Made by a program: the position numbers and the translations under genes. From positions 1 through 40,786 of IMG/VR virus record IMGVR_UViG_3300050026_000090: a DNA stretch of 40,786 nt, one strand, 5' to 3'. The notes under the pieces are model-generated. The model had not been told where the DNA came from, made no database searches, and saw nothing but the letters and a program-made list of their open reading frames with translations. The DNA comes from a virus. Position 1 is the first letter of the stretch, and the number at the start of each line of letters is the position of its first letter. Shown here one piece after another: positions 1 through 40,786 of the stretch.

Positions 1-1
1 C

Positions 2-145
2 GTTCCATGCGTCTGTTGCGGCGCGACTTACTCTGACGAGGAAGCGGATCAAATCGCGGATAATCCAGTGAATCGTCACTTCACGCCGGAACAGCAAGCC
101 ATCATCGACAGCATTTACTGGAATCATCGTGAAGAGGAGAAGTAA
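2..145 (+). CDS. Left-truncated small Cys-rich protein
   Basis: Only the last 47 codons are in the window, ending at a TAA at 143-145. The visible part begins with a Cys-x-Cys-Cys-Gly cluster (visible residues 3, 5, 6) followed by an acidic stretch, and looks like the tail of a small metal-binding phage protein. The stop overlaps the ATG of the next gene as TAATG, so the two are probably translationally coupled. The function is unknown and the start lies outside the window. Confidence 0.6.
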   Translation, partial: VPCVCCGATYSDEEADQIADNPVNRHFTPEQQAIIDSIYWNHREEEK

Positions 146-303
146 TGACCCGCTTCCCCTTATGCCGCCGTGGTCACAAATTGAAAACCGGCAAGGATGG
201 ACGCCAACGCTGCCCTATTTGCCAGTCCAGGTATCTGCGGGATTGGCGGGCGTCCAAGGCAGCACAGACCGACCTTGGCAGCGACACCCAATCAACTCGC
301 TAG
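145..303 (+). CDS. Small zinc-finger-like protein (52 aa)
   Basis: The ATG at 145 overlaps the previous stop (TAATG). The protein has C7-x3-H11 and C23-x2-C26 pairs with basic residues between them, a plausible single zinc site, and a charged C-terminus. I do not recognise a family. Its 3' end overlaps the 3' end of the convergent MuF gene by 89 bases, which is unusual for this otherwise tidy genome and lowers confidence slightly. Confidence 0.5.
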   Translation: MTRFPLCRRGHKLKTGKDGRQRCPICQSRYLRDWRASKAAQTDLGSDTQSTR

Positions 304-1036
304 GAAATATCCACTTCTGTACCGCCGAATCCCACATCCCTTTACTGATCAGATACCTCTTTCCGTTCATGGCGACGTGCGTGGGCCTGGGAGTCTTTCC
401 CGCATGGGAGTGGAGCCAGATGCCCTCAGTGATTCCCAACTCGGTCTGACGCGCCCGAAGCACTACCGCGTTCGCCTTGTTTGCCTGGTCTCTACTTATC
501 AGCACAGCCCGATTCGCGGCCACGTGGTAACGCGCCCGAATATCCGCCGCCATTGACTTGAGATCGCGCCCCGCCGCATAGTTGCGCATCACGATACCCT
601 CAACCTCTTGCAAATACTGAGAGGGTATCGACTTGATTAACCCCACATTCTCCGCCAGAGACGCCTCAAACGCATCGCGCATGGCCGTGGTCATGGTGAA
701 CTCGATAGACCAACCGGCCTCGCGTAGAGCCATACGCATAGCCGCGCTGGTGCCCCTGAATTGGTTCTTGAGGAACGACGCGGCAACCTTGGGAGCCATG
801 TCGTCAAACTTGCCCTGCCAGCGTTCCGCCAGCTTTCTAAACTCGAACTGCATCTGCTCTGCGGGAGTTGAGTCGGACGCCAATACCGGCGGCGCCGCCC
901 TGCGCTGGGCCTGGAGCCAATACTCCACAGAATCGGCCATCTCCCGAATGATAGCGGTCATGCGTCGCTGATACCGCTGCCGGATACCGGCATTGGGCCA
1001 GATCGCGCGAATTGCCTTTACTTTGCTGGCTTGCAT
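215..1036 (-). CDS. Phage head morphogenesis protein, MuF/SPP1 gp7-like
   Basis: This 273-residue protein belongs to the minor head protein family that binds the portal and acts in head assembly and DNA ejection. The C-terminal third (about residues 175-260) shows the family signature: an RDQANK helix at 182-187, a histidine-rich WLHSHAGKTPRPTH segment at 208-220, a GKRY turn and a final CRC pair at 251-253. The N-terminal part is helical. It ends the minus-strand packaging operon, after the terminase and portal. The start ATG overlaps the upstream 46-codon gene by 19 bases. Confidence 0.9.
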   Translation of the reverse strand: MQASKVKAIRAIWPNAGIRQRYQRRMTAIIREMADSVEYWLQAQRRAAPPVLASDSTPAEQMQFEFRKLAERWQGKFDDMAPKVAASFLKNQFRGTSAAMRMALREAGWSIEFTMTTAMRDAFEASLAENVGLIKSIPSQYLQEVEGIVMRNYAAGRDLKSMAADIRARYHVAANRAVLISRDQANKANAVVLRARQTELGITEGIWLHSHAGKTPRPTHVAMNGKRYLISKGMWDSAVQKWIFPSELIGCRCQGRSVLPWTPANPADTWTGK

Positions 1037-1158
1037 GGCTCACTCTTCGGCGGTAGGCTGAGCATGGGGCGTGTCGCTTTGACGAGCAGGTGAATGTCCA
1101 CCACTTCTAGTTTCGTCAGCGGCCTTGGCTTGCGCAAAATGAATGTATCGTTGCTCAT
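1018..1158 (-). CDS. Small hypothetical protein (46 aa) between cargo-like protein and MuF
   Basis: The ATG at 1158 forms an ATGA overlap with the stop of the upstream 285-residue gene, and the 3' end overlaps the MuF start by 19 bases. It therefore bridges two real genes without a gap, which is the main support. The protein is basic and proline-rich at its C-terminus with no recognisable domain. It may serve mainly to keep ribosomes on the message toward MuF. Confidence 0.55.
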   Translation of the reverse strand: MSNDTFILRKPRPLTKLEVVDIHLLVKATRPMLSLPPKSEPCKPAK

Positions 1159-2012
1159 GCTGTTCCCCTTTGAATGTGATATACATTTTCCCATTTATCG
1201 AGGTCTCTTTGTGCTTCTTTCAGGTTCCTTTGAGCTTGGTAATGAGTTGCTTCCCATAGAGGGTCTTTACCCTCAAGGGACTTCGCCTTAGCTACCTCTT
1301 TTTCGTAATGAGCCACATTGCTTTGGGCTTTCATTAAAGGAGCGTACCGAACAAGCGCGTTATCGATAACGCCAATGGGTTCTATATCTGTAATAGACTC
1401 ATATCCATCACTGTCAGTTCCTGTCTGCTTGGCTTTGTAAATCCAGAGCTTTTGTTCTTTTCCTTTTACGGGGGGGCGATGACCATATTCCGCCAATCGG
1501 CTGAGAAGTTCTCCGTCAGTTTTGTTAAGCCATTCAGGGTCTATCTTGACGGCAGATAGTCCATTGTGAAAAGTATGCGTCTGGTAATCCATCGAACGAC
1601 CTTGTTTTCTATCGTATGAAGGACCAGAGGACGATCTTACAAAAATATCTTCGCCTTTATGTGATTCAATCAAATCTCTTAATTGCGCGACGTTCTTCTT
1701 TTTCGGAACTGAAGAGTCTTTAAGCACGGAAGTGCTTGTCTCTCCTCCTGTCTTATCGGTAAATTCTCCACCTTCATCACGCGGATGCTCACTCTCCACA
1801 AATTCCGCGTCGTATCCCAAAGCCGAGTCTGTCCCCCTCCCAAGTTGCGCCTGCTCCTCCGCTTCGTCCTTCGGATCAAAGCCCAACAATGCGATCACGT
1901 CCTCTGGTGTTTCTTCGAGTTCCTCATCGTTATCCGGTTCATCATTATCGGGTTCTTTGCGCCAATCGATAGGCTCACTATCCGCTTTTCCGAAATGCAC
2001 ATCAGGAAGCAT
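1155..2012 (-). CDS. Putative portal-associated cargo protein with HPR-x-x-GxF linker
   Basis: The start is placed at the ATG at 2012, which overlaps the portal-fusion stop and has GGAG nine bases upstream; a longer frame begins at 2066. The product has 285 residues: an acidic region (1-55), a linker at 57-90 (TDSALG, FVESEHPRD, GGEFTDK) that closely matches the linker in the upstream portal protein, a globular domain at about 120-195 beginning with an FVRSSSGPSYD strand and containing a HNGLSAVKIDPEW motif, and a coiled coil at 225-280. I do not recognise the domain with certainty. Sharing the linker with a portal-topoisomerase suggests this is a second virion-carried effector or enzyme. Confidence 0.75.
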   Translation of the reverse strand: MLPDVHFGKADSEPIDWRKEPDNDEPDNDEELEETPEDVIALLGFDPKDEAEEQAQLGRGTDSALGYDAEFVESEHPRDEGGEFTDKTGGETSTSVLKDSSVPKKKNVAQLRDLIESHKGEDIFVRSSSGPSYDRKQGRSMDYQTHTFHNGLSAVKIDPEWLNKTDGELLSRLAEYGHRPPVKGKEQKLWIYKAKQTGTDSDGYESITDIEPIGVIDNALVRYAPLMKAQSNVAHYEKEVAKAKSLEGKDPLWEATHYQAQRNLKEAQRDLDKWENVYHIQRGTA

Positions 2013-4476
2013 AGGCCGCTCTCCATTCTCCGAACACAACAGGATTGATGTAGCTCTGTAGAGCAACAGTTGGCGTATTGCCTAGTTTGCTCGACACACG
2101 CTTTGCAACTTCCATGACCGACTTACGATAAGACTTTTCATCTTTAGGTTTTGGAAGCGATTGAACTTCTGAAGATGCTATTTCATTGGCTAGGTAGGTA
2201 CGAAAATCCTTTGTTTTGTAGCCACCATGGTCTAGATGATGCACGAAATCCAGAAGCGTATTATCACGCACCTTATCGAACAAGCGTCCTGTATCTCCGG
2301 CCCTACTTGCCCTTTCTCGAAGATTTGCTGCAAGCCTACGGTCTGTAACGGGAAGGTCAATATGCACTCCGTCTTTTCCCGTGAAAACAAGTCTTGTATC
2401 GTCTCCGTTAACCATGACATGACGCCCTTCAAGAGTAGTTGCACCATAGCCTTTTTCTTTTGCCTTGGTATCCGTATCGCTTCCCGGACGTATTCCCATT
2501 TCCAATATCAATCGGGTGCAATCAGCATGGTCTCTCGTATTTGTATCGTCGCTACGCTCTTTTTCTTGCAACTGCGACTCAATCAATGGCCTATCTTTTC
2601 TCAATGATTCAATACGAGCAAACTTATTGGCTGATTGCGATTGTTTAAATTCCTCTGAATACACATATTGCGGCCTTCCTTTTGAATCTTTTCCGATAGC
2701 CAAAAGGGATGCGTGTGGATCATCGCTAACACGCACATCTTTCCACGCGGGGGGTAGCTTGAGCGCAGATATATGAGCGGGCCATTCTGACCTAGAAGCG
2801 TAAGAAACAAGATGGGCAGACGCTTCTCCTTTTGTGGGCTTGCTTTGATGCTCTCCTGGTTTATCTCCAAACCTTCCGTCAGGTGCGCGAGGATGCTCGC
2901 TCTCCACAAAATCAGCGTCTATGCCCAGTGCGGAATCTGTGGCCCTTCCGAGATTTGCCCCAAGTTCCGCCTCATCTGGTAGTGGAATCTCTTTCGTTAC
3001 ATCAATTCCTTGATACCCCGACTCTGGGTCACGTGCAATTCTTTCCCGTTCCTCTTGCGCGTCGATCACCCCGCGGTCAATCAAGTTCCCGGCTCGGATA
3101 CTGTCGTTGACGCGGATGGTCGATTCCTGCTCCTCGGTCATTTCGTAGAGCGGTACAAATTCAAACGTGATCTCAGGGTCAATCTCCCCGTACATCGACA
3201 TTTGGACGATCTTGAACATCTTGTCTATCGGGCTGCGCCAGTGTGCCTCTTGCTGGGCGTGGATGTAGTCATACCAGATACGGACTTCGCCCTCGGCCAC
3301 GTTGCCGAATCCCGATGGAGTGATGCCTGTCAGAACGGTTGCAGGTTCCCGCGATACCACGCAAAGCTGCTCAAGCGCCTGTGACTGGAGTTCATGCAAC
3401 CCACCCAAGGGAACGGCAATCTGCTCAAGCTCTTCGCGGTCCTTGTCCAGCACCATGACACCCTTATTGCTGCGCGTGGCTGAGAACAGCTTGATTCGAG
3501 CAAACAGGTTTGAGCCATCGTCCCCGCCGGTAAGCACCTGGTCCATAGCCGTCTTGAGCACAAGGACAGAGAAGTTGTTGATGAGGTCCGAGACGCTCTG
3601 CCGGGTCCGCAGCCAATTATTGACGTATGGCTCCGCAAGCTGTGAAAGGCTCATCCCGGAGAAGTTGAACGCGGGCTTGAAGATGTCGGGCACTTCGCGG
3701 GTGACAATGACAATTAGCCGCGATGCGTCCCAATGCTCACCCATTACCCACCAGCTATCCGGCCTGTAGAAGTTTGGGCTGGAGGGCGTCAGCGAGTTGT
3801 ACATCAGCGGGGTTGTCCAGATCGGATCGACGTTCTTGAATCCAATCAGGCTGTCTTTCTTGACCGTGCGCGGGTCGATGATGAGCGGAGTCTTTAGGTC
3901 CGCTCCCTTGATGTTGATGAGAATTTGCCCCGTTCCGTAGAATGCATCATGCTCCGCCGCCTTGCGGATAATGCCCTGGATTCCAAGCGCAGTGAACGCC
4001 TGCTCAATCTCGGTAATCTTCGTCTTGGTCGATTCATCCTCGGTGTCTGTACTGTTGAATTTAATCCACTTGCGCGTCAGTTCCGTGGCCAGCGCCGTAG
4101 CCATGTTGAGGTATTCCGAGCGCAGCGCCAAGAGCATTAGGTACGGATAGCCGGGGAAGCCTTCGATGTTGCTGTATGCATAGAGTTGTGAGCCGAACTG
4201 AGGCCCAGCGTCCATTGCCAGCCGCGCGCACTCATAGGCCGGCTCGGAGTCCATTGCCACTTGAGCCGTGACCCCGTGCGGCACTACACCCTTCGGTATC
4301 ACGGGGATGCGGATGGGGTAATGGACGCGATCTACTGGTTCCTCAAGCGCAAGACGAATCGCAGACGCGCTGATTCGCTGCGTTGCAAGTTCGTTACCTT
4401 TGCGTTTCCTCTCGCGGTAACGGCGAACACGATCACTGCTGCTTGCAGGCGATTCGGTTGGCTTCTGGTTTCCCAT
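2002..4476 (-). CDS. Portal protein (DUF1073-like) fused to type IB DNA topoisomerase
   Basis: This 824-residue protein has two parts. Residues about 50-500 resemble DUF1073-type portal proteins, with PGYPYL, SPSGFGN-like and AGNLIDRGVID segments, and would form the DNA-entry vertex. A linker at about 509-542 (TDSALG, FVESEHPR, DGRF) follows. Residues about 562-824 match bacterial/poxvirus-type topoisomerase IB: LPPAWKDV opening, RPQYVY, YGATTLEGRHV, F-TGK-DG, KDFRTYLAN and LGNTP...SYINP. The catalytic set is visible: Arg663, Lys701, Arg759, Asn800 (Asn replaces the poxvirus His, as in bacterial enzymes) and nucleophile Tyr809. The ATG at 4476 is chosen because it overlaps the upstream stop (TAATG) with GGAG ten bases before it; a GTG at 4485 is the alternative. 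Normal portals are about 450-550 residues, so the fusion is exceptional. Confidence 0.9.
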   Translation of the reverse strand: MGNQKPTESPASSSDRVRRYRERKRKGNELATQRISASAIRLALEEPVDRVHYPIRIPVIPKGVVPHGVTAQVAMDSEPAYECARLAMDAGPQFGSQLYAYSNIEGFPGYPYLMLLALRSEYLNMATALATELTRKWIKFNSTDTEDESTKTKITEIEQAFTALGIQGIIRKAAEHDAFYGTGQILINIKGADLKTPLIIDPRTVKKDSLIGFKNVDPIWTTPLMYNSLTPSSPNFYRPDSWWVMGEHWDASRLIVIVTREVPDIFKPAFNFSGMSLSQLAEPYVNNWLRTRQSVSDLINNFSVLVLKTAMDQVLTGGDDGSNLFARIKLFSATRSNKGVMVLDKDREELEQIAVPLGGLHELQSQALEQLCVVSREPATVLTGITPSGFGNVAEGEVRIWYDYIHAQQEAHWRSPIDKMFKIVQMSMYGEIDPEITFEFVPLYEMTEEQESTIRVNDSIRAGNLIDRGVIDAQEERERIARDPESGYQGIDVTKEIPLPDEAELGANLGRATDSALGIDADFVESEHPRAPDGRFGDKPGEHQSKPTKGEASAHLVSYASRSEWPAHISALKLPPAWKDVRVSDDPHASLLAIGKDSKGRPQYVYSEEFKQSQSANKFARIESLRKDRPLIESQLQEKERSDDTNTRDHADCTRLILEMGIRPGSDTDTKAKEKGYGATTLEGRHVMVNGDDTRLVFTGKDGVHIDLPVTDRRLAANLRERASRAGDTGRLFDKVRDNTLLDFVHHLDHGGYKTKDFRTYLANEIASSEVQSLPKPKDEKSYRKSVMEVAKRVSSKLGNTPTVALQSYINPVVFGEWRAAYAS

Positions 4477-4712
4477 TAGAGGCACACTCCGTAACGATTA
4501 TGCACCATTTCGCGCATCTCGTCACGAAGGAAATAGCCATCAGCGAAGAAATCACCTAAGCGTGTCCATCCGTTACGGTAGTCGAAACGCTGCGTTCCCT
4601 GCCAGTCTGGGAAGCTGCTGCGAAGGCCATCCACGAGGCGCAGCTGGCTCTTCCTGTACATCACCGGCGTCTGCTCTGCCTGCATATCCTCTTCGCTTCG
4701 ACGCTCTCTCAT
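4476..4712 (-). CDS. Small hypothetical protein between terminase and portal (78 aa)
   Basis: The ATG at 4712 overlaps the terminase stop (TGATG) and the stop overlaps the portal ATG (TAATG), so it is translated in a chain with both. The protein is highly charged, with a long helical N-terminus and aromatic residues in the second half (WTRLGDFFADGYFL). It shows no recognisable domain. Position suggests a packaging or connector accessory role, but this is only context. Confidence 0.7.
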   Translation of the reverse strand: MRERRSEEDMQAEQTPVMYRKSQLRLVDGLRSSFPDWQGTQRFDYRNGWTRLGDFFADGYFLRDEMREMVHNRYGVCL

Positions 4713-6145
4713 CACGCCCTCATTGCCGCCGCGATTGCTGCATCGCTGACCAGAAGCGATGATGTGACCGGCGAAGCAAACGCCATGACAAACGCATCCG
4801 CCAGGTTAGGCGACGGCACAGAGCCGCCAATCCGAGTAGACTTTGCGAGGTCTTCTTTGCTCTCCACCTTCACCCTGCCATTGCGGTCAAAATCGCGCTT
4901 GGGTGTGGAGAGTTCCGTTTTCAGCTTCTCGAGATGCGGCATATCGCTGGAAATGCTGATTAGCTCGTCATCTTTGAACTTCTCGCCCCGGTTGATTGCG
5001 TTGTAGGTATTACGGAATCGGTCAGCAATACCCCACCATGTCTGTGCTTTTAGGTTAGCGAAGAAGTCCTTGTTCTTGATTCTGTCCTGCCGGTCGCTGA
5101 CGTAGTATTCTTCCGGGCGCTCGACTGCGGCGCCGGCGTTGAACTTGGCATACTTGCGCCGGAGATGCTTGTCCCGTACCTGGTTCAATTCATCGAACTT
5201 AGCTCCACATGATGCCCCGACGCCGATGGAGTCGTACCGAATCTCCGCCTGCCGCTCGGACGCCGCAGCGTAGGTCCGCATACAAGACTTGAGCAGTTCA
5301 TCCTCACGCGCCCGCCACTCGTCTGACCAGAGGGCCACGCTGCCATGCGAGTAGACGTTCGCGCAGGCGTCCTCTCCATCGTCGGCAACATCGAACCCGA
5401 TGGTGTGCTTGCCTGTAGCCTCAAAGCCCAGTTTGAGATGCGCATCAATGGATGCCTCAATCCAACTGCGCTTGATGACTGCTCCCTCGGCATCCTGCTT
5501 AGGGTTGCCCATGTAGATGTGCTGGTAGTCTTCCTCGGATTCTGCTCTACATCGAGCGATGATCTTTTTCGCCGTCTCAGATAGAAATGGGTTTTCCTCA
5601 AAGTTGATCTTGCGGACGACGTAGCCCGTAGGAGGGTTGACCACAAATCGCTGATATGCGAAGTCGGTCGCATACTGGGGGTTGAAGATGAGCCAGACTT
5701 CAGAGCCATCCTTGCGGTTGATCGTTGCCTCAAGCACATCCCACTGCTCTTTGGTGAGAAACTGAGCCTCCTCTATCCATGTTATGTCTATGTCTTCTAA
5801 TGACTTGATTTCTTGCAGATTGCGCGCTAATCCGTAGAAGATGAACTCTGAACCTGTTTGCTTGTGAGCGATCCGGTTATCAGTTACATCGAACTCTCCC
5901 CTCCAGCCGAAGCGATCCATCTGGAGCTTGAGCAGCGTATACACCGACTCGGCAATTTTGTTTTGAAACTGCCGAGCACACAGAAATCGCAATCGCCCGG
6001 TCTTAGCCATGAGCAGCGCATTGCCAGCCGCGTCGGTTGATTTAGAACTGATGCGGCCACCGTACAACACCCTTCCAATAGCCTCAGCACTCCAAAAAGG
6101 AGCCAGGACTGGATTAAGTTTGGGGACTTCGACTATCGCGCTCAT
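4712..6145 (-). CDS. terL: Terminase large subunit, PBSX/Terminase_3 type
   Basis: This is the DNA-packaging motor ATPase and headful or cohesive-end nuclease. It has 477 residues, the usual length. The ATPase has a Walker A at 29-36 (GGRISSKS, with Ser where most have Gly) and a Walker B at 120-126 (DITWIEE). The RNase H-like nuclease has Asp252 (GFDVADDG), Asp305 (YDSIGVGA) and Asp450 (NLADAF). The start overlaps the upstream ORF's stop as ATGA and the stop overlaps the next gene as TGATG. The Gly-to-Ser change in the P-loop keeps the catalytic Lys35 and Ser36, so activity is expected. Confidence 0.95.
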   Translation of the reverse strand: MSAIVEVPKLNPVLAPFWSAEAIGRVLYGGRISSKSTDAAGNALLMAKTGRLRFLCARQFQNKIAESVYTLLKLQMDRFGWRGEFDVTDNRIAHKQTGSEFIFYGLARNLQEIKSLEDIDITWIEEAQFLTKEQWDVLEATINRKDGSEVWLIFNPQYATDFAYQRFVVNPPTGYVVRKINFEENPFLSETAKKIIARCRAESEEDYQHIYMGNPKQDAEGAVIKRSWIEASIDAHLKLGFEATGKHTIGFDVADDGEDACANVYSHGSVALWSDEWRAREDELLKSCMRTYAAASERQAEIRYDSIGVGASCGAKFDELNQVRDKHLRRKYAKFNAGAAVERPEEYYVSDRQDRIKNKDFFANLKAQTWWGIADRFRNTYNAINRGEKFKDDELISISSDMPHLEKLKTELSTPKRDFDRNGRVKVESKEDLAKSTRIGGSVPSPNLADAFVMAFASPVTSSLLVSDAAIAAAMRA

Positions 6146-6417
6146 TTCGATGGCCTACACATTCCGCAAGAGCAATTGGGCGCATGGGCGGGTCTGGTGG
6201 TTCCGGTTGGACTCGAACTAACGACAAGCGGCTTATGAGGCCGACGCTCTACCGGCTGAGCTACAGAACCACTATCCCACTTGCGAGACCGGCACTCCCG
6301 ATTGCGGCAGTGAGTTGGCTTCGGGCGGTCAGCAAATTTTAGCCACTGATACCCGCACACGTCACACTGCCAAACCTTTGCCACGCTATCGCCCATGTGT
6401 ACATTGTACACGTTCAT
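6142..6417 (-). CDS. Zinc-ribbon protein whose ORF runs through a tRNA gene
   Basis: Residues 1-49 form a compact zinc ribbon with C18-x2-C21 and C37-x4-C42 plus the YQW and KWDS blocks typical of small phage ribbons next to terminase genes. From about residue 50 the frame reads straight through the tRNA-Met gene, giving the well-known tRNA-translation pattern SVAQPVERRPHKPLVV, then continues to a Cys-rich end (NCSCGMC). The stop overlaps the terL ATG as ATGA, which argues that ribosomes do reach it. Only the first 49 residues can be assigned as a domain. Confidence 0.6.
   Translation of the reverse strand: MNVYNVHMGDSVAKVWQCDVCGYQWLKFADRPKPTHCRNRECRSRKWDSGSVAQPVERRPHKPLVVSSSPTGTTRPAHAPNCSCGMCRPSK
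6195..6270 (-). tRNA. tRNA with CAT anticodon (Met, or Ile2 if modified), CCA encoded
   Basis: On the minus strand the 7-bp acceptor (GGTTCTG with CGGAACC), D-arm, anticodon loop CTCATAA, T-loop TTCGAGT, discriminator A and an encoded CCA (6198-6195) are all present. There is one mismatch at the top of the anticodon stem (T27-C43) and one in the T-stem (A52-C62). The paired G1-C72 argues against an initiator tRNA. It lies inside an open frame between small and large terminase genes. Confidence 0.85.
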
Positions 6418-6831
6418 CTATTCCTTGCCGTACAGGGCATCTCGTACAGCTTTCATGCCGCGAATCTCATGCACGATTGGCCCTTCATCCGGCCCGGAGA
6501 TAGGCTGCGTGATCTTGCCCTCTACCCTATCTGCAACCTCTGCCGCCGCCCGCACTTTGCCCTTCACGGCCTCGCGCACCAGCGACATGGCGATTACCTG
6601 TGCGTATGTGGTGGATTTGTCTAGCTTTAATTGCCGCGCCATATCGGAAGGGATGGGCTTATCAAGCAGGGCGGCGTATGCGTCTGTGAGGGGCTTGCGC
6701 TTGGGACGGCCTGACATATTGCCTGATTCCCCAGGTTTCCACTTCCGCGCCTCCATCTCAGGCGTCAGCTTTGGTACGTAAGGCGTGTTTCCTTGCGTGT
6801 TTGTAGCCACGTCCTGTTCACGATCCGGCAC
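6418..6831 (-). CDS. DUF5681-type protein, probable small terminase subunit
   Basis: The 137-residue product carries the KWKPGESGNMSGRP motif at about residues 30-44, the hallmark of DUF5681 proteins, which commonly lie just before the large terminase. The middle is helical and could contact DNA. The start is a GTG at 6831 that overlaps the end of the ParB-like gene by 14 bases, with AAGG upstream. The stop abuts the ATG of the zinc-ribbon gene. The small-terminase role is inferred from position and family, not shown. Confidence 0.8.
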   Translation of the reverse strand: MPDREQDVATNTQGNTPYVPKLTPEMEARKWKPGESGNMSGRPKRKPLTDAYAALLDKPIPSDMARQLKLDKSTTYAQVIAMSLVREAVKGKVRAAAEVADRVEGKITQPISGPDEGPIVHEIRGMKAVRDALYGKE

Positions 6832-7102
6832 TCAGCACCGCCTTCTTGCCTGTCGCGTTCTCCCATCGCGTCACAATGACGTCACAATACGCAGGCGACA
6901 ACTCTGTTCCATAGGCAATTCTACCATTTTTCTCTGCCGTCTTGTTCCCGGCGATGATGCGTCCATGCTTATCGAGGAGGATTGACCGGCCAGCCCCGTA
7001 TTGCCGTAAGCTGTCCTCGATCATCTGGTTCCCGCGTGGTGAGCCGAGGTTGGCATTTTTCCCGTCCGGGATAAGCGTACTCAGCTTGACCGTTTCGCTC
7101 AT
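6818..7102 (-). CDS. ParB/sulfiredoxin-fold N-terminal-like protein (94 aa)
   Basis: The protein has the layout of a ParB N-terminal domain: a PDGKNANLG region, a conserved helix (NQMIEDSLRQYG), a strand with LLDKHGRIIAGNKTAE that corresponds to the ParB nucleotide-binding box, and a closing strand (DVIVTRWEN). It lacks the HTH region of full ParB proteins, so it may be an independent domain acting with the methylase or packaging proteins. The ATG at 7102 is chosen because it follows a TATAAT box by 6 bases and no Shine-Dalgarno exists; a longer frame begins at 7165. Confidence 0.75.
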   Translation of the reverse strand: MSETVKLSTLIPDGKNANLGSPRGNQMIEDSLRQYGAGRSILLDKHGRIIAGNKTAEKNGRIAYGTELSPAYCDVIVTRWENATGKKAVLSAGS

Positions 7103-7108
7103 GGAGTG

Positions 7109-7137
7109 ATTATAGCGCGTCTTTCCTTCTATAGCAC
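7109..7137 (-). promoter_or_regulatory. Promoter of the packaging operon, probably leaderless
   Basis: A perfect TATAAT lies at 7114-7109 on the minus strand, preceded by GCGC. The -35 box 17 bases upstream is weak (GTGCTA). Only six bases separate the -10 box from the ATG at 7102 and there is no Shine-Dalgarno sequence, so transcription would begin at or near the A of the ATG. Confidence 0.5.
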
Positions 7138-7140
7138 ACC

Positions 7141-7170
7141 TTGACAACAAAGCAGCTATGTGCATACAAT
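7141..7170 (+). promoter_or_regulatory. Rightward promoter with embedded operator
   Basis: TTGACA (7141-7146) and TACAAT (7165-7170) are separated by 18 bases. The spacer holds an imperfect palindrome at 7147-7161 (ACAAAGC-A-GCTATGT) related to the perfect one at 7414-7430. The ATG at 7178 is seven bases after the -10 box, so this message is also probably leaderless. Confidence 0.65.
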
Positions 7171-7177
7171 CCTGCTT

Positions 7178-7378
7178 ATGGACGATAAAACCGTATCAGC
7201 GGTGATGAGCTACCTTGGGCGCAAAGGCGGACGGCCTCCTGTCATGCGCTCCTGCCCCAAGTGTGCCCGTACAGTGAGTGCTAGAGCTATGCAGTATCCC
7301 TGCCCTGCACACACATCAGCAGCGTCTAGGAGATTGCCCGAAAAGATTTTCAGCCGCGTAAACATTGGCGATGAGTGA
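7178..7378 (+). CDS. Small Cys-rich DNA-binding-like protein (66 aa)
   Basis: It is the first gene of the rightward block. The product has a GRKGGRPP basic segment followed by CPKCARTVSARAMQYPCPAH, a likely zinc site made of C28, C31, C45 and H48. The ATG at 7178 is preferred over one at 7160 because the latter lies upstream of the -10 box end. The basic motif plus zinc site suggests a small nucleic-acid binder, perhaps the regulator of the adjacent operators; this is inference. Confidence 0.65.
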   Translation: MDDKTVSAVMSYLGRKGGRPPVMRSCPKCARTVSARAMQYPCPAHTSAASRRLPEKIFSRVNIGDE

Positions 7379-7488
7379 GTTTTGCACATTTTCCACAGGC
7401 AGAGCTATTGACATACAAAGCTGCTTTGTATAATATCTAATCATGCAAGGACAAGGACACAGAGTGAGTTTTGCACATTTTCCACAGG
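7373..7488 (+). repeat. 27-bp direct repeat pair flanking a promoter-operator
   Basis: Two identical 27-base copies at 7373-7399 and 7462-7488 share GAGTGAGTTTTGCACATTTT and the following CCACAGG. The first covers the end of the 66-residue gene; the second lies within the leader peptide ORF, just before the next Shine-Dalgarno. They bracket a 62-base segment that holds the promoter and palindrome, as if a regulatory cassette was duplicated or inserted. Confidence 0.9.
7408..7434 (+). promoter_or_regulatory. Strong promoter with 17-bp perfect palindromic operator
   Basis: TTGACA (7408-7413) and TATAAT (7429-7434) are both perfect, with a short 15-base spacer. The palindrome TACAAAGCTGCTTTGTA (7414-7430) fills the spacer and touches the -10 box, so a bound repressor would block RNA polymerase. 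It should drive the small-gene block from 7443 rightward. Confidence 0.8.
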
Positions 7489-7502
7489 AGGAATTGAGAT
7501 GA
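7443..7502 (+). CDS. Possible leader peptide (19 aa)
   Basis: An ATG lies eight bases after the TATAAT box, so translation could begin on a leaderless message. Nineteen codons later the TGA overlaps the ATG of the next gene (ATGA), giving coupling. The last third is formed by the second 27-base repeat. No function is recognised; it may only deliver ribosomes to the gene at 7499. Confidence 0.4.
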   Translation: MQGQGHRVSFAHFPQEELR

Positions 7503-7687
7503 AATACGCATTCGAGCACAAACCAGGGCATAGCGCATATGACCATTTCGCGGGTGAAATCATCTCACTTGCCGCGAGCGAGCAACGCACGACCAAGATT
7601 GGAATGGAGAACGCTCTCCGTCGCGCATGGATTGTTGTGCGCCCACATCCGGCTACCGCTCCCCGCATCGATGTGGTGCGGGCATGA
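7499..7687 (+). CDS. Hypothetical early protein (62 aa)
   Basis: The ATG at 7499 follows GGAGG at good spacing and overlaps the leader peptide stop. The protein is mixed alpha/beta in character, with a central LAASEQRTTKIGMENALRRAW helix-like stretch and no Cys cluster. It is the first properly initiated gene after the palindromic promoter. No family recognised. Confidence 0.7.
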   Translation: MKYAFEHKPGHSAYDHFAGEIISLAASEQRTTKIGMENALRRAWIVVRPHPATAPRIDVVRA

Positions 7688-7755
7688 GCCGTTCGATGGT
7701 CCAACGCATCCAAACTGCCCGATGCACGGAAAGCCAAAAGCAATCCTTGCCGTAA
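7684..7755 (+). CDS. Possible microprotein (23 aa)
   Basis: The ATG overlaps the upstream stop as ATGA and the frame runs 23 codons to a TAA at 7753, just before the repeated leader cassette. The product is basic and Gln/Ser-rich. Another frame across the same bases encodes a plausible HPNCPMHGKP zinc-like peptide, so this could also be a remnant of a decayed gene. Confidence 0.25.
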   Translation: MSRSMVQRIQTARCTESQKQSLP

Positions 7756-7758
7756 CAA

Positions 7759-7804
7759 GTGCAATATCGCACCAAACCGTAGTACATCATGCAAGGGAGG
7801 AAAC
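7759..7804 (+). repeat. Translation-leader cassette, copy 1
   Basis: Forty-six bases here are identical to 8348-8393. The segment starts with a near-palindrome GTGCAATATCGCAC, contains CCGTAGTACATCATGCAAG and ends in GGGAGGAAAC, the Shine-Dalgarno of the gene at 7809. Confidence 0.9.
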
Positions 7805-7808
7805 AAAA

Positions 7809-8054
7809 ATGACACAGAATGGCTTTAAACTCACAGCCGATAAGATGCGCAGAGGGAATGGCCTTTGGACGAAAGTGGTTCGCCTCCACAAATCCACCAT
7901 CGATCAGGCGGGCGCGCAAAAATGGACCCCGTATTGGAGTCTAGCGGTTGGCCGCGAAGGTGAAATTCGCGCCGCTTTCTGTGAAGAGTACAGACACGCT
8001 GGCAACGCTCACACTGCCGCAGACGATTACATTTCAGGTAGGCTTTCGTTTTAA
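7809..8054 (+). CDS. Hypothetical early protein (81 aa)
   Basis: The ATG at 7809 is fixed by GGGAGG in the leader cassette. The protein is a compact, Trp-rich alpha/beta type (GNGLWTKVVRLHK, WTPYWSLAVG) with a helical C-terminus. It is one of three neighbours that carry the same leader but do not resemble each other in sequence. No known domain. Confidence 0.75.
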   Translation: MTQNGFKLTADKMRRGNGLWTKVVRLHKSTIDQAGAQKWTPYWSLAVGREGEIRAAFCEEYRHAGNAHTAADDYISGRLSF

Positions 8055-8067
8055 TCGCCCGCCAGCC

Positions 8068-8103
8068 GCACCAAACCGTAGTACATCATGCAAGGGAGGA
8101 AAC
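8068..8103 (+). repeat. Translation-leader cassette, copy 2
   Basis: The 36-base core is identical to copies 1 and 3, but the upstream near-palindrome is missing. It provides the Shine-Dalgarno for the gene at 8108. Confidence 0.9.
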
Positions 8104-8107
8104 ACCG

Positions 8108-8344
8108 ATGAAGTTTGACGCTATCAGGGTACAGAAAGAGATTGAACATTACCGCTCTGAAACGGCCTATCGGTTCGCGTTTAAGGCCACCTCGCGATTC
8201 TCTACCGCTCTGCTTGCCAAGTCGAATAGCTCAGACGGGAACTGGTGGATTCAGCTTAGCCCATGCGAGACTGTGAACTTTTTCCGCAAGGCCGAGGCGC
8301 TCGCTTTCCTTACTGCGATTGGTGTACCTTACCAAGCCGCCTAA
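8108..8344 (+). CDS. Hypothetical early protein (78 aa)
   Basis: The start is set by the leader cassette. The product begins with a helix (MKFDAIRVQKEIEHY), has a strand-rich middle (NWWIQLS) and a closing helix (FFRKAEALAFLTAIG). No Cys or His cluster and no recognisable family. It probably belongs to the block of small host-takeover proteins. Confidence 0.75.
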   Translation: MKFDAIRVQKEIEHYRSETAYRFAFKATSRFSTALLAKSNSSDGNWWIQLSPCETVNFFRKAEALAFLTAIGVPYQAA

Positions 8345-8347
8345 CAG

Positions 8348-8393
8348 GTGCAATATCGCACCAAACCGTAGTACATCATGCAAGGGAGGAAAC
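8348..8393 (+). repeat. Translation-leader cassette, copy 3
   Basis: It is identical over 46 bases to copy 1, including the near-palindrome at 8348-8361, and supplies the Shine-Dalgarno for 8397. Degenerate relatives occur at about 8678-8716 and 12465-12509. Confidence 0.9.
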
Positions 8394-8396
8394 ACC

Positions 8397-8666
8397 ATGA
8401 CAGAGCGTGAAATATACCGGGCATTACTCAGGAACGCGATTGCATCTCTTGAGACTGACAGCCTTTACAAGTGCGTGCGTTACGTGGCCAGCCATCGCAA
8501 CCTTACGTTGTGCGGATCGGCTCGGATGTTCCTTGAGGATTCAAAGCTGTCTATTTGCCGTGGAAACATCTTCTATTGGCTGGAGAATGATGCCCCGACG
8601 GGCTGGCTTGATTGGCTGTCTGACACTGAGAACTTTTGCAAGGCGATTTGGCAGCAAGCCGCCTGA
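8397..8666 (+). CDS. Hypothetical early protein (89 aa)
   Basis: The ATG at 8397 follows the third leader cassette; an in-frame extension to 8319 overlaps the previous gene and lacks a ribosome site. The protein is helical with paired Cys residues (C22, C38, C52, C80 region) that are not spaced like a zinc ribbon, and a WLDWLSD segment. No family recognised. Confidence 0.75.
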   Translation: MTEREIYRALLRNAIASLETDSLYKCVRYVASHRNLTLCGSARMFLEDSKLSICRGNIFYWLENDAPTGWLDWLSDTENFCKAIWQQAA

Positions 8667-8716
8667 TCCCGTCACCGCAGCATAACCGTAGTACAGCGCA
8701 TGGAGGCGCAAGTCGA

Positions 8717-8947
8717 ATGAGATGTGAAATTTGCGGTACAGACCTAAGCCGCGATTTGTTCGCGGTCGTAACCGGCGAAAGGGTTTGCTCGATTTGCAAA
8801 CTGAAATTCATCGGCGGATTGCCGACAACTCAAGATCGCATTAACGTGGCTCGCGTCGTTCTTGGCTTAGCGAAGGGCGAATACTACCAGCAAGACAACG
8901 GCAAAGAAGCAGGTAGAATCCTCAGACGAGAGGCTCCGTTAGCATAA
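8717..8947 (+). CDS. Small zinc-ribbon protein (76 aa)
   Basis: The ATG at 8717 follows GGAGG and a degenerate leader cassette. The N-terminal half has C3-x2-C6 and a second C-x2-C pair (CSICK) that would bind one zinc ion. The C-terminal half is a charged helix. It is likely a small adaptor that binds nucleic acid or protein; no specific role can be assigned. Confidence 0.75.
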   Translation: MRCEICGTDLSRDLFAVVTGERVCSICKLKFIGGLPTTQDRINVARVVLGLAKGEYYQQDNGKEAGRILRREAPLA

Positions 8948-9016
8948 CCCGCGCCTGGTCCGCATGACCTCCCGAGGCACAGCACGCGCAATCATCGCGC
9001 ACATGGAGGCAGCACA

Positions 9017-9244
9017 ATGAACCACATCACCGAAGCACTCGACCTCATCATGCAGAATCAGCTCGTAGCCTTGCTCTGTGTTGCGGTCGTCTTTCTCATT
9101 GCCGGAATCGCGCTGATGGTCGGATACGAACGCGCCGAGAACAAGGTAGTGTGGAAGACGGCCCGCGCCGAGAATCAAGAGGCGAAGGCTATCGAAGCTG
9201 GCCGCAAGCTGTACGAGCAGGCGGCGCGGAATCGGGAGGATTGA
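9017..9244 (+). CDS. Small single-pass membrane protein (75 aa)
   Basis: A hydrophobic helix at about residues 18-38 (VALLCVAVVFLIAGIALMVG) is followed by a charged, helical cytoplasmic-type tail rich in Glu, Lys and Ala. GGAGG precedes the ATG at 9017. The layout is similar to superinfection-exclusion or membrane-anchored phage proteins, but nothing specific supports that. Confidence 0.75.
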   Translation: MNHITEALDLIMQNQLVALLCVAVVFLIAGIALMVGYERAENKVVWKTARAENQEAKAIEAGRKLYEQAARNRED

Positions 9245-9245
9245 C

Positions 9246-9479
9246 ATGGCAGATCTGAGTTGGGCAACACCTAAGGCGGACGATAAGAAATTTGTGAAAA
9301 TCCATTGTCCGAAGGCGCGAGTAGTTCCTTATTCTGGCAACCACATTTCATGGACTTGTTATCTCAATAATAACGCCCATGATTGTGGAGGAAGTTTCTG
9401 GGCACCATCACCGCAAATCGCATGGGCCGAAGCACGCAAAGCAGTTGAATACGATTTACGAAAAGCACCAGACCTGTAG
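9246..9479 (+). CDS. Hypothetical protein (77 aa)
   Basis: It starts two bases after the previous stop, with GGAGG in the end of that gene. The protein is strand-rich (AKADDKKFVKIHCP, ISWTCYLNNNAHDCGGSFW) with three Cys residues and a helical end. Unknown family. Confidence 0.7.
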   Translation: MADLSWATPKADDKKFVKIHCPKARVVPYSGNHISWTCYLNNNAHDCGGSFWAPSPQIAWAEARKAVEYDLRKAPDL

Positions 9480-9520
9480 CACAGCCTGGGGCGCGACATA
9501 ACGCGCTGGAGGAACACGAA

Positions 9521-10639
9521 ATGAAGGGATATAAGGGGTTCAACGATCAGCTGCAATGCTCGCCCAATGGCAAGCCATTTCAGTACGAAGTAGGGCAAAC
9601 CTACACCCACCAAGGAACCATTTCGCTCTGCAAGCAAGGGCTGCATTTCGTAGAGCATCCCCTGGACACATGGACCTACTACAAACCGCTTGACGGTAGC
9701 CGCTTCGCTCTGGTGGAAGCTGAGGGCGTTTCCGACGAAACGCGAGATGATACCAAGCGTGTCGCACAATCGCTCACCATCAAGGCAGAGGTTAAGATTC
9801 CTACCCTGCTCAAAGCCGCAGTTGAGTTTGTATTCAGTAAGGTCAAGAGTTCGCCAACTGTGAGCGCCACAACCGGCGACTCCGCGCACAGCGCCACGAC
9901 CGGATACTCCGCGCACAGCGCCACGACCGGCGACTCCGCGCACAGCGCCACGACCGGATACTCCGCGCACAGCGCCACGACCGGATACTCCGCGCACAGC
10001 GCCACGACCGGCAACTCCGCGCACAGCGCCACGACCGGCGACTCCGCGCACAGCGCCACGACCGGACACTACGCGCACAGCGCCACGACCGGCGACTCCG
10101 CGCACAGCGCCACGACCGGCGACTACGCGCACAGCGCCACGACCGGCTTCTCCGCGCACAGCGCCACGACCGGCGACTCCGCGCACAGCGCCACGACCGG
10201 CGACTACGCGCACAGCGCCACGACCGGCTTCTCCGCGCACAGCGCCACGACCGGCGACTACGCGCACAGCGCCACGACCGGCGACTACGCGCACAGCGCC
10301 ACGACCGGCGACTACGCGCACAGCGCCACGACCGGCGACTACGCGCACAGCGCCACGACCGGCAACTCCGCGCACAGCGCCACGACCGGACACTACGCGC
10401 ACAGCGCCACGACCGGACACTACGCGCACAGCGCAGTAGTGGGGAAAGAGTGTATCGCCGCATCGCTCGGCGTAGCAGGACAAGCGAAGGGCATCAAAGG
10501 CAACTGGCTTGTCTTAGCCGAATGGGTAGATGACAAGATCAAAAGCATGGGAATCACTATCGTAGACGGCAAGAAGATCAAGGCCGACACTTTCTACACA
10601 CTGAAAGACGGAAGGTTTGTCGAGGCTACCCATGACTGA
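9521..10639 (+). CDS. DUF7666-like protein with 21 nine-residue repeats
   Basis: The 372-residue protein has three parts. Residues 1-110 match the DUF7666 type of phage protein (MKGYKGF start, FQYEVG, then a KQGLHFVE segment). Residues 115-303 are 21 tandem units SATTGxxAH in which only two positions change (D, Y, N, H or F, then S or Y). The end is a folded tail (GVAGQAKGIKGNWLVLAEW). A nine-residue period could form a beta-solenoid rod. GGAGG precedes the ATG. Function is unknown; a structural or surface role for the rod is inferred. Confidence 0.85.
   Translation: MKGYKGFNDQLQCSPNGKPFQYEVGQTYTHQGTISLCKQGLHFVEHPLDTWTYYKPLDGSRFALVEAEGVSDETRDDTKRVAQSLTIKAEVKIPTLLKAAVEFVFSKVKSSPTVSATTGDSAHSATTGYSAHSATTGDSAHSATTGYSAHSATTGYSAHSATTGNSAHSATTGDSAHSATTGHYAHSATTGDSAHSATTGDYAHSATTGFSAHSATTGDSAHSATTGDYAHSATTGFSAHSATTGDYAHSATTGDYAHSATTGDYAHSATTGDYAHSATTGNSAHSATTGHYAHSATTGHYAHSAVVGKECIAASLGVAGQAKGIKGNWLVLAEWVDDKIKSMGITIVDGKKIKADTFYTLKDGRFVEATHD
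9863..10429 (+). repeat. 27-bp coding tandem repeat, 21 units
   Basis: Each unit is AGCGCCACGACCGG plus a 7-base variable part and GCGCAC. Six unit types occur: GGC-GAC-TCC, GGA-TAC-TCC, GGC-AAC-TCC, GGA-CAC-TAC, GGC-GAC-TAC and GGC-TTC-TCC. The rest is invariant even at silent sites, apart from one ACA in unit 1. This fits recent expansion and shuffling. Confidence 0.95.
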
Positions 10640-10790
10640 CCCGCTGACCAACCTGTTCAGCACCGGCCCCAACCGCAGCATCCGCGCACACGAGCCGCAG
10701 ATACACTGGCCCACCGTGCGCTTGACATTAGCAATCATAACCGCGCTGGCCATCCTGGGCTGGCTGTTCGTGAATGGAGGCTCGAATTGA
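10632..10790 (+). CDS. Small single-pass membrane protein (52 aa)
   Basis: The ATG lies eight bases inside the end of the repeat protein gene. Residues 31-48 form a hydrophobic helix (LTLAIITALAILGWLFV) near the C-terminus, with a polar N-terminus. Shape fits a tail-anchored or holin-accessory peptide, but no family is recognised. The 3' end carries the GGAGG that serves the next gene. Confidence 0.6.
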   Translation: MTDPLTNLFSTGPNRSIRAHEPQIHWPTVRLTLAIITALAILGWLFVNGGSN

Positions 10791-11143
10791 GCGAAGAAAT
10801 GAACCCGTGCCCGTTTCATGCCGACAAGAGGCCGATCCTTGTCTATTTCGGCGAAGGTCCAAGTAGCATAGCTGAATGTGAGGAAGATTACTGGAGGGAT
10901 TCTCCGGGAAGTGCACAGTGCGATTGTGGGGCCAGTGGTCCTACTGACTATTCATTCGACGGTTGTATCGCCGCATGGAACACACGCCCGGTCGAGGATG
11001 CGCTGGTCGAGGCGCTGAAAGTGTTTGTTAATGCTGCTGAGTCGTGGCACAACTTCCACAAGCACACTGATGGGATTCAATGCGACCAGCTCTGCGCTGC
11101 TATTGAACCAGCACGCGCCGCGCTCAAGTTGGCTGGCAAGTGA
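10787..11143 (+). CDS. Lar-like restriction alleviation protein
   Basis: The product has the Lar-type pattern: an opening PCPF, a CDCGASGP segment in the middle and GCIAAWNTRP afterwards. Lar proteins modulate host type I restriction enzymes. A C-terminal extension (about residues 66-118) is helical. The start is taken as the TTG at 10787 because GGAGG at 10775-10779 is well spaced and TTGA overlaps the previous stop; an ATG at 10799 is the alternative. One usual Cys is replaced by His (CPFH). Confidence 0.65.
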   Translation: MSEEMNPCPFHADKRPILVYFGEGPSSIAECEEDYWRDSPGSAQCDCGASGPTDYSFDGCIAAWNTRPVEDALVEALKVFVNAAESWHNFHKHTDGIQCDQLCAAIEPARAALKLAGK

Positions 11144-11214
11144 CCGCGCTGCTCGAAACCGCAATCTACGGCGCATGGCTGATCGCTGCTGTGTGCTACG
11201 CGAAACGCACGTAA
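11140..11214 (+). CDS. Possible hydrophobic microprotein (24 aa)
   Basis: A GTG overlaps the previous stop (GTGA) and is followed by 24 codons that encode a short hydrophobic helix (AIYGAWLIAAVCYA) and a basic end. There is no own Shine-Dalgarno, so it depends on coupling. It may be a real membrane peptide or a chance frame. Confidence 0.3.
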   Translation: MTALLETAIYGAWLIAAVCYAKRT

Positions 11215-11255
11215 CCGGCGCAGGTAATGGGGCGCGAAGGAAAGGAGTCTCACGC

Positions 11256-11465
11256 ATGAAATACGGATACACCTGCAAATGCGGATGGCGTTTAGAGCGT
11301 AAAGACAGACGCGGGAACGCGGTGACTCGGCGCGGATATGCCGCTGCCAAGATGGACCACGCATTCAAAGAGGGCTTTACGGTTATCGACGGCGAACCTA
11401 TCAAGGGATGCGCCCATCTCCGTAAGGAACTCGAAGACAGCCGCAAGGTCCAAGCGAAAGGCTAA
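11256..11465 (+). CDS. Small hypothetical protein with Cys pair (69 aa)
   Basis: AAGGAG at 11242-11247 fixes the ATG at 11256. The N-terminus has YTCKCGWRLERKDRRGN, a C-x-C pair followed by basic residues, and a later GCAHL may complete a metal site. The rest is a charged helix. No family recognised. Confidence 0.7.
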   Translation: MKYGYTCKCGWRLERKDRRGNAVTRRGYAAAKMDHAFKEGFTVIDGEPIKGCAHLRKELEDSRKVQAKG

Positions 11466-11509
11466 CCACCGGCAGCTATGCCGCAACCGAGAGAGGAAGG
11501 ACACACGAA

Positions 11510-12463
11510 ATGCCCAAAGCTGGCGAAAGATTATCCAGAGCCGAAGATGGTACGACCTTGAAGCTCGAAGGTCGCAACCTGCCACCGCGCACAATCGTCA
11601 TTCAGGAGGGCTGGAACTCACGCGATATGTCCAGCCCCGCAACCCGTGACCACATCGAAAACACACTCAAGCCGTCAATCAAAGCCCGGATGAACGATGG
11701 ACTTCCGGGACTCTTTGACCCTATCAAGGTGCGCTACATACGCGCTACCGGAACGCCGCTGCTGATCGACGGCGAGTGCCGGCTGACAGCTTACCTCGAA
11801 TTGTGGGACGAAGGCATTGAGGCCAACATTCCCATCACCGACACGGATGGGAGCGCCGCCGATCTGCGCGTCTCTACCCTCGTAGGCAATTCCGGCCTGC
11901 CACTCACGCCGCTGGAAATCGGCCTCCAATGCAAACGCCTCCGCGACGGCCTGTGCAAGTCTGAGGATTGGATTGCAGAACACATCGGCAAGCCCCGGCG
12001 CTTCATCACTGACGCTATCGCCCTCCATGACGCCCCGGAAGAAGCCAAAGCCCTTGTCGCCGCTGGCGAAGTCACCCCCGGTGCCGTACTACATGCCGTC
12101 AAGGAACACGGAGCGGAAAAGGGCGTCAAGGTTCTCAAAGCGGCTGTAGCTGCCCGCCCAACCCCACCGCCTCCCGCTCAGGCCAGCATCCCCGGCACAG
12201 CCAAGCCCGCCAAGGCTCCCAAACCAGTAGCAAGGCCCAAGGCGCTATCAAAACGCGAGACGGCCCTTAAAGCCGCCCCAGAGCCTCAGCAGCAGCCTGT
12301 TCCCGCGGCCGCTCTAATCGTCTGTAAGCAGGATTGCCACGGATTGAACTCGAAGGCGCTCAGCATCGAACTGGCCCGCGCTACCAAGTCAGAGGACTTG
12401 ACGCCTGCCGATATGCTCAGACTCGCCGGACAGGTTCTCTTGTCCTATGACCTCAAGGTGTAA
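11510..12463 (+). CDS. ParB-like nuclease/partition-domain protein (317 aa)
   Basis: Residues about 20-110 have a ParB N-terminal layout, with a FDPIKVRYI strand and LLIDGECRLTAYLEL as the nucleotide-binding box (GxxR). Residues about 120-190 form an HTH-like region (TPLEIGLQCKRLRDGLCKSEDWIAEHIGKPRRFITDA split over two helices). A Pro/Ala-rich linker (210-270) leads to a C-terminal helical domain. AGGAAGG precedes the ATG. In phages such proteins act as transcription regulators or plasmid-like partition factors; the first is more likely here without a ParA neighbour. Confidence 0.8.
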   Translation: MPKAGERLSRAEDGTTLKLEGRNLPPRTIVIQEGWNSRDMSSPATRDHIENTLKPSIKARMNDGLPGLFDPIKVRYIRATGTPLLIDGECRLTAYLELWDEGIEANIPITDTDGSAADLRVSTLVGNSGLPLTPLEIGLQCKRLRDGLCKSEDWIAEHIGKPRRFITDAIALHDAPEEAKALVAAGEVTPGAVLHAVKEHGAEKGVKVLKAAVAARPTPPPPAQASIPGTAKPAKAPKPVARPKALSKRETALKAAPEPQQQPVPAAALIVCKQDCHGLNSKALSIELARATKSEDLTPADMLRLAGQVLLSYDLKV

Positions 12464-12509
12464 TAATCGCACTAAACCCTGCAACACCCGCGCTAAGGAG
12501 GCGCATAGA

Positions 12510-12842
12510 ATGGAACTTGACGTTCAAAAATTGCTTGAAGATTCACTGCCGTCAATGATGGAAGGATTCCGCGCCGAAATCAAATCTTCGGTCAACTGGC
12601 AAGTGAAGGATACAGTTGGGAAGCTAGTCACAGACCACGTTATCGAATGGGTGAGTGCCAACGTCCTGCCAGAAATTACTGCCGCCCTCGTCGAATCGAA
12701 AGAGAGCATCGTTTCGACCGGCGCAGCCCTAGGCCCGCAAGTCGTGACTATCCTCACGGAAGGTCTGCTTGAAAACCTCAAAAAGAACCTCGAAAACTCA
12801 TGGAAGCGCGATAAGGTTATGGAGGCTCTTTTCAAAAGCTAA
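12510..12842 (+). CDS. Hypothetical helical protein (110 aa)
   Basis: AAGGAG at 12495-12500 sets the ATG at 12510. The product is almost entirely amphipathic helix (DVQKLLEDSLPSMMEGFRAE, VIEWVSANVLPEITAALVES) and ends in a basic helix. Its leader is a degenerate relative of the 36-base cassette found at 7769-8393. It ends the first plus-strand run ahead of a terminator-like hairpin. No family recognised. Confidence 0.75.
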   Translation: MELDVQKLLEDSLPSMMEGFRAEIKSSVNWQVKDTVGKLVTDHVIEWVSANVLPEITAALVESKESIVSTGAALGPQVVTILTEGLLENLKKNLENSWKRDKVMEALFKS

Positions 12843-12891
12843 CCCCGCAACACGTCCTCGCTCTACCCCCTGCATACGTTCCCACCAAAAC

Positions 12892-12928
12892 GAAGCGTCT
12901 CAGATTCTTGGGGCGCTTCATCCTTTTT
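12892..12928 (+). terminator. Weak intrinsic terminator
   Basis: GAAGCG at 12892-12897 pairs with CGCTTC at 12914-12919 across a 16-base loop and is followed by CCTTTTT ending at 12928. The stem is short, so termination may be partial. Confidence 0.5.
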
Positions 12929-12974
12929 GCGCTATAATGAAGGAGTCCGCCGCTCTCGCGCTGGATTCGGGTAT

Positions 12975-13050
12975 CCCGGCTGATCACCGGGGTCGTAAGT
13001 GGCCGGGGAATGTCCTCAAGCGTTCCCCGCCAGCCTCACTTGAGGAAGGA
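12975..13050 (+). promoter_or_regulatory. Structured leader that can hide the Shine-Dalgarno of the DUF1376 gene
   Basis: Three pairings are visible. CCCGG (12975-12979) pairs with CCGGG (12987-12991). A long stem joins 13000-13010 with 13023-13032 (one bulged C). The loop of that stem carries TCCTCAAG (13013-13020), a perfect complement of CTTGAGGA (13039-13046), which includes part of the Shine-Dalgarno. The loop could thus form a pseudoknot that blocks ribosome entry. No known riboswitch class is recognised. A TATAAT at 12933-12938 may be its promoter. Confidence 0.55.
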
Positions 13051-13054
13051 TGAA

Positions 13055-13417
13055 ATGCCGGAAAAAACAGATATTTGGATGCCGCTGTATATCGGCGATT
13101 ACCTTGCCGACACATCTCATTTAGACACTCTGGAACATGGAGCCTACCTGCTCTTGCTCATGCACTATTGGAGAAAAGGCCCACTTGAGAACAACCCTAA
13201 AGCCCTGCTCTCAATCACCAAACTACATGGACCGGAGGCTTCAAGCCTGCTACAAGCATTGCTTGATGGATTCTTCCAACTCTCCGAAGATGGGAAGTGG
13301 CACCAGGAACGAGCCGACAAGGAACGCGCTCGATCTCTGCAAATCCAACAAAACTATCACGATAGAGCCATAAGGGGAGGAGAAGCAACTAGACTGAAAT
13401 GGGAAAGTAAGGCTTGA
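13055..13417 (+). CDS. DUF1376 (YdaU-like) replication protein, short
   Basis: The N-terminus has the DUF1376 signature DIWMPLYIGDYLADTSHLD...HGAYLLLLMHYW. These proteins sit in phage replication modules next to primase or helicase-loader genes. At 120 residues it is shorter than most; it stops just as the usual low-complexity linker would begin, inside a degenerate 12-base tandem array. The start at 13055 follows GAGGAAGGA. It may be a truncated form of a longer replication protein. Confidence 0.85.
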   Translation: MPEKTDIWMPLYIGDYLADTSHLDTLEHGAYLLLLMHYWRKGPLENNPKALLSITKLHGPEASSLLQALLDGFFQLSEDGKWHQERADKERARSLQIQQNYHDRAIRGGEATRLKWESKA

Positions 13418-13471
13418 AACCTAGCTTGTAGCTGTGCTTGAAGCCTAGCGTGAAGCATGGCTTGACGATAG
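13412..13471 (+). repeat. Five 12-bp tandem units, iteron-like
   Basis: Units with strict 12-base spacing begin at 13412, 13424, 13436, 13448 and 13460, near a consensus GCTTGAAGCCTA. The array starts at the 3' end of the replication-type gene and is followed by an AT-richer stretch to 13548. It could be an origin iteron set or the decayed low-complexity tail of the DUF1376 gene (a shifted frame reads LKPS-type units). Confidence 0.7.
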
Positions 13472-13548
13472 CACCTTTACCGTTACCATTACACTAAATA
13501 CCCTAAAGACATTAAAAACTACACCGGATAGTAAAAGTCTGAGTATAC

Positions 13549-13941
13549 CTAGAGGTAAGGATAGTCAAGGGCTTTTTCTGCTCTTGCTTGGAGAGCCTCG
13601 TTATAATTTATTCTCCTGCTTGATTTCCACTGGTTGCAGACCATGTGCGCAGATCCGTTATGCCAGCGCCCATCCACTTCCATGCGGTCATCCCGGCGGC
13701 TCCCATCCATACCGCGCCCGGACTCATGCTCCAGAGTGACCGCTAGAAGCCCTTCCCCGTAATGGTAATCCATCTTCCCGGTACACATCGGAGCGATACC
13801 AAGCAGACAGCAAATCCAGCCTTGGCGTTCCCCTGCCTGCTTGATGCGGTCGCGGTATGCCTTACGGCCCTGGGGCGATCTCAGGTCGCAAATCTCGCGT
13901 CCATCGGGATATGTCCAGATTCCGTTTTCTTTGTGGATCAT
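13549..13941 (-). CDS. HNH-endonuclease-like protein (130 aa)
   Basis: The middle and end carry an HNH-like core: CCLLGIAPMC, then TLEHESGRGMDGSRRDDR and NGSAHMVCNQWKSSRR, with His, Asn and Cys residues positioned like a beta-beta-alpha metal finger. The N-terminus (IWTYPDGREICDLRSPQGRKAY) is a DNA-binding candidate. Phages often have such nucleases near replication and packaging genes. The start overlaps the upstream gene's stop as ATGA. Confidence 0.7.
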   Translation of the reverse strand: MIHKENGIWTYPDGREICDLRSPQGRKAYRDRIKQAGERQGWICCLLGIAPMCTGKMDYHYGEGLLAVTLEHESGRGMDGSRRDDRMEVDGRWHNGSAHMVCNQWKSSRRINYNEALQARAEKALDYPYL

Positions 13942-14078
13942 TGGGAGCAGCCAAGAATCAATCGCCGCGCCTCATTTAGTGCATCTTTGCTATCTGTCAT
14001 AAACGCCTCCAATGACCTCTTCGCGTCGCGCAAGTACGCCTCGAATCTCATATCAAGGCGCGAAATTGAAGTAATCAT
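13938..14078 (-). CDS. Small charged protein upstream of HNH gene (46 aa)
   Basis: The frame from the ATG at 14078 ends in an ATGA overlap with the HNH gene. The product is an amphipathic charged helix (RFEAYLRDAKRSLEAF). No Shine-Dalgarno precedes 14078; an internal ATG at codon 27 has GGAGG five bases upstream, so a 20-residue form is possible. Confidence 0.5.
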   Translation of the reverse strand: MITSISRLDMRFEAYLRDAKRSLEAFMTDSKDALNEARRLILGCSQ

Positions 14079-14102
14079 ATCGCATATGATAAATTAAATC
14101 AA

Positions 14103-14142
14103 CAGTATAACGCCTCAGTTCCATTTATGAGGCGTTATACTG
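14103..14142. terminator. Perfect 15-bp inverted repeat: bidirectional terminator or operator
   Basis: CAGTATAACGCCTCA (14103-14117) and its exact complement (14128-14142) flank a 10-base loop. Read on the minus strand it is followed by a T-rich stretch (TTGATTTAATTT) and could end the operon arriving from 15006; on the plus strand it is followed by AATTTTA. It also lies just upstream of a plus promoter, so it could bind a regulator. Confidence 0.6.
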
Positions 14143-14152
14143 AATTTTATGC

Positions 14153-14181
14153 TTGACAAAGAGGTGGAGATTCAATACTGA
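14153..14181 (+). promoter_or_regulatory. Plus-strand promoter for a structured RNA
   Basis: TTGACA (14153-14158) is perfect, the spacer is 17 bases, and the -10 box TACTGA (14176-14181) is weak. The predicted start at about 14188 coincides with the first base of a hairpin at 14190. Confidence 0.5.
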
Positions 14182-14189
14182 GGGATTCT

Positions 14190-14312
14190 CTGTCTCCGAA
14201 AGGATGCGGCAGACTGCCCCTCCCCGGCAAGAGTGTCTCTAGCACTCAAGCCGAGGAGATTCCATTCACCATCAACCCGTGGGCATCTCTGCCCGCACTA
14301 CAAGGAGAATCA
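14190..14312 (+). ncRNA. Candidate structured RNA or 5' leader with three hairpins
   Basis: This otherwise gene-free stretch holds three hairpins. The first (14190-14212) has CTGTC/GGCAG and TCC/GGA stems closed by a GAAA tetraloop. The second (14225-14253) has CGGC/GCCG and GAGTG/CACTC separated by a symmetric AA/AA internal loop. The third (14279-14296) has a 7-bp stem with one G-T pair. AAGGAG at 14302-14307 follows. The symmetry and tetraloop suggest selected structure. No Rfam family is recognised. Confidence 0.45.
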
Positions 14313-14501
14313 ATGGCAAATGTAAGCGCGTTTCATTCCGTCAACGAAGTGCGGATCATACCGTCGCCTCACTGTGACCGCCCTGCTGCCAGTCCTCGAC
14401 CAATGATTCAAGCTGTCCAAAGCGGTCTGGAAGGTTCCACGTCTCGCCGATCTCGTCTAAGGCTGATTCAATCTTCTTTATTCCCGACTCCGGGCCGGTG
14501 A
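14313..14501 (+). CDS. Doubtful ORF with strong ribosome site, antisense to next gene
   Basis: AAGGAG lies at ideal distance from the ATG, but after about 15 codons the frame runs antisense into the convergent gene at 14356-15006, and the downstream residues (Ser/Arg/Pro-rich) look like an antisense shadow. It may be the start of a gene whose remainder was removed by a rearrangement, or a short regulatory peptide. Confidence 0.2.
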   Translation: MANVSAFHSVNEVRIIPSPHCDRPAASPRPMIQAVQSGLEGSTSRRSRLRLIQSSLFPTPGR

Positions 14502-15006
14502 TTTTCAGCGTTCGCGGGCCTTCTAAATGCTGCCCATGTTTACTGTTTATATGCTCTCTAAACTCTTTTTCCGTCTCATGCTTTGCAGCTTCAATGATTT
14601 CAGGATCGCGGCGTGTCATCGGTGAAATGCCTGGGTCCGCCAGCAGCATTGCGTTACAGCGTTTCATGTCGGCTATGTCTTCGATGGGAACTTCCGGCAT
14701 GGCAACCGCCGCCGAGAACGCATCCTTCGCATAGCGCCACGTCTCCGGGTACATCGCCTTTATCCAAAAATCCATAGATTTGAAAGGTTCGCCGTACTGG
14801 TCCACGTGGCGCTCATAGATTTTTCGGTCGTTGGCGATGCGGAGAGCTACCGCGAGCTTGGCGAAGATGTTGCGCTGTGATGCCTCAGCGTCGCGCAGAA
14901 TGGCTGAAATTGCGGCGTCTGCCACTTCGATGGGGGATTCTGTCAAATGGGATAGCTCGGCGGTTCCTAGAGGGTCTGAAAAGATTTTCTGATTTTCACT
15001 TGGCAT
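14356..15006 (-). CDS. Hypothetical protein downstream of primase (216 aa)
   Basis: The ATG at 15006 has GGAG eight bases upstream; a GTG at 15015 has no proper spacing. The product is helical and charged, with a WIKAMYPETWRYAKDAF region and a C-terminal region rich in Glu. It overlaps the 3' end of the CHC2 gene by 40 bases and is the last gene before the inverted repeat. Unknown family, perhaps a replication accessory. Confidence 0.75.
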   Translation of the reverse strand: MPSENQKIFSDPLGTAELSHLTESPIEVADAAISAILRDAEASQRNIFAKLAVALRIANDRKIYERHVDQYGEPFKSMDFWIKAMYPETWRYAKDAFSAAVAMPEVPIEDIADMKRCNAMLLADPGISPMTRRDPEIIEAAKHETEKEFREHINSKHGQHLEGPRTLKITGPESGIKKIESALDEIGETWNLPDRFGQLESLVEDWQQGGHSEATV

Positions 15007-15503
15007 GAGACACACTCCATTAATTCAGAGATTCCGTACTCGGCGATGATGTGTTGGGTTTGTTCATTTCGGCGGCGATAATACTCTTCTACAGGGAAAA
15101 TTATACGCCTTAATTCTCGAATTTCAACAGCAGTATTTCGCTCTGCCGCACGCCAGTAATTCCGCTTCACAGGCTCTACCGCTTGCAGCATGATAAACAG
15201 CCCATGACGGCGCTCCAGAGTCTCCAGCCGTTCCTCATCCGCCCACCTTCCGCGCATGATCGGAGTCACAGTACGAGACTCGGCGAAGAGGTCTCCCATC
15301 CTCAAGCCTTTCGCTCGTAAAATCTCCTCAACAGTGCATCCACGGAAGCAATGCAGGAACGTCTTGCCGTCCGCGCCCTCTGTGATCGACAGGCTGGCCA
15401 TCCGGTCAGGATGTGAGGGGCATTTGCACATGAACGACGGCTTGCCCTTCCACGAGCCGGAGCGCCGCGCCCGGAAGAGATTCGCTATTTGGCGGGTGGT
15501 CAT
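14967..15503 (-). CDS. CHC2-type zinc-binding primase domain protein (178 aa)
   Basis: Residues about 20-75 hold the primase zinc motif: CKCPSHPDRMASLSI followed by FLHCFRGC, then a VEEILRAKGL helix. Such domains recognise template for primer synthesis. No TOPRIM or polymerase domain follows; the C-terminal part is a charged helical region, so it would need a partner or act as an accessory. The ATG at 15503 forms an ATGA overlap with the HNH gene; an in-frame extension to 15596 lies inside that gene. Confidence 0.8.
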   Translation of the reverse strand: MTTRQIANLFRARRSGSWKGKPSFMCKCPSHPDRMASLSITEGADGKTFLHCFRGCTVEEILRAKGLRMGDLFAESRTVTPIMRGRWADEERLETLERRHGLFIMLQAVEPVKRNYWRAAERNTAVEIRELRRIIFPVEEYYRRRNEQTQHIIAEYGISELMECVSCQVKIRKSFQTL

Positions 15504-16087
15504 TTGAAGTCGAATACCTCTTGGCTTAGGCGCTTGGCTGCGATCTGCGTTTTCCAGTAATTCTGCCAGCCATACGTGTCTGTTTTCTTGTGACAAGTGA
15601 TGCAGAGCGTCAATCCGTTAGAGAGTTCATGCCGCAAGTCTGGACGAGCCTTGAACGCTTCAATGTGGTGCGCCTGTAAGCGTCCTCCAACCTGCCCACA
15701 GTCTCGGCAGGTGTAATGGTCGCGCTCGAATACCGCCGTGCGCCATTCCCGGTCTTCCGCCGAACCATGCTTGTCACGATGCCTCAGATGGTAGGTACGC
15801 GGCTTCGTCCCTCGTTTCCCTTCCAACTGGGCGGGGACCTTACCTTTCCGGCTCGCATTGTCACAATCCTTACAACAGAACATCTGACTCATTCTTGCCT
15901 CTTGCGGAATGAACTCACCGCCACAATGTTTGCACTTCAACGTCCGGCACTTGTCACACCTTTTCTGTGGTCCGTGCGGGTAAAACTCCGTCTGGCAGAT
16001 AGAGCAGGGGCGCAACTTCGGAGGCTGGTTTTTCATCCTCCATCGCTGCCAATAAGCTGCCCTGTACGCTGGTTCTTGGCTCTTCAT
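15500..16087 (-). CDS. HNH endonuclease with zinc ribbons
   Basis: Two Cys-rich modules in the N-terminal half (CSICQ...CDKC and CKHCG...CCKDC) are followed by a classic HNH core: AVFERDHYTCRDCGQ, LQAHHIEAFKA, LSNGLTLCITCHKK. It probably nicks or cuts DNA and may act in replication or packaging. Start is uncertain: the ATG at 16087 gives 195 residues; a TTG at 16114 and an ATG at 16036 are alternatives. It overlaps the methyltransferase 3' end by more than 100 bases. Confidence 0.85.
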   Translation of the reverse strand: MKSQEPAYRAAYWQRWRMKNQPPKLRPCSICQTEFYPHGPQKRCDKCRTLKCKHCGGEFIPQEARMSQMFCCKDCDNASRKGKVPAQLEGKRGTKPRTYHLRHRDKHGSAEDREWRTAVFERDHYTCRDCGQVGGRLQAHHIEAFKARPDLRHELSNGLTLCITCHKKTDTYGWQNYWKTQIAAKRLSQEVFDFK

Positions 16088-16814
16088 ATTCAAATGGTAA
16101 CACTTCTTGCTCAAGCCGTCTAATCGCTATTTTAATGTATTTCTCTTCGAGCTCGATACCGATTGCCTTGCGTCCTAGATTCTTCGCCGCTACCAGCGTT
16201 GTGCCGCTGCCCATGAAGGGGTCTAGGATTAGCGAATTATCCGCAGATGAAATAGCGATCAGTTTTTGAAATAGATCAATCGGTTTTTGCGTTGGATGGT
16301 CCACTTTACCCGGCTGACCATATCTATAGGAATCATATGTCAGGACGTTATTTGTCTGCCATTTTCCATTCCATGTGCGTCCGGGCTTGTAAGCATAGAT
16401 GCATAGTTCTGCGCCTGAAGACCAGCCTGAATTAGGTGGTGCCGGGGGAGGGCACTCCTTGGCCCAAACAAGGAATCTGGTTGAGTATCCGCGTTCCTCG
16501 AATATGCTTAATAGGTTACCAAATTGGCGATGGCCGCACCAAATGTACGCAGACCCAGTTTCATTCAAGTTTTCTTGCGCTAGAGAGATTCGATCACTCA
16601 CAAGCGAAGTCATTGATGCCCAATCATCATCCCCTGCGAAGAAGTCAAGATTCCTACTTCCTTTTCCTGGCGGTCCATGATGTACGCTTCCCGATACGCT
16701 CACACTATACGGAGGGTCAGTCAGAAGCAAATCGCACTTCGGTAGTGTCGGTAGAATCTCCCTGCAATCGCCGTGATAGATCGTGATGCCCGCGTGAGAA
16801 TAATAAGGCTCCAT
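15954..16814 (-). CDS. DNA methyltransferase, DPPY-type (N6-adenine)
   Basis: The 286-residue enzyme has the catalytic motif IV DPPY at 33-36 near the N-terminus, a HPTQKP segment at about 173-178 and the AdoMet-binding motif DPFMGSGTT at 198-206. The order, catalytic motif first, is that of the beta class. It likely protects phage DNA from restriction or marks it for other phage processes. The last 40 residues extend past the core and overlap the HNH gene. Confidence 0.9.
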   Translation of the reverse strand: MEPYYSHAGITIYHGDCREILPTLPKCDLLLTDPPYSVSVSGSVHHGPPGKGSRNLDFFAGDDDWASMTSLVSDRISLAQENLNETGSAYIWCGHRQFGNLLSIFEERGYSTRFLVWAKECPPPAPPNSGWSSGAELCIYAYKPGRTWNGKWQTNNVLTYDSYRYGQPGKVDHPTQKPIDLFQKLIAISSADNSLILDPFMGSGTTLVAAKNLGRKAIGIELEEKYIKIAIRRLEQEVLPFEYEEPRTSVQGSLLAAMEDEKPASEVAPLLYLPDGVLPARTTEKV

Positions 16815-16869
16815 CAGAAACTCCCGTGGTACGGCTCTGCTGCTGGTTTGCTTGCGGCCATCTGGGCGG

Positions 16870-17121
16870 TCATTTCATAAGCCGATACTCGACAGCATGG
16901 GAGTTTCCGTCGCGTGGTCGTGATTCGTGTGGGTATCCCTGCTTAGATAGCTCCCTGAGTCTTGCGGAAACTGTAGCATCGCTTACCCATGTATCATAGC
17001 GATTCTTGCAGTATGCCACCAGCCATTCCAGCCGCCACCAGTTGCCGTCGCTCATGGCTTCCAACACCATCAGGCGCACAGATATTTTCTTGGCTTTGAA
17101 GTCGAATTCAGTCTGTGTCAT
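16870..17121 (-). CDS. Winged-helix-like small protein (83 aa)
   Basis: The product has an ordered helix-strand pattern with W-rich helix (GNWWRLEWLVAYC), a recognition-helix candidate (VSDATVSARLRELSKQG) and a closing wing (HAVEYRLM). This resembles winged-helix proteins found in phage replication modules. The ATG at 17121 has GAGG about ten bases upstream; a TTG at 17127 is less likely. Confidence 0.65.
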   Translation of the reverse strand: MTQTEFDFKAKKISVRLMVLEAMSDGNWWRLEWLVAYCKNRYDTWVSDATVSARLRELSKQGYPHESRPRDGNSHAVEYRLMK

Positions 17122-17123
17122 GC

Positions 17124-17573
17124 TCAATCCTCAGAACTCCATCCACCAATCAAACGCCTCTCGCGCCGCTTCGGACGGCTCCCAGGGATGACCGGCCCAA
17201 ACAGCGTCATCTCCGGAGAGTGTACGGACTCCAATCTCTTCCTTGCCATCGCTGCCAGTTTCTCCGTCACTGGCCCCTGGTCGGCTTGATAGGCTTCCGG
17301 TGTTTCGTACTTCACGATTTCTACGCATGGATATTTCCCCCGAACTTGCTGCCGGAGATATATGGAAGCTCCCCGGTGTTTCTTGAGAACGTCGAAGATG
17401 TGTTGCGGAACTCCGTCCCCGTAGATGTAACGCGCAGTGGCGTACCGTACAGCCAAGTAGCCGGTTCTGTCCTGCATCTCACAGAATCGAACGCCGAGCA
17501 TGGGGTTGACTACCGCCTCCCACTTGCCGCCCTTGAGCGGCTTCATATCTGTGACTGCATACCATCCGGCCAT
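17124..17573 (-). CDS. Hypothetical protein (149 aa)
   Basis: The start forms a TAATG overlap with the gene upstream. The N-terminal 90 residues are strand-rich (WEAVVNPMLGVRF, TGYLAVRYATARYIYG), and the end is basic (SRPKRRERR). I do not recognise the family. The position between primase and annealing genes suggests DNA metabolism. Confidence 0.75.
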   Translation of the reverse strand: MAGWYAVTDMKPLKGGKWEAVVNPMLGVRFCEMQDRTGYLAVRYATARYIYGDGVPQHIFDVLKKHRGASIYLRQQVRGKYPCVEIVKYETPEAYQADQGPVTEKLAAMARKRLESVHSPEMTLFGPVIPGSRPKRRERRLIGGWSSED

Positions 17574-17812
17574 TAGGGAATTGCCTCCGATATATCTTTG
17601 TGCTGCCGAATGTTCGTGAGCCGCCCGCGATACTCCGCATTGTCAAGGAAATCCCACCAAGGATGCTTGAAGCTCACTAACGCTTCCGGTGGAGGAAAGT
17701 CAGGAGTGCGCGGCCTCCAACGCTTCACCGCGTCATTGAATCCAGCCTCGCCCCCATGTTCCAAGCATAAGTGATGTTCGCCGATGATATGAAAGCAGCG
17801 GGGGCAAGACAT
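17573..17812 (-). CDS. Small Cys/His-rich protein (79 aa)
   Basis: It begins with CPRCFHIIGEHHLC, which could bind zinc through C3, C6, H13 or H14 and C16, followed by a Pro/Trp-rich region (FKHPWWDFLDN). The ATG is three bases after the previous stop. No family recognised. Confidence 0.65.
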   Translation of the reverse strand: MSCPRCFHIIGEHHLCLEHGGEAGFNDAVKRWRPRTPDFPPPEALVSFKHPWWDFLDNAEYRGRLTNIRQHKDISEAIP

Positions 17813-17815
17813 GGG

Positions 17816-17986
17816 CTACTCCGGCCAGCCGAGGGCAAGCAGCGATGCGTCCAGCATTTTGATTTCGGCTTCGGCTGCGTCACGGATTGCTATTGCTTTC
17901 TCGCGCTGTGCAATCAGGTGAGTCTTGGCGTTGGCGATACGCCGGGGTACTTTCACGGGTTTAACTACTGTGGGTTTCTGGTTCAT
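17816..17986 (-). CDS. Small coiled-coil protein (56 aa)
   Basis: The frame runs from an ATG at 17986, which overlaps the upstream stop as ATGA, to a TAG at 17816. The protein has a basic N-terminus (KPVKVPRRIANAK) and an Ala/Glu/Arg-rich helix (AQREKAIAIRDAAEAEIKML). Tight packing between neighbours supports it. Unknown role. Confidence 0.6.
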   Translation of the reverse strand: MNQKPTVVKPVKVPRRIANAKTHLIAQREKAIAIRDAAEAEIKMLDASLLALGWPE

Positions 17987-18357
17987 GTGGTCCTTTCTGT
18001 GTGTTGATGGTTTGTGTCAGTCACGCCATCCACCAAATAAGGTGGTTCCTGAGCCGCTGCCCTGATTGCGGCGAGCCTGTCGAGTATCTCTGCCGCGTGT
18101 ACGGCAATATCTATGACCGGCTCAGGGGCCGGAAGCTGTTCAGGTTCTGGTTCGGGTTGCTTGTTGGCGACTTCGGCGATAGCTCCGGTCACAAACGCAT
18201 TGGCCAGGTTCTCACATGGCCGCTCACTGTACGTTCCGTGATAGGTGTTACACGCCGCTACGTGGAAGTACGCGATGAGGTTGGTCCGCTGTAAACACTG
18301 TTCATCGGTCAGCGGTGTACCCTCTTCAATCTTCCCATTCTCTGTCAAGAATTTCAT
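17983..18357 (-). CDS. Hypothetical protein, intact paralogue A (124 aa)
   Basis: The first 60 residues (MKFLTENGKIEEGTPLTDEQ, then RPCENLANAFVTGAIAE) form a conserved domain shared with the adjacent gene at 18402-18668. A Pro/Glu-rich linker (PEPEPEQ) and a helical tail follow. GGAGAG precedes the ATG. Function unknown; the duplication indicates recent recombination. Confidence 0.75.
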   Translation of the reverse strand: MKFLTENGKIEEGTPLTDEQCLQRTNLIAYFHVAACNTYHGTYSERPCENLANAFVTGAIAEVANKQPEPEPEQLPAPEPVIDIAVHAAEILDRLAAIRAAAQEPPYLVDGVTDTNHQHTERTT

Positions 18358-18725
18358 CGTCTCTCTCCTTTGCTGGTTACTGCGTTACTGTTGCGCCTGA
18401 ATTACCGGCTTGCCCTCGACATACTCCTGAAATTCGCCGGTTGCAGGATCAGCGATGAACGCCACGTCTCCAATGTCGATTCGGCGATAGCTCCGGTCAC
18501 AAACGCATTGGCCAGGTTCTCACATGGCCGCCAACCATACGTTCCGTGATAGGCGCCCTCACACGCCGTTTCGTGGAAGTACTCGATTAGGTTGGTCCGC
18601 TGTAAAACCTGTTCATCGGTCAGCGGCGTACCCTCTTCGATCTTTCCCTTCACTGTCAAGAATTTCATCGTCTCTCTCCTTTGCTGGTTACTGCGTTACT
18701 GTTGCGCCTGAATTACCGGCTTGCC
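18173..18725. repeat. Tandem duplication of gene leader and 5' half (308-311 bp offset)
   Basis: Copy A (18173-18414) and copy B (18481-18725) match. The last 73 bases of each (18342-18414 and 18653-18725) are identical and include the start codon, ribosome site, intergenic space and the last codons of the upstream gene. The coding half is diverged with a one-codon indel. Confidence 0.9.
18402..18668 (-). CDS. Truncated paralogue B of the 18357 gene (88 aa)
   Basis: Residues 1-62 match paralogue A, ending at the shared AFVTGAIAE. Beyond this point the sequence changes abruptly to an unrelated tail (STLETWRSS). In another frame that stretch encodes EYVEGKPVIQAQQ, a fragment of the C-terminus of the annealing-protein gene. 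The gene is therefore a chimera at a duplication junction and may make a shortened product. Confidence 0.6.
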   Translation of the reverse strand: MKFLTVKGKIEEGTPLTDEQVLQRTNLIEYFHETACEGAYHGTYGWRPCENLANAFVTGAIAESTLETWRSSLILQPANFRSMSRASR

Positions 18726-19682
18726 GCCCACATACTTATCGCCGTCGATGTAGAGCGCATCCTTGACGTTGATGCGCATTTTCCCATTCTTGTCGTCCTT
18801 GACTTCAACTTGGAATTGGCACTCATGGTTCAATCCGGCTCGGATTGCCTCGAAGAGTCCCGTGTCAAAGCAGCTAAACTCGCTGACCGTCTTCACGTTG
18901 CCCTTGAAGTAGACGAAGATGTAGGGCTGCGTCCCTTCCGGGTTCGTCTCCGTCTTGGGGACAGTGCGCTTCTTTTCGGTGATGGTGAGCGGCGTACAGG
19001 TCAGCGTGGTTCCCGCGAGGATAGCGTAGGGATACTGCTGCGGGTCAGAGGCGCTTGTTGCGGTCTTGGCCGCACTTGTCACAGAATCGTTGGTAGCCTG
19101 CGAAACGGTATCCGCACCACTCGCAGGCTGTGGAGGGTCCACTTGAGGAGCAGAACTGTTCTGATGTGCTTGCCAAGTGTTCCCTTGCGTCTCGGTAGCC
19201 ACGCCCTGCTCTCTGAGTGTCTGGATTTCGGTTTCGTCTAGCATCCCAAGTCCGCAGATGGAGAGCGTTACCCGACGCTTTGCCTTTGTCTCCGCCTTCA
19301 TCATGGCATTGGCAAGGTTCTCGCCTTTCAGCCCGCCCGCGTTGACGGCTCCGGTAGATGAGTCCACGCGCCCATCGCGGTCCTTTGCGTCGGCTACAAC
19401 CACAATCAAGTCGCCGATCTGTTTTGGGTCCACCTTCGTGATTGACACGCCATGAACCTTGCGAAGCTGCTCAGTACAATCTTTGAGCGCGTAAAGCTGG
19501 AGTTTGCCATTCAATGTGATGTAAGCAAACGGTTTCGTGAGCGGGTTCAGACCAAGCGATTCGCAGATAGCCTTGTAAAACGATAAGCGTCCATCAGCGT
19601 TAAGGTCTTTCAGGTCGCCTTGAATCAGCGCGTTCTCGATGGCCTTATCGAGGCCGGGACGTGTTGCAAGTTCAGTGTTCAT
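18696..19682 (-). CDS. RecT/Bet-like single-strand annealing protein
   Basis: Residues 1-170 have the layout of phage annealing proteins: SFYKAICESLGLNPLTKPFAYI, LQLYALKDCTEQL and ANAMMKAETKAKRRVTLSICG. Such proteins pair complementary strands in phage recombination. A Ser/Thr/Ala-rich linker (175-210) joins a C-terminal beta-rich domain to the GKPVIQAQQ end. No partner exonuclease is adjacent, but a VRR-NUC nuclease lies at 21564. The ATG at 19682 overlaps the upstream stop as ATGA. Confidence 0.75.
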   Translation of the reverse strand: MNTELATRPGLDKAIENALIQGDLKDLNADGRLSFYKAICESLGLNPLTKPFAYITLNGKLQLYALKDCTEQLRKVHGVSITKVDPKQIGDLIVVVADAKDRDGRVDSSTGAVNAGGLKGENLANAMMKAETKAKRRVTLSICGLGMLDETEIQTLREQGVATETQGNTWQAHQNSSAPQVDPPQPASGADTVSQATNDSVTSAAKTATSASDPQQYPYAILAGTTLTCTPLTITEKKRTVPKTETNPEGTQPYIFVYFKGNVKTVSEFSCFDTGLFEAIRAGLNHECQFQVEVKDDKNGKMRINVKDALYIDGDKYVGGKPVIQAQQ

Positions 19683-19861
19683 AACACCATCCTCGTAACT
19701 GCGTTGTCGTACATCCTTCGTAGCTCCATGCTCTCCAGCGTCTTCTCGTCCTCTGGAAAGCAGAGCCGGTATGCGTCTGCGTATTCCAAGTCGCCATAGC
19801 GCACAGCATCGAGAGCGAGCTGCTGGCCCTCGCGGGTCTTGAAGTCGATAGCGACGGTCAT
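19679..19861 (-). CDS. Small hypothetical protein (60 aa)
   Basis: The ATG at 19861 overlaps the previous stop (TGATG) and its own stop overlaps the annealing-protein ATG (ATGA). The protein is acidic and helical (GQQLALDAVRYGDLEYADAY). It is probably co-translated with its neighbours; no family recognised. Confidence 0.65.
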   Translation of the reverse strand: MTVAIDFKTREGQQLALDAVRYGDLEYADAYRLCFPEDEKTLESMELRRMYDNAVTRMVL

Positions 19862-20220
19862 CAAAAAGTCCCTAGCCGCGCTTCTTCTTGATCACTCAAG
19901 AGCGGGACGCAATGATAGACGGCTGGTTTCGCAGGTTCGATCAGCTCGCAGACGTTATTGCGGTCGATCCAGGCCCGTAGATGCACAACTGCCTTGTTCG
20001 GGTTCTCCACTTCCATGATTGTCTCGGAAGGCTTCTTCGCCAATGGCCGTGGAAGCAGGCGGACTACATTGAGAAAAACCTGCTTGCCTTTGTCTGTGGC
20101 GGCGTAACTGTTGCAGTAGAACGACACCATCGGCGGCTCTACCTCTGTATCGGGTTCCTTGTCGAGCGCATCTGCGATACGCCTAAACTCAGTTGCAACT
20201 TGTCCTGCTGTTGGATTCAT
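19861..20220 (-). CDS. Hypothetical protein, first gene of the leftward early operon (119 aa)
   Basis: The ATG at 20220 has GGGAGG well placed upstream and follows the promoter at 20271-20245. An open extension to 20658 runs antisense to the HTH gene and is ignored. The N-terminus (VATEFRRIADALDKEP) is helical and the middle is strand-rich. No known domain. Confidence 0.75.
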   Translation of the reverse strand: MNPTAGQVATEFRRIADALDKEPDTEVEPPMVSFYCNSYAATDKGKQVFLNVVRLLPRPLAKKPSETIMEVENPNKAVVHLRAWIDRNNVCELIEPAKPAVYHCVPLLSDQEEARLGTF

Positions 20221-20244
20221 GTGTGTTTCCTCCCGATTACAGAG

Positions 20245-20271
20245 CCTATACCTGCCGTGGGATGCTGTCAA
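20245..20271 (-). promoter_or_regulatory. Leftward promoter facing the HTH gene
   Basis: TTGACA (20271-20266) and TATAGG (20250-20245) are separated by 15 bases on the minus strand. The intergenic region also has two direct copies of TGTAGAA (20280-20286 and 20303-20309), candidate binding sites for the adjacent HTH protein. Confidence 0.5.
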
Positions 20272-20329
20272 TAGCAAAATGTAGAATTTTTCTCTTGCAA
20301 TCTGTAGAAAGTTGTGAAACACTGAATCC

Positions 20330-20605
20330 ATGAAGAAACGGCGCAGTCTAACCAAAGCGGAACAGGTCGTCACGTTGGAACAGTTCATCCAGCGTAAGCG
20401 GTGGACACAACAGGAGTTTATTCGCTTTCTGGACTCCAAGGGCATCGTTATGACGGCACAACATCTAAACGACGTGCTGCATAAGCGGCGTGATCCTGGT
20501 CCGCGATTCTGCGCGATCTTTCTGGAGATTACCGGCGTGCATCTGGTTCGCGGACTGATTGAAGCGGAGCCACGGCCCGCTGAGGAGGCACCACATGGCA
20601 ACTGA
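20330..20605 (+). CDS. HTH regulator, XRE-like (91 aa)
   Basis: The middle residues (TLEQFIQRKRWTQQEFIRFLDSK and TAQHLNDVLHKRRDPG, read as two helices) fit a helix-turn-helix of the lambda-repressor class, with basic N-terminus. It is the first gene of a plus-strand operon and faces a leftward promoter, the usual position of a phage switch regulator. There is no clear ribosome site, which might mean low expression or a leaderless message. Confidence 0.7.
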   Translation: MKKRRSLTKAEQVVTLEQFIQRKRWTQQEFIRFLDSKGIVMTAQHLNDVLHKRRDPGPRFCAIFLEITGVHLVRGLIEAEPRPAEEAPHGN

Positions 20606-21041
20606 AACAAACACACGTGGAGATTGGAAGCCAGAACCCGTAGTATCGACTGGCACATACGCTGAGCAGCAGCACGCGACCGGAGCGCTGAGCGATGAGG
20701 AACTGCTTAAAGAAGCGGGACGTATTTACGCAGGCCGACTGATGGGAGAACTGGCTGCTGCTTATGAGGCGCTCGGTCTGGAGGAAGACCGAAGTGTTTT
20801 CCTTTGTACGCATATCTTTAGATTGCGTGAGCAACTGGCCGAGGCGCGGAAGGCTGCGGCTTGGCAGGAGATTACGCCGGAGAACCTGCCGAAGAAGGGC
20901 GCTGTATTATTCATGCGCTTGCGGGAAGCTGAAGCTGTTAGTGTGGGAATAGCCACCGTAGACTGGAAACTGTTTACCGTTAGAGACGATTATGAGCAGT
21001 TGTTCATCAACCCACCCGCGCCGGAAGGGAGCAAGCCATGA
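20595..21041 (+). CDS. Hypothetical protein (148 aa)
   Basis: GAGGAGG at 20582-20588 sets the ATG at 20595, which overlaps the end of the HTH gene. The product is helical in the first 90 residues (SDEELLKEAGRIYAGRLMGE) and strand-rich afterwards (KKGAVLFMRLREAEAVSVG). No recognised family. Confidence 0.75.
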   Translation: MATETNTRGDWKPEPVVSTGTYAEQQHATGALSDEELLKEAGRIYAGRLMGELAAAYEALGLEEDRSVFLCTHIFRLREQLAEARKAAAWQEITPENLPKKGAVLFMRLREAEAVSVGIATVDWKLFTVRDDYEQLFINPPAPEGSKP

Positions 21042-21319
21042 GCAGAGTATCAATTAACTGGATACCGAACGACCCTTGCGAATGCAAGGTTGATGGAGCT
21101 TGTGTGTACCGCAGCTACCAGTCTTGCGATGAACCCCGCGTGAATAAAAGCAACAGTGATTCTCTTTGCCATAATATCAGCAACAAAGACCTTCTACCCC
21201 AACTGAAAAAGATAGCGAAACGGGTAAATTGCCCAGTGTGTGACGGCGATGGGATGGTCGAGTATCTCACGAAACCCTGCGAACGGTGTTTCTCGACTGG
21301 AGAGGTGATAATTCAATGA
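21038..21319 (+). CDS. DnaJ-type zinc-finger small protein (93 aa)
   Basis: The C-terminal 30 residues hold CPVCDGDGM...CERCFSTGEV, one repeat of the DnaJ-like C-x2-C-x-G-x-G zinc finger. The N-terminal half has more Cys residues (CECKVDGAC) but no clear motif. The ATG overlaps the previous stop (ATGA). It may bind unfolded protein or nucleic acid. Confidence 0.75.
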   Translation: MSRVSINWIPNDPCECKVDGACVYRSYQSCDEPRVNKSNSDSLCHNISNKDLLPQLKKIAKRVNCPVCDGDGMVEYLTKPCERCFSTGEVIIQ

Positions 21320-21567
21320 ACCCCGAAGCATGGATCAGCATCGTAAAAGGCGCACTCCTGATCGTTCTTGGCGCACTGTGCGCGGTCGTCTTCGTGCGTA
21401 TTAAGTGGGGCAGGGAGCGGCGCAAGGCACAACGGCGAACTGAACTGCGTATTAAGTGGGGCACGGAGCGGCGCAAGGCACAACGGCGAACTGAACAAGG
21501 GAGTTTACCTGATGCGTGGCTGCGTGCATGGAACAGACGCAGCGGGGAAGAGAGGCGGGGGCGATGA
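21316..21567 (+). CDS. Membrane protein with duplicated basic tail (83 aa)
   Basis: The ATG at 21316 overlaps the previous stop as ATGA. Residues 5-27 form a transmembrane helix (VKGALLIVLGALCAVVFV), followed by a highly basic tail that contains a 17-residue segment twice (RIKWG, then ERRKAQRRTE). The tail could contact nucleic acid or phospholipid. The DNA duplication is 51 bases, so it keeps frame. Confidence 0.7.
   Translation: MNPEAWISIVKGALLIVLGALCAVVFVRIKWGRERRKAQRRTELRIKWGTERRKAQRRTEQGSLPDAWLRAWNRRSGEERRGR
21395..21496 (+). repeat. 51-bp in-frame tandem duplication
   Basis: Copies at 21395-21445 and 21446-21496 differ at only a base or two (GGGCAGGGAG versus GGGCACGGAG and the last bases). 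It doubles the basic segment of the membrane protein. Confidence 0.95.
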
Positions 21568-21941
21568 GCAAGACAACGGCGAGTGAGGCGCAGATCAGTA
21601 GGTCAATCATGGATTATCTAGCGGCTCGGCACGTCTTCGCCGTTCGCATGAACTCAGGGACTCAGGTTCTCACGAGCGGAGGGAATCGCCGCGCCATCCA
21701 CATGAACGCGCCAGGGACCGCCGATATATTGGCGTTTAAGAAAAGGAAAACAGACTTTCTTACCACTCCCGCAATAAAGGGAGACTACGCGAGAGAAGTT
21801 ATTATTCCGCTCTGGATAGAGGTCAAGTCTGCAACCGGCAAGCAATCGGAACTGCAAAAGAGCTTTCAGGCGCAAGTCGAGGGCGAGGGCCATAAGTACA
21901 TCATTGCTCGGTCAATCGAGGATGTAGAGGCTGCTCTATGA
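21564..21941 (+). CDS. VRR-NUC domain nuclease (125 aa)
   Basis: The product shows the VRR-NUC fold: an N-terminal helix (EAQISRSIMDYLAARH), the APGTADILAF block with catalytic Asp, the WIEVKSATGKQSELQ block with Glu-x-Lys and Gln, and a closing helix. These stand-alone nucleases occur in phage replication modules and cut branched or flapped DNA. The ATG at 21564 overlaps the previous stop (ATGA). Confidence 0.85.
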   Translation: MSKTTASEAQISRSIMDYLAARHVFAVRMNSGTQVLTSGGNRRAIHMNAPGTADILAFKKRKTDFLTTPAIKGDYAREVIIPLWIEVKSATGKQSELQKSFQAQVEGEGHKYIIARSIEDVEAAL

Positions 21942-22231
21942 ACCGCATACCGTTCCAACCATCCGGATACACAGACGGCACAAGCGAAGGCTGCAAACCG
22001 TCGCCGCTGTACACCGGGGCGCACTGCACCTGCACGCCGGAGGGCAGCACGATCACGCTAGATGACGGCGAGTACCTTGCGTTGACCAGGATCACGGACG
22101 GCGGCTGTCCGATACATGGGCTGTGCAACCGAGCGCCGGAGCGGGTTACGGTGTCAGAGGCGCGGCGCGTACCTGGTCTAACAGAGCATCCAAAACGGAA
22201 GTACGAGACGAAGGGAGTGCCGAAGCTGTGA
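21938..22231 (+). CDS. Hypothetical protein (97 aa)
   Basis: The ATG overlaps the nuclease stop (ATGA). The protein has several Cys residues (HCTCTPEG, GGCPIHGLC) that could form a metal site, and a basic C-terminus. No family recognised. Confidence 0.7.
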   Translation: MNRIPFQPSGYTDGTSEGCKPSPLYTGAHCTCTPEGSTITLDDGEYLALTRITDGGCPIHGLCNRAPERVTVSEARRVPGLTEHPKRKYETKGVPKL

Positions 22232-22707
22232 CTCCAACACAAATACAAATTATCCAACACGCGCTCGGACGTGACCAATACGGACGCCGGACTCAACCGC
22301 ATGACTTTCGCAATCACTATGTTGGTGGTGAAGAAGAATGCCGTCCATTGGTTGCTCTCGGATATATGACCGAACACAAAGCCAGCGAGATCACGGGCGG
22401 CGATCCTCTATTCACTGTGACTGATGCTGGTAGGATTGCAATGGAGAAAGAAAGCCCCGTGCGTCCTAAATTGACGCGGAGCCAGTTGCGTTATCGTGAA
22501 TTCCTTGACGCAGCGGATGCTTTTGACTGCACATTCCGCGAGTTCCTTACGATGCGAACGACAGATTGGTACAAAAAGATGCAGGCATCCGCTGATGACC
22601 ACGCCCCTACTTATCATCCTGATCGCCGCCGTTCCGGTAGCCGGCCTGAGCGCATGGCTGGACTACCGCTGGCGCAAGCGGCACCCGAAGCAGATCAGCA
22701 CGACTGA
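22228..22707 (+). CDS. Hypothetical protein with possible end frameshift (159 aa)
   Basis: The GTG at 22228 overlaps the previous stop (GTGA). Residues 1-117 look like a folded protein (IQIIQHALGRDQYG, LVALGYMTEHKASEI, an aromatic TDWYKK end). The last 42 residues are Pro/Arg/Ala-rich and lie in the frame opposite the next gene's start. A -1 slip at AAAAAG (22573-22578) would instead give five more residues and a TGA that overlaps the next ATG, the pattern used everywhere else here. Confidence 0.65.
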   Translation: MTPTQIQIIQHALGRDQYGRRTQPHDFRNHYVGGEEECRPLVALGYMTEHKASEITGGDPLFTVTDAGRIAMEKESPVRPKLTRSQLRYREFLDAADAFDCTFREFLTMRTTDWYKKMQASADDHAPTYHPDRRRSGSRPERMAGLPLAQAAPEADQHD

Positions 22708-22858
22708 GTGGCTGCGTAGGATGCGTGCCCTGCCCCTGAGCGTGCCCCCTGTGCGTCGCTATGAGGGCGCTGAGGGTGTAAGCTACCCGGAACGCTTAGA
22801 AGAGCAACACGAGACGCTGGCGCTCGTAAAACCGGCGAGAAAGACGGGGACGAAATAA
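22595..22858 (+). CDS. Small membrane protein with basic tail (87 aa)
   Basis: Residues 3-22 are a hydrophobic helix (TPLLIILIAAVPVAGLSAW), followed by a basic region (YRWRKRHPK) that would stay in the cytoplasm. The ATG at 22595 lies inside the previous reading frame by 113 bases and has no clear ribosome site, consistent with coupling to an upstream frame that ends at 22595. Function unknown. Confidence 0.6.
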   Translation: MTTPLLIILIAAVPVAGLSAWLDYRWRKRHPKQISTTEWLRRMRALPLSVPPVRRYEGAEGVSYPERLEEQHETLALVKPARKTGTK

Positions 22859-22863
22859 AATTT

Positions 22864-23436
22864 ATGAGCGAACGAATGGCAATGAGTCGCGTGTGGGCAA
22901 TGCCGAACGCGGATACGTTCGACGTAGAGCCGATTCACAACTTCGTTTGGAAGTACCTGGATCAAGCGAAGGTGAGCATTGACCCATTCGCCCGGAATAA
23001 GCGGTGGGCGACCTACACGAACGATATAAACCCCTCCACGGAAGCGGAATACCATCTTGAGGCTACGGAGTTTCTTGATGCTCTCCATTCCAAAGAAGTG
23101 AGAGCTGACTTTCTTCTGTTCGACCCGCCATACTCTCCGCGCCAGTTGAAAGAGTGCTACGACAGCTTCGGAAAGAAGATGCAACTTGAGGATGGACAGA
23201 CGGCCCGGATGCTCAAAGAATGGCGGGAACACGCACTACCGCTCTTGACCAATGACGCGGTTGTGCTTTCATTTGGATGGAACACGGTCGGGTTCGGAAA
23301 GGGACTCGGCTTTGAACTCGAAGAGATTATGCTGGTATGCCACGGCGCGGTCCACAACGACACCATCTGCATAGCTGAGCGCAGGATTCAATCAGGATTT
23401 GACTTTGGTCAATCCGGCACAGACGCCCCGGCCTGA
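22864..23436 (+). CDS. DNA adenine methyltransferase-like protein (190 aa)
   Basis: It has the catalytic DPPYSPRQL motif at about residue 87, after ADFLLF, and an upstream IDPFARN segment in place of the usual AdoMet-binding motif. This short form of methyltransferase is common in phages. With the enzyme at 15954 the phage encodes two. No ribosome site is visible before 22864. Confidence 0.8.
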   Translation: MSERMAMSRVWAMPNADTFDVEPIHNFVWKYLDQAKVSIDPFARNKRWATYTNDINPSTEAEYHLEATEFLDALHSKEVRADFLLFDPPYSPRQLKECYDSFGKKMQLEDGQTARMLKEWREHALPLLTNDAVVLSFGWNTVGFGKGLGFELEEIMLVCHGAVHNDTICIAERRIQSGFDFGQSGTDAPA

Positions 23437-23465
23437 GAGCGCCATGATCAGCGTGAGGTGTCACC

Positions 23466-23624
23466 ATGTTGGGAACAATCCTTCTCGTCTTCGCTCTGGT
23501 GCTGTCGATTATCGCAACCTTCTGGCCCTACCCTTCTCCTGCTCCCGCGCCGGTATGGGGACGCTTCAACCCGCTTGCGGCTGCGCTCGCGTTCTACTTC
23601 GCTTCTCTGCTGTTCCACGGCTAG
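23466..23624 (+). CDS. Small two-helix membrane protein (52 aa)
   Basis: Two hydrophobic helices (about residues 2-20 and 37-50) flank a Pro-rich turn (PYPSPAPAP). GAGG lies upstream of the ATG at 23466. It ends the plus-strand operon, just before the convergent endolysin gene. A holin role is conceivable but its operon is not the lysis operon. Confidence 0.6.
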   Translation: MLGTILLVFALVLSIIATFWPYPSPAPAPVWGRFNPLAAALAFYFASLLFHG

Positions 23625-23631
23625 ACGGAAA

Positions 23632-23653
23632 CAGCCCCGCGTGTGCGAGGCTG
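23632..23653. terminator. Hairpin between convergent operons
   Basis: CAGCC-C-CGC and GCG-A-GGCTG pair around a GTGT loop with one internal mismatch. No strong T-run follows on either side, so termination is plausible but weak. Confidence 0.35.
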
Positions 23654-23682
23654 CTCCTGCTCTGGACTCCGCTGTCTCCTTT

Positions 23683-24126
23683 CTAAGGCGCAATGCCTTG
23701 ATGATACGAGGCAACGCCATTCGTGAATGTGGCCGTTAGAACCTGACGGCGCATGGTGGGAGCTACTGAGATGTGGGCCCAGGTTCCTTCCTGAATAATC
23801 TGATCGAAATCAAAACCATCCCAAGACGCAATCTCCTTCACGATCTCCAGAGGCGTGCCGTAGGTGGGACAGATGAAGTCCGCCGCCCACCCGGAAACGT
23901 GTGCGGAGGTAGGTACGCCATGGACTGCCGCATTGAGCGCCGGAGAACGGTAGCCGGAGTCGATGGTCATTGGCTCGTCAAGACACTCTCTAATCGTCTC
24001 CAGCGTCTTGCAAAGAGTGGTCAGGTTGGCGACTACTTCCGGCGAGGGCGTATTGTCGAGGCCCATGCGCACGGCGGTCGATGAGAACGTCATTTCTTCC
24101 AGCGAAAAGTGCGGACTAAGTTGCAT
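23683..24126 (-). CDS. Endolysin, peptidase M15 type
   Basis: This 147-residue protein matches zinc D-Ala-D-Ala carboxypeptidase/L,D-type M15 endolysins: SGYRSPALNAAV, SAHVSGWAADF (zinc His and Asp) and WAHIS (second zinc His). It would cut the peptide part of peptidoglycan at lysis. There is no signal peptide, so a holin is required; candidates lie at 25928 and 26786. The gene is last in the late operon and has a hairpin leader just before its GGAGG. Confidence 0.9.
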   Translation of the reverse strand: MQLSPHFSLEEMTFSSTAVRMGLDNTPSPEVVANLTTLCKTLETIRECLDEPMTIDSGYRSPALNAAVHGVPTSAHVSGWAADFICPTYGTPLEIVKEIASWDGFDFDQIIQEGTWAHISVAPTMRRQVLTATFTNGVASYHQGIAP

Positions 24127-24141
24127 TGCATCCTCCTGAAT

Positions 24142-24171
24142 CAGGGCGGCTCCCGCGAAGAAGCCGCCCTG
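24142..24171 (-). promoter_or_regulatory. Leader hairpin of the endolysin gene
   Basis: CAGGGCGGCT and AGCCGCCCTG form a perfect 10-bp stem that ends five or so bases before GGAGG. The same unit, slightly shortened, precedes the gene at 24793. It could stabilise the message or control ribosome access. Confidence 0.7.
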
Positions 24172-24239
24172 TTGCGCCCTTTCCCCACTCCGGGCCAGAG
24201 GTTAAGAGGCGCGATGGACTAAGCGCCGGGGGAGTTCGT

Positions 24240-24485
24240 TTATAACCTTTCAATCGTGATCTGGATATTGTCGCCGATCCACGGAATTGCCCCGCATCCG
24301 GGGTAGACTGTGATGTGGAGAGAAATTGGGAAATCGGTGGTTGACGGTTGGAGTTGTTCTGTGGACGCCCACAAGCCTTCCGCCTTGACCTCGACCACCT
24401 CGCCGATGCGGTCTACATCATAAGCAAACGACTTGATGACGCAGCTTTTGACTCTGAGATTGGTAACGATTTTTTCATCCTGCAT
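24240..24485 (-). CDS. Hypothetical protein in lysis region (81 aa)
   Basis: AAGGAG precedes the ATG at 24485. The product is strand-rich (TNLRVKSCVIKSFAYD, ISLHITVYPG) and ends with NIQITIERL. Unknown family. An in-frame extension to 24632 overlaps the upstream gene and is not used. Confidence 0.7.
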   Translation of the reverse strand: MQDEKIVTNLRVKSCVIKSFAYDVDRIGEVVEVKAEGLWASTEQLQPSTTDFPISLHITVYPGCGAIPWIGDNIQITIERL

Positions 24486-24499
24486 GATTGCTCCTTTTG

Positions 24500-24793
24500 C
24501 TACCGGCGCTTGGCTCGGTGCGGCAATGTTGCGGTTGAGGTTGTACAGCGCCCCTTGCGAGACGCTGCCGTTGCGCGGGTAGTCTGTCCTACTTGCAGCC
24601 TTTCGACTGTAGTATCCGCTGCGCCCGCGCAAACTCTACTGTGTCCAGCTTCCTGTATCTCATCCCGTAACCGGGATATGATGCACATGGATTCATAGTT
24701 GTCTTTCACGCTTTGCAAGGTGCTTACATCGTGATTCCGCATGAGGTATCGGAGGATGTGGTAGAGCTTGCGGGTTGCTCTGTAGTCAGGCAT
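24500..24793 (-). CDS. Hypothetical helical protein (97 aa)
   Basis: The ATG at 24793 has GGAGG immediately upstream after a leader hairpin. The N-terminal 60 residues are helical (RATRKLYHILRYLMRN, ISRLRDEIQEAG); the rest is Thr/Arg-rich and less ordered. Unknown role, possibly linked to lysis through its shared leader with the endolysin. Confidence 0.65.
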   Translation of the reverse strand: MPDYRATRKLYHILRYLMRNHDVSTLQSVKDNYESMCIISRLRDEIQEAGHSRVCAGAADTTVERLQVGQTTRATAASRKGRCTTSTATLPHRAKRR

Positions 24794-24808
24794 TGCATCC
24801 TCCAAACT

Positions 24809-24834
24809 CAGGCGGCTCCCGAAGAAGCCGCCCT
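24809..24834 (-). promoter_or_regulatory. Leader hairpin of the 24793 gene
   Basis: GGCGGCT (24811-24817) pairs with AGCCGCC (24826-24832). The surrounding bases match the endolysin leader, including CCCTGTTGCGC and the GGAGGATGCAATG start region. Confidence 0.7.
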
Positions 24835-24843
24835 GTTGCGCGG

Positions 24844-24884
24844 GCCGGATTCGATACCGGCGTAGAGGGTTTTGGTATCCCTCT
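24844..24884. other. Two hairpins resembling tRNA arms
   Basis: GCCGG/CCGGC (24844-24861) encloses an 8-base loop with TTCGA, and AGAGGG/CCCTCT (24864-24884) encloses a 9-base loop. Read on the minus strand they resemble anticodon and T-arms, but no D-arm or acceptor stem is found. Possibly a decayed tRNA or simply stable leader structure. Confidence 0.35.
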
Positions 24885-24944
24885 CGAATTCACCGACCTT
24901 GACGGTAATCTAGCGTGTTTCCGATGCCCACGCCGCCGCACAAA

Positions 24945-25070
24945 CTACTTCGGCTTATTGACCTTGACCGGCTGCTTGTTGATCTCATCCACGCCGATCA
25001 ACCGTGCGATTACCGCAGTGATGGGCGACATGATGCGCTGCCACCAGGTCGGCTTAGGCTGATTGTCCAT
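24945..25070 (-). CDS. Small hypothetical protein (41 aa)
   Basis: The ATG at 25070 overlaps the end of the upstream gene by 17 bases, with GGGG before it. The product has a Trp pair and hydrophobic helix (WWQRIMSPITAVIARLIG) and a basic end. It may be an amphipathic membrane-associated peptide of the lysis cassette. Confidence 0.5.
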   Translation of the reverse strand: MDNQPKPTWWQRIMSPITAVIARLIGVDEINKQPVKVNKPK

Positions 25071-25302
25071 GAATCCCCAATGGCCCAGAGAGCTTGAAAT
25101 TCTTGATCGCGTCCGCAACCTCTTGGACACTCGCCTGCAACGCAGCTATTTCCGTAGTTACCACTCCCTGAATCACTGGCACAGCGGCATCAATCTTGTC
25201 CGCCAGCGCCGAGTATTTCTGTACCGCCGTGCGGGCGTCAGCGATTAGGCCGTCGATCTCCGCTTGCGTTGCCGGGGGGAGCGTGATGGTGAATGCGGCC
25301 AT
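25054..25302 (-). CDS. Small helical protein (82 aa)
   Basis: AAGGAGG precedes the start at 25302. The product is Ala/Val-rich and forms a long amphipathic helix (TAVQKYSALADKIDAAVPVI, TEIAALQASVQEVADAIK), probably a coiled coil. Unknown function. Confidence 0.7.
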   Translation of the reverse strand: MAAFTITLPPATQAEIDGLIADARTAVQKYSALADKIDAAVPVIQGVVTTEIAALQASVQEVADAIKNFKLSGPLGIHGQSA

Positions 25303-25392
25303 GCATGGTGCCTCCTTTGAATCGCGCGGGGGCAGGTTTCTTCCGTTCTCCCTTGCCGTTAGCGTGTCGATTCACGCCGCCCGCGCAACTTG

Positions 25393-25719
25393 TTACAGTT
25401 TGATGTTCAGCGCCTCGAAGTCGGCGACGACCGTCTTCTCGCCAGCTAGAAAGTCCTTGACCACGGTCGAGACGAGGCTGATGGTGGTTTCGCTCAGGGT
25501 GATGGCGCCTACTACATTGCCAGTCTCGGCAGCAGCGGCAGCTTGCGAAGCGGCGGCAATCGTCTTCACCGTGTCATAGAAGACGGCCATGGAAGCGGCA
25601 ATGACGGCGGGTGAAAGTTGGCCGTAGATGGTCTGGAGCTTCTTCGCTCCGTTCACAATGTTGTCAAGGAACGTTGCGATCTTGGTTCCTGTGGATTCGA
25701 TGGTGCTGAGAATACTCAT
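25393..25719 (-). CDS. Ala-rich helical protein (108 aa)
   Basis: The ATG at 25719 has GGAG eight bases upstream. The protein is low in aromatic residues and rich in Ala and Thr (AAASQAAAAAETGNVVG), with a helical end (VVKDFLAGEKTVVADFEALN). It may be membrane- or cell-wall-associated. No family recognised. Confidence 0.7.
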   Translation of the reverse strand: MSILSTIESTGTKIATFLDNIVNGAKKLQTIYGQLSPAVIAASMAVFYDTVKTIAAASQAAAAAETGNVVGAITLSETTISLVSTVVKDFLAGEKTVVADFEALNIKL

Positions 25720-25742
25720 GCTGTGCTCTCCTTTGCTGCGGG

Positions 25743-25925
25743 TTACTGAATTGAATTGCAGGTGACTTGCGGTGTATATGGCGGCCACGTAATATCGGGC
25801 GGTCGCAGCGGAATGTACGGGGCCGGATAAATCGGCATCACGGGATACTGCTCATCCTCAGTTACCGTGACGCGCTTAGTAACCCTGCCGTTTTTGTCAA
25901 TTGTCTCTGTGACTGTCGTTTTCAT
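25743..25925 (-). CDS. Small Pro/Tyr-rich protein (60 aa)
   Basis: AAGGG precedes the ATG at 25925. The N-terminal half is Thr/Val/Arg-rich (TDKNGRVTKRVTVTED-like), the second half is Pro/Tyr-rich (MPIYPAPYIPLRPP). It could be a disordered linker or spanin-like peptide but has no signal sequence. Confidence 0.6.
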   Translation of the reverse strand: MKTTVTETIDKNGRVTKRVTVTEDEQYPVMPIYPAPYIPLRPPDITWPPYTPQVTCNSIQ

Positions 25926-25927
25926 TG

Positions 25928-26224
25928 CTACCCTTTCGTGCTGGCCGCGTCCACTTCAGCGGCGGTTGGCGCGTTTCCTGATGCGTGGATTTCCCGTGCC
26001 GTTGCCAGTGTGCCGGCGTCGGAACTGGACCGCATATACCTGAGAATCAACCCGGCCAGCAACATAACGTCAGCAAGCGCGGCAGGATGGTTCTTGAAGA
26101 GGCCCACGAGGATTTGCTGCACCTGCGGGTCCGTGGTGATGATTCCTGCGGTCGCTAGGCAGAGCGCCGCGAATGTGTGCGCCGTGAAGTTTTTGGATTT
26201 CAGCCAGGCTGTGATTGTGTTCAT
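25928..26224 (-). CDS. Putative holin-like membrane protein (98 aa)
   Basis: Two hydrophobic helices (about residues 16-30 and 50-64) are separated by a polar loop, and the C-terminus is polar. Size, charge and position in the operon that ends with the endolysin fit a class II-type holin. The start overlaps the previous stop (ATGA). The assignment is by shape and place, not by family. Confidence 0.55.
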   Translation of the reverse strand: MNTITAWLKSKNFTAHTFAALCLATAGIITTDPQVQQILVGLFKNHPAALADVMLLAGLILRYMRSSSDAGTLATAREIHASGNAPTAAEVDAASTKG

Positions 26225-26361
26225 AAAACCCCCGTGTCTTTGATTTGTTTCAGTGTCTCCCGCTCATCTTCGTTCAGCGGCTCCTCGTGCTTGCGTTCGC
26301 GCTGCGGAATCTCTCTGTCAGGCGGCGGTGTCCACGTCTTAGGCCCGCGAGGTTCGGTCAT
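26221..26361 (-). CDS. Small charged Pro-rich protein (46 aa)
   Basis: The ATG at 26361 and the TGA at 26221 form ATGA overlaps with both neighbours. The product is very polar (TWTPPPDREIPQRERKHEEP) and probably disordered. It links the RHH-like gene with the holin-like gene in one translated chain. Confidence 0.55.
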   Translation of the reverse strand: MTEPRGPKTWTPPPDREIPQRERKHEEPLNEDERETLKQIKDTGVL

Positions 26362-26600
26362 GGCTTGCGCTCCCGTTCCGCTTTGAGCAGTTCGTCTGCT
26401 TGCATCCAGCCGTTCTCGTCTGTTGTCAGCATGGCGCGAACCTTTATCAGTTCCGTGTGTTCCTTGGCAGCCTCAGCGCGTAGTTCAAGGATGCTGACCA
26501 CGTAGGCCGTCAGGCTCACAGGACCGCGCTCTGCGACAAGTTCATCGTACAGCTTGCGCGGAATCCGCACCTTCGGGTCGCTTTGCTTGGTCACGCTCAT
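26358..26600 (-). CDS. Ribbon-helix-helix-like regulator (80 aa)
   Basis: The N-terminus has a beta-strand and helix layout (PKVRIPRKLYDELVAE, SLTAYVVSILELRAEA) typical of RHH/CopG-type DNA binders. The ATG at 26600 is eight bases after a -10 box, which makes the message nearly leaderless. A 10-bp palindrome lies on the -10 box, so autorepression is likely. Confidence 0.55.
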   Translation of the reverse strand: MSVTKQSDPKVRIPRKLYDELVAERGPVSLTAYVVSILELRAEAAKEHTELIKVRAMLTTDENGWMQADELLKAERERKP

Positions 26601-26608
26601 GTATGCAG

Positions 26609-26636
26609 TGTATACACGCGCCGCCAGAAAAGTCAA
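26609..26636 (-). promoter_or_regulatory. Internal promoter with palindrome on the -10 box
   Basis: On the minus strand TTGACT (26636-26631) and TATACA (26614-26609) have a 16-base spacer. GTGTATACAC (26608-26617) is a perfect palindrome that overlaps the -10 box. The -35 box overlaps the stop of the upstream 47-codon gene. Confidence 0.6.
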
Positions 26637-26776
26637 TCAGGATTTTCAGGCGGCTCCTGCGCGGTGTTCGACTCTATGCCTTCGGTGGACACGACAGGCG
26701 CGACGGGTTCCGTTATGCACGGGATGATTGGCTCAGGCGGCGGGCTTCCAGGGGGCGGCATTACAGGCATTGTCAT
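26633..26776 (-). CDS. Small Pro-rich protein (47 aa)
   Basis: GGAG six bases before the ATG at 26776 supports the start. The product is Pro-rich (MPPPGSPPPEPIIPC) with one Cys. It lacks a hydrophobic signal, so an Rz1-like lipoprotein is unlikely. Unknown role. Confidence 0.5.
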   Translation of the reverse strand: MTMPVMPPPGSPPPEPIIPCITEPVAPVVSTEGIESNTAQEPPENPD

Positions 26777-26785
26777 GGTGTTCTC

Positions 26786-27226
26786 CTATTCTGTTGCAAT
26801 TTGTGGAGGGGTGGTTGAGTGCGCGGTGTTTAGCTGGTCGGTGTGCGTCAACATGGGAGTAATCCACGCCGGGATGTAGAGTTCGTTGCTCAGAATCTCC
26901 TTGCGGAGTTTGATAAGACTGCTGGCAAATTGAGGGATTGCATAGACAGCCATAATGATCGCGCAGACGGCGATGAGGACGTTTACACGCCGGTCAGCCC
27001 TCTTGTTATGCTCTTTCAGGTCGTCCTTCACGGCATCGCGCTGATCTGCGAGTGTTTTGTCGCGCTCGTATTCATGAGCCTCATGACTGGCGACAAACCG
27101 CGTAAACAGAACAAGCATTCCGTTTCCACAGTTGTACAAATCTTTTTCCATACGCTGCACCACCGGCGCAATTTCTGCGACCCTGACCTTCAAATCCGAA
27201 ACCTCAGCAGCTAAATTACCGGCCAT
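26786..27226 (-). CDS. Coiled-coil membrane protein, possible holin or spanin component (146 aa)
   Basis: Residues 1-78 form a charged coiled coil, 80-100 a transmembrane helix (VNVLIAVCAIIMAVYAI), and the end is polar and Pro/Thr-rich. The layout resembles XhlA-type hemolysin/holin partners in reverse order. It lies between the tail genes and the endolysin. The lysis role is inferred from place and shape. Confidence 0.55.
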   Translation of the reverse strand: MAGNLAAEVSDLKVRVAEIAPVVQRMEKDLYNCGNGMLVLFTRFVASHEAHEYERDKTLADQRDAVKDDLKEHNKRADRRVNVLIAVCAIIMAVYAIPQFASSLIKLRKEILSNELYIPAWITPMLTHTDQLNTAHSTTPPQIATE

Positions 27227-27324
27227 CTGCTCATCTCCTGGCCCTCTGATCTACAACCCCGGCTTCCCAATTACTGAAATTTGACGGGTCCTGCTCAGGC
27301 ACCGCAGTGCCCACAACTTTGCAA

Positions 27325-27624
27325 CTACGGTAGGACCACGCTCCCTATCACCTGTGCCGCGTTCACCGAGGCTAGCCAGTTCGCTTTCTGTACACCCGCT
27401 ATAGGCAGCGCCGCCGCTAATGCTGTCTGTGGCGTATAAGGCACCGCAGGGACAGCCGCCGTCAGGATCGTAATTCCGTCGCTGGCGTAGACCGCTGGGG
27501 TGCCGATTGGAGCGAGAACATGAACATCCGTCTCCCCGGTGATTCCCGCGCCATTATCAAACAGGAAGCCGAAGTCGTAGCTCCCATCCGAGTTGCTATG
27601 CATAGTTGTGATTCTGTCTGCCAT
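27325..27624 (-). CDS. Hypothetical protein downstream of tail fibre (99 aa)
   Basis: It follows the tail-fibre stop within ten bases. The sequence is strand-rich and Ala/Val-rich (SYDFGFLFDNGAGI, VHVLAPIGTPAVYASDG) and may form a small beta fold. It might be a fibre-associated or chaperone protein. The 98 bases downstream hold only a doubtful 27-codon GTG frame. Confidence 0.65.
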   Translation of the reverse strand: MADRITTMHSNSDGSYDFGFLFDNGAGITGETDVHVLAPIGTPAVYASDGITILTAAVPAVPYTPQTALAAALPIAGVQKANWLASVNAAQVIGSVVLP

Positions 27625-27632
27625 AATTCTCC

Positions 27633-30600
27633 TTAGTTTCCGTCGCAGTGATAGAACAGGTTGCCGGTCAGTGCCGGAAAAGTGAATGTCACCGCTGTCT
27701 TGCTTTGGATGCTGTTATAGACGTTGGTTGCCAGCGTTGTACTCGCGTTCGCCGTGCAAAACGCCGCATTTGTCCATCCAGAATTGGCAAAGGTGATAGT
27801 CACGGATGTTGCCGCGCTCAGGCCGGTGATCTCGCCACCCGCATTGGTGGAGTAGGCCGCGATAGTTCCCGCTGAGGTTATGGGCGCGGTTGCGGTTATG
27901 TGCTGAGTGCCATTCAGCCACGTTCCCACCGTTGCGGTGTTGCCCAGTGTCGTTGTGTTGCTGCCGTTCCCAACTGCTCCGGTGCCAATTACATTTTCAT
28001 TCGTGTCGCCGCTGGCCTTTGCCTCCGTGTTAGCGCCCAAATAGACGCTGCTTGAAGAGGCTGCGTTGGCCGTCGAACCGTCGCTGATAAATTGACCAGC
28101 TTGGTACCCATTCGCGGAGTTGTAGTTGCCGGTCGTGTTGGCTTTGAGCGCATACATCCCGTTCGCGGTGTTGCTGGTGCCGGTGGTGTTGGCTTGGAGC
28201 GCATACATCCCGTTCGCGGTGTTGCTGGTGCCGGTGGTGTTGGCTTGGAGCGCATACATCCCGTTCGCGGTGTTGCTGGTGCCGGTGGTGTTGGCTTGGA
28301 GCGCATACATCCCGTTCGCGGTGTTGCTGGTGCCGGTGGTGTTGGCGTTGAGCGCCTCAAACCCATTCGCGGTGTTGCTGGAGCCGGTCGTGTTGGCGTA
28401 GAGCGCCGCGTACCCATTCGCGGTGTTGTTGTTGCCGGTGGTGTTGGCGTTGAGCGCATACATCCCGTTCGCGGTGTTGTAGGAGCCGGTGCCAGTCAGA
28501 TTGCCCGCTCCACCGGAGTAGTAGTTGTTGAGCGATGTCTGCGACTGTAGAGCGGGAACCCCATTTAACAAAACACCGCTTGAACCGATAGTTGTAGGCA
28601 ATGTCGTGCCAGCCACGACATTGCCTGAGAACGACGCGCTGGTGCCATTGAGTGCGCCGGTCAGCGTACCGCCAGTGAGGGGAAGTTTCGTCGGGTCTGT
28701 GGCAGTTCCCGCACTAGTCGCATAGGTGGCTGTGGCCGCGTTGCCTGTGGTGTTGGCTGCGTTGTTTGGTATGTCGCCGGAAAGCAGTGTGGGCAACTGC
28801 GCGTGAGGCAATGTGCCAGTGGTCAAGTCCGATGCAGAGACAACCACGTTGCTGCTTAATGCGTGGCCGTTAACCGTTGTTGCGGTTGAGACCGCGCCAA
28901 GGTTCGTCAATGCACCTGCTGCCGTGGTTGCGCCCGTTCCGCCCGCCGTTACCGGAACCGAGGAGATGCCCGATAACGCCGTGCCGGTTGCGCTGTAATA
29001 GGCTATCTGCCCGCTGGTCCCCGCGTTGACCGTTCCGTTGCTGCTCCCGGTGCCGCAGGCTACGCCCGTATTGGTGATATACCCGGAGTTATCGATTTGC
29101 AGGCAGTTATGGCCGCTGCTCGCCGCCAGTCCCGGAAACATGATCGCTGTTGTGCCCGTAAAGCTCGCATATAGGCTGCTGCTGCCGCCGCCGTAGATAT
29201 TGAATCCCGTCCCGGATCCTGTTTCATAGTTGACGCGTACAACACCGGAAGTGTTGGAAGCATTAATGTAGGTGTCGCCGCTGTTGGTGCTCTGGTATGC
29301 CTTGAAGCTGTCCAATCCTCCGGTTGCCGAGTTGAGCGCCCAGTTATTGCTCGCATCCTTCACCATGTACCATTGGCTATTGCCGTTCCAGTCATTGAAA
29401 ATAAAGGATTCCTTCTGACTGGTCGTCAATCCCGCCCACAAAGTTGCATCAATTTCCGCATCCGCCTGGTTCTTTATTGTCGGCGTGCCGGCAAGAGTTG
29501 ACGTTCCGCCCACCTGCAAATCACCGTACAACTGCGTATTATTCGATGTCCCCGTAAAAGCAGCAATAAGGCTGCCGTATCCATCGCCTACGTAAGTATT
29601 TCGCGCCTGCGCGTACCCTCCGCCATAACCGTGATAGTTGAAATAAAGAGAACCAGACCCATTCGTGGCTTGCTCAAACAACTCGTTTCCTTGCTGCTCC
29701 AACTGACCAAGATATGAGTTTCCATCTACCATTAGCGAGGGAGTGTGCCAGCGGGTCATAGTATTACCAGAGTTGTCAGTCAACGTCGCGCCGGAGGTAA
29801 AGGCGTTGTCAGCCGTTGAGAATTGTCCTGTGCTTCCTGACGTGATAATTGCTCCGTGGCCGACAAACTCATTACCGTGAACTGTAAAATCAGTTCCGTC
29901 GATGTTTGACTCTACCAGGCTCTCTATGTGATTTCCAACGATAATCGTATCTTCACCCCCGCGAACGTCTAGACCTTTTCGGGCGGCGTTTAGAATCGTA
30001 TTACCGACAAGGGTGTTAAACTCGCTTCCAGTCCACACCAGCACACCGTCATAAAGCCCGGCATCGTAGCCAGCACCGCCGACTGCGACATTATTAGCAA
30101 CCACAGACCACGATGAATTATTTAATTCGTAGGCGTGCTGACAAGTTAAACCCAGAATCGTGCAAGTAGTTCTATTATTGGTGATGATGCAGTTATTACT
30201 GCCAGCGCACTCAAAGCCAGCTGACTCCGGATTTTCCGAGTTGTTTGAGTCCATAGTAGTTTCGGCTGAATAAGCCAAAACGCTGTCCACGGCGGCATTT
30301 TTTAGCCACATATTATGCACGGCGTTCTTCACTCCGGTATTTGAACCAGCGTTGGCGTTCGTCTCGCCTACTCGGATATTGTTGCAAGAGTGTGTGCCAT
30401 CTTCGGGGTCTGCATTCTGCGCATTATTTCCATCAATAGTGAACCCGTAAATCTCCACATTACTTACGTTGTCCGCAATACGCAGTAAGTCGCTGTTTTG
30501 TCCATCGGCCAGTTTGAGTACGGAAGTGGGAACTCCGTGAATGCTTGTTCCACTCTGCGTAATGCGAAGAGCGTATTGCTGCCCCGTAGTATTATACAAA

Positions 30601-31490
30601 AGATAGGTGTGTCCTCCGGGGAGAAATATCGATCCTCCATTGGCCGCATTGATAGCCGCCTGAATGGCAGCGCGATCGTCTGTCGTGCCGTCACCTTTTG
30701 CCCCATACGCAAGTACGTTGTAATCTTGACCGCCCATGTCCGTAACAGCGGCTATGATCGTACCGGGAGTAGTAGCGCCTATGGTGGCTGGATTGGTCGC
30801 ATTACCGTCCACGATGGCCTTCGCCGCGCACTGCGCCGTGGTACAGCCTGTGCCGCCTTGCGCTATCTGCTCGGTCCCAAGATTTATAAGAGCCTGTGCT
30901 GCCGTGGCCGCGCCCGTGCCGCCTTGCGGAATCTGACACACGCAACCCGCACATCCTGTCGCAATCTGGACGCTATTCGCAGTATCAAGCGATCCAAAAG
31001 TTGCTCCTGATGTGTAGGATGTGATGACCACGTAACCGAAGCCAGCCTCTACGAAACCATCATTTCGCGCATACGGCGTATATGCTGCCCAATTCCCGCG
31101 CCAGTTGAGGGGTGGTCCCGATGGGCCTACTGGTCCGGGCGGTCCAATCGCTTCCGGCATAGGGACTCCGTTCACGCATACATACAACTGAGTATTCGGC
31201 CATCCTGCCAGAAACACCGGCAGCGACCCTGAGCACGTTGCGGGCACGGTTGGATAAGACACCAGCCCGCCATAGCTCGGATTCACAACCCATTGCCAGA
31301 CGAGATTGTAATAACTGCATGTATACACCGTCGCAGGACTCGTGCCGGTGTTCGTATAGAGAGCGCCCGCATTCGCAGACGTGCAGTATGGAGGCGGCGG
31401 CGGCGTGCTCCCGCTAGACTGCGAATAAACCGTCGGCGCAAAGATCGCGGCCAGTGCAAGAATCGAAAGTGTTAAAATGCGCTTCATCAT
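27633..31490 (-). CDS. Tail fibre/spike with signal peptide, pectate-lyase fold and 17-aa repeats
   Basis: This is the largest protein (1285 residues). It begins with an apparent Sec signal peptide (MMKRILTLSILALAAIF, then PTVYSQ), which is odd for a tail protein. A collagen-like GPPGPVGPSGPP (about 116-127) follows, then two QGGTG-type blocks, a pectate-lyase-3-like beta-helix start (LAYGAKGDGTTDDRAAIQAA, about residue 260), more QGGTG blocks, and seven 17-residue repeats (NTANGMYAL, NTTG) before a C-terminal domain. It is likely a receptor-binding or polysaccharide-degrading fibre. Confidence 0.8.
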   Translation of the reverse strand: MMKRILTLSILALAAIFAPTVYSQSSGSTPPPPPYCTSANAGALYTNTGTSPATVYTCSYYNLVWQWVVNPSYGGLVSYPTVPATCSGSLPVFLAGWPNTQLYVCVNGVPMPEAIGPPGPVGPSGPPLNWRGNWAAYTPYARNDGFVEAGFGYVVITSYTSGATFGSLDTANSVQIATGCAGCVCQIPQGGTGAATAAQALINLGTEQIAQGGTGCTTAQCAAKAIVDGNATNPATIGATTPGTIIAAVTDMGGQDYNVLAYGAKGDGTTDDRAAIQAAINAANGGSIFLPGGHTYLLYNTTGQQYALRITQSGTSIHGVPTSVLKLADGQNSDLLRIADNVSNVEIYGFTIDGNNAQNADPEDGTHSCNNIRVGETNANAGSNTGVKNAVHNMWLKNAAVDSVLAYSAETTMDSNNSENPESAGFECAGSNNCIITNNRTTCTILGLTCQHAYELNNSSWSVVANNVAVGGAGYDAGLYDGVLVWTGSEFNTLVGNTILNAARKGLDVRGGEDTIIVGNHIESLVESNIDGTDFTVHGNEFVGHGAIITSGSTGQFSTADNAFTSGATLTDNSGNTMTRWHTPSLMVDGNSYLGQLEQQGNELFEQATNGSGSLYFNYHGYGGGYAQARNTYVGDGYGSLIAAFTGTSNNTQLYGDLQVGGTSTLAGTPTIKNQADAEIDATLWAGLTTSQKESFIFNDWNGNSQWYMVKDASNNWALNSATGGLDSFKAYQSTNSGDTYINASNTSGVVRVNYETGSGTGFNIYGGGSSSLYASFTGTTAIMFPGLAASSGHNCLQIDNSGYITNTGVACGTGSSNGTVNAGTSGQIAYYSATGTALSGISSVPVTAGGTGATTAAGALTNLGAVSTATTVNGHALSSNVVVSASDLTTGTLPHAQLPTLLSGDIPNNAANTTGNAATATYATSAGTATDPTKLPLTGGTLTGALNGTSASFSGNVVAGTTLPTTIGSSGVLLNGVPALQSQTSLNNYYSGGAGNLTGTGSYNTANGMYALNANTTGNNNTANGYAALYANTTGSSNTANGFEALNANTTGTSNTANGMYALQANTTGTSNTANGMYALQANTTGTSNTANGMYALQANTTGTSNTANGMYALKANTTGNYNSANGYQAGQFISDGSTANAASSSSVYLGANTEAKASGDTNENVIGTGAVGNGSNTTTLGNTATVGTWLNGTQHITATAPITSAGTIAAYSTNAGGEITGLSAATSVTITFANSGWTNAAFCTANASTTLATNVYNSIQSKTAVTFTFPALTGNLFYHCDGN
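28129..28488 (-). repeat. 51-bp coding repeats in the tail fibre
   Basis: About seven units encode a 17-residue repeat with NTANGxxAL and NTTG. Three central units are identical at the base level; the outer ones differ. This motif is known in endosialidase-chaperone-type fibre stalks. Confidence 0.85.
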
Positions 31491-31496
31491 TTTCTC

Positions 31497-32324
31497 CTAG
31501 TAACCATCCGCAATCCACTGTCCAACATCTGAACTTCCGTATCCGCCGAAGTAAAAACCGCTTGTTGTTATCGACGAGGCCGTGGTGCATTGTCCTGCTC
31601 CCGCGTTCTCATTCGACACCACCACAACAGGGGAGCATCCGGCTGTAAACGGTGTCGGGAACGTAACAGTTGTATTGTGAGAAACCGTTCCAGAAAGCGG
31701 ACCCCATTGATGGATGTGCCCGGTTGGGTCTTTTACCCATGATCCATTTCCGTTACTACCTGACGTAAAACCGTTTGATGCTGTTGTCACGCGCCCTTTT
31801 ACATCGACAGTGATGTCAGCGCCAATGTAGCTTCCCGCCGTCACTCCGCTTGCCGCAAGCGTAAGCGCCGCGCTTCCTGGCCCGGTAGCCGTCGCGTCGC
31901 CGGTAAGGGCCGTAATCGCGTTCGAGTCGTCTGATGCCCACCCCGCGCCGCCTGTGTCCGGGTCGGTCACATTGTTATCAGCCGTGCTTACCCAGTAACC
32001 GTTCCCGCTGGCCATCAATACGCGAGCGCCCTTCGGATACCCTCCGATTGCGGACGAGAATGCGGAGTTATACGGGAAACCGCCGCCCGCGCACATCCAG
32101 AGATCAATGGCGGACATCTGGTACAAACCACCGTTGGTGTCCTGCATTGACGGCCAGATTCCGCCCTCGTTCAATGGCGTATCGCAGAGCAAAGGGAAAC
32201 CGTCGGTCCAAGATGCCGCTCCGGGTGTTATTCCAACCTGAGAGGGAACGGGAATCGGGTTAGTCTTGCTACCCGCCGTTGCCCACGCCTTAACGATTTG
32301 TACTGGTACTTGGCTCAACTGCAT
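31497..32324 (-). CDS. Tail fibre/collar protein with gp53-like end (275 aa)
   Basis: The N-terminus (VGITPGAASWTDGFPLL, then NGGLYQMSAIDLW) is typical of phage tail fibres that attach to the baseplate. The C-terminal 65 residues (WVKDPTGHIHQWG, FTAGCSPVVVVSNEN) resemble the gp53-like receptor-binding fold. The spacing to the next fibre gene is only a few bases, so they are expressed together. Confidence 0.8.
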   Translation of the reverse strand: MQLSQVPVQIVKAWATAGSKTNPIPVPSQVGITPGAASWTDGFPLLCDTPLNEGGIWPSMQDTNGGLYQMSAIDLWMCAGGGFPYNSAFSSAIGGYPKGARVLMASGNGYWVSTADNNVTDPDTGGAGWASDDSNAITALTGDATATGPGSAALTLAASGVTAGSYIGADITVDVKGRVTTASNGFTSGSNGNGSWVKDPTGHIHQWGPLSGTVSHNTTVTFPTPFTAGCSPVVVVSNENAGAGQCTTASSITTSGFYFGGYGSSDVGQWIADGY

Positions 32325-32333
32325 AAATTCTCC

Positions 32334-32909
32334 TCATGCCACATTGTACGGATTCCCAGCAGGCATGAATGGCGCTTGACCAAACGGCGCTGCCCCCGCT
32401 CCCATTCCCTTGAATCCAAAGCAAGGAACCTGTGCGTTGACCATCCAACCGCCCACGCCTGCCGGTCTCAGAAAGATTCCGCTCTGAGTAATAATATCAA
32501 TCTCGAACGGTTCTAACGCAAACTCGAACATATACCGGATTTCCATATTTCCCAAGTCGCTGACGTATGCCCGCCCGCGCCCCGCCATCCATTCCAGCAA
32601 CAGAGTGTTGATCGAATACGAACTGTCCCGCGAAATGTTGGCAAGCGCCTTGAGCAGAATCAATTCCAGGAACTGTGCGTCGGTCAACACCGTTACCGGG
32701 TTCGTCGGAATCGTTCTGGTGACTCCAACGATGCGCCCCCAAACGTTATCAAGAAACACTCCTTGCGCTGTGTCCACCTGCCAGACGTGCGTGAGGAAAG
32801 CATCCAAGTCTGCGGCTGGATCGACTGCGGCATTGAACGATTCGATCAGCGCGAGGATGGTTGGGCTGTTAGAGTACTGAGACACAACGGTTTGGAGAAC
32901 ATTTTCCAT
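32334..32909 (-). CDS. DUF2612 baseplate/tail protein (gpI-like)
   Basis: The 191-residue product shows the DUF2612 start (SPTILALIESFNAAVDPAAD, FLDNVWGRIVGVTR) and follows baseplate J, the usual order in myophages. It likely links baseplate wedge and fibres. Confidence 0.85.
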   Translation of the reverse strand: MENVLQTVVSQYSNSPTILALIESFNAAVDPAADLDAFLTHVWQVDTAQGVFLDNVWGRIVGVTRTIPTNPVTVLTDAQFLELILLKALANISRDSSYSINTLLLEWMAGRGRAYVSDLGNMEIRYMFEFALEPFEIDIITQSGIFLRPAGVGGWMVNAQVPCFGFKGMGAGAAPFGQAPFMPAGNPYNVA

Positions 32910-32911
32910 AG

Positions 32912-34126
32912 CTACACGCTCACCACGCTTATATCCGCGCTGCTCAATGTTGGCACCTGATCAATTCCCATTGCCGCCTCATAGCCGGTTGGCAAAGCCG
33001 TCAGGCCCACGAAAATGCTAACGAGCGAAAGCCCTGGGACCGCCGCGAAGATCGCTCCGGTATAGCTGAGCGCCAAAATCAGCGAAGCAATCCCGGCAGG
33101 CGTGTTGCCGTTCTCGCCGTTAAACTGTGCGATGATCGCGTTTTGAATCAGAGTTGCATAGTTCGAAGGCAGCGCAGTTGCGTTCGTCACGGTTACGGCG
33201 AAATACACCGGCACAGGCGACGGTATCTCGAATGTCACCGCGTAGGCAGGCTGAGGGGCAGCGTAACGGGTGTCGTAGACGGTTTCCGTTGTGTTGCCGT
33301 TGTAGTTGCAGCCGCCGTCTTTGGCATTCCAGATGGCCTGTGCGATTGCGTTGGCCGAGCCGCCAACGACCGCAACATAAATTGAGTGTGGGGCAAGCGG
33401 GTAATTTGTCGGTCCATAGTCCACCGTATTTCCAGAAGGGTTGTCAATCACGTAGCAGTCGAGCACGCCAGCAACGGCGTACACGTTTGCGAAAATAGCG
33501 TCTGCCGTCCCGTGACTGTTGAGCGCAACAGAGTTCTGCCGGCGAAGTTCAAAGGCTTGCGGGCTTTCCACATTGGAGCCAAGGATACCAGCCGCCGCAT
33601 TTGTCACCGTATCCCATCCCGGCACGGTCTGGTAAAGCTGCGTGAGTGTACCTTCTACGCATGGAATCGGCCCTGTGGCGACGTTGGCGAACTCGGCAGG
33701 GATTGTACCGCCTTCACCTATCGTGACGGCTCCTAGAAGCTGGTAGACGTTCTGCGAGGTATCCAGCGCAAGGACTCCGGCAGGAATGTAGGTTCCCGGC
33801 AAGCCGCCGATGACAGCGATGACGACCGTGGAAGAAGCCGGGTTGCGCGTCATGAAGTAGATTCTTCCGATTGCGTCCTGAAAACGGCCCTCTGCGTATT
33901 GCGGATCGACTTGATTTGCGATGTAGGCAATGGCGCTGTTCTTGTCCGAGATGATCGCCGAGTTACTCGATGCGATCTGACCTTGCGGCGTAGAAAGCGC
34001 GGGGTTGACTCCCCCGCCGAAGGCCGCGTTTATGTCGGACTGAACGCCAGCAAGGATAGCCGCGTCCGTCGGAAGTATGACGCCTTCGGGAGTCCACGAA
34101 ATCGGAGGTACGCTGGTCGTTGCCAT
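32912..34126 (-). CDS. Baseplate J-like protein
   Basis: The 404-residue protein has the gpJ pattern: VNPALSTPQGQIASS, AEGRFQDAIGRIYFMTRNPA, AGLEEGVPxxG-like middle (IPAEFANVATGPIPC) and ESPQAFELRRQNSVA. It forms the baseplate wedge. The ATG overlaps the previous stop (TGATG). Confidence 0.92.
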   Translation of the reverse strand: MATTSVPPISWTPEGVILPTDAAILAGVQSDINAAFGGGVNPALSTPQGQIASSNSAIISDKNSAIAYIANQVDPQYAEGRFQDAIGRIYFMTRNPASSTVVIAVIGGLPGTYIPAGVLALDTSQNVYQLLGAVTIGEGGTIPAEFANVATGPIPCVEGTLTQLYQTVPGWDTVTNAAAGILGSNVESPQAFELRRQNSVALNSHGTADAIFANVYAVAGVLDCYVIDNPSGNTVDYGPTNYPLAPHSIYVAVVGGSANAIAQAIWNAKDGGCNYNGNTTETVYDTRYAAPQPAYAVTFEIPSPVPVYFAVTVTNATALPSNYATLIQNAIIAQFNGENGNTPAGIASLILALSYTGAIFAAVPGLSLVSIFVGLTALPTGYEAAMGIDQVPTLSSADISVVSV

Positions 34127-34491
34127 CAGAAGTTCACGCTCGTTTCTGTCCCGTCGCTCGTACTGAACTGAACCTGGCCGCTGATCTCGCGGCCCGCGGA
34201 TGAAGTGATAATCGTGTTCGCCGTTACCACTCCCGGCACCGTCAATGCCGCGCTATTTAATGCCGCCGCGATCTGCGAAGAGGTCGGATTCTGGCCTAAA
34301 AGCTGCTGCCAATAGGATATACCTTGCGAAGTGTCATACCAAAGCTCCCCTAAAAACAGGCGACACGCGCTCGCCACATCCTGAGCAACAGCGTAGGGGG
34401 GGCTTGCAAGCGCAATGTTGCCGTTGGAGTCGAGAACCAAATCCCAAGCGACATTGTCGAGCAACAGTGTATTTTGCGTCGTCATCGTCAT
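34126..34491 (-). CDS. Baseplate gp25/W-like protein (121 aa)
   Basis: The product has the lysozyme-like gp25/W wedge pattern: NIALASPPYAVAQDVASACR, LFLGELWYDTSQGISYWQ and LGQNPTSSQIAAAL. The start at 34491 overlaps the spike gene's stop (ATGA); a longer frame to 34518 is not used. It sits between spike and gpJ as expected. Confidence 0.85.
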   Translation of the reverse strand: MTMTTQNTLLLDNVAWDLVLDSNGNIALASPPYAVAQDVASACRLFLGELWYDTSQGISYWQQLLGQNPTSSQIAAALNSAALTVPGVVTANTIITSSAGREISGQVQFSTSDGTETSVNF

Positions 34492-35219
34492 TCGCCCTTC
34501 AAGATCGTAGTCTTGCAATACGATGGCATGGCCGGCCCCGTGTAACCAAGGCCGACTAAGTACGGCTGTATGTTCGTTGTGAACCAGTCAAGCCAATCAG
34601 AGTTGACCAGCGCGAGCGGAGTTCCTCCCGTGTTGTATGCCGCCACATCGGGACCAATCAGACTGATCGTTCCCGAAGAATTCACCGTGACTGACGGCGC
34701 CGTTACGTTGACGGCGTTTGGAGAAACGACATTGATTCCTGTTGCGGTAAACTGCACGTACTGAGAAGGCTCCCCATTCAGCAGCCCGCCCAGGTACATC
34801 CCATCCGCGAAGTCGTGCATCCTGAAACTGCCGGGGTTGGCTTGCGCTTTGGTACTCTTGACGTTCGTAATGTCTCGGCTGGCAAAGACTGCGATTCCAA
34901 TGTCTCCCGGTTGTGGGTCGATAATTACCGCATTCGCCCCGCCCTGGATGCGTAGGTATGGAAGTCCTAACATCGTCACATGCGGAACTCCAACCATTTG
35001 CCCAGCCAACGAACCCATCTGGTTCACTAGAATCTGCACATCAACCGTACCAACCGGGGATACGCCTCCATCATTTGAGCAGGCCGTGACCTGGACAATG
35101 GTTGCCGTCTGCACCTTGGAAAGCATCTGCTGAATCATAAAACGCAGATTGTTATACCTTCCCCATAGCGATGACGGCTGGAGGAATCCCCACGGGTTAG
35201 AGAATGCCGGTGAACTCAT
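34488..35219 (-). CDS. Baseplate spike/puncturing protein (Gp138/gpV-like)
   Basis: The 243-residue protein has an N-terminal OB-type domain (IVQVTACSNDGGVSPVGTVD) followed by GDIGIAVFASRDI and a C-terminal beta-helix (TGINVVSPNAVNVTAPSVTV). It pierces the outer cell layer. The start at 35219 forms an ATGA overlap with the hub gene; the longer frame to 35345 lies inside that gene. Confidence 0.85.
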   Translation of the reverse strand: MSSPAFSNPWGFLQPSSLWGRYNNLRFMIQQMLSKVQTATIVQVTACSNDGGVSPVGTVDVQILVNQMGSLAGQMVGVPHVTMLGLPYLRIQGGANAVIIDPQPGDIGIAVFASRDITNVKSTKAQANPGSFRMHDFADGMYLGGLLNGEPSQYVQFTATGINVVSPNAVNVTAPSVTVNSSGTISLIGPDVAAYNTGGTPLALVNSDWLDWFTTNIQPYLVGLGYTGPAMPSYCKTTILKGE

Positions 35220-36196
35220 GAGCCGCCTCCCGATAGAACTTGTCCGATGTTCCCAAAGTCTCCAGATACAGCCTGAACGGAGCTTTGCCAAGGACCACCA
35301 GGGAACTGACTCGTAAGTTGATGAGATAGAGATGTCACAGTCCATACATCGTTTGCTTGCGGAATTGAGGACTGAATCTTTACTTGGCCTCCGAGCAGGA
35401 TGGTTGGATTATAACGGCAATCGAATGTTACTCCGCTTGAATTGAAAAGAGGATAGCCGATGAGTCCAGTCTGAGGGGAGATAAGTGGAACCGCGACTAC
35501 AGAATTCCTTGCTTTTCCCCAAGGAACAATTGCCAGTGTCGGAGGATTCGTGGTCGCGTCAATGTACATCCAGAATCGGTATGCATCCATCATCGACCGG
35601 GCCTGTTCCATTGCCGTATTCCCGAAATATGAGCCTTTTGTTACTGCCTGGTTGACGATGCTACCGTCAGAAGACGCGTTCTGGAATGAGAATCCCATCG
35701 CTTGCGCCAATTTAGACATCACGGTTCCGACCGTCGTATTCGATGAAATGCTAAGCGGGTTTGCAGAATTTACAAGAGCAGAGTACGCTCCCGCTGGGTT
35801 CGTCTGTATTATTAGGCACGTCTGCGGCATACCGCTGAAATCTGCCCACGCATTCAGCACCTGACCATTATACAAAAGCGTTTCCTGTGATCCGTCAATC
35901 GCGTAGACCTGAACAGTGTATGCGCTGAAATCCTGACTCGATAAACCAAGAATAGCCGTCTTCCATTGGAGGCTTGTCAGTTGGTTTAGCTGACTCGGCG
36001 TGAGTCCGTATATGTTCGCGCTCATAGTTCCCATGTCAGCACCACCGGCATGGTCAATGGAGACGCTTGCCCTTAGACCCTGCATCGTGATGGTGTTTGC
36101 AGTCCCACCGGGAACAGTAAACGGAGTCATCCAACTGCCTAAAGTAAAGATGAACTTTAGGTCTTTAATGTTCTCGAAACTAGATGGAGAGGCCAT
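35216..36196 (-). CDS. Baseplate hub protein (gp27/gpD-like)
   Basis: The 326-residue product is positioned between plug and spike. Visible features are RASVSIDHAGG, a MGTMSANIYGLTPSQLNQLTSL block, YNGQVLNAWADFSGMP and NTAMEQARSMMDAYRFWMYID, as in phage hub proteins. The ATG at 36196 lies in the end of the plug gene with GGGAGG just before it. Confidence 0.8.
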   Translation of the reverse strand: MASPSSFENIKDLKFIFTLGSWMTPFTVPGGTANTITMQGLRASVSIDHAGGADMGTMSANIYGLTPSQLNQLTSLQWKTAILGLSSQDFSAYTVQVYAIDGSQETLLYNGQVLNAWADFSGMPQTCLIIQTNPAGAYSALVNSANPLSISSNTTVGTVMSKLAQAMGFSFQNASSDGSIVNQAVTKGSYFGNTAMEQARSMMDAYRFWMYIDATTNPPTLAIVPWGKARNSVVAVPLISPQTGLIGYPLFNSSGVTFDCRYNPTILLGGQVKIQSSIPQANDVWTVTSLSHQLTSQFPGGPWQSSVQAVSGDFGNIGQVLSGGGS

Positions 36197-36500
36197 AGAC
36201 CTCCCAGTCCGCCGCATCCAAGTACAGCAATACCCAACGGCTCCCAAGCCCTGTATATACCGGGTCTGAGGTTCCCTGCGTGTCATTGAATACAAGCAAG
36301 CCCGTGAACCCCAGATACGCGGTTGGGATAAGATTCACAAGGTTTTTGCATTGTACGGAGTATGAGATTGCCGCCCCATTGACAAGCGCATCAAAGAACA
36401 TACACTGATTTTTCACATAGATAGAAAACGCGCAGAGCTGCCCGTCTAGGGTGACTTGGAACTGCTGTGAGGGAACGGGTTGAATGGGGATCGTCTGCAT
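36180..36500 (-). CDS. Baseplate plug protein (106 aa)
   Basis: The protein starts MQTIPIQPVPSQQFQVTLDGQ and has LCAFSIYVKNQCMFFD and a closing VYTGLGSRWVLLYLD, matching the small baseplate-plug family in myophages. It lies just ahead of the hub gene. Confidence 0.8.
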   Translation of the reverse strand: MQTIPIQPVPSQQFQVTLDGQLCAFSIYVKNQCMFFDALVNGAAISYSVQCKNLVNLIPTAYLGFTGLLVFNDTQGTSDPVYTGLGSRWVLLYLDAADWEVYGLSI

Positions 36501-37216
36501 TACTGTGCCCCCCCTGCAAGAATAGCGTCGATAGAGTCTTGGCTCAAAACAGGCGTGTCATTTCCGTTTACTGTTCCGCCGTTTGTTGTCGAGGTTGCGC
36601 TTGGGGATTGTGGCGAAGTAATCCCGGTCGTTCCAGCCGGAACATTGGTCAGCGCCGCTGTGACCTGCAAAACTTGCTTGAGAGATACTTCCACGATCAG
36701 CATCGTAGCGCCATGCGTAGCTGTGCGCTGGTAGCTGTACCGCTCTATCGTGCAAGCGCCATTAGGTGCAACATACGAAGCGTCCGGCGTAAGTACGTTA
36801 TAGAGGGCGGTTGACTGACAAGCTACGTCAAGCGCAGCTAGAAAATACATCTTTTGCGCTTCGGTTCCGCTTAGAGCCAAAGTGAGAATCGGATTGGAAG
36901 GGACAAACACTTTGTTGAAACTAGCGAACGCTGCCCCTTGATTTGCATTGTTCGCCTCAACTGGAAAATCGCTGACCTGCATCGAACGCTCGAACCCGAA
37001 CGAGAGCACGGAAAGCGTTCCTACGTCTTCGGCTTTCCAGAGGGGCGCATTTGAAGATGTGAAGATTCCCCATAACGGCTCGCTGGAAGACTGACTAACA
37101 GAAGTGTTCTGAGCGGGCGCGATGCTGATATTGATACTCGGCGATCCGGGCGCGGTTCTGGGAATCGCTGGCACGCCAGGATAGTTCGGGACCGAAGGAA
37201 AGGGTATCAAAGGCAT
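36500..37216 (-). CDS. Tail/baseplate assembly protein (238 aa)
   Basis: It is between tape measure and plug, where myophages with a DUF3383 sheath usually have a tail-terminal or LysM-type protein. The sequence has a Pro-rich start (FPSVPNYPGVPAIPR), a folded middle (VSDFPVEANNANQGAAFASF) and a Ser/Thr-rich end. No motif allows a firmer name. The ends overlap both neighbours at single bases. Confidence 0.65.
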   Translation of the reverse strand: MPLIPFPSVPNYPGVPAIPRTAPGSPSINISIAPAQNTSVSQSSSEPLWGIFTSSNAPLWKAEDVGTLSVLSFGFERSMQVSDFPVEANNANQGAAFASFNKVFVPSNPILTLALSGTEAQKMYFLAALDVACQSTALYNVLTPDASYVAPNGACTIERYSYQRTATHGATMLIVEVSLKQVLQVTAALTNVPAGTTGITSPQSPSATSTTNGGTVNGNDTPVLSQDSIDAILAGGAQ

Positions 37217-38982
37217 TACCAGAGTGCTCCATTAAACCCAGGTGCAAACAGCCAGTCCATTCCATGCGAAGAGTTTGATACTGAACGGCTCTGCGCGGCG
37301 GGTTGGTTCACGTTCATCGTGCCGATATGCACGTTCTTACTGCTATCTGAATGCGTAACGCTCGAATTGGATGTGCTGCTCACGCTAGACGCGACAGAGC
37401 TTGCCCCAGAAAGACCTCTGTAGTATTGCTCGGCCAACAATCCGCGTGACGCTGATTCCCCGGCTATGTCCTTCGGTTTCTCGAAGTGGGCGACGATATA
37501 CGCAGCCTTCTGCGCTTCCGTGAGATAGCTGCCCTTCCCCATCTTGTTTTTTGCGATGTAAGTCAGAAAATCAGCCTGCTGCTTCCACCCCGCCTGACTC
37601 ATCGGAATCCCGTACATATTCTTGAATTCCACAAGCCAATCAGGATGAAATTGGGCAAGACCATAAGCGAGGCCATTGTCTCCGCGCGCATTTGTTGAAC
37701 CGCCGCTTTCGCTCTGCACGTTTGCAGCCCACGCAGCAGACCATTCCGGAGACATTCCCTTGGAGATAAGATACTTTTCCAATTCTTCATGTGAAACTTG
37801 CTCATGCACTCCTCCGCCTGGAGCAAGCCCCGACATACCAGCCCGTTTCAGTTGCATCTCGTTCCACTTGCTAATGACCCATTGTTCTCCAGCATTCATC
37901 TTATCGACGACAGCGCCCCATAGTTTCGCCGCCTCCGTCATTGCTGGGCTAATCTTGAACTTATCCCACTTCTCCACGAAGTATGACCAGTGCTTATGAA
38001 GTTCATAGATTCCAAGTGACAAGGCCGCAATAGCTCCGATAACGGCTAGAATGGGCCAGTCGATAGCTGTAAATGCTGTTCCAATGCCTAGAATGAGCGG
38101 TTTTAGTATCTTGAATGAGCCTATAATCCCCATTAGACCCAAGGCTCCAACTCCAGTTCCGGCAATAGCTTCGGTTGTACCTCCGTGCTTCAACATCCAT
38201 TTCAGTATTCCGTCCAACCTTATCTCAATCTTATGGAGCAACGGCATAAGGTCTGTGAGAAGGTTATTCCCAATCTTATTGACCGCAGTCGATAATACAA
38301 CCAACCTCTGCGTCAGATCGGCAGATGCCTTAACCTGTCTATCGGTCGGGGATAGTGCGGTAAGCTCCTTCTGGTGGCTCTTAATCCATGCCGGTCCCTG
38401 CAATATCATGTTTACCACATCTTCGGATAATCCCCCGGCTTCCATAAACGATGCGGCCTTCCAGCGGTTTGGTCCTGTATCAGATTTCTTGAATTTCTCG
38501 GCCAATTGAAGCATGGTTGCTTCTGGAGATTGCATGGCAGCAGTCATGGGATTGATGCCCACCATAGCAAATAATTTCTGCAACGGTGGAGTACCGCCCA
38601 TCATATATTGGCCGTACATACCGCGAATTTGCCCGAAGAAATTCTGAATTGACGCCGAGCTTCCTCCAAGCTGTTTCGCCATTTGACCCCAGGCTGACAA
38701 CTTCTGCGCGCTAATGCCAAGATTTTGAGAGAGATAATACAGATGCGTGTTGGTTTCTATGATGTCTTTTGCGAACGCGGTTACAACTCCCACGCTAACA
38801 ATGCTGGCGAGAACTGCTCCGAAAGATTCCACCGCGCCACTTAGCCCGGTAAACCCCTTCTCTGTACCTTTAGCTGACGTTTCCAGATCGGCAAGCTTGC
38901 TGCGAACACCGGGAGCCTTTGCGTCTACATCTTTTGAATCGAGTCCGAGCGTGACCACGAGCGAATCTATGATTGTGGGCAT
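37216..38982 (-). CDS. Tape measure protein with tail lysozyme domain
   Basis: The 588-residue protein sets tail length (roughly 88 nm at 0.15 nm per residue, an estimate). The N-terminal half is helical, residues about 271-327 are hydrophobic, and residues about 398-522 form a phage tail lysozyme (NVQSESGGSTNARG, with Glu425 as catalytic candidate, and AYGLAQFHPDW). The enzyme opens peptidoglycan at entry. It follows the G/GT genes, as in most tailed phages. Confidence 0.92.
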   Translation of the reverse strand: MPTIIDSLVVTLGLDSKDVDAKAPGVRSKLADLETSAKGTEKGFTGLSGAVESFGAVLASIVSVGVVTAFAKDIIETNTHLYYLSQNLGISAQKLSAWGQMAKQLGGSSASIQNFFGQIRGMYGQYMMGGTPPLQKLFAMVGINPMTAAMQSPEATMLQLAEKFKKSDTGPNRWKAASFMEAGGLSEDVVNMILQGPAWIKSHQKELTALSPTDRQVKASADLTQRLVVLSTAVNKIGNNLLTDLMPLLHKIEIRLDGILKWMLKHGGTTEAIAGTGVGALGLMGIIGSFKILKPLILGIGTAFTAIDWPILAVIGAIAALSLGIYELHKHWSYFVEKWDKFKISPAMTEAAKLWGAVVDKMNAGEQWVISKWNEMQLKRAGMSGLAPGGGVHEQVSHEELEKYLISKGMSPEWSAAWAANVQSESGGSTNARGDNGLAYGLAQFHPDWLVEFKNMYGIPMSQAGWKQQADFLTYIAKNKMGKGSYLTEAQKAAYIVAHFEKPKDIAGESASRGLLAEQYYRGLSGASSVASSVSSTSNSSVTHSDSSKNVHIGTMNVNQPAAQSRSVSNSSHGMDWLFAPGFNGALW

Positions 38983-38985
38983 GGT

Positions 38986-39141
38986 CTACTCCCTCTCGTT
39001 TTCTGAATCTACGGCGATGATTTCCAGAAGATTATGCGCGTCCTCCTCGCCGTAAATCGTTTGCAATTCATTTAATGTCGCCAATCGTCTGCCGACTATG
39101 ACCCCGATGATCTTGCTGACGTTCGCATACTCGGCTTGTGC
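38986..39141 (-). CDS. T part of the GT tail chaperone (-1 frame)
   Basis: This is the 51-codon extension read after a -1 slip at 39141-39147. It encodes a helical segment (ANVSKIIGVIVGRRLATLN, YGEEDAHNLLEII) that would recruit tail tube or tape measure protein. The frame is open upstream to 39225 but has no start of its own with a ribosome site, supporting expression only as a G-T fusion of about 199 residues. Confidence 0.85.
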   Translation of the reverse strand, partial: AQAEYANVSKIIGVIVGRRLATLNELQTIYGEEDAHNLLEIIAVDSENERE

Positions 39142-39584
39142 TTTCCCGCCTCCAGCGTGTTGCCGAGCGATTCGGAGAGGCCGGCGGCGAGCGAAAAATC
39201 CAGGTGAAGTTTCAGTACCTCCCACTTGAGCATGAGCAGCGTCTTCACTTCTTCGACCTGGCTCTCAAACAACGGGTATCCCACCTTGACCGCTGGCTTC
39301 TGCGGATTCGGCACGAATTCGACGCACTCCATCAATTCGGCGAGCAGCGGCCTGATCGAAACTGCGTCAATCGCAAACAGCTTCTTGAGTCCGATTTCCG
39401 CAAGCGCCGCCATGCCCAACTGCAAAGCCCCGTCGGGAATGTCCACGTTCGCTGCTCCGAGCGCAAGCATCACCCGGATTGCCCAGTCTTCCGCTTTTGT
39501 CGCGGCCATCTCTGTGAGCAGGAATTGCTTGCCTTTATCCCTGCCCTCAGAGTCCACCGTGTATGTCGAAACTTTACGCGCCAT
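39096..39584 (-). CDS. Tail assembly chaperone G
   Basis: This 162-residue protein lies between tail tube and tape measure and has a beta-rich start (YTVDSEGRDKGKQFLLTEM) followed by helices. In zero frame it ends with SMRTSARSSGS after the slip site. With the -1 product it forms the usual chaperone pair that wraps the tape measure protein before tail tube assembly. Confidence 0.85.
   Translation of the reverse strand: MARKVSTYTVDSEGRDKGKQFLLTEMAATKAEDWAIRVMLALGAANVDIPDGALQLGMAALAEIGLKKLFAIDAVSIRPLLAELMECVEFVPNPQKPAVKVGYPLFESQVEEVKTLLMLKWEVLKLHLDFSLAAGLSESLGNTLEAGKHKPSMRTSARSSGS
39141..39147 (-). promoter_or_regulatory. Programmed -1 frameshift site GGGAAAG
   Basis: On the minus strand the zero frame reads gcG-GGA-AAG, a perfect X-XXY-YYZ heptamer and the same sequence used by phage lambda for its G/GT genes. 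Slipping back by one joins G residues 1-148 to the 51-codon T part. Confidence 0.92.
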
Positions 39585-39596
39585 GAATCACCTCGC

Positions 39597-40055
39597 CTAT
39601 GCCGGAATCACCGATCCCCAATTTATGCTGAATTCGCGAGCATTGAGAACCTTGCCAGCCGAGGCCACCGAGTTGTAATCCTCCAACGTTCCCTTGTTGC
39701 AAACGTAGGACTGGCCAGTTGAAGGCAGATCGACAATCGCCGTGATGTAGTAAACGTCGCGGGCAACGCGCTGGGCTGCATAGATCGCCTCGAAAAGCGC
39801 GACGCTGGGAGAGTCGGCTTGGAACGAGTATGTCTGCTTGACCGCGTTGAATACGAGGCCAGCCGTCTTGCGGCCATCGACGCCGATTTGCGTTTCAGTC
39901 AAAACGACAGCCGCAGTATCCCACGCCTTATCCGTCGAATAGCCTTGCAACTGTACAGGCGAAGGGAATAGTCCCGCCACGATGATGCTGACAACCGAAT
40001 TTGCGGAGGTAATCGTGCTCGCTCCGCCCGTTAGTGCATTGAGAAATCCGCCCAT
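39597..40055 (-). CDS. Tail tube protein
   Basis: The 152-residue product has the size and style of myophage tubes (SVVSIIVAGLFPSPVQLQGY, YSFQADSPSVALFEAIYAAQ) and follows the sheath. It would form the inner tube around the tape measure. No Cys-based motif is used; identity rests on position and general resemblance to DUF3277-type tube proteins. Confidence 0.8.
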   Translation of the reverse strand: MGGFLNALTGGASTITSANSVVSIIVAGLFPSPVQLQGYSTDKAWDTAAVVLTETQIGVDGRKTAGLVFNAVKQTYSFQADSPSVALFEAIYAAQRVARDVYYITAIVDLPSTGQSYVCNKGTLEDYNSVASAGKVLNAREFSINWGSVIPA

Positions 40056-40076
40056 ACGTCACCCCTCAAACCAGAT

Positions 40077-40786
40077 TTACAAAACGTTGATGCTCGCCAT
40101 CGAGAATTGCAGAATCGCTCCGCCGCTGGCATACCAGAAATTGATAATCGGAGTCTGGCCAGCGTTGCGGGCCTCTGCACCAGGGTCAAGAATCTGCAAA
40201 TAGTACCCGTTGTTTTGGACCGCGCTGGCCGCGTTCTGTACCCCAGCGGCGGCGTTGATAGCAGCAGCCTGAGTCGAAGAAAGAGTCACACCAATCTGAA
40301 TAACGCCGTTGTTGAGAGCGTTGTTGATCGGACCATTGTCGGCAGGCGCCGCAGTGCTGCTCTGTCCCACGAGGGACGCCCGAACGAGGCCGTATCCATA
40401 CGGGTCATAAGGAATTTTCCCCATCGTGGTGTAGAGAGTGATCAGCGACAACTCAAATTGGGAGTTCAACCATATCTGGTCGAAAAATAGGTTTGCCCAC
40501 GGAACGCTCCCAGGCATATTCCCGTTCGAGAAGAATGTGAATCCCTGATTGCGCGATGCAAAGGCTCCGTAGCAACTGTAGCCGTTCGCCAGAAGATTCT
40601 CGTAGGTTTGCAGATTCGCGCACGTCGGAACCACGGCAGCAGAGTTTGCCGATTTTCCAGAGAATGTGATGCTTCCGTTTGTCTGTGAATAGTTCACACA
40701 GGCAATCATTCCCTGCACAAAAGCCGCCGTATTCATTACTAGAGGCCCAAGCGTACCGAGTGCCGGATCGCCGCCAATGCACATTA
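40077..40786 (-). CDS. Tail sheath protein, DUF3383-like, 5' end cut by window
   Basis: Only the C-terminal 235 residues are seen. They match the end of DUF3383 sheaths: PYDPYGYGLVRASL, an IQIGVTLSSTQAAAINAAAG strand-helix unit, GYYLQILDPGAEARNAG and the closing FWYASGGAILQFSMASINVL. The sheath contracts to drive the tube into the host. The true start lies beyond 40786. Confidence 0.88.
   Translation of the reverse strand, partial: MCIGGDPALGTLGPLVMNTAAFVQGMIACVNYSQTNGSITFSGKSANSAAVVPTCANLQTYENLLANGYSCYGAFASRNQGFTFFSNGNMPGSVPWANLFFDQIWLNSQFELSLITLYTTMGKIPYDPYGYGLVRASLVGQSSTAAPADNGPINNALNNGVIQIGVTLSSTQAAAINAAAGVQNAASAVQNNGYYLQILDPGAEARNAGQTPIINFWYASGGAILQFSMASINVL

Follow-up and report, generated by a model that had tools for sequence, protein, structure and literature searches.

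Two adjacent residues vary within the nine-residue units of a DUF7666 phage repeat protein

A phage gene encoding a DUF7666 protein contains a tandem array in which two adjacent codons per unit vary and nearly all other positions are conserved. As judged by sequence comparison this focus on two positions is real, and it is common across the family, recurring in hundreds of other phages. We consider it probable (roughly 0.6) that these positions are turn residues of a solenoid which serve as a binding surface under diversifying selection, that the array is reshuffled by ordinary turnover of units, and that the gene product is an accessory and probably non-virion protein. The fold and the turn position of both residues are predicted; their exposure, a binding function and selection by the host are what we infer.

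Results

A tandem array with two variable codons per unit

The window, i.e. the complete stretch of 40,786 nucleotides of the virus record IMGVR_UViG_3300050026_000090, contains the array in frame within a single gene (Table 1). Each unit is translated as SATTG[D/Y/N/H/F][S/Y]AH, and the two variable residues are designated X and Y. The X codon is GAC in 11 of the 21 units, TAC and CAC in three each, and AAC and TTC in two each; the Y codon is TCC in 12 units and TAC in nine. This corresponds to D (11), Y (3), H (3), N (2) and F (2) at X and to S (12) and Y (9) at Y. The residues are combined to six unit types, which follow each other from unit 1 to 21 in the order DS YS DS YS YS NS DS HY DS DY FS DS DY FS DY DY DY DY NS HY HY.

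A first-pass annotation of the DNA had described 21 units varying at two adjacent codons, and both the coordinates and the content proved to be exact. Its observation that all variable codons are of the type NNC also holds for the window array. Because only 47-63% of the codons for D, Y, N, H and F in the other genes of the window end in C, this uniformity goes back to a single founder from which all units descend. The further claim, that flanking bases are fixed even at silent sites, was mostly correct: apart from X and Y the units differ only by a silent ACA in place of ACG in unit 1 and by the Gly codon before X, which is GGC in 15 units and GGA in six, all of the latter being YS or HY. The score of Tandem Repeats Finder (948, with 93% matches) and the recurrence of the pattern in 71 of 72 deduplicated relatives rule out a chance origin.

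Two other readings of the region were rejected. Long minus-strand ORFs cross the array, but they were dismissed as genes because the 27-bp unit lacks stops in several frames; homologues of the plus-frame product, in contrast, number in the hundreds (582 confirmed stretches). A Vibrio phage record annotates such repeats as CRISPR spacers, but the window array is coding.

Table 1. Features of the array gene and its surroundings (positions of the window)
Feature	Position	Strand	Basis
Shine-Dalgarno-like GGAGGA, 7 bases 5' of the start codon	9508..9513	+	read from sequence
372-aa protein: DUF7666 head, predicted nine-residue-repeat beta-solenoid, C-terminal cap	9521..10639	+	ORF list, Pfam, PHROG
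DUF7666 head, residues 1-114	9521..9862	+	Pfam, AlphaFold (pLDDT 93)
Tandem array, 21 x 27 bp = 567 bp	9863..10429	+	in frame within ORF 9521-10639
X,Y codon pair of unit 1	9878..9883	+	per-site counts; turn position in model
X,Y pairs of the following units	every 27 bp, last pair 10418-10423	+	per-site counts
C-terminal cap, residues 304-372	10430..10639	+	alignment, phrog_27197, strands in model
Weakly Lar restriction-alleviation-like downstream gene	10787..11143	+	phrog_599 E 1.9e-4; PF14354 E 0.024, below curated cut-off

Domains and predicted structure

The head matches PF24703 (DUF7666) over residues 1-98 (E 5.9e-30; 104.1 bits against a gathering cut-off of 27). The same family is matched by all 17 proteins of alignment A1, and the head residues K5, C13, C37, G40, H42 and K79 are invariant among 43 relatives. 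The cap domain is conserved among relatives as well (alignment A1; phrog_27197). With the whole protein we obtained the PHROG matches phrog_4433 (E 8e-66) and phrog_27197 (E 6e-20), neither with an assigned function.

The first-pass annotation had suggested a nine-residue solenoid, and AlphaFold, supplied with 17 aligned proteins from the window and the loci, indeed predicted the array as a confident, regular beta-solenoid (mean pLDDT 89, rising to about 94-97 in most of the array). In all 19 inner units of the model S-A-T-T and H form a strand, and G and X a turn. Alternate turns differ in units 6-14, as two units per coil would give. The strongest amino-acid period is 18 in 28 of 98 relatives, and the last residue of the unit shows a modest excess at lag 2 (z 2.1), which also fits two units per coil; the parity of the unit number gave no signal. 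The comparison with solved structures revealed no convincing match for the full protein and none for the head domain. An ADP-ribosyltransferase head, as annotated in Acinetobacter homologues, was not supported: 2hw2 ranked first for the full model, but at E 0.54, whereas the better head-only model (pLDDT 93) had no such match among its best 50, and no PDB sequence match was found.

The same two positions vary across the family

In IMG/VR we found 25 close loci, and an alignment search yielded 582 confirmed stretches, from which 80 loci were kept. Homologues were also present in phages in culture and in phage-like plasmids, with Pseudomonas, Salmonella, Acinetobacter, Vibrio and Blautia among the hosts. 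The head of the phage ES18 gene had no match when searched against E. coli genomes.

For the analysis of diversity we used 72 arrays, deduplicated by head domain. In 71 of these the variation is centred on X and Y, in agreement with the focused diversification proposed before. Mean amino-acid diversity amounts to 0.63 at X and 0.56 at Y, falls to 0.25 for the last residue and is at most 0.06 elsewhere, the Gly before X being invariant by construction as the anchor of the unit comparison. Variation at other positions of the unit, which the first-pass annotation had named as counting against its reading, is thus rare among relatives, with the exception of the last residue, which varies in 68% of the arrays but less strongly than X and Y. 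Across the family X is D in 38%, Y in 28% and N in 20% of cases; H accounts for only 2%, although mutation reaches H as easily. At the Y position S, Y, R, Q and G predominate. The arrays contain a median of five unit types out of nine possible combinations, and the residues at X and Y depend on each other (mutual information 0.68 bits versus 0.26 bits after shuffling). Along the arrays, like types are in excess at lag 7.

Differences between close phages

Closely related phages were compared directly; several of these comparisons use short-read assemblies, in which tandem repeats may be mis-assembled. The loci L003 and L006 have flanks that are 99% alike and arrays that differ by eight units; L042 and L044 differ by two units, and likewise L070 and L088. 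In the pairs L091/L106 and L116/L117 the first 270 bases of the gene are identical and the arrays wholly reorganised. Two phage-like plasmids of P. aeruginosa (L035/L036) show three differences in 5,104 bp, all of them in the X and Y codons of unit 17, where DY was replaced by YR, the type of the next unit, at unchanged length. Shuffling of whole unit types, as the first-pass annotation had proposed, is therefore supported by these pairs. The arrays of two clinical isolates (L118/L119) are identical.

The Barba phages of Rheinheimera combine the same DUF7666 head with five-residue NTG-X-Y units. Among 115 near-identical Rheinheimera phage genomes most copies of the gene are identical. In the variants that were fetched, the X and Y codons, which make up 162 of 978 sites, take five of the seven distinct substitutions in the gene; one-unit deletion and one-unit insertion occur as well. 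All five X/Y substitutions are nonsynonymous, and since all five are transitions, mutation may contribute to the pattern. A constant order of units, also named beforehand as evidence against the reading, was encountered in part: near-identical phages vary in order and number, whereas some related isolates and most Rheinheimera isolates agree. The identical arrays in most Rheinheimera isolates and in one clinical pair argue for slow change, so that change of the array appears to be focused and current but slow, and not a programmed rapid switch.

Two contigs, L026 (371-493) and L027 (402-524), contain a 40-codon remnant in which the first 30 residues of the gene are fused to the last ten; the rest of the head, the array and the cap are deleted.

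What may keep the two positions diverse

According to our preferred explanation the array would be a regular beta-solenoid rod linking the DUF7666 head to the C-terminal cap, in which each nine-residue unit contributes a strand, H-S-A-T-T, and a turn, G-X-Y-A. The side chains of X and Y would project at the rod's edges as an exposed ladder, which may bind some host component. Point changes at X and Y would be retained with variety being favoured there, and changes in the remainder would be purified. Duplication, loss or conversion of whole units would homogenise the silent sites within the array of each phage.

The mixture at X and Y might instead be a need of folding, if it prevents repulsive or sticky ladders (e.g. 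stacked Asp) or misregister of the coils, with no specificity for a partner. Equivalent turns should stack along the regular solenoid predicted by AlphaFold, and X does mix acid, amide and Tyr. Nevertheless we regard this explanation as unlikely: neither same-type nor Asp-Asp neighbours are avoided at lags 1 and 2, and swaps of single residues continue between near-identical phages.

That several residues are merely tolerated at these turns, and that drift together with unit turnover generates the pattern with no benefit of variety, seems to us rather improbable. In its favour, D, Y and N prevail at X, and two of these three are typically found after Gly in turns; moreover, neighbouring types follow each other at random (lag 1). 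However, in a simulation of neutral turnover with uniform mutation and block copying, X/Y and silent diversity were equal, whereas in the 72 arrays the diversity of first and second bases at X and Y is about five times higher than that at fourfold silent sites of conserved codons (0.341 versus 0.066). The X/Y value exceeds the silent one in 70 of the 72 arrays (Wilcoxon p 3e-13), and at X and Y the third bases of codons for a given amino acid barely vary (0.020). The changes in the Rheinheimera variants, being mostly nonsynonymous and at X and Y, also stand against neutral tolerance. Silent-site diversity is 0.066 within arrays versus 0.683 between the consensus units of arrays, a pattern that is one of concerted evolution.

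Genome position and likely role

In the early-left operon of ES18 the gene comes next after an N-like antiterminator, in SEN22 it adjoins the superinfection exclusion gene sieB, and Acinetobacter and Pseudomonas phages have it close to repressor genes. Where P22-like relatives match the flanks of the gene, its place is taken by ral, antirestriction, sieB, HNH or pentapeptide genes. Such a placement in early or lysogeny regions speaks for a protein that is accessory, probably non-virion and directed at host factors, and from its gene neighbours a role in exclusion or counter-defence is plausible. An association with Lar-type genes throughout the family was rejected as weak, since such neighbours were found in 8 of 37 records and the candidate in the window does not pass. 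Models of defence systems gave no match.

Tail spikes and adhesins often contain solenoid rods, and some relatives are annotated as 'collagen-like' or 'c-type lectin', as would be expected if the array were the repeat rod of an adhesin that is secreted or exposed on the virion. We consider this quite improbable, because annotated phages have the gene in early or lysogeny regions, and in the window it is located outside the tail and head gene blocks.

Comparison with known systems

The array protein is a member of the DUF7666 phage proteins (PF24703; phrog_4433), which, as for example ES18 gp53, share the head, the nine-residue G-X-Y units and the cap. In the literature searched we found no mention of DUF7666 and no description of the function of these proteins, ES18 gp53 included; the rule of two-residue diversification appears to be unreported there. 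A large and functionally blank phage family would share one design, a rigid rod in which each unit has two free residues that are kept diverse, everything else being homogenised. The diversity suggests a hitherto unrecognised, evolvable binding surface and points to a partner in an arms race, and the array would be a natural modular scaffold.

The logic of the array, and only the logic, is that of TAL effector repeats, in which near-identical units likewise differ at two adjacent residues. TALE arrays evolve by gain, loss and recombination of units. The TALE units consist of 33-35 residues and are helical, in contrast to the nine-residue beta units predicted by AlphaFold, and each TALE di-residue reads one DNA base. 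For the array it is conceivable, at low probability, that successive X/Y pairs touch successive steps of a periodic target, such as a nucleic acid or some other regular polymer, and that the order of the pairs encodes specificity. If so, the array would be a phage-deployed beta-solenoid counterpart of TALE repeats, re-programmed by unit turnover.

The 'pentapeptide' proteins of the Rheinheimera Barba phages have the same head family and vary at the same two residues after Gly, but differ by their five-residue units and by a C-terminus unlike the cap. YdhT of E. coli (NF007410) matches the repeat region (E 8e-20) and ends in a similar-looking cap sequence, but has a different N-terminus and degenerate units, and its 813-bp gene has hardly changed in almost all genomes compared (coverage of at least 80% in 5,362 of 5,426). 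The K-12 copy (L124, 4748-5560, minus strand) looks like a degenerate chromosomal relative of solenoid and cap. The RTX beta-roll (PF00353) also has nine residues per unit, and two units per coil are suggested by the array model; the GGxGxDxUx motif of RTX is absent from SATTGXYAH, and no Pfam RTX match was found up to E 0.1. Pentapeptide repeats (PF00805) have five-residue A[D/N]LXX units, in contrast to the period of nine in the array, which gave no Pfam match to them.

No indication of adenine-targeted mutagenesis

The first-pass annotation had likened the variation to adenine-targeted change, a reading that was not upheld. In the window array every repeatedly variable site does have A among its alleles, and diversity-generating retroelements also focus on few codons; even so, the action of such an element or of other adenine-targeted mutagenesis on the array is extremely unlikely. 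Reverse transcriptase PF00078 is absent from 36 of 37 phage records, the window record included, although the host might encode such an enzyme, and the proposed search for a distant reverse transcriptase accordingly revealed none in the window record and none in 35 of 36 related records. The sole match is located about 55 kb from the array on a 120-kb contig; it is a reverse transcriptase-like ORF (L115) in the contig of L074. No template copy is present in the window, where the best match outside the array comprises 17 of 23 fixed bases and the only shared 14-mer lies in tail-protein repeats. Among the variable X/Y sites 40 of 181 never carry A, and of the adenine sites elsewhere in the units 227 of 300 are invariant. 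The third bases of the X and Y codons are almost constant. In addition, the converted unit of L035/L036 adopted the existing type of its neighbour. The two-codon focus is better explained by selection at the amino-acid level on the turn residues combined with homogenising unit turnover.

Additional observations

A second repeat protein of the window, distinct from the array protein, is a virion-type protein of 1285 residues with 51-bp repeats (28107-28491, minus strand), whose 17-residue NTTG units are also varied beside Gly. At 18172-18736 an imperfect 311-bp tandem duplication (91% matches) gives rise to paralogous small ORFs (17983-18357 and 18402-18668). A direct repeat around GAGTGAGTTTTGCACATTTTCCACAGG occurs at 7374-7400 and 7464-7490, with a spacing of 90 bp, 5' of early plus-strand genes.

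On the minus strand, an ORF of 827 residues (2002-4485) joins a phage portal (PF06381) to the catalytic core of a eukaryotic-type topoisomerase IB (PF01028, E 2e-21), which is an unusual-looking fusion. This ORF and the one at 1155-2066 have the linker-like motif TDSALG-D-FVESEHPR in common. A short ORF at 6818-7165 (minus strand) with a ParB-like start and a DNA methyltransferase tail is possibly a remnant.

With regard to the head domain, the C-terminal part of T4 rIIB (L125, 966-1904, minus strand) is weakly DUF7666-like, being the best of 502 sequences, 500 of them shuffles (E 0.01). A comparison of both by hhalign gave E 0.005 but a probability of 7, and the Foldseek search also listed RIIB proteins.
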